Assembly (NCBI RefSeq): GCF_026241195.1
Contig: NZ_JAPFQO010000003.1
Span: 310,001 to 374,000 of the forward strand
Direction: 5' to 3'
Length of the DNA: 64,000 bases
Source: Pontibacter anaerobius
GTDB taxonomy: Bacteria > Bacteroidota > Bacteroidia > Cytophagales > Hymenobacteraceae
The translations under genes and the position numbers were made by a program. Below the pieces are notes generated by a model. It saw only the letters and a program-made list of their open reading frames with translations. It was not told the origin of the DNA and made no database searches. This document shows, one piece after another, positions 1-64,000 of the stretch. Position 1 is the first letter of the stretch. The number at the start of each line of letters is the position of its first letter.

Positions 1-12
1 AAGCAAATATGA

Positions 13-46
13 AGATAAGCCCGGCTTTTGGTTGGGCTTATCTTTT
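13..46 (+). terminator. Intrinsic terminator of the gene left of the window
   Basis: A perfect 10-bp stem (AGATAAGCCC, 13-22, with GGGCTTATCT, 34-43) is followed by a T-rich tail. It lies before the hpt promoter, so it most likely ends a plus-strand transcript entering from the left. Confidence 0.75.
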
Positions 47-56
47 ATTTTATACT

Positions 57-64
57 TACCTTTG
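57..64 (+). promoter_or_regulatory. Bacteroidota -7 element for hpt
   Basis: TACCTTTG matches the TAnnTTTG -7 consensus of the Bacteroidota primary sigma factor. It sits 22 bp before the ATG at 87. A TTG at 32-34 is a loosely spaced -33 candidate and overlaps the upstream terminator. Confidence 0.5.
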
Positions 65-86
65 TTCAGGATCAACCCAATTTTAC

Positions 87-629
87 ATGGAACCGCGTAC
101 CATTCAAATTCACGATTGTGAGTTTAGCACTTATATTTTTGAAGAGGAAATCATCGCTCGCATTACCATGCTGGCCGAGCAGTTAGATAAGGATTACGCC
201 GAAAAGCAACCCCTGTTTCTGGCCGTACTCAATGGCTCTTTCATGTTTGTGTCAGATTTGCTGAAACGCGTTTCCATACCTTGCGAGATCTCGTTTATAC
301 GTTTGGCAAGCTACCAGGACATGCACAGCACAGGTAAAGTAAAAGAGATACTTGGCCTGACGGAGGACATCCAAAATCGCCACGTGGTGGTGCTGGAGGA
401 TATTGTGGACACCGGCCATACCGTGCACGGCCTGTTGCAGCAGCTGCAAGACCGCAGCCCTGCCTCAGTGGAGGTGGCAACCCTGCTCATGAAGCCCGAC
501 TGCCTGCAGCACCCGCTGGATGTAAAATACGTGGCCCGCACCATCCCGAACGACTTTGTGGTAGGCTACGGCCTGGACTACAACGGCCTGGGCCGAAACC
601 TGCGCGACATTTACAAGATCGTGTCGTAA
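87..629 (+). CDS. hpt: Hypoxanthine phosphoribosyltransferase
   Basis: Purine-salvage enzyme that joins hypoxanthine or guanine to PRPP to give IMP or GMP in the cytoplasm. The 180-residue product has the usual family length. The PRPP-binding loop reads LEDIVDTG near residues 102-109, and an early LNGS loop near residue 47 also fits. The frame is open upstream to position 9, but the ATG at 87 is preferred: the upstream part overlaps a terminator and a promoter element, and Hpt proteins start close to this point. adk follows after 125 bp with its own promoter element, so the two may be separate transcripts. Confidence 0.93.
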   Translation: MEPRTIQIHDCEFSTYIFEEEIIARITMLAEQLDKDYAEKQPLFLAVLNGSFMFVSDLLKRVSIPCEISFIRLASYQDMHSTGKVKEILGLTEDIQNRHVVVLEDIVDTGHTVHGLLQQLQDRSPASVEVATLLMKPDCLQHPLDVKYVARTIPNDFVVGYGLDYNGLGRNLRDIYKIVS

Positions 630-723
630 CCCTGAAGTACAAGTAGCGTTAGGAGGCTTTTAAGCCAGGAGGTACAGCCGCTGGCGGTCCTCATAAAATC
701 AGAAAGTACATAGAATTTATACT

Positions 724-731
724 TATATTTG
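724..731 (+). promoter_or_regulatory. -7 element for adk
   Basis: TATATTTG matches TAnnTTTG and ends 23 bp before the adk ATG. No good TTTG -33 box is visible at 19-21 bp spacing, so only the -7 half is supported. Confidence 0.45.
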
Positions 732-754
732 CTCTTTATAAAAAGCTATAAGAT

Positions 755-1351
755 ATGCTTAACATCGTTTTGTTTGGCCCTCCAGGTGCTGGTAAAGGTA
801 CCCAAAGTCAAAAACTGTTAGATAAATACAACCTTATACACCTTTCTACCGGCGATCTGCTGCGTTCTGAGATTGCTGCCGGTACAACCCTTGGCCTGGA
901 AGCGAAAAAGCTGATGGACAATGGCCTGTTGGTGCCCGACGAAGTAGTGATCGGCATGATCGAAAATAAGGTAAAAGAGAACCGCCAGGCAGCGGGCTTC
1001 ATCTTTGATGGCTTTCCGCGCACTGTGCCGCAAGCCCAGGGGCTGGATAAGCTGCTGCAGGACAACGACACCGAGATATCCTGCATGATCGCACTGCGTG
1101 TGGACGACGAGGAGCTGACCAAGCGCCTGCTGCTGCGTGGCCAGACATCCGGCCGCCCGGACGACCAGAACGAAGAGCTGATCCGCAAGCGTGTGCAGGA
1201 GTACAACACCAAAACAGCACCGGTGGCCGACTACTATGCCGGCCAGGGGAAATACTATGCGGTAGATGGCATTGGAGAGATAGAAGATATCTTTAATGCG
1301 CTGTGCCAGCAGATTGATGCAGTGAAAGAAAAACAGGAAGAGAAAAAATAA
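755..1351 (+). CDS. adk: Adenylate kinase
   Basis: Catalyses ATP + AMP = 2 ADP in the cytoplasm. The P-loop GPPGAGKGT is at residues 8-16, followed by the AMP-binding STGDLLR segment and the DGFPRT motif. The LID is the short form (RGQTSGRPDD, no zinc cysteines), which accounts for the 198-residue length, and the C-terminus ends in a lysine/glutamate-rich tail. obgE starts 19 bp after the stop, suggesting an adk-obgE operon. Confidence 0.95.
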   Translation: MLNIVLFGPPGAGKGTQSQKLLDKYNLIHLSTGDLLRSEIAAGTTLGLEAKKLMDNGLLVPDEVVIGMIENKVKENRQAAGFIFDGFPRTVPQAQGLDKLLQDNDTEISCMIALRVDDEELTKRLLLRGQTSGRPDDQNEELIRKRVQEYNTKTAPVADYYAGQGKYYAVDGIGEIEDIFNALCQQIDAVKEKQEEKK

Positions 1352-1370
1352 GCCACAGGCTTAACAGGAT

Positions 1371-2363
1371 TTGGCATCAAGCAACTTTATAGACTACGTT
1401 AAGATCTGCTCACGTTCCGGGCATGGTGGCGGAGGTTCGGCACACTTGCATCGAGATAAGAAAACAGCTAAAGGCGGCCCTGACGGGGGCGACGGAGGCC
1501 GTGGTGGGCACATTATACTTCGCGGCAACTCCCAACTCTGGACGCTGCTGCACTTGCAGTACCGTAAGCACATCATAGCCGAGAACGGCCTGAACGGTGG
1601 CCCAAGCCACTCGTCGGGTGCGCAAGGTAAAGATGAGGTGCTGGAAGTGCCGCTGGGTACTATTGCCAGAAATGCCGAAACTGGCGAACTGATGTGCGAG
1701 ATCACAGAAGACGGTCAGGAAATCATACTTACTCCTGGTGGCCGTGGAGGCTTGGGTAATGCTCATTTTAAATCGCCTACAAACCAAACACCGCGCTATG
1801 CCCAGCCAGGTGAGCCAGGTATTGAGGAGTGGGTAATTCTGGAGCTAAAGCTGCTGGCCGATGTAGGTCTGGTAGGTTTCCCGAATGCCGGTAAATCCAC
1901 GTTGCTGTCAGTAATGTCAGCGGCGAAGCCTAAAATTGCCAACTACCCTTTTACAACCCTGGAGCCTAACCTGGGTGTGGTTGCCTACCGCGATTACAAA
2001 TCTTTTGTGATGGCTGATATACCGGGAATCATAGAAGGGGCCTCGGAAGGGAAAGGGCTTGGATTGCGCTTTTTGAGGCACATAGAACGGAACTCCATGC
2101 TGCTGTTTATGGTTTCTTGTGAGAGTGCCGATATAGCCGAAGAGTATAAAGTACTGCTAAACGAGCTGGAAACATATAACCCGGAGCTGCTGGATAAGAA
2201 ACGCATACTTGCCATCACCAAGTCCGATATGCTGGATGAGGAACTGGAGCAGGAAATGCGTGAAACCTTGCCTGAGGGACTTCCGACGGTGTTTATCTCC
2301 AGTATCACCGGCAAGAATATCACCCAACTGAAAGACATGATCTGGGAGGCGCTCAACAGCTAA
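1371..2363 (+). CDS. obgE: Obg-family GTPase (ribosome assembly)
   Basis: Essential GTPase of the Obg/CgtA family involved in 50S ribosome maturation and stress responses. The glycine-rich Obg fold occupies roughly residues 1-160. The G domain follows with GFPNAGKST near 168, the switch II DIPG, and TKSD for guanine recognition. At 330 residues it lacks the C-terminal OCT extension of some relatives. The start is TTG at 1371, chosen because the Obg fold begins immediately (FIDYVKI) and no in-frame ATG lies upstream. It follows adk by 19 bp and a terminator ends the unit. Confidence 0.94.
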
Positions 2364-2393
2364 AGCACAGCCCGGTAAACGTATAAAACCAGG

Positions 2394-2430
2394 ATCGGTA
2401 GAGGCTGCAAAGCTTGCTACCGATTTTTTT
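2394..2430 (+). terminator. Terminator after obgE
   Basis: An 8-bp stem ATCGGTAG/CTACCGAT (2394-2401 with 2417-2424) followed by a run of eight T. It closes the adk-obgE unit. Confidence 0.85.
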
Positions 2431-2431
2431 T

Positions 2432-2599
2432 AATGAGTGAGCCAGCGATTAAGTGAATGCGTTCCACTCTGTTGCCATCCTGCTAAGGATTCTTGTTGTA
2501 GGGAGGTTAAGCTACAACTACAAAGTATAGCTTAAGTCGATCATCGTTCACCCATTTAGTGAATCACTCATTCAAAATTAAAAAGTGCCAACTTGGCAC
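2432..2599. promoter_or_regulatory. grpE-dnaJ upstream region with palindromes
   Basis: The 304-bp gap before grpE holds a terminator and then this region. AATGAGTGA (2432-2440) is mirrored by TCACTCATT (2564-2572), bracketing about 120 bp. Nearer the gene lies the perfect palindrome GTGCCAA-C-TTGGCAC (2585-2599), with another TTGGC half-site about 10 bp on. The palindrome differs from CIRCE (TTAGCACTC-N9-GAGTGCTAA), so an HrcA site is not supported. A heat-shock operator is inference from position only. Confidence 0.4.
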
Positions 2600-2667
2600 A
2601 AAGAGCGGTTTGGCAAGACAATTGACAAGACAGTATAGACCAATCAACCTAACTTTTTTAAGGCATT

Positions 2668-3243
2668 ATGTCAGATAAAAATATTAAAAAGGAGCAGGAA
2701 CAAGAGGAATTGCAGGAGAACACTGCCAATGCAACCACTGATGAGGAACTGAACCAAGTGGATGAAACAGCGGAAGAAGCCACTGCCGAGACGCAGGAGG
2801 AGAAAACAGCTGCAGAACTGGCAGAAATGAAAGATAAATTCGTGCGCCTGATGGCTGAGTTTGAGAACTTCCGCCGCCGCACGGCAAAAGAACGCCTGGA
2901 GCTGATTAAAACGGCTAACCAGGATACGATGAGTGAGCTTCTGCCGGTGCTGGATGATATGGAGCGTGCACGCCAGTCGATGGAAACCACCAAAGACGTG
3001 GATACCATGCTGCAGGGCTTGGAACTGGTGTTCCATAAGCTGAAGCACGTAACGCTGCAGAAGGGCCTGAAGCCGATGGACACGAAGGCAGGCGATGACT
3101 TCGATAGCGACATGCACGAGGCGATAACGCAGATTCCGGCTCCGTCCGAAGAGCTGAAAGGCAAGATTGTAGATGTAATTGAGAAAGGATACACCCTAAA
3201 CGAGAAGGTGATCCGTTTCGCGAAAGTAGTAATAGGAGCGTAA
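2668..3243 (+). CDS. grpE: Nucleotide exchange factor GrpE
   Basis: DnaK co-chaperone that promotes ADP release. The 191-residue protein has a long acidic, Glu/Gln-rich N-terminus (residues 1-50), a heptad-rich helical stretch around 50-110 that forms the dimer stalk in this family, and the conserved C-terminal beta segment ending VIRFAKVVIG. dnaJ begins 3 bp after the stop, so the two are surely cotranscribed. dnaK is not in the window. Confidence 0.95.
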   Translation: MSDKNIKKEQEQEELQENTANATTDEELNQVDETAEEATAETQEEKTAAELAEMKDKFVRLMAEFENFRRRTAKERLELIKTANQDTMSELLPVLDDMERARQSMETTKDVDTMLQGLELVFHKLKHVTLQKGLKPMDTKAGDDFDSDMHEAITQIPAPSEELKGKIVDVIEKGYTLNEKVIRFAKVVIGA

Positions 3244-3246
3244 GCT

Positions 3247-4386
3247 ATGGCTAAGAGAGATTATTATGAGGTTTTGGGGGTAAGCAAAAGCGCCACACAG
3301 GAGGAGATAAAGAAATCTTACCGCAAAATCGCCATTAAATTCCACCCGGATAAGAACCCGGACGACCCCACCGCAGAAGACAAGTTTAAGGAGGCGGCGG
3401 AGGCCTACGAGGTGCTGAGCGACCAGCAGAAACGCCAGCGCTACGACCAGTTCGGTCACCAGGGCATGAACGGCGGCTTCGGCGGCGGTGGTATGAACAT
3501 GGATGATATCTTCTCGCAGTTCGGCGATATTTTTGGCGGCGGTGGCTTTGAGAGCTTCTTCGGAGGTTCTGGCCGTGGCGGCGGGCGCCGCACCCGCAAA
3601 GGCTCCAACCTACGCATTAAGCTAAAGCTGAACCTGGAGGAGATAGCCAATGGCGTAGAGAAGAAGATAAAAGTAAAGCGCTATGTAGCTTGTGCTACCT
3701 GCGGTGGCAACGGCGCCAAGAACGGCACCGACATGCAGACCTGTGGTACGTGCCAGGGCTCCGGCCAGGTGCGCAAGGTGGTAAATACCATGCTCGGCCA
3801 GATGGTATCCACGGCGACCTGCCCAACCTGTAACGGCGAGGGCCGCATTGTGACCAACAACTGCGAGGCCTGCCACGGTAGCGGCAGAGAGTTGCAGGAG
3901 GAGGTGATCTCGATCAATGTGCCGGGCGGCGTAATGGATGGCATGCAGCTGTCTATGAGCGGCAAGGGCAACGTGCCGGAGCGCGGAGGCGTACCCGGCG
4001 ACCTGCTGATCCAGATTGAGGAGGAGCCGCACCCGACCCTGAAGCGTGAAGGCAACAACATCATTTTTGAGCAGTACATCAGCTTTATAGATGCAGCCCT
4101 GGGTGCTGAGGTAGAGGTTCCGACCATTTCGGGCAAGGTGAAGATCAGCATTAAGCCGGGAACGCAGAGCGGCGAGATCTTCAGGCTGCGCGGCAAGGGT
4201 ATCCAGGATATCAACGGTTACGGCAAAGGCGACCAGCTGATACACGTAAACGTGTGGACACCGAAGAGCCTGAGCAGCGACGAGAAAGCGGTGCTGGAAG
4301 GCCTGCGCTACTCCAGCAACTTTACCCCGAACCCTGGTAAGAACGAGAAAGGTTTCTTTGAGAAGGTGAAAGACTACTTCCAGTAA
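3247..4386 (+). CDS. dnaJ: Molecular chaperone DnaJ
   Basis: Hsp40 that delivers substrates to DnaK and stimulates its ATPase. All type I parts are present in 379 residues: J domain with HPD at residues 33-35, Gly/Phe-rich linker about 70-115, four CxxCxGxG zinc repeats between about 148 and 215 ([32 protein letters not shown]), and the C-terminal substrate-binding domains. It forms an operon with grpE and is closed by a strong terminator 25 bp downstream. Confidence 0.97.
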
Positions 4387-4410
4387 AAGACCTTCCTGAA
4401 CTATAGTTTT

Positions 4411-4451
4411 AAGCCCGGTTTTCCGTATACACGGAAGGCCGGGCTTTTTAT
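4411..4451 (+). terminator. Terminator of grpE-dnaJ
   Basis: AAGCCCGG (4411-4418) pairs with CCGGGCTT (4439-4446). An inner TTCCGT/ACGGAA stem extends it, and a T-rich tail follows. Confidence 0.88.
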
Positions 4452-4550
4452 TTATACTTTCTGCAGCAGGTATAGCCGTTTTTGGTCTGCTTTATACCTG
4501 GCTTGGTCGATTAAGTATAGCGTAACAGGTATACTCTACGGCATAATATT

Positions 4551-4558
4551 TATATTTG
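4551..4558 (+). promoter_or_regulatory. -7 element for the ABC exporter operon
   Basis: TATATTTG matches TAnnTTTG and lies 22 bp before the TTG start of the ATPase gene, after the dnaJ terminator. No clear -33 box is visible. Confidence 0.5.
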
Positions 4559-4580
4559 AGTAAACTAAAACCAAACACCC

Positions 4581-5492
4581 TTGAGTATTCTGAAGATTGA
4601 TGGCGTAACCAAAACCTACGCCAACCACACTGCCCTCGACAACGTGAGCTTCGAGATTCCGCAGGGATGCATTTTCGGCTTGCTTGGCCCCAACGGTGCA
4701 GGAAAAACATCGCTCATCCGCATTATAACCCAGATAACCGGCGCCGACAGCGGCAAAGTATACTTTAAGGGCGAGCGCCTGAAGCCCAGCCATATTAAGG
4801 ATATGGGGTATTTGCCGGAGGAGCGCGGCCTGTACAAGAAGATGAAGGTAGGAGAGCAGCTGCTGTACCTGGCGCAGCTCAAAGGCTTGAGCAAAGAGGA
4901 GGCCACTGCCCGCATCAAAGCCTGGGTAGACCGTTTCGAGATTCGGGAGTGGCTGGGCAAGCACATCGAGGACCTCTCGAAAGGCATGCAGCAGAAGGTG
5001 CAGTTCATCGCTACGGTGCTACACGAGCCCTCTCTGATCATCCTGGACGAGCCGTTCTCTGGCTTCGACCCCATCAACGCCAACCTGATAAAAGACGAGA
5101 TACTGAGCCTGCGCGACAGGGGTGCCACTATTATCTTCTCCACGCACCGCATGGAGTCGGTGGAAGAGCTGTGCGATAACATTGCGCTGATAAACCGTGC
5201 ACAGAAAGTGCTGGACGGGCCGGTGAAGGAGATCAGGGATGCGTATAAAACTGACACTTTCCAAATCATCGGGAACGGCCATTTATTGATAACCTCCCCG
5301 GACTTTGAGGTGCTGGAGCAGCATGACAGTCACGGCATTTTCAGGGCCAACGTGCGGCTGCTGAACAACACCACACCAAACGACCTGCTGCGTTACCTGA
5401 TACAGCGCGTAGAGGTGCACTCTTTTGTGGAACTGGTACCAAGTATAAATGAAATCTTCATCCGAAAAGTAAAGGAAACACACCATGCATAA
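4581..5492 (+). CDS. ABC transporter ATP-binding protein (NatA-like)
   Basis: ATPase subunit of an ABC-2 type exporter. Walker A GPNGAGKT is at residues 36-43, the signature is the variant LSKGMQQ near 133, Walker B LIILDEP is near 154, and the H-loop reads STHRM. The 303-residue length includes a C-terminal extension typical of NatA-like subunits. The start is TTG at 4581, since the ABC fold begins there and no ATG precedes it. It overlaps the permease gene by 8 bp. NatA/NatB pairs export sodium in some species, but the substrate cannot be read from sequence. Confidence 0.9.
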   Translation: MSILKIDGVTKTYANHTALDNVSFEIPQGCIFGLLGPNGAGKTSLIRIITQITGADSGKVYFKGERLKPSHIKDMGYLPEERGLYKKMKVGEQLLYLAQLKGLSKEEATARIKAWVDRFEIREWLGKHIEDLSKGMQQKVQFIATVLHEPSLIILDEPFSGFDPINANLIKDEILSLRDRGATIIFSTHRMESVEELCDNIALINRAQKVLDGPVKEIRDAYKTDTFQIIGNGHLLITSPDFEVLEQHDSHGIFRANVRLLNNTTPNDLLRYLIQRVEVHSFVELVPSINEIFIRKVKETHHA

Positions 5493-6843
5493 GATCTGGT
5501 TGATCATACAGCGCGAGTACCTGACACGTGTGCGCAAGAAAAGCTTCATCATCATGACACTGCTCACCCCGCTGTTGCTAGCTACGTTCATGATCCTGCC
5601 CGGCCTGCTGATCTCGATGTCGGGTGAGACGGAGACGGTGATGGTGCTCGATGAGAGCGGCCTGTTTGAAGGTAAGCTGGAGGACAAGAAAGACCTGAAG
5701 TTTATACCGTTGGCCGGCACCCTGGACCAAGCCAAAACAATTTACCAGGAAACGGATAACACAGCCCTGCTTTATATTCCGGAGATGTCCATTAGCGAGC
5801 CAAAGGGCTTTACCGTGTATGGCAAGAAGAATATCAGCATACAAACACAGGTGCGCCTGGAGAACGCGCTGGAGAAAGAGATTGAGAACCAGCGTTATAT
5901 TGCCTCTGGTATAGACCGCGAGACGCTTGATGAGATAAAAGCCAATGTGTCGCTGACTGCCGTTAACCTCAGCGACCAGGGCGAAAAAGACAATAACGCT
6001 GTGATTACCTCGGTGGCCGGTGTGGCCGGAGCGGTGATCATCTACTTTTTCATCTTCCTGTATGGCGTGCAGATTATGCGCGGGGTGATTGAGGAGAAAA
6101 CCAGCCGCATTGTGGAGGTTATGATCTCCTCGGTGAAGCCTTTCCAGTTGATGATGGGTAAGATTATAGGTATAGCCGCCGTGGGCCTAACACAGTTTCT
6201 GCTTTGGATCATACTTTCTTTTATAGCCGTAACAGCTGTTTCGGCTGCTTTCGGGGTGGATGCCGCCCCATCGCCGGCCGCGCAGTATGCAGCTGGGCAA
6301 GTGGCCGCGCAGGGCGAGGATATGGAGAATGCTGACATCAGCGCTATGGAGAACCCTGAGGGAAAGAATGAGTTTGCCAGCACTTTCAACGATATTAAGT
6401 CCAGTTTTGCCAACCTGCCGGTGGCGCTAATTTTCGGCTGCTTCCTGTTTTATTTCCTAGGCGGTTACCTGCTCTACGGGTCGCTGTTCGGGGCCATTGG
6501 CGCCGCCGTGGATAACGAGACGGACACGCAGCAGTTCATGATGCCAATCACGATTCCGCTGGTTATCGCCTTCATCATGTCGTACTCCATCGTACTTAAA
6601 AACCCGGATGGCCCGGTAGCCTTCTGGATGTCCATGATTCCGCTTACCTCTCCGATTGTGATGATGGTGCGCGTGCCGTTTGGTGTGCCTGCCTGGGAGC
6701 TATTGTTGTCGATGGGTATTCTGGTGGCCGGCTTTATCTTTACCACCTGGATCGCCAGCCGCATTTACCGCGTGGGCATCCTGATGTATGGCAAAAAGGT
6801 GAATTACAAGGAGCTGTCGAAGTGGTTGTTTTACAGGGTGTAA
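5485..6843 (+). CDS. ABC-2 type transporter permease (NatB-like)
   Basis: Membrane partner of the preceding ATPase. It has one membrane segment near residues 20-42, a large extracytoplasmic domain to about 175, and a block of hydrophobic helices in the C-terminal half. The loop after the third helix is long and Ala/Glu-rich. This architecture fits the ABC-2 NatB/YhaP group. The 8-bp overlap with the ATPase implies translational coupling. A lipoprotein gene follows 10 bp later and may belong to the same unit. Confidence 0.88.
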   Translation: MHKIWLIIQREYLTRVRKKSFIIMTLLTPLLLATFMILPGLLISMSGETETVMVLDESGLFEGKLEDKKDLKFIPLAGTLDQAKTIYQETDNTALLYIPEMSISEPKGFTVYGKKNISIQTQVRLENALEKEIENQRYIASGIDRETLDEIKANVSLTAVNLSDQGEKDNNAVITSVAGVAGAVIIYFFIFLYGVQIMRGVIEEKTSRIVEVMISSVKPFQLMMGKIIGIAAVGLTQFLLWIILSFIAVTAVSAAFGVDAAPSPAAQYAAGQVAAQGEDMENADISAMENPEGKNEFASTFNDIKSSFANLPVALIFGCFLFYFLGGYLLYGSLFGAIGAAVDNETDTQQFMMPITIPLVIAFIMSYSIVLKNPDGPVAFWMSMIPLTSPIVMMVRVPFGVPAWELLLSMGILVAGFIFTTWIASRIYRVGILMYGKKVNYKELSKWLFYRV

Positions 6844-6853
6844 GTATTGAAGT

Positions 6854-7510
6854 ATGAGAACTTTAAAGCCATTTATACTTCTGCTGATGTTAGCCGGATG
6901 CCAAAACACAACTGAAACAACTTCTACTACAGAGGAGCAGCCTGATTATACTTTGCTGCAAAAGGAGCTGGAGGAGATATATGACCTTGACCAAGGTGTG
7001 CGAGATGCAAACTGGGATTCTATCAGTGCTGTCCCTGGTGCGCAGAGGGCCTATATAAACAGAATGCACCAGACAGATTCTACCAACCAAACAAAGATGT
7101 TGCCCATACTTGAAAAGTACGGCTGGTTGCCGAAGAGCAGCATAGGGGAGAAGGCGGCTGATGGTATTTTTTATGTGGTACAGCACTCCAATACCAAAAC
7201 AATAGAAAAGTACCTGCCACAGATGGAGGAATTGGCTAAACAGGGAGAGGCAAGCGCCACGGATGCGGCTAAAATGCGCGATAGGCTATGCATGTGGAAG
7301 GGTGAAAAGCAGCTCTATGGCACGCAAGCCGTTAATTTTATAAGAGGTGATGGCACGCATGTCATATGGCCCATTGAAGACGTGGAGAACGTGAACAAGC
7401 GCAGGGCAGATGTTGGTTTTACCAACACTATAGAAGAGTATGCCGCAGAAATGGGGGCTACTTTTAACCCTGACGAGGAGCTGCCCAAGGTAAAGATTAA
7501 TTTCGAGTAA
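6854..7510 (+). CDS. DUF6624-like lipoprotein
   Basis: The first 16 residues form a lipoprotein signal peptide with lipobox LAGC, so the product should be lipid-anchored in the envelope. The mature part has the spaced pattern of DUF6624-type proteins: LDQGVRD near the start, a central IGEKAADG...VVQHS stretch, then MRDRLCMWKG and LYGTQ. The function of the family is unknown to me. The gene starts 10 bp after the ABC permease and is closed by a terminator, so it is likely the third gene of that operon. Confidence 0.75.
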   Translation: MRTLKPFILLLMLAGCQNTTETTSTTEEQPDYTLLQKELEEIYDLDQGVRDANWDSISAVPGAQRAYINRMHQTDSTNQTKMLPILEKYGWLPKSSIGEKAADGIFYVVQHSNTKTIEKYLPQMEELAKQGEASATDAAKMRDRLCMWKGEKQLYGTQAVNFIRGDGTHVIWPIEDVENVNKRRADVGFTNTIEEYAAEMGATFNPDEELPKVKINFE

Positions 7511-7549
7511 GCACTCTCCCCGGAGGGATCTCAAGCATCAAGTTTAACG

Positions 7550-7580
7550 ATAGCCGGTACATTGCGTGCTGGCTATTTTT
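7550..7580 (+). terminator. Terminator of the ABC exporter operon
   Basis: ATAGCC (7550-7555) pairs with GGCTAT (7571-7576), followed by TTTTATT. A modest stem but well placed. Confidence 0.65.
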
Positions 7581-7617
7581 ATTATCTTGAAGTATAAAAA
7601 TCAGATTTATAAAGGTG

Positions 7618-8499
7618 ATGAAGTATAAACTCCTGACATTTCTTTTGATTGCGATAACGACAGTAGCCATGGCGCAGAAAAATGACAAACCTGCTTACCG
7701 CCTGTTCACGGCGGAGGGTAAAAGTATAAACTACGGCAAAATGCTGAAGGAGCTGCAGGAGGCGGAGGTTATACTTTTTGGCGAGCAGCACAACGACCCG
7801 ATTGCGCACTGGCTGCAGTTGGAGGTGGCCAGGGATCTTCACCGGGAGAACCCTCAGAAATTTGCCCTGGGAGCCGAGATGTTTGAAGCCGATGTGCAGC
7901 TGGTGCTGAACGAGTACCTGGCGGGGCAGGCGCCGGAGAAGAACTTTGAGCAGGAGGCCAGGCCATGGCCCAACTACGCCACCGACTACCGGCCTGTAGT
8001 GCGTTTTGCCAAAGAGCAGCAGATTCCGTTTATCGCCACGAATGTGCCGCGCCGTTACGCCGCCATGGTGTCTGGCGGAGGCCTGGCCGCCTTGGAGGGT
8101 GTGTCGGCGGAGGGGAAGCGCTACATTGCCCCGCTTCCGGTTACCGTGGACATGGAGCTGCCCGGGTATAAAAGTATGATGAGCATGTTTGGCAACAGCA
8201 CGCACCGCAACACCAAAAGCATAAACATTGTGCAGGCGCAGGCCCTGAAGGATGCCACCATGGCGCATTTTATACTTGGACAGGTAGGGCAGGGGCGGCA
8301 GGTACTTCACCTGAACGGCGCCTACCACTCGGATAACTTTGAAGGCATCGGTTGGTACCTGAAGCAACTCAGGCCGCAGGTAAAAACGCGCACCATCACC
8401 ACCGTGTTGCAAGCCGACCTGGAGGATCTATCCGAAGAGAACAAGTGCAAAGCCGACTTTATACTGGTGGTACCTGAAAGTATGACGAGAACCTATTAA
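7618..8499 (+). CDS. ChaN-family lipoprotein-like protein (Tiki/ChaN fold)
   Basis: Member of the ChaN/haem-binding uptake family, which shares a fold with Tiki proteases. It has a cleavable signal (about residues 1-20, ending MAQ) but no lipobox cysteine, so it is probably periplasmic. The family motif GEQHNDP lies near residue 50, a second conserved histidine block reads NGAYHSDNF near 240, and Glu/His residues between would form the pocket. A GTG at 7615 immediately precedes the ATG at 7618, and ATG is preferred. The role in iron or haem handling is by family only. Confidence 0.8.
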   Translation: MKYKLLTFLLIAITTVAMAQKNDKPAYRLFTAEGKSINYGKMLKELQEAEVILFGEQHNDPIAHWLQLEVARDLHRENPQKFALGAEMFEADVQLVLNEYLAGQAPEKNFEQEARPWPNYATDYRPVVRFAKEQQIPFIATNVPRRYAAMVSGGGLAALEGVSAEGKRYIAPLPVTVDMELPGYKSMMSMFGNSTHRNTKSINIVQAQALKDATMAHFILGQVGQGRQVLHLNGAYHSDNFEGIGWYLKQLRPQVKTRTITTVLQADLEDLSEENKCKADFILVVPESMTRTY

Positions 8500-8593
8500 G
8501 TTAGTGAGTTTAGGAGTTAGAGAGTTGAAGAGTATGAAGGTAGCATGACCTCACAGCATCTTCTAGACCTGTGAGTGTCTGAAGTATAAAACA

Positions 8594-8624
8594 ACAAAGC
8601 CCGGTTACAATAACCGGGCTTTGT
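8594..8624. terminator. Bidirectional terminator between chaN-like and iscA-like genes
   Basis: A perfect 14-bp stem with a 3-nt loop (8594-8607 with 8611-8624) lies between convergent genes, with A-rich and T-rich flanks. It can serve both strands. Confidence 0.88.
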
Positions 8625-8653
8625 CTATTCTAAAGAGAAAGAAGGTTTCTTAA

Positions 8654-9001
8654 TTATGCGGAGAAAGAGCTTCCGCAGCCGCAGGTGCTGGTTGCCTGTG
8701 GGTTGTTAAAAGTAAAGCCACGTGCATTCAGGCCATCCTGGAAATCAACCACCATGCCCATTACATACATCCCGTGCTTCTTGTCCATGATCAGCGTTAC
8801 GCCGTCTAGCTCAAACGTCTCATCAGTATCTTTCGGCTTGTCGAAGCCCAACAGGTAAGAAAGTCCCGAGCAGCCACCGCCCTGCACACCAACGCGCAAT
8901 CCATACTCAGCTGGTACGTTTTTTTCCTTCAATATATTTTTAACCTCTTGCAAGGCTTTTTCAGTCAGGGTTATAGGTGCAGTTTTAGTTTCTGTTGCCA
9001 T
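8654..9001 (-). CDS. HesB/IscA-type iron-sulfur cluster assembly protein
   Basis: A-type Fe-S carrier of 115 residues. The three ligand cysteines are in place: GGCSGLSY in the middle and CGCGSSF at the C-terminus. The body has the usual pattern ending in LNARGFTFNNPQA. The frame is open to 9040, but the ATG at 9001 (MATETK) is chosen because the extra residues look like leader and overlap the promoter element. No suf or isc genes are adjacent, so whether it is SufA, IscA or ErpA-like cannot be told. Confidence 0.9.
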   Translation of the reverse strand: MATETKTAPITLTEKALQEVKNILKEKNVPAEYGLRVGVQGGGCSGLSYLLGFDKPKDTDETFELDGVTLIMDKKHGMYVMGMVVDFQDGLNARGFTFNNPQATSTCGCGSSFSA

Positions 9002-9027
9002 AGTATAAAAGTCTTTATTTGTAGCCA

Positions 9028-9035
9028 CAAACTTA
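9028..9035 (-). promoter_or_regulatory. -7 element for the iscA-like gene
   Basis: On the minus strand this reads TAAGTTTG, matching TAnnTTTG, 26 bp before the ATG. No -33 match was found at standard spacing. Confidence 0.4.
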
Positions 9036-9159
9036 CACAATAATCTACAAAGATGCTTGCAGGGGCTACATTGTACTTAGTAAACAGGCAAAGCTATGAA
9101 ATGATTCATGCATCCAGAATTAAATTTTTGCGATATTTATACTTTCAAAGACAGAAAAT

Positions 9160-9708
9160 ATGGCCGACTTTTTCGCATTACTGATAGAACTTGTAAAACT
9201 TGCCCTACCCGCACTGGTGTTGGTGGGTGGATTATACTTTTTGCTGCAGAAGCACTATGAGCGTGAAGACCGCCTGCAGGCAGAGCGGGCGCAGCAGAAG
9301 GCCAGCAAAGCCTCTGAAATTGTAACCCCGATCCGGCTGCAGGCCTATGAGCGGGTAGTGCTGCTGCTGGAGCGCATTACACCCAGTAACCTGCTGCTGC
9401 GCGTGAGCCCTGCCGGGCAAACCGCAGCGGAGTATCACCGCTTGCTGCTCTCCGAGATCCGAAATGAGTTTAACCATAACATGTCGCAGCAGGTGTACAT
9501 GAGCGAACAGGCCTGGCAGCAGGTAAACCATGCCCGAGAAGATGTGGTTACTCTCATCAACAAAACCTATCAGGAGTTACCCGAAAGCGCCCGTGGCACC
9601 GACCTGGCCAAACGCGTGCTGGAAACAGTGCTGGTAAACGAGCAGGACCCGACCTCACAAGCCATCAACCTGGTGAAGCAGGAGGTGAGGCAGACGTTTG
9701 GGGGTTAA
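9160..9708 (+). CDS. Conserved membrane-anchored hypothetical protein
   Basis: A 182-residue protein with one N-terminal membrane helix (about residues 8-28) followed by a charged, largely helical cytoplasmic domain rich in Glu, Gln and Arg. Blocks such as ERVVLLLERI, EIRNEFNHN and VYMSEQAWQ recall a family common in Bacteroidota genomes (the one I know as DUF7935). No catalytic motif is visible and I assign no function. A TATACTT heptamer lies just upstream. Confidence 0.75.
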   Translation: MADFFALLIELVKLALPALVLVGGLYFLLQKHYEREDRLQAERAQQKASKASEIVTPIRLQAYERVVLLLERITPSNLLLRVSPAGQTAAEYHRLLLSEIRNEFNHNMSQQVYMSEQAWQQVNHAREDVVTLINKTYQELPESARGTDLAKRVLETVLVNEQDPTSQAINLVKQEVRQTFGG

Positions 9709-9787
9709 ATAAGTAGAATTGCGTTTGTGGAGTAAGCATTACTTTGCTTTGTTATCTTCTTGAAAGGTGATTTTCTGGTAACGATAA

Positions 9788-10085
9788 ACCCACCCCTAAT
9801 CCCTCCGAGGAGGGGAGTTTCACCTCTCCCCAGCCCTCTCCTAAAAACAGGAGAGGGAGTCCGGTTCAAGTGGTATAGCGGTGGCTATCGAAAACTGATT
9901 CCAGTCCTTGGGTTGAGCGCCTTGTGAGATCCGGTGCCCGAAGGGCAGCGCCCTGGCGCAGGAGGGAACACAGTGCGATGCGGGAAGACGAGCCCTCCCG
10001 GCCGTGAGGGAGCCACAGTAAGAGATGAAACAATAGGCAAGTAAGACTGAGGGTAAGCGGAAGCTAGTAAGAATAGCTTGGTTCC
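9788..10085. repeat. Intergenic structured element, copy 1
   Basis: The 483-bp gap between 9708 and 10192 holds no gene. It opens with C/G-rich palindromes (CCCTCTCCT 9834-9842 with AGGAGAGGG 9849-9857). A structured core follows at 9917-10014. Stems: GCGC/GTGC plus TGTG/CACA (9917-9926 with 9969-9976), TGCCC-GAA-GGGCA (9935-9947), and GCGC-CCTG-GCGC (9948-9959). A 3' tail ends in GCTA/TAGC. The same order recurs near 24.9 and 33.4 kb with compensating base changes. There is no open reading frame worth calling. It looks like an RNA or a mobile repeat. Confidence 0.75.
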
Positions 10086-10191
10086 AGTTGCAGGAAGCAG
10101 TGGCTAGTAAAGTATAAGCTAAAGCCAAAACACCATGTATGGCTTACTAAAGCTTAAGTCTGAAGTCTTGCGCCTTATTTTGCCTCACTTA

Positions 10192-11277
10192 CTACCCTAA
10201 CTCTCCCAACTTTTCCAGTAACTTCTCTACCTGCTCCGGGCTGTGGGCCGGGAAATTGGCGATCCGGATCTGGGCCTCTTTATACTTGCCATAGCCGCTG
10301 CCCACCTGCAAGTCATATGTTGCCAGGTGCTTGTTTACCTCTGAGGCGGGTACGGTGGAATTAGCTACAATGGTCGTTTTAGAACGGTGCTCCGGCTTCT
10401 GAACGGCAGGCGAGAAGCTGTTGCTCTGCTCCAGGAAAGTATAAATCTGCGCTGCCTTGGCCTCTGTTTCCTGGCGGATCGCCTCAACTCCTTTATGGTT
10501 CATGTCCTCCAGTACTTTACCCAGCAGGTAGATATTGAGCACATTCGGCGTCTCCACCGTCTGGCTGACGAGCGCTTTCTCCAGGAGCGCAGGCAACGTA
10601 TGGTAGGAGCCGATGGACAGGCCGCCCTCCTGCATCTCCCGTGCCTTGGCCATACAACGATCGTTTACCAGCCATACGCCCAGACCTGCGGGCAAGCCGA
10701 AGCACTTCTGCACCGAGAAGTATACAGAGTCCACCTTCGCGTAATCGAAGGCAGGGTAGGGCAGGGACGATACCGTATCCACGTAAATCAGTGCATCCGC
10801 AGAAACTTTCTCCCTGAACCGGTTAATGCCTTCCACCGGCATGCAGGCGCCGGAGCTGGTTTCGTTCTGGATCAGGGCCACCAGCTCGGCCGTTTCCGGC
10901 ACGTGTATACTTTCCACGTCAAAGCCCTGGCCAAACGGCACCTCATGCTGCTGCGCCTCGCGGCCCAGTTCTTTCGCCGTCTCATAAAAGCGCTTCGAGA
11001 AGGAGCCGTTCACCAAATGAAAGCTCTCCCGGCGCACGTTGTTCTGAATGGCCCGCTCCCAGATTTCCGTAGCCGACGACACAAAGAGCACCTCATACTC
11101 ATCGGGCAGCTGCAGCAGCTCTCTCAAGCCACTTTCCGCACGTGCATAGATCTCCTGAAACTGCTTGCTACGGTGCGAGATGCTGCCAATCTTCTGCGCC
11201 ATCGCCTCCTGCATGTGCTGCGGCACGGTAGGGTACAGCTCCGACGGGCCAGGGGTAAAGTATATTTTGTTGTTCAT
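10192..11277 (-). CDS. serC: Class V aminotransferase, probable phosphoserine aminotransferase
   Basis: PLP enzyme that most likely converts 3-phosphohydroxypyruvate and glutamate to phosphoserine (serine step 2). The N-terminal FTPGPSELYP block and SHRS near residue 34 are typical of class V enzymes. The PLP lysine lies in the SVQKCFGLPAG stretch, preceded by the DTVSS aspartate. At 361 residues it has the family length. The frame opens upstream to 11310, but ATG 11277 gives the canonical start. It is the last gene after bshA and serB-serA on this strand. Class V members are diverse, and the SerC call leans on that context. Confidence 0.83.
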   Translation of the reverse strand: MNNKIYFTPGPSELYPTVPQHMQEAMAQKIGSISHRSKQFQEIYARAESGLRELLQLPDEYEVLFVSSATEIWERAIQNNVRRESFHLVNGSFSKRFYETAKELGREAQQHEVPFGQGFDVESIHVPETAELVALIQNETSSGACMPVEGINRFREKVSADALIYVDTVSSLPYPAFDYAKVDSVYFSVQKCFGLPAGLGVWLVNDRCMAKAREMQEGGLSIGSYHTLPALLEKALVSQTVETPNVLNIYLLGKVLEDMNHKGVEAIRQETEAKAAQIYTFLEQSNSFSPAVQKPEHRSKTTIVANSTVPASEVNKHLATYDLQVGSGYGKYKEAQIRIANFPAHSPEQVEKLLEKLGELG

Positions 11278-11281
11278 GACT

Positions 11282-11338
11282 GACCAGTGATTAAGAAGGA
11301 TTCTGACCAAAGATTAAGTGTGATAGACCAGTGATTAG
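11282..11338 (-). repeat. Three short direct repeats in the serC leader
   Basis: On the plus strand, GACCAGTGATTAAG (11282-11295), GACCAAAGATTAAG (11305-11318) and GACCAGTGATTAG (11326-11338) recur every 21-23 bp, about two helical turns. The last unit ends 4 bp from the serC ATG. The same motif lies next to aroB, and degenerate versions precede the OstA-like gene and recN. Confidence 0.7.
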
Positions 11339-11438
11339 AGTAATTTTATGGATTAAAAAGCTCCACGAAATAAATAAGCAGCCACGATGCACAAAATACA
11401 ACATCATAAAAACCTATAAAATCATACTTAAATGCCGG

Positions 11439-13331
11439 TTAATAAAGTATGCGGAACTTGATGGTATGGGCTACTTGCCGCATATCACTCACCACTTGCT
11501 TATCATAGGCCTTATCGATGTCGGTGATCACGTAGCCCACGCGTTCATTTGTCTTCAGGTACTGGCCTAGGATGTTTACTTGGTTCTTGGCGAGTACTTG
11601 GTTGATGTTGGCCAGCACACCAGGCACGTTGGCGTGGATGTGGATGAGGCGATGCGCGTTCTTCAGCTCCGGCAACTGCAGGTTCGGGAAGTTCACGCTG
11701 CCGTAGGTATTGCCAGAGTTAATATAATCCATGATGCGGTTGGGAACGAAGTTGGCGATGTTTTCCTGTGCCTCTGAGGTGCTGCCGCCGATGTGCGGTG
11801 TCAGGATAACGTTTGGCAGCCCGCGCAGCTCACTCTCAAAGGGCTCGCTGTTGGTGGCAGGTTCCTCGGGGAACACATCCACGCCTGCGCCGCTGATCTT
11901 GCCCGAATTTATACTTTGCACCAGCGCTGTGATGTCTACCACGTGGCCACGGCTCAGGTTCAGGAAAATGGCCCCTTCTTTCATGGCGGCAAACTCCTCT
12001 GCCCCGAACATGTTTTTGTTCTCGGGCCGGCCGTCCACGTGCAGCGTCACGATATCGGCTTTCTCCAGCAGCTCGGGCAGGAAGCTTACCTTGCGGGCGT
12101 TGCCCAGCTGCAGTTTCTCCACTACATCATAATAGTACACCTCCATGCCCATAGCCTCGGCCAGCACCGATAGCTGCGCACCGATGTTGCCGTAGCCCAC
12201 AATGCCCAGCTTCTTGTCGCGCACCTCAAAACTGCCCTTCGCCGATTTGTCCCACTTGCCCTGGTGCATCTTGTTGCTCTTGTCCGTCACGTTGCGGCTC
12301 AGCATGATAATCTCTCCGATGGCCAGCTCCACTACACTGCGGGTATTGCTGTAAGGTGCGTTAAACACGGTTATGCCGGCCTCCAGGCAGGCGTCCAGGT
12401 CAATCTGGTTCGTGCCGATGCAGAAGGCACCCACACACATCAGGCGGTTGGCGTGCTCCAGCACCCTGCGCGTTACATGCGTTTTGCTCCTGATACCAAG
12501 TATGGAAACGTTCTTGATCTTCTCGCACAGTTCGTCCTCGCTCAGAGCGCCGCTAACAGTCTCCACCTGGTAACCCTCTTGGCGGAAAAGCTCTACGGCC
12601 TGCGGGTGCACGTTCTCCAGCAGCAGCACGCTAATACGGTTTTTGGGGTATGATATGGCCATAGGAAGTTTATTTTGATATAGAAATTCATCCAGGCTGG
12701 GGGCAATGTGCTCTGCCTTGGCTACCACGCTCTCGCGTGTTACGTTTTCGGTAAAAGCGTAGAATTTGTTGGCTAGTCCGGCTTCTTTTACCTCGTAGTC
12801 GGTGTAGCCGTCGCCCAGTACGTACACATCGCCGGGCAGGGCCAGGTGCTCCAGCAGCTTTATCTTGCCCTTGTCCAGGCTCAGCAGGTTCTCCTCATCA
12901 AAACCTACCAGGTTGCCCTGCTCATCTGCTTTAAACGTGTTGGCGTAGATATTCTCCTCCTTAATCCCATACTCTGTTACAATAGGCGTGATGAACTCCT
13001 TAAACCCGCTGGAGATGATGTAGATCTGGTCGGCGTACTGCTGCAGAAAATCGCGGTTGCGGCGGATGGACTCCGATACTTTCTCTTTGAGAGTGCTGAT
13101 GAGCTGCGGCAGGTGGCGCTGGTGAGCCTGCAGTATGCTGAGGCGTTGTGCCAGCCCCTCCGAGAAAGAGCTTTTGCCGGCCATGGCACTGTCGGTTATC
13201 TGCTTTACCTGCTCCAGCAGTTGCTCACGCTGGGGGTGGTTCTGCAGGGAGATCGCACCCAGTTCGTCCAGCGCCTCCACCTGTGTAAAGGTGCTATCGA
13301 AATCAATGATGAAATACTTGTCTTTGCTCAT
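11439..13331 (-). CDS. serA: Phosphoserine phosphatase-phosphoglycerate dehydrogenase fusion
   Basis: A 630-residue protein carrying the first and last steps of serine synthesis. Residues 1-220 form a HAD phosphatase of the SerB type: DFDST at 10-14, SSGF, a lysine in LDKGK, and GDGYTD near 195. From about 240 onward it is D-3-phosphoglycerate dehydrogenase: NAD motif GYGNIGAQ near 385, the arginine in NLSRGH, the histidine in PHIGGST, and an ACT domain near the end (ANVPGVLANIN). The ATG at 13331 is chosen because the HAD motif follows at once. With serC 161 bp downstream, two proteins cover the pathway. Confidence 0.9.
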   Translation of the reverse strand: MSKDKYFIIDFDSTFTQVEALDELGAISLQNHPQREQLLEQVKQITDSAMAGKSSFSEGLAQRLSILQAHQRHLPQLISTLKEKVSESIRRNRDFLQQYADQIYIISSGFKEFITPIVTEYGIKEENIYANTFKADEQGNLVGFDEENLLSLDKGKIKLLEHLALPGDVYVLGDGYTDYEVKEAGLANKFYAFTENVTRESVVAKAEHIAPSLDEFLYQNKLPMAISYPKNRISVLLLENVHPQAVELFRQEGYQVETVSGALSEDELCEKIKNVSILGIRSKTHVTRRVLEHANRLMCVGAFCIGTNQIDLDACLEAGITVFNAPYSNTRSVVELAIGEIIMLSRNVTDKSNKMHQGKWDKSAKGSFEVRDKKLGIVGYGNIGAQLSVLAEAMGMEVYYYDVVEKLQLGNARKVSFLPELLEKADIVTLHVDGRPENKNMFGAEEFAAMKEGAIFLNLSRGHVVDITALVQSINSGKISGAGVDVFPEEPATNSEPFESELRGLPNVILTPHIGGSTSEAQENIANFVPNRIMDYINSGNTYGSVNFPNLQLPELKNAHRLIHIHANVPGVLANINQVLAKNQVNILGQYLKTNERVGYVITDIDKAYDKQVVSDMRQVAHTIKFRILY

Positions 13332-13372
13332 GGTTAGGTATGGCTCTAAAAGACTTAGCCTGTAAGGTATAA

Positions 13373-13411
13373 AAAAAGAACCGGCCATGCAGTAGCAGGC
13401 CGGTTCTTTTT
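13373..13411 (-). terminator. Terminator after bshA
   Basis: AAGAACCGGCC pairs with GGCCGGTTCTT around an 11-nt loop, with A and T runs on the two sides. It sits just past the bshA stop on the minus strand. Confidence 0.85.
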
Positions 13412-13438
13412 GATGTTATACTTTTGCGAGTGCGCGAA

Positions 13439-14575
13439 TTACTGCAACGCCAGTTGTTCTGCAATAACACGCTGGTAGAAAGCTTCATAGAGCGGCACGA
13501 TCTTCTTAATGTCAAAGTCTTTGGCGCGATTAAGGGCATTGGCCTTGAACTGCGGCAGGTGCTCGTCATCCAGCACGTAGAGAGCGTTCTGCACCATGTC
13601 GTCTACGGCACCAACGGGGCTCGCAAAGCCTGTAACGCCGTTTATGTTCAGCTCCGGTATGCCGCCGGCGTTCGTAGAAATAACCGGCACCTCGCAGGAC
13701 ATGGCCTCGAGGGCGGCCAGGCCGAAACTCTCCTTCTCGGAGGGCATCAGGAACAGGTCGGCGATAGAAAGCACCTCCTCCACGGCTTCCAGTTTTCCGA
13801 GGAAGCGCACATCCTGGCAGATCTGCAACTCGCGGCACAGCTTCTCCATTTTAGGTCGCTCAGGCCCGTCGCCTACCAGCAGCAGCTTGCTCGGTACTTT
13901 TTCCCGCACCTTGGCAAATATCCGGATCACATCCTCCACGCGCTTTACTCCCCTGAAGTTGGAAGTATGCACCAGCAGCTTCTCATTGTTCGGGGTAATG
14001 GCCATGCGGAAGTGCTCCTTTTTCTGGCGCTTGAATTTCTCCAGGTCAATAAAGTTGGGGATCACCTCAATGTCTTTCTCTATCTGAAAGAAATCGTAGG
14101 TCTCGGCACGCAGGCTGTCGGAAACGGCCGTAACTCCGTCAGACTGGTTGATGCTGAACGTAACCACCGGCTCAAAAGAGGCATCCTTGCCCACCAGTGT
14201 AATATCCGTGCCGTGCAGCGTGGTAATGATCGGGATGTTAATGCCTTTGGTGCGCAGGATCTGCTTGGCCATGTAAGCCGCCGAGGCATGCGGAATGGCA
14301 TAGTGTACGTGTAGCACATCCAGCTTCTCGAACCGGACAATATCCACCATTTTACTGGCTAGTGCCAACTCGTATGGCGGGTACTGGAAAAGCGGATAAG
14401 TAGGGATGTATACTTCGTGGTAAAAGAGGTTCTCGTTGAAAACATCGAGGCGGGCCGGCTGGCTGTAGGTGATAAAGTGTACTTTATGTCCCTTCAGGGC
14501 AAGCTCTTTGCCGAGTTCCGTGGCTACCACGCCGCTGCCGCCAAAGGTAGGGTAACAGACTATACCAATTCTCAT
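13439..14575 (-). CDS. bshA: N-acetyl-alpha-D-glucosaminyl L-malate synthase
   Basis: GT4 glycosyltransferase making GlcNAc-malate, the first step of bacillithiol, the low-molecular-weight thiol of many Bacteroidota. The signature N-terminus MRIGIVCYPTFGGSG is intact. The donor-site ESFGLAALEAM (E-x7-E type) is near residue 283, and TLHGTDITLVG and ISTNAGGIPE are also typical. Length 378 matches the family. Its own terminator lies downstream, so it may be separate from serB-serA. bshB and bshC are not seen here. Confidence 0.92.
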   Translation of the reverse strand: MRIGIVCYPTFGGSGVVATELGKELALKGHKVHFITYSQPARLDVFNENLFYHEVYIPTYPLFQYPPYELALASKMVDIVRFEKLDVLHVHYAIPHASAAYMAKQILRTKGINIPIITTLHGTDITLVGKDASFEPVVTFSINQSDGVTAVSDSLRAETYDFFQIEKDIEVIPNFIDLEKFKRQKKEHFRMAITPNNEKLLVHTSNFRGVKRVEDVIRIFAKVREKVPSKLLLVGDGPERPKMEKLCRELQICQDVRFLGKLEAVEEVLSIADLFLMPSEKESFGLAALEAMSCEVPVISTNAGGIPELNINGVTGFASPVGAVDDMVQNALYVLDDEHLPQFKANALNRAKDFDIKKIVPLYEAFYQRVIAEQLALQ

Positions 14576-14600
14576 AGTTCAGGATTATGGCAAAACAACA

Positions 14601-14627
14601 AGTGCAGCCAACTTTTGTTGCTGCACT
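14601..14627 (-). terminator. Terminator of the GH3/beta-lactamase fusion gene
   Basis: AGTGCAGC (14601-14608) pairs with GCTGCACT (14620-14627), and an inner AAC/GTT extends it with one bulge. On the minus strand a T-rich tract follows. Confidence 0.75.
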
Positions 14628-14647
14628 CGCTAAAATACCGATTTTTT

Positions 14648-17596
14648 TTAAGTTTTAGGCACCATGGCTTTGTAGATCACATCGTGTATCCTGGTGCGGA
14701 TGTTATACTTCACCAGTTTGTTGTTGCTGGCATCTGGGTACACCCTGTTCGACAGGAAGATGTAGATCAGCTTGTTCTCTGGATCTGTCCAGGCGGCAGT
14801 GCCGGTAAAGCCGGTGTGGCCAAACGTGGCAGGGGAGGCCATGCTGGATGTTGGCCCGTTGCCATCCGGGGCTGGCTTGTCCCAGCCAAGTCCGCGGCGG
14901 CTGGTGTCAGATTGCCTTGCCGCAAACTCCGAAACCACCTCGGTGCCGTAGTACCTGTGCCCGCCGTAGTTACCGTTGTTCATGTTCATCTGCATCAGTA
15001 TAGCCAAGTCGTTTGCGTTGGAGAACAGGCCTGCGTGGCCGGCTACACCTCCCATCATGGCAGCGCCCTGGTCATGCACTGTTCCCCGTATCAGGTTTTT
15101 TCGGAAATAATTGTCTTCCTCTGTCGGCGCAATTCGCTCGCGCGGGTGCTTCAGAAGTGGTGTGTACGTTAAAGTGCTAAGGCCAAGCGGCGCGTAGAAG
15201 TTCTGGTCCATGAACTCATCTATCGGCTGGTTCAGCATGGTTTCGGCCACACGTTTCATAATGTAAAAGCCAAGGTCGCTGTATTGATAGTCGTAAGTTC
15301 CATTCTTTTGCTTTGGCAGCAGCGGCGTTTTCACGGTCCAGGCCCACAGCGAGTCTTCCATGGAGTTGATAGAGTATACCCCCGGAATCACCTCGTTCAT
15401 GTAAATGTCATTCTGCGTGCTGGCGTAAAACGTCTCTTTCAGCTTACGGTTGTCTATTGTTTTCTGCCAGGTCGGGATGCCCGGTTTCAGCCCTGCCTGG
15501 TGCGCCAGGATGTCGCGCATCCTCAGGTTGGCTTTGTTGGTTCCTTTCAGCTCCGGCAGGTATGTTACCAGTTTCTCATCCAAATTGATCTTGCCCTGAT
15601 CCCTGAGAAACATAATGGCCTGCAGCGTAGCCGCCACCTTGGTGATAGAGGCAATATCATAGATGGTGTTCTTCGTTACCGGTTTCGCAGTATCGTAAGT
15701 ATAATGGCCATAGGCTTTGTTGTAGACTACGGTTCCATCTTTTACTACCAGCACCTGCATGCCTGGCGTGGCAGCGTAAGCAATAGCTTCTGTGGCTATG
15801 TTGTCAATCTGCTCCAGCACTTTAGAGTCCATGCCCACACTCTCCGGCACGCCATACTTCAGGCGGCCGAGCGTGGCAGTTGGCAAACCTGTGCCTGCAG
15901 TATACTTGGCAGAGGCCGAAACGGGTAGCTTACCCATGGCTGCACGGGCACCAAACAGCACCTGCGGCACCAGCGACTGCGACACCGGGTTGTCCTCGTA
16001 ACCGCTCACAAGCCACTTGTTGCCTTCAAAAAGCTTCAGGCTGTAAGCGTTTCCCATCACGGCTACTACCACTTTCTTATCGGTACGCTCACGCAGGTAC
16101 TGGATAAAGGCCAGCGTGCCGGTTCCGATACCGAAGTTCTTAGCAGGCGTATTGTTCATGCCGTGGATGCTCACCACCACTACATCGTTGTCGTGCAGTT
16201 GCGGGATGATATCTGTAAAGGCCGTGTCTGGGGCATAGCGGTCAGGAATGGTGAAGTTTTTAACAGGCGCATAGTTGCCCATCGTCTCCTGAAACGTATT
16301 GTTCACCGAGGCGCCTACCGCCACAGAGGCAATGCTCAGGGTATCGAGGTTGCGGAAGGGAAGCAGGTTGTTCTCATTCTCCACCACCGTTACGGCATGT
16401 TCATACAGCTGCTCCTGTATCACGCGGCTGGTAGGGCGGTCTATGTCCGCTTGCAGGTTCTGCAGCTTGATGGGTTTATACTTGTTGAGGCCGGCCCAGT
16501 ACTTGGCGTGCAGAATCTTACGCACGCGCTGGTCTATCTCTGCCTGCGTTATCTGGCCTTTCTTTACTGCTTTTGTAATCTTCTCTACAGCCGTAGGTAC
16601 ATCCTCCGGAAACAGCAGTACATCGTTGCCAGCCATCAAAGCCTTCAGGTCAACCTCGCCGGGTTTGTGGAAACGACTAACGCCCTGCATGTTAAGGGCA
16701 TCGGTAAACACCAGGCCCCTATACTTCATTTTCTCCTTCAGCAGGCCTGTAACAATAGGCTTGGAGAGGGTAGATGCCTGGTTTTTGGTAGAATCTACGT
16801 TAGGCAAGTATAGATGGGCCACCATCACACCCATTACACCAGCGTCAAAAGACTGCTTAAAAGGGTACAGCTCTACATCAGTCAGGCGCTTCAGGTCGTG
16901 CTGGAGCACAGGCAAATCGTAGTGAGAATCAATATCTGTGTCGCCGTGGCCCGGGAAGTGCTTGGCCACCGCCATTACCCCATGGTCCTGCAAACCGCGG
17001 ATGTAGGCAACGCCGTAACGGCTAACAGCCTCCTTAGACTCTCCGAAGGAGCGGTTGCCGATGACAGGATTGTTAGCGTTGTTGTTCACGTCGAGCACCG
17101 GAGAAAAGCTTACGTTCACGCCCAGGCGCTTCATTTTCAAGGCTATCTCACGGGCCATCAGGTATACATAACGGTCGTCGTGCATAGCGCCGAGCGTCAT
17201 CTGGCGGGCAAAGTGCATGCTACTGTCCAGACGCATGTTCAGGCCCCACTCGGCATCCATAGCCACCAAAAGCGGCACTCTGGCTTTACTCTGGAAGCGG
17301 TTGGTAAGTACGGCCTGACGCTTAGGGCCGCCCTGCATAAACATAAGACCGCCGATGCTGTACTTACTCACCAGGGAGTCGATATGCTCAACGTGTTTCT
17401 GATCTTTGTTGGAGTAGGCTGCCACCATAAACAGCTGCCCGATGCGCTGCGCGGGAGTAAGCGTAGTCATCACACTATCGACCCATTGCTGTTCCCGGGG
17501 GGGCGCAATAATCTCCTCTGACGGGTTAAACGACATCAGGGGCCCCATAACAAGAAAAACAAGAATCAATACACCTACACTAAAACTCTTCAACAT
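14648..17596 (-). CDS. GH3 beta-N-acetylhexosaminidase fused to a serine beta-lactamase-like domain
   Basis: A 982-residue envelope protein with an N-terminal hydrophobic signal (about 1-24). Residues ~30-370 are a GH3 barrel with KHFPGHGDTD near 212, the NagZ-type catalytic loop whose histidine belongs to the exo-N-acetylglucosaminidase group. A GH3 C-terminal domain spans ~390-560. Residues ~590-975 form a class C beta-lactamase/esterase domain with SITK near 650 (catalytic Ser and Lys) and YSD as the second motif. The pairing suggests cell-wall fragment processing. Such fusions are known in Bacteroidota. The substrate is inference. Confidence 0.88.
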   Translation of the reverse strand: MLKSFSVGVLILVFLVMGPLMSFNPSEEIIAPPREQQWVDSVMTTLTPAQRIGQLFMVAAYSNKDQKHVEHIDSLVSKYSIGGLMFMQGGPKRQAVLTNRFQSKARVPLLVAMDAEWGLNMRLDSSMHFARQMTLGAMHDDRYVYLMAREIALKMKRLGVNVSFSPVLDVNNNANNPVIGNRSFGESKEAVSRYGVAYIRGLQDHGVMAVAKHFPGHGDTDIDSHYDLPVLQHDLKRLTDVELYPFKQSFDAGVMGVMVAHLYLPNVDSTKNQASTLSKPIVTGLLKEKMKYRGLVFTDALNMQGVSRFHKPGEVDLKALMAGNDVLLFPEDVPTAVEKITKAVKKGQITQAEIDQRVRKILHAKYWAGLNKYKPIKLQNLQADIDRPTSRVIQEQLYEHAVTVVENENNLLPFRNLDTLSIASVAVGASVNNTFQETMGNYAPVKNFTIPDRYAPDTAFTDIIPQLHDNDVVVVSIHGMNNTPAKNFGIGTGTLAFIQYLRERTDKKVVVAVMGNAYSLKLFEGNKWLVSGYEDNPVSQSLVPQVLFGARAAMGKLPVSASAKYTAGTGLPTATLGRLKYGVPESVGMDSKVLEQIDNIATEAIAYAATPGMQVLVVKDGTVVYNKAYGHYTYDTAKPVTKNTIYDIASITKVAATLQAIMFLRDQGKINLDEKLVTYLPELKGTNKANLRMRDILAHQAGLKPGIPTWQKTIDNRKLKETFYASTQNDIYMNEVIPGVYSINSMEDSLWAWTVKTPLLPKQKNGTYDYQYSDLGFYIMKRVAETMLNQPIDEFMDQNFYAPLGLSTLTYTPLLKHPRERIAPTEEDNYFRKNLIRGTVHDQGAAMMGGVAGHAGLFSNANDLAILMQMNMNNGNYGGHRYYGTEVVSEFAARQSDTSRRGLGWDKPAPDGNGPTSSMASPATFGHTGFTGTAAWTDPENKLIYIFLSNRVYPDASNNKLVKYNIRTRIHDVIYKAMVPKT

Positions 17597-18024
17597 CTAC
17601 GCTACTATTTATTAATTGGAACAAGTCAAAATTAAGCCTAATTTTGCACAAGGCAGTTCGGAAATACAGACTTTTAACAGCTTGGTTGGCGGCACTTTCG
17701 CCAGCTGGCCTGATAAGATGAAGGACAACCTTACAGCCTATCTGCAGCTAATGTGGCCTCAAAGGGTAGCCTCACAGTGCTAACGCCACCAGCCCCGGCA
17801 ATGATATAACAAATCGCTATACTTTTTAAGACGAAAAGAGAAGCGAACCTGTTAGCAGAATTTCCACTCTCTGATCAGGAGCAGTCTGTAAATTAATAAT
17901 AAATTTATTTCTGAAATAGTTCTGTATTTACAAATTAGTAAGAGCAAATATTTGGCCATAAAAGTAGAACTGCCTGATTTAGAGTAAAAATAAACTATAT
18001 AGTAAAAAGGAGTTAGAAAAGCGG
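17597..18024. other. Divergent promoter region, GH3 gene and mutL
   Basis: This 428-bp gap separates two divergently transcribed genes. The right third is very A/T-rich (17885-18015) and should hold the mutL promoter; AATATTTG just before 17955 is one base off TAnnTTTG. The left part has a TATACTT heptamer near 17818. I see no gene and no long repeat. Confidence 0.5.
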
Positions 18025-19890
18025 ATGCCCGATATCATACATTTACTGCCTGATTTTCTTGCCAACCAGATTGCGGCCGGTGAGGTGGTGCAGCGCCCTG
18101 CCTCTGTGGTAAAGGAGCTGCTGGAAAACGCCATCGATGCACAGGCCACTAACATACAGTTGATCGTGAAGGAAGCGGGCAAGCAGCTGGTGCAGGTGGT
18201 GGATAATGGTGTGGGCATGACGGAGACAGATGCCCGCATGTGCTTTGAGCGCCACGCCACCTCCAAAATTCGCTCCACTGAAGACCTGTTCCGCATCCGG
18301 ACGATGGGTTTCCGGGGAGAGGCCATGGCCTCTATCGGGGCGGTGGCGCAGGTAGAGCTTAAGACCAGGCCACAGAACGCCGAAACAGGCACCAAGCTGT
18401 TGATAGAAGGCTCGGAGGTAGTGCTGCAGGAGCCGGTGGTGACGCCGGAGGGCACCTCTATTGCGGTGAAGAACCTGTTTTACAACGTGCCGGCCCGTCG
18501 TAATTTCCTTAAGTCCAACGCGGTGGAGATGCGCCATGTGCTAGAGGAGTTCCAGCGGGTGGCGTTGGCTTACCCGGAAATCACGTTAACGCTGCACCAT
18601 AACGACATGGAGGTGTTTAACCTGCCGGCCACCAAGCTGAGCCAGCGCATTGTGAGCATCTTTGGCAGCGCTTACAAAAACCAGATGGCCTACTGCGAGG
18701 AAGACACGGGCTTTCTGGTGGTGAAAGGCTACGTGGGCAAGCCCGAGCACGCCAAGAAAACGCGTGGCGAGCAGTTCTTCTACGTCAATAACCGCTACGT
18801 TAAAAGCGGCTACCTGAACCATGCCGTGATGACGGCCTTTGAAGGCTTGGTGGCCAAGGAAAACCACCCGTTCTACGTGCTCTTCATTGACATCGATCCG
18901 GAGAAGATCGACATCAACGTGCACCCTACCAAAACAGAGATCAAGTTCGAGGACGAGAAAACGGTGTACGCCATTGTGCATGCAGCCGTGAAACGTGCCC
19001 TTGGAGCCTATAATATTGCACCCTCGCTGGATTTTGAGCAGGATGTGAACTTTGCCCCGCTGCAGCCCATTCGCCTGCAGGGAGGCTTTAACAGTGAGTT
19101 TGAGCCGGAGCGCAACACAGGGGGCAGTAGCAGTGGCGGAGGTAGCCCTTTCCCGGGGTTTACGCCGCCGGCCACTACCACCAAGCGCGCCACCTCCAGG
19201 GGCTGGGAGCAGCTGTACGAACCCATGAAAGAGGTGGAGCAGGAGGAGCGGGTAAGTATGGCCTCATCAGGTACAGGCTTACTGAGCGATGCCTTTGCCG
19301 CGTCAGACGCCGCACCTGCCTCCACCAAAAAAGCTATCCAGATACACCAGAAGTACCTGCTGGTGCAAGTTAAGTCGGGGATGATGGTGATAGACCAGCA
19401 GGCGGCGCAGGAGCGTATACTCTACGAGAAGTACATGGCCTCACTGCAGAAGAAGACCGGTGCCTCGCAGGCGCTGCTGTTCCCGCAGACCGTGGAGCTA
19501 TCAGCCACCGATGCCGTGCTGATAAAGGAACTGGCGGCGGAGTTCAAGGACATGGGCTTCCAGTTCGAGGACTTTGGCGGCAACACCATCATCCTGAACG
19601 GTATACCCGCCGATGTGCAGGCTGCCGACGAAAAAGAGCTGCTGGAGGAGCTGGTTGAGCAATACAAAAACAATTCGGCTACGTTAAAGCTTGATAAGAG
19701 AGAGAACCTAGCCCGGGCCATGGCCAAACGGCTGTCGGCACGTACGCTGGCACGCATGAGCGACCTGGAAATGAATTCGCTCGTAGACAAGCTGTTTGCG
19801 TGTCAGGTGCCGAACTATACCCCGGGAGGCCAGAAAACGCTGGTGATCATGGAGCTAAGCCAGCTGCACGATCTTTTCCTGAAAAACTAA
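18025..19890 (+). CDS. mutL: DNA mismatch repair protein MutL
   Basis: GHKL ATPase coordinating mismatch repair after MutS. The N-terminal ATPase motifs are intact: ELLENAIDA (about 32-40), DNGVGM (about 61-66) and GFRGEAMASI (about 92-101). A Gly/Ser/Pro linker spans about 355-420, and the C-terminal dimerisation domain fills the rest of 621 residues. The C-terminal metal motif, DQHAxxExxxxE in endonuclease-type MutLs, reads DQQAAQERILYE, so the histidine is replaced. Whether this MutL nicks DNA is uncertain. mutS is not in the window. Confidence 0.95.
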   Translation: MPDIIHLLPDFLANQIAAGEVVQRPASVVKELLENAIDAQATNIQLIVKEAGKQLVQVVDNGVGMTETDARMCFERHATSKIRSTEDLFRIRTMGFRGEAMASIGAVAQVELKTRPQNAETGTKLLIEGSEVVLQEPVVTPEGTSIAVKNLFYNVPARRNFLKSNAVEMRHVLEEFQRVALAYPEITLTLHHNDMEVFNLPATKLSQRIVSIFGSAYKNQMAYCEEDTGFLVVKGYVGKPEHAKKTRGEQFFYVNNRYVKSGYLNHAVMTAFEGLVAKENHPFYVLFIDIDPEKIDINVHPTKTEIKFEDEKTVYAIVHAAVKRALGAYNIAPSLDFEQDVNFAPLQPIRLQGGFNSEFEPERNTGGSSSGGGSPFPGFTPPATTTKRATSRGWEQLYEPMKEVEQEERVSMASSGTGLLSDAFAASDAAPASTKKAIQIHQKYLLVQVKSGMMVIDQQAAQERILYEKYMASLQKKTGASQALLFPQTVELSATDAVLIKELAAEFKDMGFQFEDFGGNTIILNGIPADVQAADEKELLEELVEQYKNNSATLKLDKRENLARAMAKRLSARTLARMSDLEMNSLVDKLFACQVPNYTPGGQKTLVIMELSQLHDLFLKN

Positions 19891-20016
19891 CTTAATAGCT
19901 GATTGTTAAGCTGTTGATTTCCGGCAAAGTCCGGATGTGCAACGTTACTATTGATCTAAAGTATAGGTCTGGACTTACACAGGCTTAGGATTTATACTTT
20001 AACTAACGATAAAAGC

Positions 20017-20796
20017 ATGTTCAATATCACCCCTATGGTCAGGAACCTCCTGGTCATCAACGTGATCGTTTTTCTGCTACAACTCAGCGGAGTAGTTAGC
20101 CTGGAAAACTTTGCGCTGCATTATTTCGGGTCCGACCTGTTTCGGCCTATACAGCTGTTCACCCACATGTTTATGCATGGCGGCTGGTCGCACCTGTTCA
20201 GTAACATGTTCAGCCTCTTTATATTCGGGCCTTTGCTGGAGCGCTTCTGGGGGCCGCAGCGTTTCCTTGCTTTCTACCTGATCACAGGTTTGGGCGCCAG
20301 CCTTTTATACTCTGGTGTGCGCGCTTACGAATTGAATGGGCTGGAGAACGAGACGGCAACCTATATGGTGAATCCTGAACCGATGGCTTTTTATAACTAT
20401 ATGGAAGACCACTACAAGGGGCGATACAATACCGAATTTGCCGTGGAGTTTCGCCGCGACCCTAATAACGCTACCTATATAGAAGAAAGTAAGGAAGCCG
20501 TGCGTTATGTGTTCGGGCAGGTGTTTAACAGCCCGATGCTGGGTGCCTCCGGGGCCGTTTTCGGCATCCTGATGGCATTCGGATTGCTGTTCCCGAACCT
20601 GGAGCTTTTCCTGATCTTCCTGCCCATACCTATAAAGGCCAAGTACTTTGTGCTGCTCTACGGAGGGTATGAGTTATACGCCGGCTTTAACCGTGTGCCC
20701 GGCGATAACGTAGCACACTTTGCACACCTTGGCGGTATGCTGTTCGCGTATATACTTGTAAAGATGTGGCAGCGCAACGACTACAGTAATTACTAA
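20017..20796 (+). CDS. Rhomboid family intramembrane serine protease (first of two)
   Basis: Polytopic membrane protein of 259 residues. The rhomboid core is clear: HGGWSHLFSNMF near 50 (loop/HxxxN motif), GASGAVFG near 177 with the catalytic serine, and AHFAHLGG near 232 with the catalytic histidine. A soluble insertion of roughly 60 residues (about 95-165) lies between helices. A second rhomboid begins 6 bp downstream, so they are cotranscribed. Substrates are unknown. Confidence 0.9.
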   Translation: MFNITPMVRNLLVINVIVFLLQLSGVVSLENFALHYFGSDLFRPIQLFTHMFMHGGWSHLFSNMFSLFIFGPLLERFWGPQRFLAFYLITGLGASLLYSGVRAYELNGLENETATYMVNPEPMAFYNYMEDHYKGRYNTEFAVEFRRDPNNATYIEESKEAVRYVFGQVFNSPMLGASGAVFGILMAFGLLFPNLELFLIFLPIPIKAKYFVLLYGGYELYAGFNRVPGDNVAHFAHLGGMLFAYILVKMWQRNDYSNY

Positions 20797-20802
20797 GGTA
20801 TA

Positions 20803-21717
20803 ATGAGTATAACCAACGATATAAAAAACGCTTTCCGGCAGCCTAACAACACGCTCAAGCAACTCATCCTCATCAATGTGCTTGTTTTTGTGGTGCTGAT
20901 CGTGACGCGCACCATCCTGATACTCACGAACGGGACGTGGGTGTACAATGTCATCATGCGTTTCCTGGCGCTTAACTCCGACCCGTTTGTTTTTATTACC
21001 CGCCCCTGGACGCTGATAACCTATTTCTTCACCCACGAGGGTTTTCTGCACATCATATTCAACATGCTGAACCTGTACTGGTTCGGGCAGCTGCTGCGCG
21101 AGTACCTCGGCGACAGGAAACTGCTGAGCCTGTACGTGCTGGGTGGTATTGCGGGCGGCGTGCTATACATGCTGAGCTATAATTTTATCCCATACTTTGC
21201 CGACCGTTCCTCGTTCTCGTTTATGATCGGAGCCTCGGCAAGTGTGCTGGCCATTGTGGTGGGCGCGGCCACCTTGCTGCCAAACTTCGCCTTTAACCTT
21301 ATCCTGATCGGTCCCGTTAGGATCAAGTATATTGCCGCCTTCCTGGTGCTGCTCTCCATTTCCGGGGCAGTGGGCGACAACGCCGGCGGTAATATTGCCC
21401 ACATCGGTGGAGCCTTTATCGGTTGGCTATTTATTAAGCAGTTGCAGCGCGGCAACGACATGGGCCGCCCGGTGCTAGCCGTAATCGATTTCTTTGCCAA
21501 CCTGTTTAAGCGTAAACCGAAACTCAAGGTGACGCACAGCCGCTTTACCGGCGGAGGCAGCGCCAAGCCCAACGGCAGAAGCAGCAGAAGCAGCGGTCCC
21601 GGCACCCCAGACCAGAGCGAGATAGACCGCATCCTCGACAAAATATCCAGCTCAGGCTACGAGAGCCTCTCCAAAGAAGAAAAGCAAAAGCTTTTCCAGG
21701 CAAGTCAAAAGGATTAA
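20803..21717 (+). CDS. Rhomboid family intramembrane serine protease (second of two)
   Basis: A 304-residue paralogue of the preceding gene. EGFLHIIFNMLNLYWFG near residue 75 matches the HxxxN loop, GASASV near 140 carries the serine, and NIAHIGGAFIGW carries the histidine. It lacks the first rhomboid's soluble insertion and instead has a Ser/Gly/Arg-rich cytoplasmic tail of about 80 residues. A terminator follows. Confidence 0.9.
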   Translation: MSITNDIKNAFRQPNNTLKQLILINVLVFVVLIVTRTILILTNGTWVYNVIMRFLALNSDPFVFITRPWTLITYFFTHEGFLHIIFNMLNLYWFGQLLREYLGDRKLLSLYVLGGIAGGVLYMLSYNFIPYFADRSSFSFMIGASASVLAIVVGAATLLPNFAFNLILIGPVRIKYIAAFLVLLSISGAVGDNAGGNIAHIGGAFIGWLFIKQLQRGNDMGRPVLAVIDFFANLFKRKPKLKVTHSRFTGGGSAKPNGRSSRSSGPGTPDQSEIDRILDKISSSGYESLSKEEKQKLFQASQKD

Positions 21718-21737
21718 ATCCAACGTTTAGAAAGTAT

Positions 21738-21765
21738 AAAGCGGCACCTCCCCAAGTGCCGCTTT
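21738..21765 (+). terminator. Terminator of the rhomboid pair
   Basis: AAAGCGGCAC (21738-21747) pairs with GTGCCGCTTT (21756-21765), an 8-nt loop, then a T-rich tail. Confidence 0.85.
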
Positions 21766-21892
21766 ATGTTTTTGCGGGACACGGTAACTAACAAGGTGTT
21801 AATCTGTTAGAGTATGGTTGCCGCCAAAGCTGAGGTATCAGGGAAAACCCTACAGCGGCAGGTAAGTATAAACTGGCAATCACACAGATTTT

Positions 21893-24484
21893 ATGACACC
21901 AAGTATAGATAAGTGCAATTTTCTGGGCCTGCTGCTCGGATGCTGGTTCTGTTGCCACACAGCCGCTGCACAAACCATACTCCCCCAACAGGATAGTATA
22001 AACGTAGCCATTGCGCCTGATTATAATGATGTAAGTAAGCGCCACCGCTTCTGGTTCGGCGACAACTACCGTGCACTGTGGGCCACGCCCGTAAAGTTAC
22101 GCGTGTTCAGGCTTGGAGAGGAGCGCGGAGGCATGACGATACTGCAGCGCGGAGGCGGGCAGCAAACCAAATCACTGCGCCTGGCAGACCCCACCGGCAA
22201 GGAGTGGGTGTTGCGCACTGTGCAGAAAGACCCGGAGAAAGCGTTGCCAGAGAACCTGCGCGAAACTGTGGCCAAAGACATTGTACAGGACCAGATATCC
22301 GCCTCACACCCCTTTGGTGCCCTGGTGGTACCACCGCTGGCCGAGGCACTAAACGTGCTGCACACGAACCCCGAGATCGTGTACCTTCCTAATGATCCCG
22401 CCCTGCCTGACTCTCTGGCCGAGTATGCCAATGCCGTTTACCTTTTTGAGGAACGCGAACCGATCAGGGCTGGTGTGGATACGGATAATACAGAAACAGT
22501 TCTGGAGAACCTGGAGGAGGACAACGACAACCGTGTAAACCAGCAGGCTGTGCTGCGAGCAAGGCTCCTGGACATGGTGATAGGCGATTGGGACCGCCAC
22601 GAAGACCAGTGGCGCTGGCGGGAGCTGGAGGATGAGACAGGCGATTATTACGACCCTATTCCCCGCGACCGTGATCAGATTTTCTTCAAGAACGAAGGCT
22701 TAATCCCCAAGATCGGATCGCGGAAATGGATCATGCCCAAGTTTCAGGGTTTTGATGAAGAGATACGCGGCATAGAGGGTTTCAACTTTAACGCCCGCTA
22801 CTTTGACCGTATGTTCCTGTCACACCTAGGTGAGGAGGATTGGCGCGAGGAGGTGAACTTTGTGCAGCAGCAGCTGACCGATGAAGTGGTTGACCGTGCG
22901 GTGCGCCGCATGCCCCCAGTTATTTATAAGCAGAGCGGCCCGGAGATTGCCCGTAAAATAAAGGCACGGCGCGATAACCTGCAGGAGCAGGCGCTGACCT
23001 ATTATCGGTTTTTGGCAAAGGGTGTGGACATACCGGGGTCAGATAAACATGAGGAGTTTCTCCTGGACTACCTGCCGGGCGGTGATATAAACCTGAAAGT
23101 ATACAAAATACTGAAGGAGGGCACCCGCGACCGCCTGCTGCTGGAGCGCACCTTCAGCCCAGGCACCACAGAGGAACTGCGCCTGTACGGCCGTGGCGAC
23201 GAAGACGTGTTTACGGTGCAGGGCAACGAAAAGTCCGCTATAAGAGTGCGCCTGATAGGAGGGGGCAGTGCCGATAGGTTTAATGTGGGCCGCGACTTCC
23301 GCAACAAAGGCAAACTGCTGATCTATGACCGCTCAGACGAGGAAAACACACTGCCTGCTAAAGGAATGGCGAAGCTGCGCACCTCCACCGACACCATTGT
23401 AAACGACTATAATCCGCGCAGTTTCAAGTATAACCAGCTGATGCCGCTTGCCACCGTAGGCTATAACCTCGACGATGGCATTCTGCTGGGGCTGGGCTTT
23501 AAGTATACCAAGCACGGTTTCCGGAAGGAGCCTTACGCGGCGCAGCATAAGTTGTTAGTTGGGCACGCATTGGCAACAAACGCGTTCTTCGGGAGCTACG
23601 AAGGTGATTTCCCGCACCTGCTGGGCAAGTTTGACCTGGGGGTGGAGTTGGATGCCAAGGCCCCAAACAACACCAGCAACTTCTTTGGCGTGGGCAATAA
23701 CACCGAGTTTATAGATGAGGGCGACAAACCGATCCGCTACTACCGCACCCGCTATGACTTTGTGGAGGCGCAGGTGGTGCTACGGCGCCAGCTTACGAGC
23801 AGGTTTCAAATGTATGGTGGCGTTACAGGTCAGTTCTTCAGTATGCAGCCCGGCGACAACGAGGGCCGCTTTATAAACCTGTACCAGGTGCAGCACCAGG
23901 AGGAGAACCTATTCGAGAGCAACTATTATAGTGGTTTGGTTGGCGGTTTCTCCCTCGATACCCGCGATGATAGCCTGCAGCCCTCCAGAGGGTTGATATG
24001 GAACACCAGCATGCGGGGCGTCGGCCAGTTAAACGACGAGAAGGAAAAGTATGGGCAACTGCAATCGGAGTTGGGGCTATACTTTAAGCTAAGCAAAAAG
24101 TTTGTGGTGGCCAATCGTATGGGGGGCGGCACCACCTATGGCGATCCGGCTTTCTTCCAGCTTTTATACTTAGGCGGCACCAATAACCTGCGCGGCTTCC
24201 GCAATTACCGCTTTGCCGGCGAGCAGATGCTTTACCATAACCTGGAGCTACGCCTTAAGCTGTTTGATTTCACCTCGTACCTGTTGCCTGGCTCCGTAGG
24301 CCTGATCGGCTTTAACGACGTGGGTAGGGTGTGGGCTGAGAACGGTGATGACGGCGGCGGACTGCACCACGGCTATGGCGGCGGCCTCTACGTTCTCCCC
24401 GCTGAACTCATACTGCTGCACGGCGTGGTCGGCTTCTCCGAGGAAGGCGTGTTGCCATACTTTTCGGTTGGGTTTAGGTTTTAA
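21893..24484 (+). CDS. BamA/TamA-type outer-membrane barrel with kinase-like N-terminal region
   Basis: An 863-residue envelope protein. A signal peptide (about 1-26, ending TAAAQ) is followed by a region (about 60-430) unlike POTRA domains. It has LRLADPTGKEWVLRTVQKDP, whose lysine resembles a nucleotide-binding lysine, and IGDWDRHEDQWRW near 229, which resembles the DRH catalytic loop of HipA/FAM20-like kinases. The C-terminal third (about 510-863) is an Omp85-type barrel with LGGTNNLRGF and a final phenylalanine. Kinase activity is only a suggestion. Longer Bacteroidota relatives carry a metallophosphoesterase in front; none is present here. Confidence 0.75.
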   Translation: MTPSIDKCNFLGLLLGCWFCCHTAAAQTILPQQDSINVAIAPDYNDVSKRHRFWFGDNYRALWATPVKLRVFRLGEERGGMTILQRGGGQQTKSLRLADPTGKEWVLRTVQKDPEKALPENLRETVAKDIVQDQISASHPFGALVVPPLAEALNVLHTNPEIVYLPNDPALPDSLAEYANAVYLFEEREPIRAGVDTDNTETVLENLEEDNDNRVNQQAVLRARLLDMVIGDWDRHEDQWRWRELEDETGDYYDPIPRDRDQIFFKNEGLIPKIGSRKWIMPKFQGFDEEIRGIEGFNFNARYFDRMFLSHLGEEDWREEVNFVQQQLTDEVVDRAVRRMPPVIYKQSGPEIARKIKARRDNLQEQALTYYRFLAKGVDIPGSDKHEEFLLDYLPGGDINLKVYKILKEGTRDRLLLERTFSPGTTEELRLYGRGDEDVFTVQGNEKSAIRVRLIGGGSADRFNVGRDFRNKGKLLIYDRSDEENTLPAKGMAKLRTSTDTIVNDYNPRSFKYNQLMPLATVGYNLDDGILLGLGFKYTKHGFRKEPYAAQHKLLVGHALATNAFFGSYEGDFPHLLGKFDLGVELDAKAPNNTSNFFGVGNNTEFIDEGDKPIRYYRTRYDFVEAQVVLRRQLTSRFQMYGGVTGQFFSMQPGDNEGRFINLYQVQHQEENLFESNYYSGLVGGFSLDTRDDSLQPSRGLIWNTSMRGVGQLNDEKEKYGQLQSELGLYFKLSKKFVVANRMGGGTTYGDPAFFQLLYLGGTNNLRGFRNYRFAGEQMLYHNLELRLKLFDFTSYLLPGSVGLIGFNDVGRVWAENGDDGGGLHHGYGGGLYVLPAELILLHGVVGFSEEGVLPYFSVGFRF

Positions 24485-24571
24485 GCTGATTTAGCAATGC
24501 TGTGATTTTAGTGTAAAGAATAAGTGGCAATGCCATTGCGCAGACAGGTCGCGGCCTATCCCCAAGAAGGT

Positions 24572-24810
24572 GTAAAACTAACCACGCCCCCTCCCGAGAG
24601 GGGAATTATCAAACCACCCCTGCCCCTCCTTATCCAAGGAGGGAAGCCTGTGATGACTGATGTTGAAGTATAAGTTACATCGTTGGAGATGAATGTCATC
24701 AGCAAAAGTATGAACGAACCCACCCCTAGCCCCTCCGAGGAGGGGCTAGGGGTATACCTCTCCCCAGCCCTCTCCTTTTCTCGAGGGCCCCTACCCCCAA
24801 AACAGGAGAG
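24572..24810. repeat. C/G-rich palindromic module upstream of element copy 2
   Basis: The 890-bp gap 24485-25374 has no gene. This first part holds several C/T-rich stretches facing G/A-rich ones. The clearest is the perfect inverted repeat ACCCCTAGCCCCTCC (24722-24736) with GGAGGGGCTAGGGGT (24739-24753). Another is CCTCTCCCC/CAGGAGAGGG flanking a C-rich insert. The same CCCTCCGAGGAGGGG core opens copy 1 at 9801-9815. Confidence 0.65.
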
Positions 24811-25062
24811 GGAGTCCGGTTCAAGTGGTATAGCAATGGCTATCGAGAACTGATTCCAGTCCTTGGGTTGAGCGCCTTGTGAGATTCCGGTGCCCGTAAG
24901 GGCATTGCGACCGAAGGGTAGCAAAGGAAGGGAACACAGCGCGATGCCCGAGGACGAGCCCTCCCGGGCTTGAGGGAGCCAAGGCTAGAAATAGAAAAGG
25001 ATGCTTGTAAGGCTGAGGATCAGCAGCAGCTTGCAAGGATAGCTTGTTTCAAATTATAGGAA
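24811..25062. repeat. Intergenic structured element, copy 2
   Basis: The core runs 24872-24981. The outer stem GCGC..TGTG/CACAGCGC is kept. Stem 1 is TGCCC-GTAA-GGGCA (24891-24904), with a GNRA loop. Stem 2 is completely rewritten, TTGC/GCAA with an inner ACC/GGT (24905-24924), yet at the same place as GCGC/GCGC in the other copies. The upstream 60 bp and the downstream tail also match copy 1. Paired changes of this kind indicate selection for RNA structure. Confidence 0.75.
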
Positions 25063-25087
25063 GCAGCGGCTAGGGAAGTATAAGTAT

Positions 25088-25138
25088 GCGGACTAGGAAG
25101 TCCGCGGCAGAAAGGTTCCGGACAAGGATGTCCGGAAC
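25088..25138. repeat. REP-like hairpin pair following copy 2
   Basis: GCGGACT-AGGA-AGTCCGC (25088-25105) and a 10-bp stem GTTCCGGACA-AGGA-TGTCCGGAAC (25115-25138). The identical pair, in the same order and spacing, follows copy 3 at 33546-33596. A third hairpin, CAAGTC-CGGA-GACTTG, lies at 25223-25238. Confidence 0.8.
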
Positions 25139-25317
25139 AGCGGTAGCGACAAGTATAAAAGTATGGCCAAAGTATAAAGTATGGCTACAGTTGAGTTACA
25201 AACGCAACACCATAAAAGGACACAAGTCCGGAGACTTGCGGCAGAAGGGAAAAACTACGCTTACTTATTTACTAAGAGCCTCGCAGGAGCTTGGCACACG
25301 GCGAGGCCAGAAAAAAC

Positions 25318-25351
25318 AAAAGCGCCGCTCCTTTTCAGGAGCGGCGCTTTT
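25318..25351 (-). terminator. Terminator of mdh
   Basis: AGCGCCGCTCCT (25321-25332) pairs with AGGAGCGGCGCT (25337-25348) around TTTC, and A/T tracts extend it by three pairs. It sits 23 bp beyond the mdh stop on the minus strand. Confidence 0.9.
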
Positions 25352-25374
25352 TATCAATAAGTATACTTCTATGC

Positions 25375-26316
25375 TTAAGCTTTGGCAGCGTTGATGTTGT
25401 CCAACGCATCCATAACTTCTTTCACGTGGCCACGAGAGGTCTCCAGCAGCTGCTTCTCTTCGTCGTTCAGCTGCAGCTCAATGATCTTCTCGATACCGTT
25501 CTTGCCAAGGATTACCGGCACACCCAGGTAAACACCATCGATGCCGTACTCGCCTTCCAGCTTCACGCAAACCGGGAACACACGGCGCTGGTCGCGCACG
25601 ATCGCCTCCACCATCTGGGCAGCTGCTGAGCCCGGTGCATACCAGGCAGATGTACCCATCAGTTTCACCAGCTCGCCGCCACCGTTCTTGGTGCGGTCTA
25701 CAATGGCGTTCAGTTTATCTTCCTCAATCAGCTCCGTTACCGGGATACCGCCCACAGTGGTGTAGCGCGGAAGCGGAACCATGGTGTCGCCGTGGCCACC
25801 CATCAATACCGCCTGGATATCTTTTGGAGACACGTTCAGGGCCTCAGCCAGGAATGCACGGTAACGGGCCGTATCCAGAATACCGGCCATACCCATAACG
25901 CGCGTGCGTGGCAGTTTAGAAGTGATGTGCGCTGCATACGTCATCACGTCCAGTGGGTTAGAAACCACAATGATGATGGCGTTTGGAGAGTGCTTTACAA
26001 TGTTTTCCGTTACCGACTGCACGATACCGGCGTTGGTAGAGATCAGGTCGTCGCGGGTCATGCCTGGCTTGCGTGGCAGGCCCGATGTGATCACCACCAC
26101 GTCAGAGTCAGCGGTTTTGCTGTAATCGTTTGTTACACCTACAGTGCGTGTGTCGTAAAGGTTGATTGGCGATTTCTGCCAGATATCGAGTGCTTTACCT
26201 TCGGCAAATCCCTCTTTAATATCCACTAGTACTACTTCGTTCGCGATTTCGCGGTAAGCCAGCACATCGGCACATGTAGCGCCAACGTTACCTGCTCCAA
26301 CTACAGTTACTTTCAT
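25375..26316 (-). CDS. mdh: Malate dehydrogenase
   Basis: TCA-cycle enzyme, NAD-dependent oxidation of malate to oxaloacetate. It belongs to the LDH-like MDH group: GAGNVGA at residues 7-13, the substrate arginines in LPRKPGMTRDD, VSNPLDVMTY, and the catalytic histidine in GGHGDTMVP near 176. Length 313. The region upstream (26317-26535) is A/T-rich and has a 12-bp palindrome GTATCATGATAC (26407-26418). Confidence 0.96.
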   Translation of the reverse strand: MKVTVVGAGNVGATCADVLAYREIANEVVLVDIKEGFAEGKALDIWQKSPINLYDTRTVGVTNDYSKTADSDVVVITSGLPRKPGMTRDDLISTNAGIVQSVTENIVKHSPNAIIIVVSNPLDVMTYAAHITSKLPRTRVMGMAGILDTARYRAFLAEALNVSPKDIQAVLMGGHGDTMVPLPRYTTVGGIPVTELIEEDKLNAIVDRTKNGGGELVKLMGTSAWYAPGSAAAQMVEAIVRDQRRVFPVCVKLEGEYGIDGVYLGVPVILGKNGIEKIIELQLNDEEKQLLETSRGHVKEVMDALDNINAAKA

Positions 26317-26535
26317 GGTCGGATATAGTTTTTAATTTGGTTTGAGATTCTGTTAAGTCCTGTAAAATTAGAAAAATCTATTAGAAAAACTTCGTTTTCG
26401 TGTCAAGTATCATGATACACCTAGCACGACTTTTTTAAATTGAGAAAAGACTGTCCTTACTAAAGTATAATAACCCAAAAAGCTCATTGTCCTTTGTCAA
26501 TAATACTGGATTAAGTACTTTTTGAAGGCGTCGTG

Positions 26536-27867
26536 CTACGTGATACGCTCTATGCTTATTTCCACCACCCGCTCGGTCTTTTCCGTCACCTTAAAGCGGT
26601 TGTCGAGGCGCTGGCCCACCACCCAGGCCACAGACTGGTCAGAAATCAGCAACAGCGTCTGGCTCTTAAGGTTTGCGGGCACTTTCTTGTCTATCAGAAA
26701 ATCACTTATCTTTTTCTTGCCGTTCATACCCAGCGGCACAAACCAGTCGCCCTCCTGCCAGCTGCGCAGCTTTAGCGGGAACTTGAGCAGGTCGGCATCC
26801 AGGGCGGCCACATGCGGTTTAGTGTTGAGTTTATACTTGTCAGCTTGTATGTACTTTATGCTGAAGCGAAGGTTGCCGGCTTCAGCCTCCGTATCGCCCT
26901 CGTTTAGAAGTATGCTCCCGTAGCTGCTCAGGTTGCGCGGCGTTATCACCAGTTGGTCGCGGTCTTTCACCAACGTATGGGTTGGCGAATCGAACTGCTT
27001 GCCCGATATACCCTCCAGCGCCTCCACCAGCTCCAGCACCACGCTGTAGCTGAAGTTAAACGGCCGCAGCAGCTCGTGCAGCACCACCGGCAGGCCTGTG
27101 GCGTTCTGCAGCGGCACCAGCGAAATGTAGAACGCGTTCTCGGCCTCTTTTATACTTTGCTCGCGCAGGTTCTCGATGTAGGTGGCCACAATGCTTTCGG
27201 CGTGGCTCACGCGCTCGGCCGTGTGCTGCATCGTCTCCTCCAGGCTCGGGTTTATCTCCTTCAGCACTGGGATCACCTCGTGGCGGATCTTATTGCGCTG
27301 GTACTTGGTGGTGATGTTGGAGCTGTCTTCGCGCCATATCAGTTTGCGCTCCGTCACGTACTCATAGATATCATCCTTGGTTACGGAGAGCATGGGGCGG
27401 ATAATATGCCCGTTCTTGGGCGGGATACCGTGCAGGCCCGCAATGCCTGTGCCTTTGGTGAGGTGCAGCAATATGGTTTCCGTCAGGTCGTTACTGTGGT
27501 GGGCCGTGGCAATGTGGTCGTAGCCTTCCTGTTTCCTTACCTGCTCAAACCACTCGTAGCGCAGGGTGCGGGCAGCCATCTGGGTAGAGAGTTTCTCCTG
27601 CTCGGCAAAGGCGCGGGTGTTGAAGTTCTCGGTAAAGAACGGCACGTTATACTTTTTGGCCAGCTTTTTGACGAACACCTGGTCGGCTTCGGCGTCCTCG
27701 GCGCGCAGCCCAAAGTTGCAGTGCGCCACCGCAAACTCATACTTGAGTTGGTACAGCACCTCGCACAGCACCACCGAGTCGATGCCGCCGCTAACGGCCG
27801 CTAAAATTTTATCCGTAGGCTCACAAAGGCCTTGTGATTGTATGAAACCTGAAACTTTCTGTAGCAT
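26536..27867 (-). CDS. tilS: tRNA(Ile)-lysidine synthase
   Basis: Modifies C34 of tRNA-Ile(CAU) to lysidine, allowing AUA decoding. The N-type ATP pyrophosphatase P-loop SGGIDS is at residues 26-31, and the family's HCNFGLR and ATAHHSND segments follow. The C-terminal substrate-binding domains fill the remainder of 443 residues, in line with long TilS proteins. Promoters for this gene and the divergent OstA-like gene share the 124 bp to the right. The frequent ATA codons created by the AAGTATA heptamer make this enzyme relevant to the whole window. Confidence 0.94.
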   Translation of the reverse strand: MLQKVSGFIQSQGLCEPTDKILAAVSGGIDSVVLCEVLYQLKYEFAVAHCNFGLRAEDAEADQVFVKKLAKKYNVPFFTENFNTRAFAEQEKLSTQMAARTLRYEWFEQVRKQEGYDHIATAHHSNDLTETILLHLTKGTGIAGLHGIPPKNGHIIRPMLSVTKDDIYEYVTERKLIWREDSSNITTKYQRNKIRHEVIPVLKEINPSLEETMQHTAERVSHAESIVATYIENLREQSIKEAENAFYISLVPLQNATGLPVVLHELLRPFNFSYSVVLELVEALEGISGKQFDSPTHTLVKDRDQLVITPRNLSSYGSILLNEGDTEAEAGNLRFSIKYIQADKYKLNTKPHVAALDADLLKFPLKLRSWQEGDWFVPLGMNGKKKISDFLIDKKVPANLKSQTLLLISDQSVAWVVGQRLDNRFKVTEKTERVVEISIERIT

Positions 27868-27892
27868 AAAGCAGCGGCTGGTGATTTTTTTC

Positions 27893-27900
27893 TAATTTTG
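27893..27900 (+). promoter_or_regulatory. -7 element for the OstA-like gene
   Basis: TAATTTTG matches TAnnTTTG. It lies 91 bp before the ATG, implying an untranslated leader of roughly 80 nt that contains the competing stems at 27926-27983. Confidence 0.45.
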
Positions 27901-27925
27901 AAGTATAAAATAGACGAAAGACTGT

Positions 27926-27983
27926 TAGACAAAGGACAAAAGAATTGGAATCCTTTGTCATAATGTCTTTAGTCCTTTGTCTA
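27926..27983 (+). promoter_or_regulatory. Leader with mutually exclusive stems
   Basis: TAGACAAAGGAC (27926-27937) can pair perfectly with GTCCTTTGTCTA (27972-27983). Its core GACAAAGGA (27928-27936) can instead pair with TCCTTTGTC at 27951-27959. The two 3' arms are direct repeats 22 bp apart, and the last ends 9 bp before the ATG. The geometry is attenuator-like, but no regulator is known. Confidence 0.45.
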
Positions 27984-27991
27984 CGATCTAA

Positions 27992-29620
27992 ATGAACTAC
28001 ACAAAACTACTGTTTTCTCTTGTCTTTAGCCTGATTACATTCACCGTTTTCGGGCAGAACCAGCGGCCAAGGCAGGGCCAGACGGAGAAAGTGCCCGTAG
28101 ACCTGCAGCAGGCCGACAGCCTGATTGGCGGTACCTTTAACGGGCAGCGCATCGATAAGCTTATCGGCAACGTGATTTTTAAGCAGAAGGACGGCATGCT
28201 GTACGCCGACTCCGTGTACCAATACAAGGAGAAAAACGTGCTGGAGGCCTTTGGCAACGTACGCATAAACCAGGCTGATACCGTGAACATCACCGGTAAC
28301 ACCGCCACCTACAACGGCGATACCCGCACTGCTAAAATCATAGGCGATGTGGTGATGCGCGACCCGCGGATGACCCTCACCACGCCCAGCCTGGATTATA
28401 ATCTGAACTCCCGCACCGCCACCTATACCGAGGGAGGCGTGATCGTGGACCCGGAGAACCGCCTGGTAAGCCGCCGCGGCTCTTATAACACCAAGACTAA
28501 GATGTTCGATTTTCAGCAGGACGTGAACGTAACGACGGCTGACTATACTATTAAGGCCCAGAACATGCGTTACAACACGCTGACGAAGGTCGTGTACTTT
28601 CAGGGGCCAACTTTTATCAAGGGGCAGCAAGGCGATCTGTACGCAGAGGAAGGGACTTACAACACCATCACCAAAGTATCGAACTTCGGGCGCAACGCTT
28701 ATATTCTGACCCCGGAGTATAGGTTGGGTGGCGATAAATTATTTTATAACCAGGCCACCGGCTACGGCTATGCGGAGAAAAACGTGTCGTTGCGGGCGCT
28801 GAAGGATGACGTGACCATACGTGGGGAAATTGGCCGCTACTGGCGCAACAAGGGCGAGGCCAAAGTATACGGCAACCCGGTTATGGAAACGGTGATGGAG
28901 GGCGACACGCTGTTTCTCTCAGCGGATACCTTGTACTCGCAGGAGCCCAAGGGAGCCAGAACGGCAAGTATGATCTTTGCCTATCCGAACGTGAAGATCT
29001 TTAAGTCTGACCTGCAGGGCAAAGCCGACTCGCTGAGCTACAACCGCACCGACTCTGTTATGCACATGAACGTGAAGCCGGTGCTCTGGAACGAGGAAAG
29101 CCAGTTGGTGTCTGATACCATCCACATACAGCTGCGAAACCAGACCATAGACCGCATGTACATGTACAGCAACGCCTTTATCACATCTGAGGACACGCTC
29201 CAGAACTACAACCAGGTGAAGGGCCGCGACATGACTGCATACTTTGCAGACGGTGATATCAAACGCGTGAATGTGAACGGTAACGGGGAGAGTTTATACT
29301 TTGCCCTGGAAGGCGATACCGCCCTGACAGGTATGAACAAAGCCATCTGCAGCGACATGATTCTGAAGTTTGCAGAAAATAAACTGCAGACAATTTCGTT
29401 TCTGGTGCAGCCGGATGCCAGTTTTGTGCCTCCTCACGAGCTGAATGAGGCAGACAGGAGGCTGGAGGGCTTTGCCTGGCTATCAGAGCTGCGGCCAACC
29501 AAGCAACAGGTGTTGTCTAAAAAAGCACCAGCCGCCAAAGTTGCCCCGGCCACAAAAACGCCAGCCGCTAAACCCGGCGCCAGTAAAAAGCGGGCAAACA
29601 GGAAGAAAAACAAGCAGTAG
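27992..29620 (+). CDS. OstA/LptA-like envelope protein
   Basis: A 542-residue secreted protein with a signal peptide (about 1-21, ending FGQ). The body is a long series of LptA/OstA-type beta repeats (for example GNVIFKQKDG, ADSVYQYKEK, GNVRINQADT), the fold that carries lipopolysaccharide across the periplasm in LptA and LptD-N. The tail (from about 505) is Lys/Ala/Pro-rich. The Bacteroidota family is usually annotated OstA-like. bamD follows 70 bp later under its own promoter. A role in LPS transport is likely but unproven. Confidence 0.82.
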   Translation: MNYTKLLFSLVFSLITFTVFGQNQRPRQGQTEKVPVDLQQADSLIGGTFNGQRIDKLIGNVIFKQKDGMLYADSVYQYKEKNVLEAFGNVRINQADTVNITGNTATYNGDTRTAKIIGDVVMRDPRMTLTTPSLDYNLNSRTATYTEGGVIVDPENRLVSRRGSYNTKTKMFDFQQDVNVTTADYTIKAQNMRYNTLTKVVYFQGPTFIKGQQGDLYAEEGTYNTITKVSNFGRNAYILTPEYRLGGDKLFYNQATGYGYAEKNVSLRALKDDVTIRGEIGRYWRNKGEAKVYGNPVMETVMEGDTLFLSADTLYSQEPKGARTASMIFAYPNVKIFKSDLQGKADSLSYNRTDSVMHMNVKPVLWNEESQLVSDTIHIQLRNQTIDRMYMYSNAFITSEDTLQNYNQVKGRDMTAYFADGDIKRVNVNGNGESLYFALEGDTALTGMNKAICSDMILKFAENKLQTISFLVQPDASFVPPHELNEADRRLEGFAWLSELRPTKQQVLSKKAPAAKVAPATKTPAAKPGASKKRANRKKNKQ

Positions 29621-29651
29621 CAAAGAAAGCTGCCCCCATTGCTTAATCTCT

Positions 29652-29683
29652 TTTGTAAATCAAACGGATATTCTATAATTTTG
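29652..29683 (+). promoter_or_regulatory. Full Bacteroidota promoter for bamD-rpoZ
   Basis: TTTG (29652-29655), a 20-bp spacer, then TAATTTTG (29676-29683). Both boxes and the spacing fit the TTTG-N19-21-TAnnTTTG consensus, and the bamD ATG is 8 bp further. This is the best promoter in the window. Confidence 0.75.
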
Positions 29684-29690
29684 CCTGTTC

Positions 29691-30515
29691 ATGAATAGAG
29701 GCTTTTTCCATAGTATCGCACTGTTTTGCCTGTTACTGCTGGCCACCGGCTGTAGTAACTTTCAGCAATTGCTGAAAAGCAACGATGTCAGCAAGAAATA
29801 TCAGGCTGCACTGGAGTATTATGAGCAGGAGGAGTATTACCGCGCCTCCCAGCTGCTAGACCAGGTTACCGACCTGATGGCTGGTACCGAGGAGGCTGAG
29901 AAAGCCCAGTTCTACCGCGCCAAGGCGCACTTCCTGCAGGGTAATTACATCCTGAGCGACGCCTACTTCCGCAACTTCTACACCACTTACCCGCGCAGCC
30001 CGTTTGCCGAGGAGGCTATGTTCCTGCAGGCCCAGTCGCTGTACGAGCAGTCGCCGAGCTACGAGGAGGACCAGACACCAACCATTACGGCCATTGAGGC
30101 GTACGAGGAGTTTTTGGTCCGCTATCCGAACAGTGAGCGCGTAGAGAAGGCAAACCAAGTGCTGGAGGAGCTGTACACCAAACTCGACAGAAAAGACTTT
30201 TACCAGGCCCAGTTGTACTATAAACTGCGCTACTGGCGCTCTGCGGCGGTTGCCCTGAATAACTTTTTACAGGAGCACGCCTCTTCCCCATATGCCGAAG
30301 AAGCCGCTTTCCTGAGATTCGATGCCCAGCACCGCTTTGCACAGGAAAGTGTGCCGGACAAGCAGGAGGAACGCTATGACGTGGCGCTGGATTACTTCCA
30401 GTCTTTTGTGGACATGTACCCGGAGAGCAAGTATAAGCGTGAGGCCGAGCGTGTGTTCGACGCCGTACAGACTGCCTTGGCAGATATCAGAAAATCAAAA
30501 CAACAGAATTCATAA
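29691..30515 (+). CDS. bamD: Outer membrane protein assembly lipoprotein BamD
   Basis: Lipoprotein partner of BamA in outer-membrane protein insertion. The lipobox LATGC puts the lipidated cysteine at residue 21. The rest of the 274 residues is TPR-like helices typical of BamD/YfiO (FYRAKAHFLQGNYILSDAYF, then ARYPNSE-type ends). The order bamD-rpoZ-coaBC-porD-recN is a conserved cluster in this phylum as I know it, and supports the call. Confidence 0.92.
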   Translation: MNRGFFHSIALFCLLLLATGCSNFQQLLKSNDVSKKYQAALEYYEQEEYYRASQLLDQVTDLMAGTEEAEKAQFYRAKAHFLQGNYILSDAYFRNFYTTYPRSPFAEEAMFLQAQSLYEQSPSYEEDQTPTITAIEAYEEFLVRYPNSERVEKANQVLEELYTKLDRKDFYQAQLYYKLRYWRSAAVALNNFLQEHASSPYAEEAAFLRFDAQHRFAQESVPDKQEERYDVALDYFQSFVDMYPESKYKREAERVFDAVQTALADIRKSKQQNS

Positions 30516-30526
30516 AGTATACATAT

Positions 30527-30856
30527 ATGGCATCAGTTCCATCATCAATCGTTACCCGCAACATGGCCGACTTTGCAGAGCAAACCGGCAACGTGTACAT
30601 GTCTGTGTCTGTTATCTCTAAAAGAGCAAACCAGATTTCTGTGAAGCTGAAAGAAGAGCTGAACTCTAAGCTGGCTGAGTTTGCCACTACGGTAGACAAC
30701 CTGGAGGAGGTGTTCGAGAACCGCGAGCAGATCGAGATCTCTAAGTACTATGAGCGTTTACCAAAGCCTACCAGCCTTGCTATCGAGGAGTTTCTGGAAG
30801 GAAAGGTATACGTTAGAAAGCCAGACGAGGAAACCGAGGAGGACATCAACCTGTAA
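30527..30856 (+). CDS. rpoZ: RNA polymerase omega subunit
   Basis: Small RNA polymerase subunit of the Rpb6/omega family that aids assembly of beta-prime. The 109-residue product has the helical core with NVYMSVSVISKRANQIS (the omega consensus around the conserved alanine/arginine) and an acidic C-terminus (DEETEEDINL). It starts 11 bp after bamD and 12 bp before coaC, so it sits in one operon. Confidence 0.9.
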   Translation: MASVPSSIVTRNMADFAEQTGNVYMSVSVISKRANQISVKLKEELNSKLAEFATTVDNLEEVFENREQIEISKYYERLPKPTSLAIEEFLEGKVYVRKPDEETEEDINL

Positions 30857-30868
30857 TATTACAGGCGG

Positions 30869-31429
30869 ATGCTGCAAGGTAAAAAGATCATATTGGGAGT
30901 TTGCGGAAGTATAGCAGCCTATAAAGCTGCCTTGCTCGTCCGCCAGCTCATAAAAGCAGAAGCAGAAGTACAGGTCATTTTGACTGCTTCTGCTTCTGAG
31001 TTTATAACCCCTCTAACGCTGGCTACCCTTTCTAAAAGGCCGGTGCTTAGCCAGTTTGTTAAAGACGAAACCGGTACTTGGAACAACCACGTGGACCTTG
31101 GCCTCTGGGCCGATGCCCTGGTAGTGGCTCCGGCCAGCGCCAACACCGTCGCTAAAATGGCAAATGGCTTCTGCGATAACCTACTTAGTGCCACGTATCT
31201 ATCGGCACGTTGCCCCGTTTTTGTAGCCCCCGCCATGGATCTGGATATGTACCAGCATCCGGCAGTTCAAAACAATTTTACCAAGTTGCAGGGCTACGGC
31301 AACCGCATTATAGAGGCTGGCTACGGCGAATTAGCCAGCGGGCTGGTAGGGCAGGGGCGCATGGCGGAGCCGGAGGAGATTGTGCAGGTGCTTCAGAATT
31401 TTTTTTCAGGTGACAGAAAGATTGTTTAA
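30869..31429 (+). CDS. coaC: Phosphopantothenoylcysteine decarboxylase half (CoaC) of a split coaBC
   Basis: Flavoprotein that decarboxylates phosphopantothenoylcysteine in coenzyme A synthesis. The HFCD fold is complete: GSIAAYKA near residue 13, the catalytic histidine in NNHVDLGLWADA near 75, ASANTVAKMANGFCDNLL, and the PAMDLDMY loop. In most bacteria this is fused to CoaB as one chain of about 400 residues. Here the frame stops at 186 aa, just after a T8 run, and the CoaB sequence continues in the +1 frame. Removing one T would restore a single protein. Confidence 0.88.
   Translation: MLQGKKIILGVCGSIAAYKAALLVRQLIKAEAEVQVILTASASEFITPLTLATLSKRPVLSQFVKDETGTWNNHVDLGLWADALVVAPASANTVAKMANGFCDNLLSATYLSARCPVFVAPAMDLDMYQHPAVQNNFTKLQGYGNRIIEAGYGELASGLVGQGRMAEPEEIVQVLQNFFSGDRKIV
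31399..31406 (+). other. T8 run at the coaC/coaB frame change
   Basis: Eight consecutive T. Reading through with one T fewer joins Gln-Asn-Phe-Phe to Gln-Val-Thr-Glu-Arg and restores a canonical CoaBC. It could be an indel, a transcriptional slippage site, or a real gene split. Confidence 0.7.
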
Positions 31430-32072
31430 CGGCAAAACAGTACTGCTTACGGCAGGTCCTACCCACGAGCCCATCGACCCGGTGCGTTTTATCGGGAACC
31501 ACTCTACCGGTAAAATGGGTTACGCTTTGGCAGAGAGCTTTGCGGAGAGAGGTGCGAAGGTCGTGCTGGTGTCGGGGCCAACAAACCTGCACACGCACCA
31601 CGCAAACATCAAAGTAAAGCACGTAACTACGGCTGAGGAGATGTATAAGGCGGTACTGAAGTATGCCGATGCCGCAGATATCTGGGTGTTTGCCGCCGCC
31701 GTGGCCGACTACCGCCCTAAAACGGTGGCCGATAAGAAAATAAAAAAAGCCGGCGACGAGCTGACGATAGAGCTGGTGAAAAACGTTGATATTGCAGCGG
31801 CACTGGGCAAGCAGAAGGAGGAGTGGCAGTTTTCGGTGGGCTTTGCCCTGGAAACCGACAACGAAAGCGCAAACGCCCGAGAAAAGCTACGCAAAAAGAA
31901 CCTGGACATGATCGTGCTTAACTCGCTCAACGACCCGGGTGCTGGTTTTGCGCACGATACGAACAAGATCACTATAATTGAAGAAAACGCCACGCATACG
32001 TTTGACCTGAAATCTAAGCGTGAAGTGGCACAAGATATTGTAAACTTAATCTGGGAGCGGATATATGGCTAA
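31410..32072 (+). CDS. coaB: Phosphopantothenate-cysteine ligase half (CoaB) of a split coaBC
   Basis: Joins cysteine to 4'-phosphopantothenate using a nucleotide triphosphate, the step before CoaC. Key motifs are intact: LLTAGPTHEPIDPVRFI, the GNHSTGKMG loop, AAVADYRP, and VLNSLNDPGAGF with the active-site asparagine. The chain is in the +1 frame relative to coaC. If translated separately, GTG 31410 or TTG 31422 are possible starts, both overlapping the end of coaC. If the T8 run slips, it is the C-terminal half of CoaBC. porD overlaps its end by 8 bp. Confidence 0.85.
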   Translation: MTERLFNGKTVLLTAGPTHEPIDPVRFIGNHSTGKMGYALAESFAERGAKVVLVSGPTNLHTHHANIKVKHVTTAEEMYKAVLKYADAADIWVFAAAVADYRPKTVADKKIKKAGDELTIELVKNVDIAAALGKQKEEWQFSVGFALETDNESANAREKLRKKNLDMIVLNSLNDPGAGFAHDTNKITIIEENATHTFDLKSKREVAQDIVNLIWERIYG

Positions 32073-32970
32073 GAGGGTACTTGTTTTGCTAATGCTGATC
32101 TTTACCGCCTGGGGCGCCAGGGCGCAGGAGCTACAGTGCGATGTGGTAGTAAACAGCGAGCAGGTACAGTACACCGACAGGCAACTGTTCACGGATATGC
32201 AAACCAGCATTTTCGAGTTTATGAACAACCGCCGCTGGACAAGCCAGGCCTACCGCCCCGACGAGCGCATCAAGTGCCGCATCCTCATTAATCTGACGGA
32301 GATGCCGGAGATCGGTTCTTTCCGAGCCAATGTGCAGGTACTGTCGGTAAGGCCGGCCTATGGCACCGGCTACGAATCCGTACTCTTCTCTTTTATCGAT
32401 AAAGACTGGACCTTCCGGTTCAATGCCGCCCAGCCGCTGGAGTTTGCCGAGAACAACTATTCCTCCAACCTGTCGTCGATGCTGGCTTTCTATGCCTACA
32501 TGATCATCGGGATGGATAACGACAGCTTTGGCCGTTTAGGTGGTTCCCCGGCCTACGACAGAGCCAGGGCCATACTTAACCTGGCCGCCTCGCAAGGCTC
32601 CGGCTACCCTGGTTGGAAAGCCTTCGACAGCAACCGCAACCGCTACTGGCTGATCGATAATGTACAGGACCCGCAGTTTTTGCCGTTCCGCGAAGGGCTT
32701 TATACCATGCACCGCCAGGGGCTGGACCAGATGGCCGAAAAGCCGGAGGAGGCACGGCAGAGTGTGCTTGGTATGCTAACTAACATACAGCGCCTGCAGC
32801 AGCAAAAACCGAACTCTGCCATACTACGCGCCTTCTTCGATGCGAAGGCAGATGAGCTTGTGAACATGTTCAAGTCCGCCGCCCCGGCGCAGAAACAGCA
32901 GGCTTACACCATCCTATCCCAAGCAGACCCTACCAACAACAGCAAGTATGGTGTTTTGCTAAAACGCTAA
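32065..32970 (+). CDS. porD: Type IX secretion protein PorD (DUF4835)
   Basis: A 301-residue protein with signal peptide (about 1-20, ending ARAQ) of the DUF4835 family, named PorD in the T9SS field. Recognisable pieces are ELQCDVVVNSEQVQ at the mature start, DIFEFMNNRRWT-type text near 55, the SSMLAFYAYMIIGMDNDSF block in the middle, and RAFFDAKADELVNMF near the end. It overlaps coaB by 8 bp. The T9SS-sorted nuclease at 42.5 kb shows that the organism uses this secretion route. Confidence 0.87.
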   Translation: MAKRVLVLLMLIFTAWGARAQELQCDVVVNSEQVQYTDRQLFTDMQTSIFEFMNNRRWTSQAYRPDERIKCRILINLTEMPEIGSFRANVQVLSVRPAYGTGYESVLFSFIDKDWTFRFNAAQPLEFAENNYSSNLSSMLAFYAYMIIGMDNDSFGRLGGSPAYDRARAILNLAASQGSGYPGWKAFDSNRNRYWLIDNVQDPQFLPFREGLYTMHRQGLDQMAEKPEEARQSVLGMLTNIQRLQQQKPNSAILRAFFDAKADELVNMFKSAAPAQKQQAYTILSQADPTNNSKYGVLLKR

Positions 32971-33042
32971 AATTTTTAGAATTCTGCTAAAAGAGTGTAA
33001 CTTCGCGGAGCAAAATTTGCTGCCGGCTTTATACTTGCGCCC

Positions 33043-33273
33043 ATGGGAAAACGCCAGATCCGCATCTTCCGAAACAACCTTTTAAACCGCCGCTTCGAGC
33101 TGCTGCAAACTCCGTCTGTGCAGGTGGTGCTGCGCGATAAGGTGGTATTAACCGGCAAACTGAAGGAGCTGAACGAAAAAGGGGCAGAGCTGCAGGACCA
33201 GCGTTTCAACCACCACACTTTCCCGCTGGAGCAGGTGGAGGAGATGATCTATGATGTGGAGGCGCCGTACTAA
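33043..33273 (+). CDS. Small Sm/Hfq-like protein (hypothetical)
   Basis: A 76-residue basic protein between porD and recN. From residue 20 its pattern recalls an Sm fold: VQVVLRDKVVLTGKLKELN, alternating hydrophobic strands with a Gly in the turn, then GAELQD and a closing EQVEEMIYD strand. Classical Hfq signature residues (YKHA) are absent, so it is not called hfq. TAACTTCG, one base off TAnnTTTG, lies at 32998-33005, and a 13-nt palindrome AGCAAAATTTGCT at 33009-33021 precedes the gene. An RNA-binding role is inference. Confidence 0.6.
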   Translation: MGKRQIRIFRNNLLNRRFELLQTPSVQVVLRDKVVLTGKLKELNEKGAELQDQRFNHHTFPLEQVEEMIYDVEAPY

Positions 33274-33345
33274 AGTGGGTTGCTTTTCTATAAAACATGA
33301 TTGTAGCAAGTAATAAAGGGTATTGCGTAACCAAAGGAAAAGCTT

Positions 33346-33527
33346 TCCCAGTTTTTCTGGGAGGCGCCTTGTGAGATCCGGTGCCGCGCGAGCGGCAGCG
33401 CCCTGGCGCAGGAGGGAACACAGCGCCGAGCAGGAAAACGAGGCCTCCCGGCCTGGAGGGAGCCAATGCCAGAAATGAAACGTTAGATATGCAAGGCTGA
33501 GGATGAACCGTGGCTAGTAAGGATAGC
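33346..33527. repeat. Intergenic structured element, copy 3
   Basis: The 596-bp gap 33274-33869 holds no gene. Core 33364-33465. The outer stem is longer here, GGCGC/GCGCC (33363-33367 with 33423-33427), plus TGTG/CACA. Stem 1 is TGCCGC-GCGA-GCGGCA (33382-33397), a GNRA loop and two changed pairs against copies 1 and 2. Stem 2 is GCGC-CCTG-GCGC. A TCCCAG-TTTTT-CTGGGA hairpin replaces the 60-bp lead of the other copies. The tail ends GGCTA/TAGCC. Confidence 0.75.
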
Positions 33528-33545
33528 CAAAGTATAAAGGCTTGC

Positions 33546-33596
33546 GCGGACTAGGAAGTCCGCAGCAGAAGGGTTCCGGACAAGGATGTCCGGAAC
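33546..33596. repeat. REP-like hairpin pair following copy 3
   Basis: GCGGACT-AGGA-AGTCCGC (33546-33563) and GTTCCGGACA-AGGA-TGTCCGGAAC (33573-33596), the same two hairpins as after copy 2 with the same spacing. Further AAGTATA-rich sequence follows to about 33700. Confidence 0.8.
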
Positions 33597-33869
33597 AGCG
33601 GTAGAAAGTCCGGAACGGCATTACATCGGCAGCCGGCAAGTATAGCCAAAGTATAAAGTATAGCTACAGTCGGGTTACAGACCGTCACCATAAAGAGGCA
33701 CGAGTTGTAAACCCGCGAAAGCAGCAGGAACATGCAGACGCTTACACCAGGCACAACAGAAGTAACAGCAACAGAAATCCGAATCCCATACTTCAAAAAA
33801 AGAACAGAAATAACGAACTTTAGCATAGGCCAAAATCCTTCTTATGTCTATAGTCTTGCGTCATAGTAT

Positions 33870-35567
33870 ATGCTGATAGATCTTAAAATAAAGAATTACG
33901 CCCTGATAGAGAAACTGGAGATGAACCCTTCGCCGGTGCTCAACATCATCACGGGTGAGACAGGTGCCGGTAAGTCCATTATGCTGGGGGCTATTGGCCT
34001 GCTGCTGGGCAACCGCGCTGATACCAAGCTGCTCTTTAACCAGGAGGAGAAGTGTGTAATTGAAGGCGTGTTCGACATCTCGAGCTATAACCTGCAGGAG
34101 CTTTTCACGAAAGAGGACCTGGACTTCGACAACCAGTGCATTCTGCGTCGTGAGATCAGCCCCAGCGGTAAGAGCCGCGCCTTCGTGAACGACACGCCCG
34201 TAACCCTGGACGTGATCCGCAAGATCGGCGAGAACCTGATGGATATCCACTCGCAGCACGACACGCTGCAGCTCGGCGACACCAGCTATCAGCTTAACAT
34301 ACTCGATATTTATGCCGGCAACACCTCGTCGATGGGCAACACCACGTTTGATATTTACGCAGGCAACCTGTCGTACCTGCGCAAGTATAACGAGAGCTAC
34401 CGCAAGTATAAAAAGCTGGAAAGCGATTATAAGAAGCTAACCGACCAGCTGGCGCAGGCGCAGAAGGAGCACGATTACCACGCCTTTTTGCTGAACGAGC
34501 TGGATGAGGCAGGCCTGCAGGAGAACGAGCAGGAGGAGCTGGAGGAGGAGCTGAAGCAGCTGGAGAACGCCGAAGATATCAAACTGAAGCTGACGCAGGC
34601 GGTACAAAGCCTCACGGAGTCGGAGTTTAACATCACCTCGGCCCTGAAGGATACCGTGCATACGTTGAGCCAGCTGGCCGCTTTCTCTAACAAGTATGAG
34701 GAGCTTCGCAGCCGCGCCGAGAGCTGCATGATAGAGCTGAACGACGTTGCCGGGGAGCTGGAGGATGCCGAGCGCAACACCGAGGCCGACCCGCAGCGCA
34801 CCCTGGAGGTGCAGGAGCGCCTGAACCTGATTTATACGTTGCAGCGCAAGCACCAGGTGCAAAGCAACGCGGAACTGCTGCAGCTACAGCGCGAGCTGGA
34901 GGAGAAAGTGGGCAGCGTGCTCAACCTGGATACCGCCATCGCCAACACCGAGAAAGCCGTGAAGGCTGCTGAGCAGGAGGTACTGGAGAAGGCAGCTTTA
35001 CTTTCGGAGCGTCGCAAAGCGTCTTTCGGTACGTTTGAGGAAGAACTGTACAAACTGCTGGCTGAGCTAGGAATGCCGAACGCACGCATCGTTATTCAGC
35101 ATAACGAGGTAGCGCCATCCGCTACCGGCACCGACGACATCAGTATACTTTTCAGCGCCAACAAAGGAGCGCAGCCACAAACATTGATCAAGGCTGCCTC
35201 GGGTGGTGAGTTCTCGCGCCTGATGCTAAGTATAAAGTATATGCTTGCCGATAAAACCGCCCTGCCGACCATCGTTTTCGATGAGATAGACACGGGTATA
35301 TCTGGTGAAGTGGCCGTGAAAGTGGGCAAGATGATGCAGCAAATGGCGCAGAAACACCAGATCATCGCCATCTCACACCTGCCGCAGATTGCCGCGCAGG
35401 GCAACTCGCACTATTTTGTGTACAAGCACGACACCGAAGACCGCACTATCAGCCGTATTAAGAAGCTGGATGACCAGGAGCGCATAAACGAGATAGCGCA
35501 CATGATTGCCGGCGCGAACCCGAGCGACAATGCGTATCAAAGTGCAAAAGAGTTGCTTTCACTCTAA
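33870..35567 (+). CDS. recN: DNA repair protein RecN
   Basis: SMC-like ATPase in double-strand break repair. Walker A GETGAGKS is at residues 29-36, coiled-coil arms rich in Glu/Leu/Gln span about 165-395, and the C-terminal head has SGGEFSRLML (signature) and TIVFDEIDTGISG (Walker B). 565 residues is the usual length. It is normally next to porD in this phylum, but here the small Sm-like gene and element copy 3 intervene. The AGTCTTGCGTC motif ends 7 bp before its start. Confidence 0.95.
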   Translation: MLIDLKIKNYALIEKLEMNPSPVLNIITGETGAGKSIMLGAIGLLLGNRADTKLLFNQEEKCVIEGVFDISSYNLQELFTKEDLDFDNQCILRREISPSGKSRAFVNDTPVTLDVIRKIGENLMDIHSQHDTLQLGDTSYQLNILDIYAGNTSSMGNTTFDIYAGNLSYLRKYNESYRKYKKLESDYKKLTDQLAQAQKEHDYHAFLLNELDEAGLQENEQEELEEELKQLENAEDIKLKLTQAVQSLTESEFNITSALKDTVHTLSQLAAFSNKYEELRSRAESCMIELNDVAGELEDAERNTEADPQRTLEVQERLNLIYTLQRKHQVQSNAELLQLQRELEEKVGSVLNLDTAIANTEKAVKAAEQEVLEKAALLSERRKASFGTFEEELYKLLAELGMPNARIVIQHNEVAPSATGTDDISILFSANKGAQPQTLIKAASGGEFSRLMLSIKYMLADKTALPTIVFDEIDTGISGEVAVKVGKMMQQMAQKHQIIAISHLPQIAAQGNSHYFVYKHDTEDRTISRIKKLDDQERINEIAHMIAGANPSDNAYQSAKELLSL

Positions 35568-35647
35568 TTAGTAATTGCTATATTGCTGCTTCGTTTCCGG
35601 GGTAACCGGTAAATCTAGGTTAGGCAATCAAAAAAATAACAAAAGAC

Positions 35648-36460
35648 ATGTCTTATAATCTTTTAAAAGGAAAGAAAGGGATCATTTTCGGTGCGCTGGA
35701 TGAGAAATCTATCGCCTGGAAAGTGGCCCTGCGTGCCAAAGAGGAAGGTGCGGAGTTCGTTCTGACAAATGCGCCTATCGCGATGCGAATGGGCGAGATC
35801 AACAAACTGGCTGAGCAGTGTAATGCGCAGATCATCCCGGCTGATGCCACCTCTGTAGAGGATCTGGAGAACCTGTTCACGAAGGCACAGGAGATTTTGG
35901 GCGGCAAAATCGACTTTATACTTCACTCTATCGGCTCCAGCCCGAACATCCGTAAAGGCAAAGAATATGGCGACCTGAACTACGACTGGTTCCAGAAAAC
36001 GCTGGACATCTCGGCGCTGTCTTTTCATAAGGTGATGCACGTGGCTGAGAAGCAGGACGCCATGAACGAGTGGGGCTCTATTGTAGCACTGTCGTACATA
36101 GCGGCGCAGCGTGTGTTCCCTGATTACACCGACATGTCGCATGCCAAGGCGGTGCTGGAGTCTATTGCCCGCAACTATGGCTACCGCTTCGGAAAGATGA
36201 AGAAGGTGCGTGTAAACACGGTTTCTCAGTCTCCGACCAAAACTACAGCCGGTACTGGCGTAGGCGGTTTCGACGCGTTCTACGATTATGCCGATAAGAT
36301 GTCGCCGCTGGGTAACGCCTCTGCCGAAGATTGCGCCAATTACACCATCACCCTGTTCTCAGACCTTACCCGTATGGTAACCATGCAGAACCTGATGCAC
36401 GACGGCGGTTTCTCCTACATGGGTATCTCTGAGGATATCGTGGACATGATCTCCAAGTAA
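35648..36460 (+). CDS. fabI: Enoyl-[acyl-carrier-protein] reductase (NADH), FabI
   Basis: Last step of fatty-acid elongation. It belongs to the divergent short-chain dehydrogenase group: KKGIIFGALDEKSIAW for NAD binding with the spaced glycines, HSIGSSPN, and the catalytic Y-x6-K in FPDYTDMSHAK. Length 270. It is closed by a terminator 40 bp downstream. Confidence 0.95.
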   Translation: MSYNLLKGKKGIIFGALDEKSIAWKVALRAKEEGAEFVLTNAPIAMRMGEINKLAEQCNAQIIPADATSVEDLENLFTKAQEILGGKIDFILHSIGSSPNIRKGKEYGDLNYDWFQKTLDISALSFHKVMHVAEKQDAMNEWGSIVALSYIAAQRVFPDYTDMSHAKAVLESIARNYGYRFGKMKKVRVNTVSQSPTKTTAGTGVGGFDAFYDYADKMSPLGNASAEDCANYTITLFSDLTRMVTMQNLMHDGGFSYMGISEDIVDMISK

Positions 36461-36500
36461 CTTGAATATTGGGGCATAACGCTCTAATCCTGAAGTATAA

Positions 36501-36539
36501 AAAAGTCCCCTGCCATACTTTGGTAGGGGACTTTTGTTT
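36501..36539 (+). terminator. Terminator of fabI
   Basis: AAAAGTCCCCT (36501-36511) pairs with AGGGGACTTTT (36525-36535), extended inward by CCA/TGG, then TTTC. Confidence 0.88.
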
Positions 36540-36555
36540 CTGAGCTGTTCCTTCG

Positions 36556-36685
36556 CTCGCGTCCCGCGAGTGTGAGTTATGGAGAGGCCTCCGGCCGACC
36601 TATACTTCTATAAAGTATAAATGCATGCTCATCAGAGCGTGGCGAGACGCCACCGGATACAGTACACTCGCTTCCCGCAAGCGAG
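36556..36685. repeat. Cluster of short hairpins
   Basis: In 130 bp lie CTCGCG-TCC-CGCGAG (36556-36570), GGCC-TCC-GGCC (36586-36596), TATACTT...AAGTATA (36601-36619), GTGGCG-AGA-CGCCAC (36639-36653) and CTCGCTT-CCCGC-AAGCGAG (36667-36685). The first and last share the loop and arm pattern. They are past the fabI terminator and outside any gene, so this is a second class of REP-like sequence. Confidence 0.7.
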
Positions 36686-36727
36686 GGGATTAGATCACAC
36701 GTTGTTGGGGCATCTCCAAATTTATAC

Positions 36728-37099
36728 CTATTCCTCCTCCCGGTGCACGGCGTTAAAGTCGAAGGCGGGGATGCAGATAGACCAGTACTCGGTTTCGTGG
36801 TCAAAGGGGTTGGAGTAGCGGATGCGGGCACCAGCCTTTATAAGTATAGACTCGCCTGCTTTTACCTCCATCTCCTCACCGTCAATCTCAATCAGCTTTT
36901 TGCCGCGCGTAACGATGGTAATTTCATCAAACTCCGGCGTCTGGTGTGGCTCGCCCCAGTGCGGGGGCGCTATCATGTGGGCCACGCTGAAGGCATTGGT
37001 GTGCGTAGAGGCGTTCCCGAAATGCTCCTCAATCAGTTTTCCGTCGGTGGTAGGCACCCGGAAAGGCTTGGTCTGCTTAAAGTATTTTTTCTCGCTCAT
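36728..37099 (-). CDS. Cupin-domain protein
   Basis: A 123-residue single-domain cupin. The motif 1 region reads PHWGEPHQTPEFDEIT with two histidines and glutamates in metal-binding positions, and motif 2 near residue 90 is GARIRYSNPFDHETEY, with a histidine late in the motif. GEMEVKAGESILI-type text between is the usual beta turn. The substrate cannot be told; relatives include sugar and quercetin enzymes and transcription factors. The Kazal gene lies 23 bp upstream on the same strand. Confidence 0.8.
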   Translation of the reverse strand: MSEKKYFKQTKPFRVPTTDGKLIEEHFGNASTHTNAFSVAHMIAPPHWGEPHQTPEFDEITIVTRGKKLIEIDGEEMEVKAGESILIKAGARIRYSNPFDHETEYWSICIPAFDFNAVHREEE

Positions 37100-37122
37100 A
37101 ATTGTTGCTCTTGAAGTATAAC

Positions 37123-37359
37123 TTACTGCTTATCTTCGCAGGCGCCCTGGGTGTAGGAGGTAACGCCGGCTTTGTCGGCCATGCAGGGGTTGCTGTAGGT
37201 CTTGCCGTCGCAGCCACACACAGGGTCGTACTGCATGGTGCAGATAGCATCAGGGTCTATTTTGGCGGGGTCGATGCAGGTGCTTTGCGGCGTGCTGTTA
37301 TTAACGCAGGAGGCCAGGCTGGCGAACACAAAAACGGAAGCGGCAATTACTTTTTTCAT
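37123..37359 (-). CDS. Kazal-type serine protease inhibitor domain lipoprotein
   Basis: A 78-residue lipoprotein: signal with lipobox LASC, then one Kazal domain with six cysteines in the pattern C...C...[15 protein letters not shown]...C. The reactive-loop region is the [11 protein letters not shown] segment. Kazal domains are mainly eukaryotic but also occur in Bacteroidota. The product is anchored in the envelope and may block a serine protease. Many proteases are encoded in this window, but no target is shown. Confidence 0.85.
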
Positions 37360-37541
37360 AGTATAGGATTAATTAGATTATCTACGTAAACGGCAGAAAT
37401 GCGGGCTTAAACTAACCTGTAAGGGCTCACGCCGTATGTATCTGCAAGTACAAAAATATAGAAATTAGAACGGATTCAGCCTGTCTTTTGGTGTGATCTG
37501 TTTGAACCCTATTTTTACAAGATAACAGTTAACAAAAAACT

Positions 37542-37970
37542 ATGAATCAGATCAATAAAGACAGTGACAAGATATTAATAGCCACGCTTGCCGGTATAGG
37601 GTTAGGCGTAGCGGCAGGGGTGCTGTTAGCGCCGAAAAACGGACGCGATGCCAGAGAAGAACTGATGCGCCATCTAAACAGAGCCAGCGATGAGGTGAAC
37701 AGCAACGTAAAACGCTGGACGGCCAACCTGAAGAGCAAGCGCAGCAAAGACAACGGAACGCCTCCGCAGGAAGACTATGACCTGGTGATGCACGGCTCCT
37801 GGGATGACGTTAGAAGACAACTCCGCAATAACTACTCTGAACTGACCGAGGAGGACCTGGAGTATCAGCAAGGGCAGGAGAGTGAGCTGATGGATCGCCT
37901 GCAGCGCAAAATAGGTAAAACCAGAGACGAGATTCAGCGCATGCTGTCTGACCTCAACTTTAAACTGTAA
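37542..37970 (+). CDS. YtxH-domain protein with CsbD-like C-terminus
   Basis: A 142-residue protein. Residues 10-35 are a glycine/alanine membrane segment followed by APKNGRDAREEL, the YtxH signature. The C-terminal part WDDVRRQLRNNYSELTEEDLEY...LMDRLQRKIGKTRDEIQRML closely resembles CsbD stress proteins, so this looks like a fusion of two stress-related domains. It is the first of three YtxH genes in a row. Confidence 0.8.
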   Translation: MNQINKDSDKILIATLAGIGLGVAAGVLLAPKNGRDAREELMRHLNRASDEVNSNVKRWTANLKSKRSKDNGTPPQEDYDLVMHGSWDDVRRQLRNNYSELTEEDLEYQQGQESELMDRLQRKIGKTRDEIQRMLSDLNFKL

Positions 37971-38124
37971 GGTGCTGCAAACAAACAATTTCCGATCAGG
38001 TTTATGCTTCTGGAGCAACTATAATAGAATCTTTTAGTATAGGTATAACTTAATGCTATATTAATCGTTATATCACCACACGATAGTTAAATTGATTTTA
38101 AGATTTAAATAATAACAAAAGACT

Positions 38125-38454
38125 ATGAAAGACAATAGCGGAAAAGTTTTGCTGGCTATGCTGGCTGGCGCCAGTGCCGGTGTAATCGCAGGTTTACTGA
38201 TGGCCCCAGATACAGGCGAGGTTACCCGTAACAGCGTTAAGAAATGGGCCGGCAAAATGAGCAAAGACCTGGAGAAAAACCTTCAGGATGGTTTAGAAGA
38301 GATCAAGAAGATGAGCGGCGATACGTTTGGCAAGTCTGCAGAAGCCAATAGAGGTGCTAACAAAAGTGGCAGCACTGGCAGCACGACAACAGGCGGTACG
38401 ACTACTGGCACCACAGGTGGCTCCGCAACAGGCAGCACTGGCGGAAACGCTTAA
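38125..38454 (+). CDS. YtxH-domain protein with low-complexity tail
   Basis: A 109-residue protein: short hydrophobic segment (about 9-30, MLAGASAGVIAGLLMAP) followed by DTGEVTRNSVKKW, the YtxH signature, an amphipathic helix, and a Gly/Ser/Thr tail of about 28 residues with GGTTTGTTGG-type repeats. It is the second of three tandem YtxH genes, with its own terminator. Confidence 0.8.
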   Translation: MKDNSGKVLLAMLAGASAGVIAGLLMAPDTGEVTRNSVKKWAGKMSKDLEKNLQDGLEEIKKMSGDTFGKSAEANRGANKSGSTGSTTTGGTTTGTTGGSATGSTGGNA

Positions 38455-38539
38455 GCAGCATTAACCGAGGCGCTACTATAGCCAAAGCTGTGGCTTTTAT
38501 ACTATGGCTTGCTGAGGAGGTTATTTGTAACGCCTGCGG

Positions 38540-38576
38540 AAGCGCCTGTCCCAAAAGGGCAGGCGCTTTTGTTTTT
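38540..38576 (+). terminator. Terminator of the second YtxH gene
   Basis: AAGCGCCTG-T-CCC pairs with GGG-C-AGGCGCTT with a small bulge, loop AAAA, followed by a T-rich tail. Confidence 0.85.
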
Positions 38577-38679
38577 AGGAGTAGCTATGTCAACTTAAAA
38601 CGCTTGTTCGCGTTATAAAATACATAGTGATGCCTTCTTAGGAAGGCTTTTATGTATCAATAAAAACAAGAACCAAACT

Positions 38680-39129
38680 ATGAGAACTCATATGGAATGC
38701 CGCTCCCTAGGCGAGCACAAGTCTAATTACAGCACACATGAGTCTGTACGCCAGATAAGACAAAAAGGAACCAACCAGAGAAGCAATATAAGAAAGAGCA
38801 ACAGTGGGGGAGGCGGCCAGGTAGTTGCCGGGCTTATCGCAGGTGCCGCCGCAGGTGTAATCGCCGGTATGATGCTGGCTCCTGAAAAGGGCACTGTGAT
38901 GCGTAAAAAAGTATCAGACCAGGCTACCAAACTGGGCGACCAGGTGAACAAAGGCTACAGCAGCACCAAAGGCAAAGTTAGCGACTGGACAAGCAAGATG
39001 AAGAGTGACAAATCTCGCAGCCAGACTGAGGGAAATGTAAAGAAAAGCCCTTACACGGACACTAACAAGTGGGATGACCAGGAGAGCAGAAACATGGCCA
39101 ACACAGCCAGAAATACCCCTGGCGTATAA
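38680..39129 (+). CDS. YtxH-domain protein (third copy)
   Basis: A 149-residue protein. The first ~40 residues are polar and basic (no signal peptide), then a glycine-rich hydrophobic stretch GAAAGVIAGMMLAPEKG with the YtxH signature VMRKKVSDQA, and a Ser/Lys/Thr-rich C-terminus. Starts further in are possible, since the first 40 residues have no counterpart in the other two copies. A strong terminator shared with lysS follows. Confidence 0.75.
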   Translation: MRTHMECRSLGEHKSNYSTHESVRQIRQKGTNQRSNIRKSNSGGGGQVVAGLIAGAAAGVIAGMMLAPEKGTVMRKKVSDQATKLGDQVNKGYSSTKGKVSDWTSKMKSDKSRSQTEGNVKKSPYTDTNKWDDQESRNMANTARNTPGV

Positions 39130-39147
39130 AGGTCTCAAGTATAAAAG

Positions 39148-39184
39148 CAAAAGCCGCTCTATAAAACTTCAGAGCGGCTTTTTT
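39148..39184. terminator. Bidirectional terminator, YtxH3 and lysS
   Basis: AAGCCGCTCT (39151-39160) pairs with AGAGCGGCTT (39171-39180), with A and T tracts on both sides, between convergent genes. Confidence 0.88.
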
Positions 39185-39201
39185 ATGTTTAAAAGCGAGA
39201 G

Positions 39202-40746
39202 TTACTTCTTCTCTTCTTCTTTCTTGTCCTGCTTTTCCGGCTTCATCTGCGGGAAGAACAGCACATCCTGGATCGACTGGGAGTTGGTCATGATCATGCT
39301 CAGGCGGTCGATGCCCACACCCAGGCCAGCTGTTGGCGGCATACCATACTCCAGTGCACGCAGGAAGTCTTCGTCAAGGGCCATGGCCTCTACGTCGCCG
39401 CGGCGGGCCAGCTCCAGCTGCTCCTCAAAGCGGGCACGCTGGTCAACCGGGTCGTTCAGCTCTGAGAAAGCGTTGCAAATCTCCTTACCGTTGCAGATCG
39501 CCTCGAAGCGCTCTACCAGGCCTGGCTTGCTGCGGTGTTTCTTTGCCAGCGGGCTCATCTCCACTGGGTAATCCGTAATGAAAGTTGGCTGGATCAGGTA
39601 TGGCTCCGATGTCTCCCCAAAAATCTCGTCTATCAGCTTGGCCTTACCCATGGTTGGGTCGGTATGGATGCCCAGTTTCTCTGCTGTCTGGCGCAGTTCC
39701 GCCTCATCCATGTTAGAGATATCGATCTTCGTGAAGTGCTCAATAGCCTCGAACATAGTATAGCGCTTCCATGGCCGCTGGAAATCGATGATGTTGTCAC
39801 CAACCTGTACTTTAGTGGTGCCGTGTAGCGCCAGGGCTACTTTCTCCACCATTTCCTCCACCAACTCCATCATCCAGTTATAGTCCTTGTAAGTAACGTA
39901 AAGCTCCATTACGGTGAATTCCGGATTGTGGAAGCGGCTCATGCCTTCGTTGCGGAAGTCTTTGGCAAACTCGAACACGCCATCAAAGCCACCTACTATC
40001 AGGCGCTTTAAGTATAGCTCGTTGGCGATGCGCAGGTACAGCGTCATGTCCAGTGTGTTGTGGTGCGTTTTAAACGGACGGGCCGCCGCGCCACCGTGGA
40101 TAGGCTGCAGGATCGGGGTTTCCACCTCCAGGTAGCCTTTATCTGACAGGAAGCCACGCATGGTGTTTACCAGCTTGGTGCGTTTTTGGAACGTTTCGCG
40201 CACATGCGGGTTCACGATCAGGTCTACATAGCGCTGGCGGTAGCGCAGCTCCGGGTCGTTAAAGGCATCGTATACATGCTCCACGCCGTTCTCATCCACC
40301 TCGCGCTTTACAATTGGCAGCGGCCTCAGCGATTTGGCCAGCACTGTAAGTTCGGTAACGTGCACCGAAATCTCGCCCACCTGGGTCACGAAGGCATAGC
40401 CTTTGATGCCGATAAAGTCGCCGATGTCGAGCATCTTCTTGAACACCGTGTTGTACAGGTCCTTGTTCTCGCCCGGTGCAACATCATCGCGCGACACGTA
40501 AATCTGGATACGGCCTGTGCTGTCCATGAGCTCTGCAAACGAGGCTTTACCCATAATACGGCGGCTCATCAGGCGGCCTGCCAGGCTTACTTCCTGATAG
40601 TTGCCCTTCTCCTTATCAAAATTATCCTTTATCTCCTTGGCCGTGGCCGTAACTTCAAATGTCTCAGAGGGATAAGGGTTGATGCCCATTTTCTCCAGCT
40701 CTTCGCGCTCATGGCGTCTGCGTAGTTCCTGTTCGCTCAGTTGCAT
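39202..40746 (-). CDS. lysS: Lysyl-tRNA synthetase (class II)
   Basis: Charges tRNA-Lys. The anticodon-binding OB fold occupies about residues 55-160, and the class II motifs include YRQRYVDLI before motif 1, [14 protein letters not shown] (motif 2), and [11 protein letters not shown] (motif 3). 514 residues matches LysS. A lysine/glutamate-rich tail ends the protein. Confidence 0.96.
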
Positions 40747-41035
40747 GCGATTTATACTATAAGTGATGTGTTCAGATCAAGCTGCAAAATTCGGAAATAA
40801 TCGGCAGCTTTTAAAGGGGAACCAATGATTAAAAGTGATTTAACTGATTTGAGCGATTACGGCGTTCCTGATTTGCGCTTGTGCTGAACGGATAAGACGG
40901 AATTGTGGCCTTAAGAAGTATAAGTTTAGTTAGGATTCCAGTTATTAGATCCTGCCTATGGAGACCCGGTTCGCTTTCTTTTTTCTGCTATTCTGTCATG
41001 ATCAAGAAATAAATCAAAACCCTTCATCACCGGTA
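40747..41035. other. lysS upstream region
   Basis: The gap between lysS and the next gene is 349 bp, ending in the terminator at 41036. The minus-strand leader has a TATACTATAA-like stretch at the lysS side and several AATC repeats at about 10-bp spacing near 40815-40860, including AACCAATGATTAA (40820-40832), a relative of the serC leader repeats. No gene is seen. Confidence 0.45.
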
Positions 41036-41072
41036 CAAAAGAAAAGCTCCTGCAAGTATAACCTGCAGGAGC
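41036..41072 (-). terminator. Terminator of the 342-residue gene
   Basis: GCTCCTGCA (41046-41054) pairs with TGCAGGAGC (41064-41072); on the minus strand a T-rich tract follows. Confidence 0.8.
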
Positions 41073-41095
41073 CAAAGAAGAAGGGAAAGTATACA

Positions 41096-42124
41096 TTATG
41101 CCGCCTGGCCCAGCTCGAAATCCTGGTCGCCGAGCAGCGGTTTGATTTGCTGTTGCAGCCTGGCTTCCACAAAGGAGCCTTGTAGGTATTTGGGTAACTG
41201 CTGCACCAAATCCTCATACTTTTGTAGGCCAACTGCCTGTGCTACATAACATTCGTGTATACCGTTCAGGTAGCTCACAATCTGCAGCAGCGACTCATGG
41301 AAAAGCTTAAAATCTATATCGGCCAGCACAAAGCGCTCAATCTCCCGGTGGGTGGAGGAGATGCGCAGGCGAGCCATCAAATCAAACAGGGTAGTATAGC
41401 CTACGCGCCACGTTAGCTGCTGCCAGTGCTGCGGGCTAAATTTCTGAAGCACCTCACCGCTCTTGCTGCTGCGTATGGCTGTGGCGGCGTTGGCCTGCAC
41501 CTGCTGCCTCACGGCCTTAGCCTTTTGGCGGCGCGTAGTGCATAAAAACTGCCCGATCTGTGCCTGTGCTTCCAGCTCCTTGCCCGCAATCTGCAGGCCC
41601 GGCTTGTAGTGCGCCAACGGCAGGCGGTGTACCTTAAAATCATCGTAGTGGCCTGAGGCGTAGAAGCCCATTGCTCTCGGGTAGGCATTCTTTACTACCA
41701 AACGACCTGCCTCGCGTAGTATCCAGGCTTCGTTGCTGGTCTTCACATCGCGGGTATACAGAAAGGCCTGCAAGCCGGCAAACACGGCATAGTAAGCCTG
41801 CGGGAAAGTCCAGTGCAGGGCGTTACGCATATAAGCCTCATCGCCGAGTTCGGCGGTGGCACGCAGCGCGTACTCTGTACTCCAGCTGTTTAGTAGCAGC
41901 CGCTTTACTGCCTCCAGGTCCTGCTCGTTCAGCTCCGGCTTTTGCTCATGCAGTAGCGGCAGCTGCCCCGGCGCAATAGTACCTGCGTGCTGGATGTGGT
42001 AATTTATAGCAAAAAAGTAGTTTAGAAACACCTGTGCAGGTATGGATTTCTGCCATACTTTATCGGTATTTTGTGTTCCCTCCGGATACAGGGAAAGCAC
42101 CTTCTCTTCATCTCTCTCTTTCAT
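41096..42124 (-). CDS. Hypothetical protein, possibly HEPN-like
   Basis: A 342-residue protein I do not recognise. It has no signal peptide or membrane segment. Residues about 85-135 (LLNSWSTEYALRA...NALHWTFPQAYYAVFAG) resemble the helical face of HEPN domains, and the C-terminal half is Gln- and Leu-rich and helical. The frame opens to 42160, but MKERDEE at 42124 is the likelier start. It stands alone between lysS and a divergent secreted nuclease. The HEPN comparison is weak. Confidence 0.6.
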   Translation of the reverse strand: MKERDEEKVLSLYPEGTQNTDKVWQKSIPAQVFLNYFFAINYHIQHAGTIAPGQLPLLHEQKPELNEQDLEAVKRLLLNSWSTEYALRATAELGDEAYMRNALHWTFPQAYYAVFAGLQAFLYTRDVKTSNEAWILREAGRLVVKNAYPRAMGFYASGHYDDFKVHRLPLAHYKPGLQIAGKELEAQAQIGQFLCTTRRQKAKAVRQQVQANAATAIRSSKSGEVLQKFSPQHWQQLTWRVGYTTLFDLMARLRISSTHREIERFVLADIDFKLFHESLLQIVSYLNGIHECYVAQAVGLQKYEDLVQQLPKYLQGSFVEARLQQQIKPLLGDQDFELGQAA

Positions 42125-42538
42125 ATATACTAAACAAATCTGAGGCTGCATCAGTTGCATAAAATCATGAAAATACCCTCTATTTTTTGATTTTAGTTGT
42201 CTGTAAACCAGTGGTTTATGTAGTAATTTGTAGTTTGCTTAAATAAAGTGCAGGATCAGGTTTTAGACAGGAAATAAGCGCAACGGGAGCTAAGTTTTAA
42301 AAGACTTGGAAGAGGTTTAGTGAATTGTACTATACCAGTTTAATTAGCTTCTTTGGGAGGGTGTGGTTGTACTCAGCGGATTCTTAAGAATACAGTAACA
42401 CAACCTAACCGAATCATGCCTATTTTTGTGGGATATGTCAGGCGCCTTACCTACAGCTTATTTTTATACTTTTCCCTTCTTGGCAGCAGAAGCGCCCGAT
42501 GCCGTGTTTGTTATCAATCCAAATCTATCCAATATTTT
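42125..42538. other. Divergent region upstream of the secreted nuclease
   Basis: A 414-bp gap between two divergent genes. It holds two small palindromes, TAAACCA-G-TGGTTTA (42204-42218) and ATTCTTAAGAAT (42380-42391), and a TATACTT heptamer near 42467. A continuous reading frame runs from 42353 into the nuclease but lacks any signal peptide at its start. No separate gene is seen. Confidence 0.45.
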
Positions 42539-45500
42539 ATGAGTAAACATTTACAAAAGCTGGGAGCTCTTGTGGCGGGCTTTGCTTTGTTTGGCAGCAC
42601 GCAGGTGCTGGGGCAGGCAAATCCGGTGCCGCAAAGCCTCCCTTACAACCAGAACTTTGAGTCTATCAGTGAGGCTGCTGTTAACTATCCTGTCGGAATA
42701 GCAGGCTGGCTGGCAGCATACAACAACTCAAAAGAGAAGGCTGAGACTTCAGTTGCTGCCGGTGATGCTATCCTTAAAGTTACCAACAAAGCTGAATCGA
42801 GTGGCGGCAACATCTATTTGCATAGTTCCGGAACCAACAGCCAGCTTTATATTCAGCTGACAGGCAACTCCAGCAACGGTTCTAACCAGTTAGCTTCTGC
42901 TGTCAATACTGTAGGGGCTGAGCAGGTGGCTGTAAAGTATAAAATAGAATTGCTGAACGATCAGGCAAGATCTGTTGGCGTGGCGCTCCAGTACAGAGTA
43001 GGAGAGACAGGTGACTGGGCTACAGTTGATAACTCGGAGTTCACCAGCGTAGAGAAAGCACTAAGCCACTCACAGGAGTTCGATCTTGTACTACCAGTTG
43101 CTGCAGCAAACAAAGAGTTGGTGCAGCTGCGCTGGATCACGTTTGAGAATGTGGTAAGTGGCGTTTCGGGTAGCCGGGATGGCATCGGTATCGATAACAT
43201 CAGCATTTTATCAAGCTCCGATCCTGCACCAGCCGACGAAACAGCTCCGTCTGTGGTAAGTTTCTCGCCAGATAATGGGGCAGAAGGTGCATCCGTTAAC
43301 AGCAAACTGGTGCTTACGTTTAACGAGCCGGTAGTGGCAGGTGATGCTGGTACTATAACTATCGTGAACACCACAGCCGGCACTACTACTGAGGTAGCAG
43401 CGAACGACGCAGGCAAAGTAAATATAAACGGTGGCACCGTTACCATTGGCTATACGTTGGCACCGGAGAGCAGCTACAGTGTAGCTGTAGAAGCCGGTTC
43501 GTTTAAGGATGCGGCCGGGAATGCTACTGGCGCAGTAGCGGCTAGTGCCTGGGCTTTCACAACGCAGGGGATAGGTCTTCCAGTGGCTGATAGCTACACA
43601 GAGAACTTTGACAACTGCTCTCCAAACGGCAGCACCACGCTTTCCGGCAACTGGATGCACTACAGCGTAGCCGGGTCAGAAACCTGGGCTTGTTCAGAGT
43701 ATGGCCAGGACAATACCTTTGGTGTGCAGATGAATGGTTATAACGGCGGCGCAAAGCAAAACGAGGACTGGCTTATTTCCCCGGCTTATAATATGCAGGA
43801 ATTCAACCTGCCGGTAATGTCGGTTAACTACATTACAAAGTATGGCGGGCCCGGGCTGCAGGTAAAAGTGTCTGCTGACTACAGCGGTTCGGGCGATCCG
43901 GCTGCTGCCACCTGGACCGACCTGATCACCCTGCCATCAGACAACGCCGATGCTTGGCAGCTGCTGCAGCACATCAACCTGTCGGAATACAAGTCGGCCG
44001 GTACCCATATAGCCTTCGTGTATACCTCTACAACCCAGGCTGCCGCCCGCTGGACACTGGATAACTTCAAAATTGAGAATGCCTCCAACATACTTACGGT
44101 TGGCCCGCTTAACTTTAATTTTGGACAGGTTAATGTAGGAAGCGCCTCCGACGTATCAGAGTTCACGTTTAGTGCCGTTGGCTATGAGCAGGAGGTTGTG
44201 ATCACTGCCCCGGCTGGCTTTGAGCTGTCTACAGACAACAGCACTTTTGCCCAGAGCCTAACTTATACTTCGGAGGAGGCTGCGGCCCAGAACAAAGTAT
44301 ACGTGCGCTTTAAGCCTGAAACAGCTGCTGTTTTTGCCGGAGCTGTTTCGTTTGTGAGCGGTACTGCCTTAAACGAGGAGAAAGGTATGCTGCAAGGCTC
44401 TTCGCTTAACTCAGACAATACCCTTGATATTGCCACCTGGAACCTGGAGTGGTTTGGGTCAACAAGCAATGGCCCTAGCAATGAGGAACAGCAGTATGCA
44501 AACGCCAAAAAGATAATCACCGAACTGGATGCCGATATTATTGCGGTGCAGGAAATTGTGGATGTGGACAAGATAATCCAACTGGCTGAGGAGCTTGGCT
44601 ACAAGTATGAGGACATGGATACGGAGTGGCTATACAGTAACTCCCAGCGCACCGGCGTACTATACAGGCCGGAGATCCTGAAGGTGAAGAAAGAGAAAAC
44701 CCTGCTATCCGTGCTTTATGCTGATATCAAAGCAGGAAGAACAACACTGGCTGGTTACCCTGCCAGCAGCTCTACTTTCTGGGCAAGCGGGCGCCTGCCA
44801 TACCTGGTCCAGTTTGAGGCCAACATCAACGGTGTGCGCCAGTACATCAACATCGTAAACATACACGCCAAGGCAAACAGCGGTGACGACATTACGCAGT
44901 ATGACCGACGCAAGTATGACGTGCAGGTACTGAAGGACTCGTTAGATGCGCAGTATGCCAACACAAACCTGGTGCTGCTGGGCGATTATAACGACGACAT
45001 CGATGAGTCTGTAGTGGCTGGCGCAGGAGCTTCGTCTTACAGCATGTATGTGCAGGATGCTAATTACAAAGCCCTGACCTACGAGTTGAGCCAGACGGGC
45101 GCCTACAACCTGGTGGGTTCTTACAAGAGCTTTCTGGATCATATCATCATATCTCAAAACTTTGTGGATGAGTATATTGCCAACTCCATTGCCATCCGCA
45201 ACGACTTCCTGAGCAGCATTGATAACTACGGAAGCACCACCTCAGACCACTTGCCGGTAATGGCCCGTTTCGAGCTTGTTACCAGCGACCCTGAGCAGGA
45301 GACACCGACGCCAACAGGCATTGCGGATGCCACCAAAGGCCAATTCAGCGTATACCCTAACCCGGTGCAGCGCTTTGCAAGATTGGTGCTGCCAGAGCGC
45401 GTGCGCGGCTTCCAACACATCACGTTGGTTGCTTATGGCATAGATGGGCGTGTACTGTTCTCTGTTAAAGGCTCTCTGGAAGGTGTAGAGCAGGAACTGA

Positions 45501-45592
45501 ACACACAGGTAGGCACTCTGAAGCAAGGTATGTATATTCTGAAAGTTGAGGCTGGAAAAGAGGTGTTCGTAAGCCGAATGCTGAAGAAATAA
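42539..45592 (+). CDS. Secreted multidomain nuclease/phosphatase with T9SS sorting tail
   Basis: A 1017-residue exoprotein. A signal peptide (about 1-25, ending VLGQA) precedes an Ig-like domain of the SbsA/big type (VVSFSPDNGAEG...FTTQ), a choice-of-anchor/jelly-roll region (ENFDNCSPNGS...WTLDNFKIE), and an endonuclease/exonuclease/phosphatase domain (IATWNLEWFG, the aspartates in LGDYNDDID, and SDHLPV). The last ~80 residues, FSVYPNPVQRF...GMYILKV, form a type A T9SS sorting domain. ATG 42539 is chosen because the signal peptide starts there. Extracellular DNase-like activity is inferred. Confidence 0.9.
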   Translation: MSKHLQKLGALVAGFALFGSTQVLGQANPVPQSLPYNQNFESISEAAVNYPVGIAGWLAAYNNSKEKAETSVAAGDAILKVTNKAESSGGNIYLHSSGTNSQLYIQLTGNSSNGSNQLASAVNTVGAEQVAVKYKIELLNDQARSVGVALQYRVGETGDWATVDNSEFTSVEKALSHSQEFDLVLPVAAANKELVQLRWITFENVVSGVSGSRDGIGIDNISILSSSDPAPADETAPSVVSFSPDNGAEGASVNSKLVLTFNEPVVAGDAGTITIVNTTAGTTTEVAANDAGKVNINGGTVTIGYTLAPESSYSVAVEAGSFKDAAGNATGAVAASAWAFTTQGIGLPVADSYTENFDNCSPNGSTTLSGNWMHYSVAGSETWACSEYGQDNTFGVQMNGYNGGAKQNEDWLISPAYNMQEFNLPVMSVNYITKYGGPGLQVKVSADYSGSGDPAAATWTDLITLPSDNADAWQLLQHINLSEYKSAGTHIAFVYTSTTQAAARWTLDNFKIENASNILTVGPLNFNFGQVNVGSASDVSEFTFSAVGYEQEVVITAPAGFELSTDNSTFAQSLTYTSEEAAAQNKVYVRFKPETAAVFAGAVSFVSGTALNEEKGMLQGSSLNSDNTLDIATWNLEWFGSTSNGPSNEEQQYANAKKIITELDADIIAVQEIVDVDKIIQLAEELGYKYEDMDTEWLYSNSQRTGVLYRPEILKVKKEKTLLSVLYADIKAGRTTLAGYPASSSTFWASGRLPYLVQFEANINGVRQYINIVNIHAKANSGDDITQYDRRKYDVQVLKDSLDAQYANTNLVLLGDYNDDIDESVVAGAGASSYSMYVQDANYKALTYELSQTGAYNLVGSYKSFLDHIIISQNFVDEYIANSIAIRNDFLSSIDNYGSTTSDHLPVMARFELVTSDPEQETPTPTGIADATKGQFSVYPNPVQRFARLVLPERVRGFQHITLVAYGIDGRVLFSVKGSLEGVEQELNTQVGTLKQGMYILKVEAGKEVFVSRMLKK

Positions 45593-45619
45593 GTAGCTTT
45601 AAACCGTACACTTACTGAA

Positions 45620-45649
45620 GAAGCCTGCCGCTTAGCGGCAGGCTTCTTT
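45620..45649 (+). terminator. Terminator of the secreted nuclease gene
   Basis: GAAGCCTGCCGC (45620-45631) pairs with GCGGCAGGCTTC (45635-45646) around TTA, then TTT. Confidence 0.9.
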
Positions 45650-45724
45650 GCGTTTATACTTGCCGCTAAAGTATAACCAAGCATGGCTGAAGGCGGTAAA
45701 CGAAGTATAAAACTTATACTTGAG

Positions 45725-46129
45725 ATGAATATTACAGATAGACCAGATATAGCCAACAATGCCCATGCAGCTGTACTTATCGGTGCAGGACTAACGAGCT
45801 ACTTCCTGAACGAGAACAGGCCGAAAACAGCGCTCATACCGCCCCTGGCAGGAGGCGCCTTGCTATTGCTCAGCTCCGGCATCAAGTCCGGCGACAGAAC
45901 GGTGGCGCATGCGGCAGTGGGCGTAACCTCGCTCCTGAGCGTGATGACGGGTGTACTGTTCTCCAAAGCCATTGCCCCATCCGAAGAAACAAAGCAAAAG
46001 TTTAAGCCCGAAGTACGGCAGCGCAGGGCCAGCGTATTCGGGCTTATGACATTAACGGGCTTAGCCGCTGTGGGTGTGTACGTGGCCGGCTTTATCCAGA
46101 AAAGGAAGCAGGCGGAAAGAATGGCTTAG
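45725..46129 (+). CDS. Small membrane protein of unknown function
   Basis: A four-helix membrane protein of about 134 residues when started at ATG 45725 (MNITDRPD). The frame continues upstream to 45683, but that stretch is AAGTATA-rich spacer, so the inner start is preferred. Hydrophobic stretches near [40 protein letters not shown] and [12 protein letters not shown] recall TMEM14-type proteins. Its stop overlaps the stop of the convergent ggt gene by 3 bp. Confidence 0.65.
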
Positions 46130-47859
46130 AACCCAACTGCGGCATCGTCGCCACGCGGGTCGGCACCGCCCTCCAGCTTACCATCCGGTAGCACCAGTAT
46201 GGCATCTACCCGGCCAAACTGTCCACGCTGCTTTAAAACATAACCTTTGCTTTGCAGTTCAGCGCGCACCGGGGCAGGTATGGCATCTTCTGTATGCTGG
46301 ATCTCGTCGGGGAGCCACTGGTGGTGGAAGCGTGGTGCGGCTACTGCCTGTTGCATGGTCATGTCGTGCTCCAGCACGTTCAGGATCGTCTGGAATACCG
46401 AAGTGATGATAGTGGAGCCACCTGGCGTACCGACTACCATAAACAGCTTTCCGTCTTTCTCCAGTATGGTTGGGGTCATGGAGCTGAGCATGCGCTTGTT
46501 GGGCTGTATGGCATTTGCCTTGCCGCCAACCAGGCCAAACATATTGGGTACGCCCGGCTTGGCGCTGAAGTCATCCATTTCGTTGTTGAGCAGGAAGCCG
46601 GCTTCCTCCACCACTACTTTGGAGCCGTAGCCGCCGTTAAGTGTGGTGGTGATGGATACCGCGTTACCAGCAGGGTCTACCACGCTAAAATGTGTTGTCT
46701 GCTCTGTTTCATACACAGGCAGCTCACCGGCTTTTACTTCTGATGATGGTGTGGCTTGGGCCATACTCATTGTGCCCATACGGTTTTTCAGGTACTCTTC
46801 GTTCAGCAGCTCTTCAAGTGGCACCTCCACAAAGTCGGGGTCGCCGAGGTACTTGGCGCGGTCGGCGTACACGCGGCGCTCGGCCTCCGTCATCACCTGT
46901 ATGGTTTTAGTGCTTTGCCAGCCATAGTCGCGCAGGTCGTAAGGCGTTACCATCTTGAGAAGCTGCAGCAGCGCTATGCCTCCGCTGGAAGGCGGTGCCA
47001 TCGAAATAACTTTATAGCCTTTATAGTCGCCCACTACAGGCTCGCGCCAGACAGCGGTATACTTTGCCAGGTCTTCGTGCGTGATGATGCCTGTGCCGCG
47101 CTGCATCTCTTTTACCAGCAGGTCAGCGGTCTCGCCTGCATAGAAACCCTCGCGGCCTTTATCGCGGATGCGCTCCAGGGTGCGTGCCAGGTCGAGGTGG
47201 CGCAGTGTATCGCCAGCCTGCCATACTTTGTTGCGTACCAGGTAGGGCACGTGTTTGTTGTTCTCCAGGAAAGCTTCCTTGGTGTAGTTAAGGCCGCTTG
47301 CTTCTTTCTCGGTAAGCACCACGCCGTTACGGGCCAGGTCTATGGAAGGCTGCACCAACTCTGCCCACGGCAATGAGCCCATTTTCTGATGAATCCTTAC
47401 CATACCATCCACGGCACCCGGCACACCTACAGCCAAATGGCCATCGGTGCTCAGGCCGTCTACCACATTGCCTAAGCTGTCCTGGTACATGGTTTCTGTG
47501 GCTGCCCCGGGTGCGGTCTCCCTGAAATCGAGCGTAGCAATATCGCCGGAGGCACTTCTGCTCACCATAAAACCGCCGCCGCCAATGTTACCTGCCACCG
47601 GAAAGGCTACTGCAAGGGCAAATTGCGTGGCTATGGCTGCATCGTAGGCATTGCCGCCTTTTCGCATAACTTCCATACCTATACGCGAGGCATCCGGGTG
47701 TGCCGACACCACCATGGCTTTATCGGAGATAACACCACGCGCGGCGGCAGGTGTATCTACAGGTTTTTTGGTGGCACAACCGCTAAACAGGGTAGGGAGC
47801 AAGGCAACCAGCAAGAGCCATACGTGGAGCCTGGCCATTCGGGGAGAGTTCAGGAGCAT
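46126..47859 (-). CDS. ggt: Gamma-glutamyltransferase
   Basis: Envelope Ntn-hydrolase that transfers or hydrolyses gamma-glutamyl groups, for example of glutathione. It is a lipoprotein: lipobox LFSGC near residue 27. The large subunit includes IGGGGFMV and the small subunit starts at the autoprocessing threonine in TTHFSVVD, followed by the SSMTPTIL and GTPGGSTI glycines. Length 577 is normal. The ATG at 47859 or 47838 could be the start. Glutathione is not typical of bacillithiol organisms, so the natural substrate may be another gamma-glutamyl compound. Confidence 0.94.
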
Positions 47860-47896
47860 TTTGTCTATGTTGAAGTTTGGGCACTTAAGATATAAA

Positions 47897-47927
47897 AAAC
47901 GCCAGCTATTTCACATAGCTGGCGTTT
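47897..47927 (-). terminator. Terminator of the C-terminal processing protease gene
   Basis: AAACGCCAGCTAT (47897-47909) pairs with ATAGCTGGCGTTT (47915-47927), a 13-bp stem, placed 22 bp past the stop on the minus strand. Confidence 0.88.
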
Positions 47928-47948
47928 CTGTTACGGAATGACAAAGGC

Positions 47949-50057
47949 TTACTTCAGGTCTTGCTGGATGATGGCCACGGCCTCCTCCACATACACGTCC
48001 TGCTTCAGGCTTTTCATAAACTCTTTGTTGCGGGCAAGTTTAGCAGTGTCGGTGCCGAGGGCTTGCAGGTCTTGCTGCAGGCGTTTTACGTTTAGTACCG
48101 GCACCTCTTTCTGTGCTGCTTCCAGGCGTTTGGCTTCAGCCTCTGCCTTTTCTTGCTCTGCTTTATACTTATCCAGCTGCAGTGAGCGGGTAGTGTTGTC
48201 AGACTGCTTTTTCAGGCGCTCTGCACTTTGCGCAATCAACCCGAAACTCTCGTTCTGCCCTACGCGCTGCTGGCTATGCGCTTTCACCTGCGACAGGTTA
48301 AGCTTGCCGTTGTTCCACACTTTATACTTGGCTGGAGAGATCTCATCAAACGGAAGCGCGAAGTCCTGCTCTTTCTCGCCAAACTCCAGGTAAGCGTAAG
48401 CATCCGGCAACACAACATCAGGCGTTACGCCACGCAGCTGCGTGGTGCCGCCGTTAATGCGGTAGAATTTCTGGGTTGTCAGCTTAAGTGCACCGAATGG
48501 CTTGTAGGGGTTAAACTGCGCAGGCAGGGCCTCATCCAGCTCAAAGAACTGCTGCACAGTACCTTTGCCAAACGTAGGGCTACCCACAATCACGGCGCGC
48601 TTGTAATCCTGCATGGCGGCTGCCAGAATCTCAGAGGCGGAGGCGCTGTTGGAGTTTACCAGTACCACCAGCGGGCCACCATACTGTACCTGCGTGTCGC
48701 GGTCGTCAAGCACTACAGCTTTGCCGGAAGCAGTTTTTACCTGCACAACCGGACCTTGCTCTATAAACAGGCCAGCCATTTCCACAGCATCAGCCAGGGA
48801 GCCGCCGCCGTTGTTACGCAGGTCCAGGATCAGGCCTTTCATGCCGGCTGTTTTCAGTTTCTCAACCTCCTTCTTTACATCGGCACCGCTAAAACGGCCG
48901 TTCTTGTTCTCAAAGTCGGCGTAGAAGCCCGGTAGTTTTATGTAACCGATCTTGTCTTTGTCCTCGATCAGGGCAGACTGTGCATAAGTTTCCTCAAATA
49001 CGATAACGTCGCGGATAATCGGGATGATTTTGTTAGATCCGTCTGGCTTTTTAACCGTCAGGCGCACCTCTGTACCCTTTTTACCCCGGATATACTGGAT
49101 CGCATCGTCCAGGCGCATGCCCTCAACCAAAATTGGCTCTTCTGAACCCTGGCCTACTTTCTGGATAATATCGCCTGGCTTCAACTCGCCTTGTAAGTAT
49201 GACGGGCTTCCTGGTACAATCTCCATTACCCTGATCTGGCCATCACGCTCCTGCAGCGAGGCGCCTATACCTTCCAAGCGGCCGGTAAAGTTGATGTCGA
49301 AGTCAGCTTTGGCTTTTGGCGGGAAGTAGCCTGTATGCGGGTCGTACACATTGGTAACGGCGTTGATATACGTGGCACGGTGATCGTCGCGATTGATTTT
49401 AGCCAGTCGCTGGTACAGGTCGTCGTAGGTTTTGCGTACTTTCTCACGGGCATCTTTCTCGAGTTGCTCAACAGACTTCTGCTCCGCCTTCGGGTCCTTC
49501 TCCAGTTTTTTCTTCTGCTCTTCCTGCATGTCAACCAGGCGTACCAGTGTCTGGTACTTCAGCTGCTTGCGCCATGCCTCCTTCAGTTCCTCCTTGTTCT
49601 TGGCGTAGGTAAGCTTCTCGCCATCCAGCTCAATCTGCTCGTTCTGAGAAAAGTCGAATGGCTTGGCCAGTATTTCCTTATAGAAAGCCTCCGAATCTTT
49701 CACGCGCTGCTCGTAAATATCGGCAGACAGGTTGAAAAACTGGAACGAACCTTGGCGCAATTCATCGTCTATGGCAGTTTCATACTTACGAAGCTGCTGC
49801 ACATCGGGCTCCATCAGGAACTTCTTGTTATAGTCGAGGCGCTCCAGGTACAGGTCAAACACCTTCTTGGAGAAGCTATCGTCTACTTTCTCTGGCTGAT
49901 AGTGGCCGGTGTTAAGCCCCTGCATCAAGGCCTTTATCAGGATCTCGTTCTTACCCTCTGGCGTATCGCCTTTTTTGTAGAGTATGAAGGAGCCTGTAAC
50001 CAGGATAACAGCCAATACCGACAGTATTATTTTAAAGCGAGTTGTCAATGATATCAT
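47949..50057 (-). CDS. prc: C-terminal processing (tail-specific) protease
   Basis: Membrane-anchored periplasmic protease of the S41 Prc/CtpA family. One N-terminal helix (about 8-27), a long helical N-domain, a PDZ domain (about 240-320), and the catalytic core with the nucleophilic serine in NSNSASASEI and the lysine in PTFGKGTVQ. The 702-residue length and Lys/Glu/Ala-rich C-terminus are typical of the long Prc form. It is divergent from the DUF2383 gene. Confidence 0.92.
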   Translation of the reverse strand: MISLTTRFKIILSVLAVILVTGSFILYKKGDTPEGKNEILIKALMQGLNTGHYQPEKVDDSFSKKVFDLYLERLDYNKKFLMEPDVQQLRKYETAIDDELRQGSFQFFNLSADIYEQRVKDSEAFYKEILAKPFDFSQNEQIELDGEKLTYAKNKEELKEAWRKQLKYQTLVRLVDMQEEQKKKLEKDPKAEQKSVEQLEKDAREKVRKTYDDLYQRLAKINRDDHRATYINAVTNVYDPHTGYFPPKAKADFDINFTGRLEGIGASLQERDGQIRVMEIVPGSPSYLQGELKPGDIIQKVGQGSEEPILVEGMRLDDAIQYIRGKKGTEVRLTVKKPDGSNKIIPIIRDVIVFEETYAQSALIEDKDKIGYIKLPGFYADFENKNGRFSGADVKKEVEKLKTAGMKGLILDLRNNGGGSLADAVEMAGLFIEQGPVVQVKTASGKAVVLDDRDTQVQYGGPLVVLVNSNSASASEILAAAMQDYKRAVIVGSPTFGKGTVQQFFELDEALPAQFNPYKPFGALKLTTQKFYRINGGTTQLRGVTPDVVLPDAYAYLEFGEKEQDFALPFDEISPAKYKVWNNGKLNLSQVKAHSQQRVGQNESFGLIAQSAERLKKQSDNTTRSLQLDKYKAEQEKAEAEAKRLEAAQKEVPVLNVKRLQQDLQALGTDTAKLARNKEFMKSLKQDVYVEEAVAIIQQDLK

Positions 50058-50288
50058 CTATTTTATAAGTTGAACTACAGGTTAGATTACAAAAGTAATG
50101 CCGCTTATACGCTGCGGAGTAGCTTTAATGTGTAATGTAGGAGAAAAAAACTTTTTATCATAGTGGCTAAGGCCAGCTGCCTACAGCACAAAGCTTTAAA
50201 GTACTACATACGTGGCGCAGCAACTAATATTATAACTCATACGCAAGTTTTTTCGTTTCCGTAAGTATAAACCAAACTTTGAATAGCT

Positions 50289-50741
50289 ATGAATAACAAC
50301 GAAAGAGCGATAGATGTTTTACAGGAACTGAACCAGTTCGTGAATGATAGAATTGAAGGCTACGAACGCGCCGCCAAGAACACGCACGACCCGGCGCACC
50401 AGTCTTACTACAAAGACCTGATGAACCAGAGCCGCCAGTTCTCAAACGAGATTAATAGCTCTATCAGCAGCCTGGGCGGTACTACACAGAATAACACCAC
50501 GGCTAAGGGTAAGATCTTCCGGGGCTGGATGGATGTAAAATCGACTGTGACCGGCAACGATGAAGAGGCCCTGATAAAGTCTAATATTACCGGTGAGGAG
50601 TGGGCACAGAAAGCCTACAATGATGCACTGGACCATAGAACCGAGCTTCCGCAGAATGTGGTGCAGCTGGTAGAGAAGCAGAAGCAAGCCTCCATGGCTA
50701 CCTGCGAGCGCCTGCGCCAGATGGAAAAAGCTGCTGATTAA
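50289..50741 (+). CDS. DUF2383/PA2169-type four-helix protein
   Basis: A 150-residue soluble protein with the pattern of the DUF2383 (PA2169) family, related to ferritin-like four-helix bundles: NQFVNDRIEGYERAA near the start, QSYYKDLMNQSRQF, GWMDVKSTVTGNDEEAL, and an acidic/helical C-terminus. Families of this type respond to stress, but no metal-ligand set is obvious and no function is assigned. A terminator follows. Confidence 0.82.
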   Translation: MNNNERAIDVLQELNQFVNDRIEGYERAAKNTHDPAHQSYYKDLMNQSRQFSNEINSSISSLGGTTQNNTTAKGKIFRGWMDVKSTVTGNDEEALIKSNITGEEWAQKAYNDALDHRTELPQNVVQLVEKQKQASMATCERLRQMEKAAD

Positions 50742-50767
50742 AAGTATAAGCTTAAACTTAAACTATG

Positions 50768-50798
50768 AAAGGGTTGCCAACCAATGGCAACCCTTTTT
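50768..50798 (+). terminator. Terminator after the DUF2383 gene
   Basis: AAAGGGTTGCCA (50768-50779) pairs with TGGCAACCCTTT (50785-50796), then TT. It lies upstream of the GDSL gene, which is why ATG 50765 is not used for that gene. Confidence 0.88.
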
Positions 50799-50851
50799 GT
50801 TTTACAAAGTATGGCAAAGCGATTTACTGTTTAGAAGAGGAAAGAAGCTAC

Positions 50852-51415
50852 ATGAAAAACATACTGATATTCGGGGATAGCCTGACGGCTGGCTACGGTT
50901 TACCTGCCGCGCAGGCTTACCCCAGCCTGATACAGGAGCAGCTAAGGCAAGAGGGGTATACGGATTACAAGGTGCTGAACGGTGGCCTCAGCGGCGACAC
51001 AACAGCCGGTGGCGTGCACCGCATTGACCGCTGGCTGCATGAGCCTATCGCTATTTTTATACTTGCCTTAGGGGCTAACGACGGGCTGCGCGGCATCCCG
51101 GCCCGCGAGACAACCCAAAACCTGCAGGAGATCATCCATAAGGTACAGCACAAGTACCCGGAGGTGAAGATCATACTTTCAGGTATGGAGATACCAGACA
51201 TTGTGCCCGGGCGCTATGCAGCAGAGTTTCGGAAGCTGTTCCGGGAGTTGGCCCTGCAAAACAACATTCATTTTATACCTTTTCTGCTGGAAGGAGTAGC
51301 CGGTAACCGCCACCTGAACCTGCCAGATGGAGTGCATCCAAACGCTGAGGGGCAGAAGCTATTGGCGCAACACACATGGGCCAAACTGAAAGAGGTTTTG
51401 GCCTATAAAGGATAA
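50852..51415 (+). CDS. GDSL-type esterase/lysophospholipase
   Basis: SGNH hydrolase of 187 residues (TesA-like). Block I GDSLTAGYG near residue 8 carries the catalytic serine, block II is GGLSGDTTAGG, block III LGANDGLRG has the conserved asparagine, and block V GVHPN has the catalytic histidine with the aspartate three residues earlier. No signal peptide is visible, so the location is uncertain. ATG 50852 is preferred over 50765, which sits inside a terminator. Confidence 0.88.
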   Translation: MKNILIFGDSLTAGYGLPAAQAYPSLIQEQLRQEGYTDYKVLNGGLSGDTTAGGVHRIDRWLHEPIAIFILALGANDGLRGIPARETTQNLQEIIHKVQHKYPEVKIILSGMEIPDIVPGRYAAEFRKLFRELALQNNIHFIPFLLEGVAGNRHLNLPDGVHPNAEGQKLLAQHTWAKLKEVLAYKG

Positions 51416-51416
51416 A

Positions 51417-51459
51417 CTGCAAGAGGGCGGGAACTAACTTCCCGCCCTCTTGCAGTTTT
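51417..51459. terminator. Bidirectional terminator, GDSL gene and DUF4142 gene
   Basis: CTGCAAGAGGGCGGGAA (51417-51433) pairs perfectly with its complement at 51439-51455 around a 5-nt loop, with T-rich flank on one side. It lies between convergent genes and is one of the strongest stems in the window. Confidence 0.92.
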
Positions 51460-51474
51460 AAGGTACAAGTATAC

Positions 51475-52086
51475 TTAATTATCGTTCTCCAGGTTCAGGC
51501 CTGTATCTCGCCGTTTAAGCTCTACTTCTCTGCCTTTGGCTTGCTCGTACTGTGCACGCAGCTCTTTTAGGGTGTTGCGTGCCCAAAACGAAAACGGTGT
51601 CGCTGCGGCTTCATCCACGTCTTTCAGGCCGTCTTCGAACTCCTCAATGGCATCATTCTGTGCTTCTGTAAGCCTGTCCCAGTACTCGCCGTCAAACCCT
51701 TCCGCTTTTGCCTCGCGCAGCTTGTTCAGGTGCTCATTTTCTTCCTCCTCCAATTGCTGGGGCAGGGTTACACTATAATCTTGTGCCAGTTTCTGAAGTT
51801 CTTCTTGTTTGGTTGTATACCAATCCACCAGGTCCTGGCCATAGGCTTTCAGGCTGTCTGAAGTGCCCTGGGCTGCGGCCATTTTGCCAAGCTCTATTTG
51901 CAGCAAATTGTTGCGTGCTGCAAACTTCATCAGCTCTTTGTTGTCTTCCGTAATGGAAGTGTCTGTGGCAGCTGTTGTGGCTGTTTCAGTGGTGGTATCG
52001 GTGGTTTGGTCGCCGGAGCCGGAGTCGCAGGAACTAAATAGTAAAGCGCCTGCTGCGCACCAGAGAGCTATCATTTTATTTCTCAT
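51475..52086 (-). CDS. DUF4142 lipoprotein
   Basis: A 203-residue lipoprotein with signal and lipobox FSSC, then a Thr/Asp-rich linker and a helical DUF4142 domain (MKFAARNNLLQIELGKMAA, LVDWYTTKQEELQKLA, FWARNTLKELRAQYEQA). DUF4142 is a ferritin-like fold of unknown function often found with stress genes. Downstream genes here (GSP, fasciclins, ECF sigma) fit a stress setting. Confidence 0.85.
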   Translation of the reverse strand: MRNKMIALWCAAGALLFSSCDSGSGDQTTDTTTETATTAATDTSITEDNKELMKFAARNNLLQIELGKMAAAQGTSDSLKAYGQDLVDWYTTKQEELQKLAQDYSVTLPQQLEEEENEHLNKLREAKAEGFDGEYWDRLTEAQNDAIEEFEDGLKDVDEAAATPFSFWARNTLKELRAQYEQAKGREVELKRRDTGLNLENDN

Positions 52087-52136
52087 AGTCTGTTGTTATA
52101 TTAGGATATACATTATTATACCCTAAGCATACGAAA

Positions 52137-52568
52137 CTATGGCAAATTGTTTTCTGCACGGGTGTTATCCTGCAGGGCAAGTATGTTGTTAAGCGTTGGA
52201 AGTGACAGGGGCTTCGATATAAACCCGACTACCACCTCATACTTCTGGACGCGGTTCAGGTGGTCCTGCTCATCGGAGGAAGTAAACATGGAAATGAAGG
52301 TTTTGTGGCGCTCGTTGTACCCTAAGGCATAGTAGCGGTCCAGAAAATCAAATCCATCCATGGTGGGCATACTTATATCCAACAGGATAAGGTCAGGGAA
52401 AGCGGTGTTGAACGTGGTTTCTGCATCACGTAAAAAATCAAGCGCTTCAGGCACACTGTGGCACACAGATACCAGGCTGGTTACATCAGCATCCTCCAAA
52501 ACGATTTGAGAGAACAGGTTATTTATCTGATCATCATCAATGATCAGGATATGGTTGAGTTTATACAT
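52137..52568 (-). CDS. Single-domain response regulator
   Basis: A 143-residue CheY-like receiver without an output domain. The acidic pocket is IIDDD near residue 10, the phosphoacceptor aspartate is in LLDISMPTMDGF near 60, a threonine follows in MFTSSDEQ, and the lysine is in ISKPLS. The frame opens to 52601, but the ATG at 52568 (MYKLN) gives the normal start. No histidine kinase lies next to it, so its partner is unknown. Confidence 0.9.
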   Translation of the reverse strand: MYKLNHILIIDDDQINNLFSQIVLEDADVTSLVSVCHSVPEALDFLRDAETTFNTAFPDLILLDISMPTMDGFDFLDRYYALGYNERHKTFISMFTSSDEQDHLNRVQKYEVVVGFISKPLSLPTLNNILALQDNTRAENNLP

Positions 52569-52647
52569 TGTAAATCTTTGGCTAAAGTTGGTGCAGGGCA
52601 CTGCCTCCGGGAAAATCTTTTATCAGAAATAGTGCCACATGCCTGAA

Positions 52648-52673
52648 ACCAAGCATGGATAAGTATACTTGGT
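52648..52673. promoter_or_regulatory. Nested palindrome in the response-regulator upstream region
   Basis: The 342-bp gap 52569-52910 has no gene. ACCAAG (52648-52653) is mirrored by CTTGGT (52668-52673), and inside it lies AAGTATACTT (52661-52670), the full palindromic form of the window's frequent heptamer. The left part is A/T-rich promoter-like sequence, and a GSP terminator lies at 52847-52887. Confidence 0.4.
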
Positions 52674-52846
52674 TTTGTGTTATAACGACAGAGTTGCGTT
52701 CTATTGTATAAGCAATGCCCTAAATAAACTATTTTTGATTCAATTATTTAAGAATAGCTCTTTTTATAAGAAACATAGAAATACTTTATACTTGCTGTGT
52801 GTTTTTTAAGTATAGAGCTGTAAACAATCATCTTTAAGGTAAAAAG

Positions 52847-52895
52847 AAAAGCGCCTGGCACTGCTCTAAGTTGGCAGTACCAGGCGCTTTTTTTT
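52847..52895 (-). terminator. Terminator of the glycine-zipper stress protein gene
   Basis: GCGCCTGG (52851-52858) pairs with CCAGGCGC (52880-52887), extended by A/T pairs and an inner ACTG/CAGT. It ends just past the stop codon on the minus strand. Confidence 0.85.
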
Positions 52896-52910
52896 AAGGG
52901 GAGTTACCTA

Positions 52911-53447
52911 TTAATAATAGATATGCTCGCCTCTGTTTTTCTGGAAATGCGTATCGAAGTAACGGGCATCTTCCGGGTTGTGAGGCTTAAAGCCCAGCAC
53001 AATGTTACCCTCTTTTACGCCAGTCTCATATACTTTAGCGCGCTCCTCAGGAATACCGGCACCAATCAGTGCACCGATCAGGCCACCTGTTAAGCCACCA
53101 GCACCAGCGCCAGCCAAACCGGCTGCCAAGGGGCCAGCCACTACCAGGCCAAGGCCAGGGATTGCTACCGAAGTACCAATAGCTGCCACGGCACCTACAA
53201 TGGCACCTAGTGTACCACCAATGGCCGAACCTGCACCTGTACCTTCAAGCGACTTGTTGCCAAGCTCCGTGGTGTCATCTGCGTCCTCGTCTCCGAAGTG
53301 GCGCTTTCTGCCCTCGTCAGACATTACTACATTGATTTCATCTTTATCATAGCCGCGTGCACGCAATTCGTCGTAAGCACGCTCTGCACTTTCTCTGTCT
53401 CTAAACATGGCGGTCATCATGCCCGCCTTATCAGTTGTGTTTACCAT
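52911..53447 (-). CDS. Glycine-zipper general stress protein (GSP17M-like)
   Basis: A 178-residue protein of the general-stress (GSP17M) type. The N-terminus AMFRDRESAERAYDELRARGY is a ferredoxin-like strand-helix pattern; residues about 75-140 are a glycine/alanine zipper (GAGSAIGGTLGAIVGAVAAIG...) that could insert in a membrane. The frame opens to 53504, but that stretch is a hairpin (53484-53511) which looks like the terminator of the fasciclin gene to its right, so the start at 53447 is preferred. Confidence 0.82.
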   Translation of the reverse strand: MVNTTDKAGMMTAMFRDRESAERAYDELRARGYDKDEINVVMSDEGRKRHFGDEDADDTTELGNKSLEGTGAGSAIGGTLGAIVGAVAAIGTSVAIPGLGLVVAGPLAAGLAGAGAGGLTGGLIGALIGAGIPEERAKVYETGVKEGNIVLGFKPHNPEDARYFDTHFQKNRGEHIYY

Positions 53448-53483
53448 AGCTTTTTTATTTTTGGTTTTTACGTTCATATAAAA

Positions 53484-53511
53484 CCGGCAAGTACAATATA
53501 GCATTTGCCGG
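53484..53511 (-). terminator. Terminator of the first fasciclin gene
   Basis: CCGGCAA (53484-53490) pairs with TTGCCGG (53505-53511) around a 14-nt loop, with A/T-rich flanks. It follows the fasciclin gene on the minus strand. Confidence 0.6.
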
Positions 53512-53618
53512 CTTTGTTAATTATAACGGGTCAGTTGGATTATAGTTACGGGTAACCGGCTTTGGCAACAAGGAGGCTATTTTAGTGCCTGTTGTTATTG
53601 CACTGCCTTTGCTATATA

Positions 53619-54284
53619 CTATTCTGATGGTGGGGCCAGCACCCTGTCTATTATATGCACAACTCCGTTTGAGGCCTGCACGTCCGGTACGCGAATACTT
53701 GCGTCGCCTACTTTGATGCTATTGCCTTGGCGGGAGACAATAACCTCGTCGCCCTGGGCGGTTAGCATAGGTGTGCCATCTTTCATCTCATCCGTAGATA
53801 TTCGGTTTGGAAGCACATGCGCCTGGATAATCCTCCTAAGCTCTAGCTTGTTATCAGGGCTTTTTAGGGCCTCTACTGTGCCGGCAGGTAAGGCGGCAAA
53901 GGCTTCGTTGGTTGGGGCAAACACGGTGTAAGGGGCAGGGCTCTCCAGTACAGTAACCATATCTGCTGCTTTAATGAGCTCCAGAAAAGTAGAAAGCTCC
54001 GGCGTTTGCTGGGCCAGTGCTACAATACTTGGTTTTCGACCCAACGGGTTATCGGCTGAAACCACGTCACGGGCAGGGTCTTCTTCCGACATGTCTGTAT
54101 CTGGGTCCATAGGGGCTTGTGAGGCGTCTGTTTCAAGCTCTGCCTGCTGGTCTTCCAGCGCGTTAGCGGCGTCGCCCTCAGCACTCACTGTGCTGTTCAT
54201 ACTTGCGTTTGTATCGGAACCGGCACAACTCCAGAAAAGAGATGCTGCCATTAGGGCAAACGGTACTATCTTCAGTTTTTTCAT
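53619..54284 (-). CDS. Fasciclin (FAS1) domain lipoprotein, copy 1
   Basis: A 221-residue lipoprotein with lipobox SLFWSC, an acidic/polar linker of about 60 residues, and one FAS1 domain (VALAQQTPELSTFLELIKAADMV..., with YTVFAPTNEAF and the H2-type HVLPNRIS). FAS1 domains mediate adhesion or cell-surface interactions. It is one of three FAS1 genes in a row, all minus-strand, each followed by its own terminator. Confidence 0.88.
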   Translation of the reverse strand: MKKLKIVPFALMAASLFWSCAGSDTNASMNSTVSAEGDAANALEDQQAELETDASQAPMDPDTDMSEEDPARDVVSADNPLGRKPSIVALAQQTPELSTFLELIKAADMVTVLESPAPYTVFAPTNEAFAALPAGTVEALKSPDNKLELRRIIQAHVLPNRISTDEMKDGTPMLTAQGDEVIVSRQGNSIKVGDASIRVPDVQASNGVVHIIDRVLAPPSE

Positions 54285-54362
54285 AGTCTATAGGTTTGTT
54301 TTATTAATTTTTACATGATTCTGCCGCAAAATGTTAATCAGGTCAGTTCGGTTAGCTAGCAA

Positions 54363-54400
54363 AGGCAGGCGCCCTTCCACAACAGGAAGGGCGCCTGCCT
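54363..54400 (-). terminator. Terminator of the second fasciclin gene
   Basis: A 16-bp perfect stem AGGCAGGCGCCCTTCC (54363-54378) with its complement (54385-54400) around a 6-nt loop, about 22 bp past the stop. Confidence 0.9.
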
Positions 54401-54422
54401 AATTTCTGTACAAGTTGCCAGC

Positions 54423-55091
54423 CTAAAACTGATCTATGGTATCCACGATCGGTGCGATCACTTTATCCACTACATGCAGCACCCCGTTAGAAGCGTCTAC
54501 ATCTGCTTTCACAATGCTGGCGCCTCCAATAGTTACACCTGAGCCGCTATCGGCTATATCTACCATAATATACTCTCCTCCGCCGGTTTCTAGGCGCTGG
54601 CTGCTGTTAAAACCCGCCGAGTTTACTTTGCCAGGCAGTAAGTGGGCCTGTAGCAGTTTGATCAACTGTGCTTTGTTTTCGGTCTTCATTAGCGTGTTCA
54701 GAGAGTCCTGGGGCCATTGGGCGAAGGCCTGGTTGGTTGGGGCAAACACTGTAAAGGGCTCCTCCCGCTGCATCAGGGCGTCAGACAGTTCTGCCTGCTC
54801 TACCAATGTTGCAAAAGTAGACAGGTTCGGGTCCATTTTGGCCAGCGTTACTAGGTCGAACTGTGCTGTGTTGGCTACGCTGGTATACATCTGGCTGTAG
54901 TCAACATCCCTGGCACTACTGTCTATACTTGCCCCGGTGTGGGCCTCAGTTCCTGTTGTATCACTGGCCATTGTCTGCGCCTCGTTCACGTTCATGTTGT
55001 CCTGTGTGGTGTCGCTGGAGCTTGCGCAGCTAAACAGGCCTCCTGACACTATACCTGCAACTATAAGGGTTTGGGGGAATAGCTTTATCAT
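54423..55091 (-). CDS. Fasciclin (FAS1) domain lipoprotein, copy 2
   Basis: A 222-residue lipoprotein with lipobox LFSC and one FAS1 domain (LVTLAKMDPNLSTFATLVEQA, FTVFAPTNQAF, LLPGKVNSAGF, ending DKVIAP). The linker is Ser/Thr/Asp-rich. It shares plan and length with copies 1 and 3, and differs most in the linker, as expected for duplicated secreted proteins. Confidence 0.88.
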   Translation of the reverse strand: MIKLFPQTLIVAGIVSGGLFSCASSSDTTQDNMNVNEAQTMASDTTGTEAHTGASIDSSARDVDYSQMYTSVANTAQFDLVTLAKMDPNLSTFATLVEQAELSDALMQREEPFTVFAPTNQAFAQWPQDSLNTLMKTENKAQLIKLLQAHLLPGKVNSAGFNSSQRLETGGGEYIMVDIADSGSGVTIGGASIVKADVDASNGVLHVVDKVIAPIVDTIDQF

Positions 55092-55150
55092 ATGCTGAAT
55101 AGTTAAGTTAAAAGCGATAGCTATACTTTAAACGTGTGGTCTATAAAAAA

Positions 55151-55180
55151 GAAAGCTCTCTTAAAAATAAGAGAGCTTTC
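55151..55180 (-). terminator. Terminator of the third fasciclin gene
   Basis: GAAAGCTCTCTT (55151-55162) pairs with AAGAGAGCTTTC (55169-55180), with A/T flanks. Confidence 0.85.
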
Positions 55181-55203
55181 AACGTATCTAAGCTTAGTCA
55201 GGT

Positions 55204-55935
55204 TTAGTACCCAACATTATCGCCTTCCTGCACATCTTCAGGAAGTATAACACTATCGATCACATGGATGACACCATTCGATCCTTCAATGTTAGGGCGA
55301 ATCACCTGGGCGCCGCCTACACGGATATTGGTATTGTTTACACCCACCTCAACCGGGATATAAGAATCCTCTGACATCTGGATGCGTGAGTTATTCTGGA
55401 ACTGCATGGAAGATACCTCGCTAGGCAGTACGTGCGCCTGCAATACCCTCATCAACTGGGCTTTATTCTCAGACAGGAGCAGTGATTCCAGTTTCTCCTT
55501 AGGTATCTTCGCGAAGGCCTCGTTAGTAGGGGCGAACAGGGTGTATTCTTCTAACCTGTCAAGATCACTTTTCAGGTTAGCCTGTTCCATGAGTGTTACA
55601 AAAGTTGACAGGTTTGGTTCCATTTTAGCCAGTTCCAGCACATCGTACTGTTCTGTATCATCAATGTTCTCAAACATGTTATCAATCTCCACGGTGTTTT
55701 CCAGGGATAGGGAAGTTGTGGATAAGGTAGCAACTGGGGCAACGGCCACTACAGACTCTTCTACCACTACTGCATCCGCATCTTCAGTGTTACCAGCCAT
55801 CGTCTGGGTTTCGCTCATGGTCATGTCGCTGTCCATGGCAGTGGTATCGTCCATTGTGTCGCTCGAACTCGCGCAGCCAAAGCCAAACAGCATGGTCGCA
55901 GCAAGAGCCATAGGTATGATTGTTCTCTTTTTCAT
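55204..55935 (-). CDS. Fasciclin (FAS1) domain lipoprotein, copy 3
   Basis: A 243-residue lipoprotein with lipobox FGFGC and one FAS1 domain (VLELAKMEPNLSTFVTLMEQA, YTLFAPTNEAF, VLPSEVSSMQF). The linker is Asp/Thr/Val-rich and longer than in the other two. It is transcribed first in the tandem array. Confidence 0.88.
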   Translation of the reverse strand: MKKRTIIPMALAATMLFGFGCASSSDTMDDTTAMDSDMTMSETQTMAGNTEDADAVVVEESVVAVAPVATLSTTSLSLENTVEIDNMFENIDDTEQYDVLELAKMEPNLSTFVTLMEQANLKSDLDRLEEYTLFAPTNEAFAKIPKEKLESLLLSENKAQLMRVLQAHVLPSEVSSMQFQNNSRIQMSEDSYIPVEVGVNNTNIRVGGAQVIRPNIEGSNGVIHVIDSVILPEDVQEGDNVGY

Positions 55936-56114
55936 AGCTTTCAGTTTATTATATTAGTGTTCAAAATAATATGGTAGCTCAGAAGCTCTGAGTACCTGTT
56001 TCACTTAATAATATAACTGAACTGCGCTGAAAATGTTGAGGTAACCTATTGGTTTTTCATTAGTTAAGAACAATTAAAGGCTGGTTGGACTTAAAGGTTA
56101 CGCTACTCTGCTAA

Positions 56115-57200
56115 TTAATTATATACTTTCACCACAAATACATGGTCTTGCAGCTTTTTGAGTTGCTGTGGTCTGTTTTGGGCTGAAAGAGTATTATTTT
56201 TGGGCAACGTTAACGGCTGCACCTGTCCGGTTATGGCTAGTTCATTGATCAGCTGAAGCAGGTAAGCGGATTTGATGGCAAATGCAGCACCTTCCTGTCC
56301 TGCCTGTTTGCCACTGATCACCCCGATCAGGTTACCCTTGTCATCCAGTAGCGGACCACCGCTGTTGCCGGGGTTCAGCGGAATCGAGATCTGGTAAGCC
56401 GTGGTATCGCCCTCGAAGCCAGAGGCAGAGCTAAGGGAGCCTTCTCCAAAAACAATATCCTCGCGTGGGTAACCAAGCGTAAACACACGCTCACCCAACT
56501 CGCTCTCCGTGTTCTTAAACGTGTAAGGCAGTTTGCCAAACCCTGCAAAATTTCCTTCAGATACCTTAAGTATGGATAGGTCATGTATCTCGTCGCGGTA
56601 AATCTCGCTTACTTTATACTTCAGGCCGGCCTTGTTCTCGATCATAATAGAGTCGGCGCCTTCTACTACGTGTGAGCTGGTCACCACATACCCATCGGAG
56701 GAGATGGCAAAGCCGGTACCGCTAAAAGCAGCCGGACGCGGCGCAGGTTTGCTGGCGTCGTTTATACCGTTGATAATGGCGGTTTGCGCTTTCTTGAGGC
56801 GCTCTACCTCGCGGCGCAACTCTACGTAGCGGGCTGTCTGCTGCTGCACAGGGGCTTTCATCTGCTGCACACTCCAGAGCGTACCAAATACCGAGAGTAA
56901 CGACACACTGGCAGCCACTGCCACCGTTTGCTTGTGGCGGTTCCAGTATACTGTCCAGCCGTTTGGTGCGGCTGGCTGCTGCTCGGCCTCCATCTGGCTG
57001 TGAATATTGTTCAGTTGCTGGCGCAGGTCTCTGCGCTGGCCAAAGCCCTTCAGGGCCTGCAGCATTTGCCTGTGTTCGCGTACCTGCTCAGCCAGGCGTG
57101 CATCGGTGCGCAGCAGTGCCTCAAAGCCTGCCCTTTCCTCAGCGGCCATCTGCCCGTTCAGGTAACGTTCAATCTCTTCGTATGCGCGGTATTCTAACAT
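56115..57200 (-). CDS. Anti-sigma-like/trypsin-like serine protease fusion
   Basis: A 361-residue protein. The N-terminal ~80 residues (YEEIERYLNGQM, EERAGFEALLRTD, LAEQVREHRQMLQALKG) resemble the cytoplasmic part of Bacteroidota anti-sigma proteins. A single helix near 95-115 (VAVAASVSLLSVFGTLW) crosses the membrane, and the remainder is an HtrA/Deg-like protease with His in TSSHVV, Asp in IHDLSIL and Ser in PGNSGGP, but without a PDZ domain. The ECF sigma gene lies 31 bp upstream. ATG 57200 is the preferred start. A role as a membrane stress sensor is inference. Confidence 0.8.
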   Translation of the reverse strand: MLEYRAYEEIERYLNGQMAAEERAGFEALLRTDARLAEQVREHRQMLQALKGFGQRRDLRQQLNNIHSQMEAEQQPAAPNGWTVYWNRHKQTVAVAASVSLLSVFGTLWSVQQMKAPVQQQTARYVELRREVERLKKAQTAIINGINDASKPAPRPAAFSGTGFAISSDGYVVTSSHVVEGADSIMIENKAGLKYKVSEIYRDEIHDLSILKVSEGNFAGFGKLPYTFKNTESELGERVFTLGYPREDIVFGEGSLSSASGFEGDTTAYQISIPLNPGNSGGPLLDDKGNLIGVISGKQAGQEGAAFAIKSAYLLQLINELAITGQVQPLTLPKNNTLSAQNRPQQLKKLQDHVFVVKVYN

Positions 57201-57231
57201 GGTAGTCTTCTCCCAGAAAGTGTTTGCCTGA

Positions 57232-57804
57232 TCAAACTTCAGGCTTATAGGTAGCAAAAAATATCTTCTTCAGGCGTTGCAGGCATTTATACTTCTGGTT
57301 CTTGGCTGTGTCGGTGTTGGTGTAGCCAAACTTGTCAGTAATGTCCTGCATGTTCTGCATGCGTATGTAATAATCCTCAATCAGGCTGCGGCACGGCTCG
57401 CCGAGCTGCTCCAGCGCATCACCCATCACCCCGAACTGCTTTTCCTGCTCCTCGTGGTGCAGGGTGTCTTCCTCAACGGGTACAAAGCTGTCGGTCTCAT
57501 CCAGCCGGGTGGCGTAGCGGCCTTTCTCAGCCAGGCGCTTTAGCCAGAGCCTTCTGCACACCGAGTAGAGGTAAGTCTTTATCTGGCAGGTCAGCTCCAG
57601 GTTATTGTCCTTTATCTTCTCGTAAAAAACGATAACGCCTTCCTGGTAAATGTCCTTGGCCTCGTCATCGGTTCCGCTGTTACTCAAAATAAAGTGAGAA
57701 ATCATTGGGAAGTATAGTTTGTACAGGTGGGCCAGCGCTCTTTCGTCGCTGCGCCGGATGCCCTCTATAACCGCCTCATCCGTCTCATACAAACTCTTCT
57801 TCAT
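57232..57804 (-). CDS. ECF-type RNA polymerase sigma factor
   Basis: A 190-residue sigma70-family ECF factor. The sigma2 region includes ALAHLYKLYFPMISHFI and DEAKDIYQEGVIVFYEKI; the sigma4 region includes LEQLGEPCRSLIEDYYIRMQNMQDI and a C-terminal helix-turn-helix with NTDTAKNQKYKCLQRL. It precedes, on the same strand, the anti-sigma-like protease. The start at 57804 (MKKSLYE) is chosen over 57813. Target promoters cannot be predicted by eye. Confidence 0.9.
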   Translation of the reverse strand: MKKSLYETDEAVIEGIRRSDERALAHLYKLYFPMISHFILSNSGTDDEAKDIYQEGVIVFYEKIKDNNLELTCQIKTYLYSVCRRLWLKRLAEKGRYATRLDETDSFVPVEEDTLHHEEQEKQFGVMGDALEQLGEPCRSLIEDYYIRMQNMQDITDKFGYTNTDTAKNQKYKCLQRLKKIFFATYKPEV

Positions 57805-57838
57805 TCCAGTCAAATTTTAATACGCTTGCGGGCGTTTT

Positions 57839-57887
57839 GTAACCCATCAAAAAAATAATTTTAAAAATTTTCAGAAAGCAGGGTTAC
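57839..57887. promoter_or_regulatory. Inverted repeat between the sigma gene and the small lipoprotein gene
   Basis: GTAACCC (57839-57845) is mirrored by GGGTTAC (57881-57887) across an A/T-rich core that could hold one or both divergent promoters. It may be an operator, though this is position-based only. Confidence 0.35.
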
Positions 57888-57950
57888 CTCTTCCCGTTTT
57901 CGGTATGAAGTTCAAAATCGAAACCAAAACACTTAATCACAAACACAAAA

Positions 57951-58145
57951 ATGAAAAATTTATTCAAATTCGCTATCGTAGCCCTTGCTCTTGTTACTTT
58001 CACTGCTTGCAACGAAGAAGCAACTACTGAGACTGAAGCTGTTGAGACTGAAGTTGTAGAAGAGACTCCAGTTGTTGAGGAAGAAGTAGTAGTAGAAGAA
58101 GATTCTGCTGCTGTTGAGGCTGACTCTGCTACTGTAGTTGAGTAG
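57951..58145 (+). CDS. Small acidic lipoprotein
   Basis: A 64-residue lipoprotein: signal with lipobox TFTAC at about residues 16-20, then a mature tail of ~44 residues rich in Glu, Val, Thr and Ala with repeats of the type EEVVVEED. Too small for the usual ORF filters but has a clean signal peptide, a leader and its own terminator, so it is real. It is divergent from the sigma factor gene. Confidence 0.75.
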   Translation: MKNLFKFAIVALALVTFTACNEEATTETEAVETEVVEETPVVEEEVVVEEDSAAVEADSATVVE

Positions 58146-58191
58146 TTATAAGTAAGGACTACAGCGAATAGCTTATAGTTCCGAAACACAT

Positions 58192-58231
58192 CATCGGGCC
58201 TCGTGCATCTGCGCGAGGCCCGATGCTTTTT
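58192..58231 (+). terminator. Terminator of the small lipoprotein gene
   Basis: CATCGGGCCTCG (58192-58203) pairs with CGAGGCCCGATG (58214-58225), followed by CTTTTT. Confidence 0.9.
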
Positions 58232-58259
58232 AGGCCAGCGCAAAACACGCCAGCGCTTG

Positions 58260-58310
58260 TATAAAAGCAGCAAGGCCAGCTAAAGTATAGCTGGCCTTGC
58301 TGCTTTTATA
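58260..58310 (-). terminator. Terminator of the proline dehydrogenase gene
   Basis: Perfect 23-bp arms (58260-58282 and 58288-58310) around a 5-nt loop, rich in A/T at the outer ends, just past the stop on the minus strand. The longest perfect stem in the window. Confidence 0.9.
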
Positions 58311-58312
58311 CT

Positions 58313-59500
58313 TTAGCGTTTTGCTGCCTTACGGCGTTCTATTTCACTTTGGATCAGGCTAAACTCGCGGCTGCTCTGCCCGGCTATAGCTGTGTTCTCA
58401 TTGGCGCGGCGCAGCAGGTAAGGCATCACCTCTACCACCGGGCCGTATGGTACGTACTTGGCTACGTTGTAACCGGCGTTTGCCAGGTTATAGGAGAGGT
58501 TGTCGCTCATGCCGAAGAGCTGGGCAAAGTATACGCGCGGGTCGTTCGGGGCAATGTTGTGCTCGGCCATCAGCTCCATCAGCAGGTAACAACTGGCCTC
58601 GTTGTGGGTGCCGTTGCAGAAGGCGATGCGGTCAATATGATCCACGCAGAAGCGCAGCGCATTGTCAAACAGCTTATCGCTAGCCTCTTTGGTCGGGTTG
58701 ATTGGGCTCTCGTACCCTTCCAGCTGCGCGCGCTTTCGCTCCTTCTCCATGTAGGCGCCGCGCACCAGCTTGGCACCCATGTAGTAGCCGCCCTTTATGG
58801 CATTCTCGTAATCGCGCTGGAGTACGTCGAGCCTATCGTGGCGGTAGAGTTGGTATGTGTTGTAGATGTTAGCCTTCTCCTTGTTATAGAGCTCCATCAT
58901 CTCGTAGGTCAGGTTATCGATGGTATCCTGAATCCAGCTTTCCTCCGCATCTATAAACACGCGTACATCGCGTTTGTAACAACGCTCACAGATCTCGTTC
59001 ACGCGGTCGCGGCCACGCTCAAAGGCGGCACGCTCGGTAACGGAAAGCTCCTGCTTCTTCTGCACCTTCTCCAACAGGTTAATGTCGATCAGGCCGGTGA
59101 TTTTGAAGACCGAGAACGGGATATTTTTATTGCCGTGGGCTTTCTCGATGCCGTGCAGCAGTTCGTCGCGGGTGGCGTCGAAGCTTTTCTCATCGCCCTC
59201 GCCCTCCACCGAGTAATCCAGAATAGTGCCGATGTTATACTTTGCCAGCTCCTGCACCGCGCGCTCCGACTCCTCAATGGTTTCGCCGCCGCAGAAGTGG
59301 TTGAAGATAGTTGGCTTGATCAGGAATTTAACGGGGAGATGCAGGTTTAGGGCCGTGTTCAGCAGGGCGCCGCCAGCCTTCACAAAAGTGTTGCTGTTCA
59401 TGGCCTTAAACAGCAGGTACATCTTAAACAGCTCAGTATCGGATTTGGATGAAAAAGCGACTGCTGTATCGTCGAAAGAGACTTTGGTAATCAGGTTCAT
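58313..59500 (-). CDS. Proline dehydrogenase
   Basis: FAD enzyme oxidising proline to pyrroline-5-carboxylate. The 395-residue chain has the TIM-barrel ProDH core: DYSVEGEG, RDVRVFIDAEESWIQ, GGYYMGAKLVRGAYMEKER, FCNGTHNEAS, and FAQLFGMSDNLS, with YVPYGPVVEVMPYLLRRANEN near the end. It is a monofunctional form, unlike the PutA fusions of proteobacteria. No P5C dehydrogenase is next to it. Confidence 0.93.
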   Translation of the reverse strand: MNLITKVSFDDTAVAFSSKSDTELFKMYLLFKAMNSNTFVKAGGALLNTALNLHLPVKFLIKPTIFNHFCGGETIEESERAVQELAKYNIGTILDYSVEGEGDEKSFDATRDELLHGIEKAHGNKNIPFSVFKITGLIDINLLEKVQKKQELSVTERAAFERGRDRVNEICERCYKRDVRVFIDAEESWIQDTIDNLTYEMMELYNKEKANIYNTYQLYRHDRLDVLQRDYENAIKGGYYMGAKLVRGAYMEKERKRAQLEGYESPINPTKEASDKLFDNALRFCVDHIDRIAFCNGTHNEASCYLLMELMAEHNIAPNDPRVYFAQLFGMSDNLSYNLANAGYNVAKYVPYGPVVEVMPYLLRRANENTAIAGQSSREFSLIQSEIERRKAAKR

Positions 59501-59644
59501 GTAAGGTTGTATTAGCGGTGCAAAGATAGTGCTTCGGGCCTAGTACACAACCATAAACAACGGCTGCATCAGGTAAATTTATACTTTGCCGTAAGTATAA
59601 ACCACACGCACTGTTTTGCTGTTTAGCTTTAAGGGCGATGCTGG

Positions 59645-59658
59645 CCCGGCCGGCCGGG
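59645..59658. promoter_or_regulatory. 14-bp palindrome in the DAHP synthase upstream region
   Basis: CCCGGCCGGCCGGG is a perfect palindrome about 60 bp before the DAHP synthase start, flanked by TATACTT heptamers. It may be an operator; nothing else supports that. Confidence 0.35.
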
Positions 59659-59701
59659 TTAATTTATACTTTAACGGCTGCCTTTTTTGCGCCGCATCGG
59701 C

Positions 59702-59709
59702 TACCTTTG
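59702..59709 (+). promoter_or_regulatory. -7 element for the DAHP synthase gene
   Basis: TACCTTTG matches TAnnTTTG, 9 bp before the ATG at 59719. A TTTG at 59686-59689 is too close (12 bp) for a standard -33 box. Confidence 0.4.
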
Positions 59710-59718
59710 TAACAATAC

Positions 59719-60819
59719 ATGCAATTGATGAAGTTTAATCCTACGAAGTCTTTTTTCACGGAGCTGCAGGCAGGGCAGGGGCACCCGCTTGTAATTGCCG
59801 GCCCGTGCAGTGCCGAAACCGAGGAGCAGGTGATGCAAACGGCCGCGGCGCTGAAGCAGCAGAACGTCCACTTGTTCAGGGCCGGTATCTGGAAGCCGCG
59901 CACGCGCCCGGGCAGTTTTGAGGGCGTGGGCTCCAAAGGGCTGGCCTGGCTGAACCGCGTAAAGCGTGAGCTGGGGATGCGGGTGGCCATCGAGGTAGCC
60001 ACCGCCCGCCATGTGGAGGAAGCGTTGAAGCAGGAGATAGATGTGCTCTGGATCGGTGCCCGCACGACCGTGAACCCCTTTGCCGTGCAGGAGATAGCCG
60101 ATGCGCTGCAAGGTGTGAATGTGCCGGTGATGGTGAAGAACCCCGTGAACCCGGACCTAGCGCTGTGGATCGGGGCCATCGAGCGGATGTACCATGCAGG
60201 CGTTACAGATTTAGCGGCCATTCATCGCGGCTTTTCCTCTTACCAGAAATCAAAGTATAGGAATGTGCCGGTGTGGCAGATCCCGATCGAGCTGAAGGCG
60301 CGTTACCAGAGCCTGCCGATGATCGTGGACCCTAGCCACATCGGGGGCAAGCGCGACCTGATCTTCCCGGTGTCGCAGAAGGCGCTGGACCTGGGCTACG
60401 ACGGTATGATGATAGAAACGCACCTGACCCCGGACAAGGCGCTGAGCGATGCGGAGCAGCAGGTAACCCCCGATGCCCTGAAAGCCATACTTGCCAAACT
60501 GCAGGTACGTAAAACAAATTACGATGATGCCGAGCTGGTGAATCGGGCCGAGGAACTTCGCCTGCAGATAGACGCTGCCGACCACGACATTATTGCGGCC
60601 CTGGGCCGGCGCATGGCGCTGGTGGAGCAGATAGGGGAGTATAAAAAACTGAACAACGTGCAGGTGCTGCAGCTGGAGCGCTGGAAGGAAATCTTCCGGA
60701 GCCGCGGCGAGTGGGCCGAGGATGCCGGCCTGAACCATGCCTTCATTGAAGAGCTTTACAAACTGATCCACGTGGAATCCATCCGAAAGCAAACCCAGAT
60801 TTTAGACGGGGACCGGTGA
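59719..60819 (+). CDS. DAHP synthase-chorismate mutase fusion
   Basis: A 366-residue bifunctional enzyme. Residues ~15-265 are a DAHP synthase of the AroG/KDOPS-like group: AGPCSAE near 27, FRAGIWKPRTRPGSF, GART, VKNPVNPD, and DPSHIGGKRD. Residues ~270-366 are an AroQ-type chorismate mutase (AELVNRAEELRLQIDAADHDIIAALGRRMALVEQIGEYK). This links chorismate entry and tyrosine/phenylalanine exit; such fusions are often feedback-controlled. A second ATG at 59728 is an alternative start. aroB and aroA follow. Confidence 0.9.
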   Translation: MQLMKFNPTKSFFTELQAGQGHPLVIAGPCSAETEEQVMQTAAALKQQNVHLFRAGIWKPRTRPGSFEGVGSKGLAWLNRVKRELGMRVAIEVATARHVEEALKQEIDVLWIGARTTVNPFAVQEIADALQGVNVPVMVKNPVNPDLALWIGAIERMYHAGVTDLAAIHRGFSSYQKSKYRNVPVWQIPIELKARYQSLPMIVDPSHIGGKRDLIFPVSQKALDLGYDGMMIETHLTPDKALSDAEQQVTPDALKAILAKLQVRKTNYDDAELVNRAEELRLQIDAADHDIIAALGRRMALVEQIGEYKKLNNVQVLQLERWKEIFRSRGEWAEDAGLNHAFIEELYKLIHVESIRKQTQILDGDR

Positions 60820-60981
60820 TTAAAGGGAATATCTGGTGATTAAGGAGGTTTTTTTAGATTAAATAAGGTTTCTTAATCAGATATAATAAGCATAATTTAT
60901 GCATTGAAATTAAACGGATTAAGTTTGATTGACAGATTTCTTAATCAATCCTAATCTATAAAGTCACTTTAATCTGTGGTC
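60811..60981. repeat. A/T-rich spacer with GATTAA repeats before aroB
   Basis: GACCGGTGATTAA (60811-60823) overlaps the previous gene's stop, and TTAATCTGTGGTC (60969-60981) is 5 bp before the aroB start. Both are the serC-leader motif. Several further GATTAA/TTAATC hexamers lie between them (60820-60960). The spacer is 167 bp, unusually long for cotranscribed shikimate genes. Confidence 0.55.
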
Positions 60982-60986
60982 TTACT

Positions 60987-62024
60987 ATGACTGAATCGAT
61001 ACATATTGGCCACGATGCGCTGAAGGAACTGCCGGAACTGCTGAAGAACCGGGCGTTCAGCAAGGTGGCGGTGCTGGTGGATGAGAACACGCTGCATCAC
61101 TGCTACCCTTTGTTGAAGCCATACTTGCCTGAGCACGACCTCATCCAGATTAAGAGCGGCGAGGAACACAAAACGCTGCAAACATGTGAGCAGATCTGGC
61201 AGCGCATGACCGAGCTGAACCTGGACCGCTGGTCGGTGCTGGTAAACCTGGGCGGCGGCGTGATCGGCGATATGGGTGGTTTCTGTGCGGCCGTTTTTAA
61301 GCGCGGGATTTTCTTTGTGCAGGTGCCCACCACGCTGCTGGCGCAGGTTGATGCCAGTGTGGGCGGCAAAACCGGCATCGACTTTCATGGGCTCAAGAAC
61401 CATATCGGCGTGTACCAGGAGCCGCAGGCGGTGTTCATAAACCCTGCTTTCCTGCAGACACTGCTGCAGCGCGAACTGAAATCCGGCTATGCCGAGATCA
61501 TCAAACACTGGCTGATCGCTGACAAGGATGCCTTTATGGAGCAGCGCCACATCGGCTTGTTCACAGAGGATTGGGAGGGGCTCATTCGTCACTCCGTACG
61601 TATAAAATCCAGTGTGGTGGAGCAGGACCCGCTGGAGGGCGGCCTGCGCAAGATTCTGAACTTCGGGCATACGGTGGGCCATGCCGTGGAAAGTTACCTG
61701 CTTGAGAGGCCAGAGCGCGCGCTGCTGCACGGCGAGGCCGTGGCCGTTGGCATGCTCTGCGAGGCCTGGATCAGCAAAAAGCATGAACTGCTGCAGGCAG
61801 ATGAACTGGATAAGATCGAGACATTCCTGGTTTCTATTTACGAGAAGGTGAAGCTGTCGGAAGAGGATATCCAGCATATAGCCCAGCTGGCGCTCCAGGA
61901 CAAGAAGAACACCCGCTCCACCATCAACTGCACCTTGCTGCAAGGCATCGGCAAAGCCGTGTACGACCAGCCCATAACGGTGCAGGAAATCGTTGAATCC
62001 TTACGCTACTACACCTTACTATGA
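60987..62024 (+). CDS. aroB: 3-dehydroquinate synthase
   Basis: Second shikimate-pathway step. The NAD- and metal-binding core is intact: SGEEHKTLQTCEQIW, LGGGVIGDMGGFCAAVFKRGI, VPTTLLAQVDASVGGKTGID, and the zinc histidines in FGHTVGHAVE and LLHGEAVAVGM. 345 residues is typical. Its last 4 bp overlap the aroA start (ATGA), so the two are translationally coupled. Confidence 0.95.
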   Translation: MTESIHIGHDALKELPELLKNRAFSKVAVLVDENTLHHCYPLLKPYLPEHDLIQIKSGEEHKTLQTCEQIWQRMTELNLDRWSVLVNLGGGVIGDMGGFCAAVFKRGIFFVQVPTTLLAQVDASVGGKTGIDFHGLKNHIGVYQEPQAVFINPAFLQTLLQRELKSGYAEIIKHWLIADKDAFMEQRHIGLFTEDWEGLIRHSVRIKSSVVEQDPLEGGLRKILNFGHTVGHAVESYLLERPERALLHGEAVAVGMLCEAWISKKHELLQADELDKIETFLVSIYEKVKLSEEDIQHIAQLALQDKKNTRSTINCTLLQGIGKAVYDQPITVQEIVESLRYYTLL

Positions 62025-63250
62025 GCCAGAGCCTCACCCTTAGCCACCCCACCGGTAAATTGAATGGAAGTATAAAACTGCCGGCTTCCAAAAGCGAGGC
62101 CAACCGTGCCCTCATCATTGCGGCGCTGTCGGGACAGGAGTCGCAGCTGCACAACCTTTCCGAAGCCAACGATACCCAACTGTTGCAGCGCCTGCTGCAG
62201 AGCGATGCCGAAACCATAGATGCCGAGGACGCCGGCACGGTGATGCGCTTCCTGACCGCCTATTACGCCGTTACCGGCCAGAAAAAGACGCTTACAGGCA
62301 CGGACCGCATGTGCCAGCGGCCCATTAAAATTCTGGTGGAGGCGCTGCGGAAGTTAGGTGCAAATATAGATTACCTGGGAGAGGAGGGGTATCCACCTTT
62401 AAAAATCAATGGTTTTACGGGCACCGGCCAAAAGCACCTGAAAGTCCGCAGCGACATCAGCAGCCAGTATATCTCGGCTTTGCTCATGATTGCGCCCCTG
62501 CTGCCAGAGGGGCTGGAGCTGGAACTGGAAGGCAAAATCGGATCGCGGCCATACATTGAGATGACGCTCTCGCTGATGCAGCACTTTGGCGTAAGAGCTG
62601 ATTTCTCCGGAAACACCATCTCTGTAAAGCCCCAAAAGTATACATGCGCAGCGTTTACGGTAGAGTCCGACTGGTCGGCGGCGAGCTATTGGTACAGTCT
62701 GGTGGCGCTGGCAAATGAGGCGGAAATCACCCTGCTGGGCCTGAAAGAGCAATCGTTTCAGGGCGACCGGGCCATTGCGGACATTATGTACCGGCTGGGC
62801 GTGTACACCGAGTTTACCGCAGAGGGGGTTCGGCTACTGAAAAAGGAGCACGAGCGGCACATTTCGTTAGACTTCTCGGATTGTCCGGACCTGGCGCAGA
62901 CCGTGGTGGCTTTGTGTGCCGGCATTGGTGTAACCGTGGATATGACGGGGCTGGAAAGCTTGCGCATAAAAGAAACAGACCGCATTCAGGCCCTTCAGAT
63001 TGAGGTGCTAAGTATGAATTCGTCGCTGCGGGAGGTTACGCCGGGTGTTTTCCGCCTGGAGCCTGACATCCTCCAGAAAAAGCAACTGAGTTTCCGCACG
63101 TACCAGGATCACCGCATGGCCATGGCCTTTGCCCCGCTTGCCCTGCTGCAACCCGTGGAGATTCAGGAGCCGGGCGTGGTGCGCAAATCCTACCCAAGGT
63201 TTTGGGAGGACCTGGAGAAGGTGGGTTTTGAGATAAAGTATAAAATATAA
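62021..63250 (+). CDS. aroA: 3-phosphoshikimate 1-carboxyvinyltransferase (EPSP synthase)
   Basis: Sixth shikimate step. The substrate-binding regions are visible: LPASKSEANRALI near 20, DAGTVMRFLTAYYA near 75, and GTDRMCQRPIKIL near 94; the C-terminal half has LRIKETDRIQAL and YQDHRMAMAFAPLAL. 409 residues is slightly short but normal. The sensitivity class (I or II) cannot be decided by eye. It is cotranscribed with aroB. Confidence 0.93.
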   Translation: MSQSLTLSHPTGKLNGSIKLPASKSEANRALIIAALSGQESQLHNLSEANDTQLLQRLLQSDAETIDAEDAGTVMRFLTAYYAVTGQKKTLTGTDRMCQRPIKILVEALRKLGANIDYLGEEGYPPLKINGFTGTGQKHLKVRSDISSQYISALLMIAPLLPEGLELELEGKIGSRPYIEMTLSLMQHFGVRADFSGNTISVKPQKYTCAAFTVESDWSAASYWYSLVALANEAEITLLGLKEQSFQGDRAIADIMYRLGVYTEFTAEGVRLLKKEHERHISLDFSDCPDLAQTVVALCAGIGVTVDMTGLESLRIKETDRIQALQIEVLSMNSSLREVTPGVFRLEPDILQKKQLSFRTYQDHRMAMAFAPLALLQPVEIQEPGVVRKSYPRFWEDLEKVGFEIKYKI

Positions 63251-63264
63251 AGTATAGCCGGCTT

Positions 63265-63789
63265 ATGCAGGAGCGGAAATTATACGGAGACGCCAGACTT
63301 ATAAAAGAGCGCCTGAACGAGATGCAGCTGATGGAAGAGGCGGCAGGCGGCTGGGCGGCTGTGTACAAGGATGCCGCTGCGGGCAGGTTCTGGATGAAGT
63401 GCTACACCACAGCCGGCGAGCAGTCTGACGGTGGCTACGAGCTGCTTATCAAATTGCCTCTGCCTTCCACAGGCGAGTTGATTGCTGCCGCGCTAGATTC
63501 CCCGTTTGAGGATGAGGCCGTGGCTGCTGTAATGCGGTTACTGGAGGAGGAGGCCGTGGAGAAAAAGGATTTTCGGGAGCAGCTGCTGCAGCAACTGGAG
63601 GCACCGGACCTGGCAAGTATAACCGATGAACAGAAGCAGCGGCTCCGGAAGATCATCACGCTTACTTCTTTAGCAGACCCTATGAACAAACGGGAGGTGA
63701 AAGGCAAGACCGCTGAAGAGGTGGAGGCAGACGCCGCATACTTCGAGGCGGTGTCGGAGCGGGCGCGAAAGCTGCTCCGGAAGTTGTAA
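63265..63789 (+). CDS. Hypothetical protein downstream of aroA
   Basis: A 174-residue soluble protein I do not recognise. It has no signal or membrane segment. The first third contains strand-like pieces (WAAVYKDAAAGRFWMKCY, GGYELLIKLPLP), and the rest is helical and rich in Glu, Ala and Leu. It starts 14 bp after aroA, so it is probably cotranscribed, but nothing ties it to aromatic synthesis. Confidence 0.65.
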   Translation: MQERKLYGDARLIKERLNEMQLMEEAAGGWAAVYKDAAAGRFWMKCYTTAGEQSDGGYELLIKLPLPSTGELIAAALDSPFEDEAVAAVMRLLEEEAVEKKDFREQLLQQLEAPDLASITDEQKQRLRKIITLTSLADPMNKREVKGKTAEEVEADAAYFEAVSERARKLLRKL

Positions 63790-63922
63790 CCTTAGTTCTG
63801 CCGCAAGTTTAGCGATAGCGCAAATGTGGGTATGCATGATGCAAGATTTCGACTTTCTTTCTGTGAAGCAGAAAAACAGGTAGTAGGTATAAGTATAAGG
63901 CAGTTGCAGGTGTTGTCTCGCT

Positions 63923-63995
63923 GTAGCGGATTTGTAACCACAGCTGTTCCGGATTTGCAATCCGGAACTCGGCTAGTAGCGGATTTGTAATCCGC
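63923..63995. repeat. REP-like hairpins with GTAG guide at the window edge
   Basis: GTAG (63923-63926) precedes an imperfect GCGGATTTGTAACC copy. Next is a 10-bp stem, GTTCCGGATT-TGC-AATCCGGAAC (63946-63968). GTAG (63976-63979) then precedes GCGGATT-TGT-AATCCGC (63979-63995). The hairpin next to a GTAG tetranucleotide is the hallmark of REPs moved by RAYT transposases. The sequence runs off the window. Confidence 0.75.
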
Positions 63996-64000
63996 GAGCT

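Follow-up and report, generated by a model that had tools for sequence, protein, structure and literature searches.

Discussion of bacterial interspersed repeats such as REP, ERIC, and BOX usually treats them as simple hairpins or stem-loops. Among dispersed structured RNAs, the HEARO or omega RNA (RF02033) and the guide RNAs of TnpB are similar in size to the element described here. The nearest analogue in architecture and placement is BOX of Streptococcus pneumoniae: boxA-boxB-boxC elements are described as modular, intergenic, high-copy repeats with predicted RNA stem-loops, overrepresented between convergent genes and cotranscribed in places (PMC3049150). The terms "covar" and "compensatory" are absent from the main text of that paper (PMC3049150). 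A further comparison is offered by the REP, BIME, and REPIN repeats and their RAYT (TnpAREP) enzymes, for which another report describes a Bacteroidetes RAYT subclass with atypical flanking structures (PMC6006769).

Here we describe an element, E, from a window of 64,000 nucleotides, the whole stretch of DNA that was analyzed (positions 310001 to 374000 of contig C3 in the 4.65-Mb Pontibacter genome G000; window positions are C3 contig positions minus 310000). Like BOX, E has ordered, optional modules around a core, is present in high copy, and holds no gene; unlike BOX, it has a pseudoknotted core supported by covariation. As in the REP group, its genome has several RAYTs beside hairpin classes, some of which border E, but E is a structured domain of about 125 to 240 nt and not a short palindrome. 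The best reading is that E represents a new family of nonautonomous interspersed elements, BIME- or BOX-like, with a genuine structured RNA as its core. We hold with roughly even confidence the joint reading that E is a structured-RNA interspersed element serving as an RNA-level 3' trailer and mobilized in trans, with RAYTs as the best candidate movers.

Copies in the window and across the genus

The window holds three plus-strand copies of E that form one direct-repeat family, and a covariance model matches each of them (9900 to 10014, 85.7 bits; 24855 to 24980, 130.9 bits; 33347 to 33464, 100.5 bits), which bears out an earlier note on this DNA that had proposed three copies. The element is longer than the core outlined in that note: E reaches past the core (about 24834 to 25079 in copy 2) and is accompanied by flanking modules. 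The extent of copy 2, 24834 to 25079, was set by an nhmmer search whose profile was built from 39 own-genome copies (model positions 2 to 236), and its structured core at 24855 to 24980 comes from covariance model R1. Copy 1 spans 9878 to 10113 (core, 9900 to 10014) and has mismatched strands in helix P1, described below; copy 3 spans 33336 to 33529 (core, 33347 to 33464), carries the P1 type GTTTTTCTG/CAGGAAAAC, and is shortened in its 3' part. The earlier statement that no open reading frame is present does not hold literally, as the mechanical open reading frame list contains a 122-codon TTG frame on the minus strand (24556 to 24924), in which no signs of a gene were seen.

E is a dispersed element. 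When copy 2 was compared with its own genome by BLAST, the best 40 of 156 candidates were scored and all 40 matched, at 77 to 100% identity. A 15-base pattern from the core, allowing 2 mismatches at most, gave 53 matches, against 7 for the reversed control. The 39-copy profile found 16 full-length copies and 3 short matches (2 of them weak) in 454 kb of C3; the density of about 1 per 28 kb extrapolates to an estimated 160 or so per genome, of which at least 70 were counted. Within the genus, BLAST detected E in 20 of 25 genomes, compared with 0 of 14 genomes of other families, and a search with the covariance model found it in 43 of 50. Copy number in the genus ranges from 0 to at least 70, the latter level being reached in 12 genomes.

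Beyond the genus, an order-wide sample of 291 genomes was searched with 12 candidates per genome and stricter filters, so that absence elsewhere in the order is weak evidence. Matches were obtained in 11 genomes. Six of these belong to the genus itself and 4 to two other genera of its family; the last, from another family, matched weakly (E value, 2.4e-4). Each of the 4 genomes from the two other genera had 11 or 12 matches among the 12 candidates scored. In distant matches the helices persist with other letters, and a long complementary P3 is seen in the one from outside the family. An element-specific pattern was found in at least 92 stretches, and the 80 contigs among the matches listed are all from Pontibacter. 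BLAST with copy 2 gave no match in plasmids and phages, and the single pattern match in viral contigs (L181) was not confirmed by the RNA model at an E value of ≤1e-5.

In Rfam 15, no family matched E at the gathering threshold in the window and 8 further loci. Around copies 2 and 3, matches at an E value of ≤10 included nothing credible and lacked HEARO, the family with which comparison had been suggested. TwoAYGGAY (RF01731) weakly matched the D1/D1b hairpins that follow copies 2 and 3 (26.2 and 24.5 bits), below its gathering score of 43 and outside the E core. Judged by title and the start of the abstract, none of the best-ranked papers in the literature describes E. The lack of an Rfam match at the gathering threshold, together with the covariation reported below, supports the earlier suggestion of an undescribed dispersed structured-RNA family with MITE-like spread.

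Fold and covariation of the core

Comparison of the copies shows a core of about 125 nt with a predicted sense-strand fold consisting of an interrupted helix (P1-P2-P3), the hairpins P4, P5, and P6, and a pseudoknot. In copy 2, on the plus strand, the 5' strand of P1, GTCCTTGGG (24859 to 24867), is modeled to pair with its 3' strand, CCCGAGGAC (24947 to 24955). An internal loop follows, in which TTGA (24868 to 24871) faces GATG (24943 to 24946) in a tandem G·A mismatch, and then P2 (GCGC at 24872 to 24875, with 24939 to 24942) and P3 (TGTG at 24878 to 24881, with 24935 to 24938), the last continued by TTCC (24885 to 24888) with GGAA (24926 to 24929). The hairpins are P4 (TGCCC-GTAA-GGGCA, 24891 to 24904), P5 (TTGC..GCAA, 24905 to 24924), and P6 (AGCCC-TCCC-GGGCT, 24957 to 24970). 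The pseudoknot predicted between the P6 loop (CCC, 24963 to 24965) and a downstream stretch (GGG, 24974 to 24976) is supported by the comparison. The stem 1, stem 2, and outer helix described earlier correspond to P4, P5, and P2, with compensatory changes between copies as stated, whereas the main helix, P1, had been overlooked. The GGAGGG..CCCTCC pairing then offered as a pseudoknot across the outer helix is not the covarying one, which joins the P6 loop to GAGGG just downstream.

Covariation is decisive for E and exceeds what phylogeny and chance produce. In 192 copies aligned by MAFFT without structure and compared with 20 tree-simulated null alignments, 14 column pairs exceeded all null maxima. 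Eight of these fall in P1, P5, P6, or the pseudoknot, columns 72 and 88 of P5 forming the top pair, and for one of the eight, 74-86, no more than 54% of rows are paired. The remaining 6 are offset neighbors, either in P5 or in the stretch 137 to 143, in which the rows lose register. A second tree-based test, with 50 null alignments, ranked the pseudoknot pair first overall even though it is absent from the model; 7 of the 35 modeled pairs reached an E value of ≤0.05, as did 1 nonhelical pair. Both tree-based nulls came from our own scripts and not from R-scape.

Comparisons with shuffles were made on two alignments. In 100 copies fitted to the covariance model, an alignment that leans toward the model, paired cells amounted to 90.9% (79.1% when shuffled) and covariation to 0.307 (0.128 when shuffled); 0 of 500 shuffles were as high, and slid structures reached at most 0.096. 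The MAFFT alignment, which is not fitted to the model, gave 84.5% paired cells compared with 76.2% and covariation of 0.225 compared with 0.114, again with 0 of 500 shuffles as high, and on one of five measures, further pair types, 38 of the 500 shuffles reached the observed value. A parse independent of alignment was readable in 175 of the 192 copies. In these, the middle pair of the pseudoknot is C-G in 121, T-A in 34, G-C in 14, a wobble in 2, and unpaired in 4, and the middle pair of P6 is C-G in 90, G-C in 80, and mismatched in 5.

Helix by helix, all 9 pairs of P1 change on both sides in some row of the model-fitted alignment A2. Of the 192 rows, 170 show the G·A and 172 the A·G juxtaposition of the tandem mismatch. 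P2 cells are 99% paired, with other rows carrying GCTGC/GCAGC or CCGC/GCGG versions. P3 occurs in several wholly different complementary versions, of which the commonest is overrepresented because loci L089 to L168 were found by a P3/P4 pattern, and a few rows mix the arms of two versions. A closing helix, P0 (GCTAT/ATAGC), is complementary and nearly invariant, so that covariation speaks neither for nor against it; an alternative partner on the 3' side is complementary but nearly invariant as well and shows no covariation.

The predicted fold can also be followed in single copies. Relative to shuffled sequence, the fold z score is −4.27 for copy 2, −2.02 for copy 3, and −0.02 for copy 1, whose P1 5' strand is of one type and 3' strand of a different one and which gains no stability over shuffled sequence. 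P1 or P3 arms of different types occur together in a few copies; chimeras of two P1 types were noticed at 9900 to 10014 of the window and at L104 and L122. Across 100 copies and 35 pairs, 77 copies keep at least 85% of the pairs and 2 keep less than 70%, and the fold is kept at 17 to 20% divergence. With RNA parameters, the sense strand gives the better fold in 154 of 158 copies (length excluded 34 of the 192), and the sense minimum-energy fold holds at least 5 of the 9 P1 pairs in 153 of the 158.

E copies are mosaics in which the P1, P5, and P6 types recombine. Between neighboring arms, Cramér's V is 0.00 both for P1 left with P5 left and for P5 right with P1 right, and 0.17 to 0.27 for the other neighbors tested. 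Between pairing partners, it is 0.95 for columns 28 and 116 (88 nt apart), 0.87 for the pseudoknot, 0.76 for P5, 0.66 for P6, and 0.44 for columns 31,32 with 112,113 (80 nt apart). Own arms pair at −32.7 kcal/mol compared with −24.2 kcal/mol for foreign arms. The own arm beats the median foreign arm in 150 of 160 copies (arm length excluded 32 of the 192); with the own genome considered alone, it does so in 43 of 48. Because partners are linked, neighbors are scrambled, and own arms pair best, shared descent alone is insufficient to account for the covariation. We conclude that pairing partners were held together while recombination shuffled the rest of E. The outcome named beforehand as speaking against the proposal, namely, a lack of covariation or variation explained by simple duplication and drift, was examined, and covariation with partner linkage was found in its place.

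Genomic placement and flanking modules

E is intergenic, lies mostly 3' of genes, and points in their sense direction. Strand counts rest on mechanical open reading frame calls, which were given for 145 of the 192 copies, with 128 classified and 17 unclassifiable; 39 of the 128 overlap a called frame. The upstream gene is on the same strand as E in 95 of the 128. Between codirectional genes, 44 copies are sense and 18 antisense, and convergent genes flank 51 copies compared with 15 for divergent genes. Binomial P values for the placement bias are 4e-8 and 0.0013. Among gaps of at least 300 bases in C3, 36 are codirectional, 15 divergent, and 12 convergent. No replication-strand bias was seen among 38 copies of one genome, G021 (21 leading and 17 lagging), whose origin and terminus were set by GC skew in 20 sampled stretches. 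With a gene-strand bias present and a replication bias absent, the orientation of E follows transcription and not replication.

Occupancy of individual sites varies among relatives. Beside one E site lies a gene whose sequence resembles that of malate dehydrogenase; there, 8 of 30 fetched loci have E at the same place and in the same orientation amid reshuffled surroundings, and other loci have it elsewhere or inverted. At the copy 3 site, E is present in 6 of 30 fetched loci, and 4 others that were read lack it. In one relative (G014, L237), an unrelated stretch with an apparent open frame, judged by eye, occupies the copy 3 site where several relatives have E. Likeness averages 0.806 for same-site copies (43 pairs) and 0.799 for different-site copies (42 pairs; P = 0.61), copies within C3 average 0.826, and four genomes at the copy 3 site are closer, at 0.85 to 0.89. 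Since same-site copies are no more alike than others, E has largely been replaced, converted, or reinserted. Among same-site copies of other species, 11 of 12 scored keep the fold, with 83 to 94% of pairs.

In its own genome, E is the center of an ordered composite with palindromes upstream and REP-like hairpins downstream. Upstream of copy 2 lie the palindromic module A (CCCACCCC..GGGG, 24719 to 24752), for which 8 of 12 matches in the 454 kb are just upstream of E, 1 in the opposite orientation, and the palindromic module B (CCTCTCCCC..GGAGAGGG, 24757 to 24812), for which 7 of 9 matches are just upstream of E in the same orientation; at copy 2, module B has a short insert within its loop. 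Downstream, on the plus strand, follow the REP-like hairpins D1 and D1b (GCGGACTAGGAAGTCCGC and TTCCGGACAAGGATGTCCGGAA, 25088 to 25146; 7 of 8 matches at E for D1 and 8 of 9 for D1b), D2 (GTTGAGTTACAAACGCAAC, 25190 to 25208; 10 of 10 matches downstream of E), and D3 (CACAAGTCCGGAGACTTGCGGCAG, 25221 to 25244; 9 of 9 matches downstream of E). Modules A to D are largely confined to E in C3, and homology among the best 40 own-genome matches spans at most about −250 to +440 relative to E. In another genome, G224, the block common to six copies is E alone; when the flanks were read by eye, REP-like hairpins were noticed after one of the six (L290).

Several smaller repeats were observed alongside. 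A mini-insert (GGGGGTAGGGGCCCTCGATAAAGA or its complement; about 24 nt) is present at about 24775 to 24798 of the window, at seven C3 sites, and at L037, L045, L079, and L166. It sits in hairpin loops and helices of other modules, among them the loop of module B and, within E, P3, P5, and P1, the last on either strand. The 8-mer AAGTATAA/TTATACTT occurs 485 times on both strands of the 454 kb, compared with about 11 expected from base composition, with 212 occurrences in 63 kb of intergenic sequence and 273 in 391 kb of called genes. Its density, about one per kb, resembles that of DNA uptake sequences. Long perfect hairpins are also found in C3, for example at 58259 to 58311 of the window, several with AAGTATAAA at the base; they are perhaps bidirectional terminators.

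Candidate movers and rival readings

The own genome has 7 Y1_Tnp matches, 6 of them over the Pfam cutoff, and all 4 RAYTs tested (3 from the own genome and 1 from G021) score above the cutoff of the curated NCBIfam model REP_Tyr_transpos. Of 22 RAYT regions read by eye, at least 10 have flanking hairpins of the kinds that accompany E, and D1/D1b-type hairpins flank the RAYT genes at L312, L320, and L322. The occurrence of the same hairpins both at a RAYT and dispersed, as in REPINs, was found for some of the D modules that border E but not for E itself, which was present in 0 of the 20 RAYT windows searched. This absence and the lack of replication-strand bias set E apart from REP, BIME, and REPIN repeats. 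In G000, several RAYT genes lie by hairpins of different classes (e.g., L184, L185, and L312 to L316), and some of the frames look shortened or interrupted.

Across 50 genomes, the number of E copies correlates with the number of Y1_Tnp matches (Spearman coefficient of 0.68, not corrected for relatedness). No more than 2 E were found in any of the 7 genomes that lack Y1_Tnp, and 38 of the 43 genomes with Y1_Tnp have more than 2. In a 24-genome tree, 5 of the 6 genomes without Y1_Tnp fall in one clade and the sixth elsewhere, and relatedness accounts for much of the correlation. One genome, G284, has 0 Y1_Tnp matches and 11 E matches among 12 candidates scored. A mover acting on lagging-strand single-stranded DNA predicts a replication bias, and none was seen, which argues against a simple RAYT story, as do G284, the E-free RAYT windows, and the block in G224 that consists of E alone.

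Action at the RNA level is strongly indicated for E. In the model that we propose, E would be part of the upstream gene's transcript, as its 3' trailer, and would then fold. The folded RNA would most likely act as a compact end or a protein platform that protects or processes the transcript. Copies would spread in trans, the best candidate movers being the resident RAYT (Y1/HUH) enzymes, which would act on hairpins at the 3' border of E, and later exchange between copies would swap whole modules and helices.

Several rivals bear on parts of this model. If E were an immobile, host-domesticated 3' untranslated-region RNA, each copy being kept to regulate or protect the upstream transcript, then the sense bias, the 3' placement, the fold kept at 17 to 20% divergence and by most of the 100 copies scored, and its retention in 11 of 12 same-site copies of other species would all be in order. 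We consider this reading somewhat unlikely, given that same-site copies are no more alike than others, which speaks for replacement or conversion over quiet inheritance, that copy numbers within one genus span 0 to at least 70, and that some relatives are empty at the copy 3 site. Mobility by another route, in which an enzyme such as a trans-acting reverse transcriptase recognizes the folded RNA in the manner of a bacterial SINE and the REP-like hairpins are later passengers, would suit a fold kept at the RNA level, pseudoknot included, and the common block of E alone in G224. RVT_1, however, is missing in 7 of 10 genomes with high copy number within the genus and in 3 of the 4 E-bearing genomes of other genera, its presence shows no pattern with respect to E, and among 656 clustered frames beside 153 copies no transposase or reverse transcriptase was recognized in the largest 25 clusters, the very largest having frames at 7 loci; we regard such a mover as quite improbable. 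Contig C21 of G000 has two 440-codon reverse transcriptase frames with identical scores (551 to 1171 and 2394 to 3014).

A further alternative concerns the nucleic acid itself: E might fold as single-stranded DNA, as a large hairpin substrate for an HUH enzyme comparable to integron attC. Tandem G·A mismatches are stable in DNA as well, sense still folds better in 152 of 158 copies with DNA parameters, and there is the link to RAYTs, yet E shows an orientation bias relative to genes (44 to 18) and none relative to replication (21 to 17), and we hold this reading to be very unlikely. The earlier note had also suggested an orphan guide-type RNA; to this reading, taken as the omega RNA of an IscB or TnpB system, we give almost no credence. 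Size, dispersion, and pseudoknot recall omega RNAs, but a TnpB/Cas12f-type domain was found in 1 of 21 genomes and is absent from the other 20, including 13 of 14 E carriers, by a search that matched in 6 of 14 control genomes; the TnpB guide-RNA reading finds no support. Several own-genome copies lack a variable guide beside the scaffold, their 5' flank being shared and not copy specific, and HEARO, as stated above, gave no match around copies 2 and 3. A search for IscB (RRXRR) found no match in the own genome but was likewise silent in 14 control genomes and so speaks neither for nor against IscB.

To return to E as a trans-mobilized RNA element, a bolder form of that reading, which we put forward tentatively and think rather unlikely, is that E supplies the RNA partner in a mobile ribonucleoprotein system, as yet undescribed, of bacteria of Cytophagales type: a selfish pseudoknotted RNA whose fold would be read by a trans-acting RAYT relative or another protein, and whose whole-helix variants would be interchangeable identity modules, matched by selection while the rest was shuffled. 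Whatever moves it, E is a repeat found about once per 28 kb that has an elaborate pseudoknotted RNA fold, and this fold is clearly maintained, either copy by copy or through replacement of one copy by another. With copies already recombined, a single genus serves as a natural experiment in which pairing can be told apart from inherited linkage, and the question of RNA-level action by bacterial repeat families thereby becomes directly testable.
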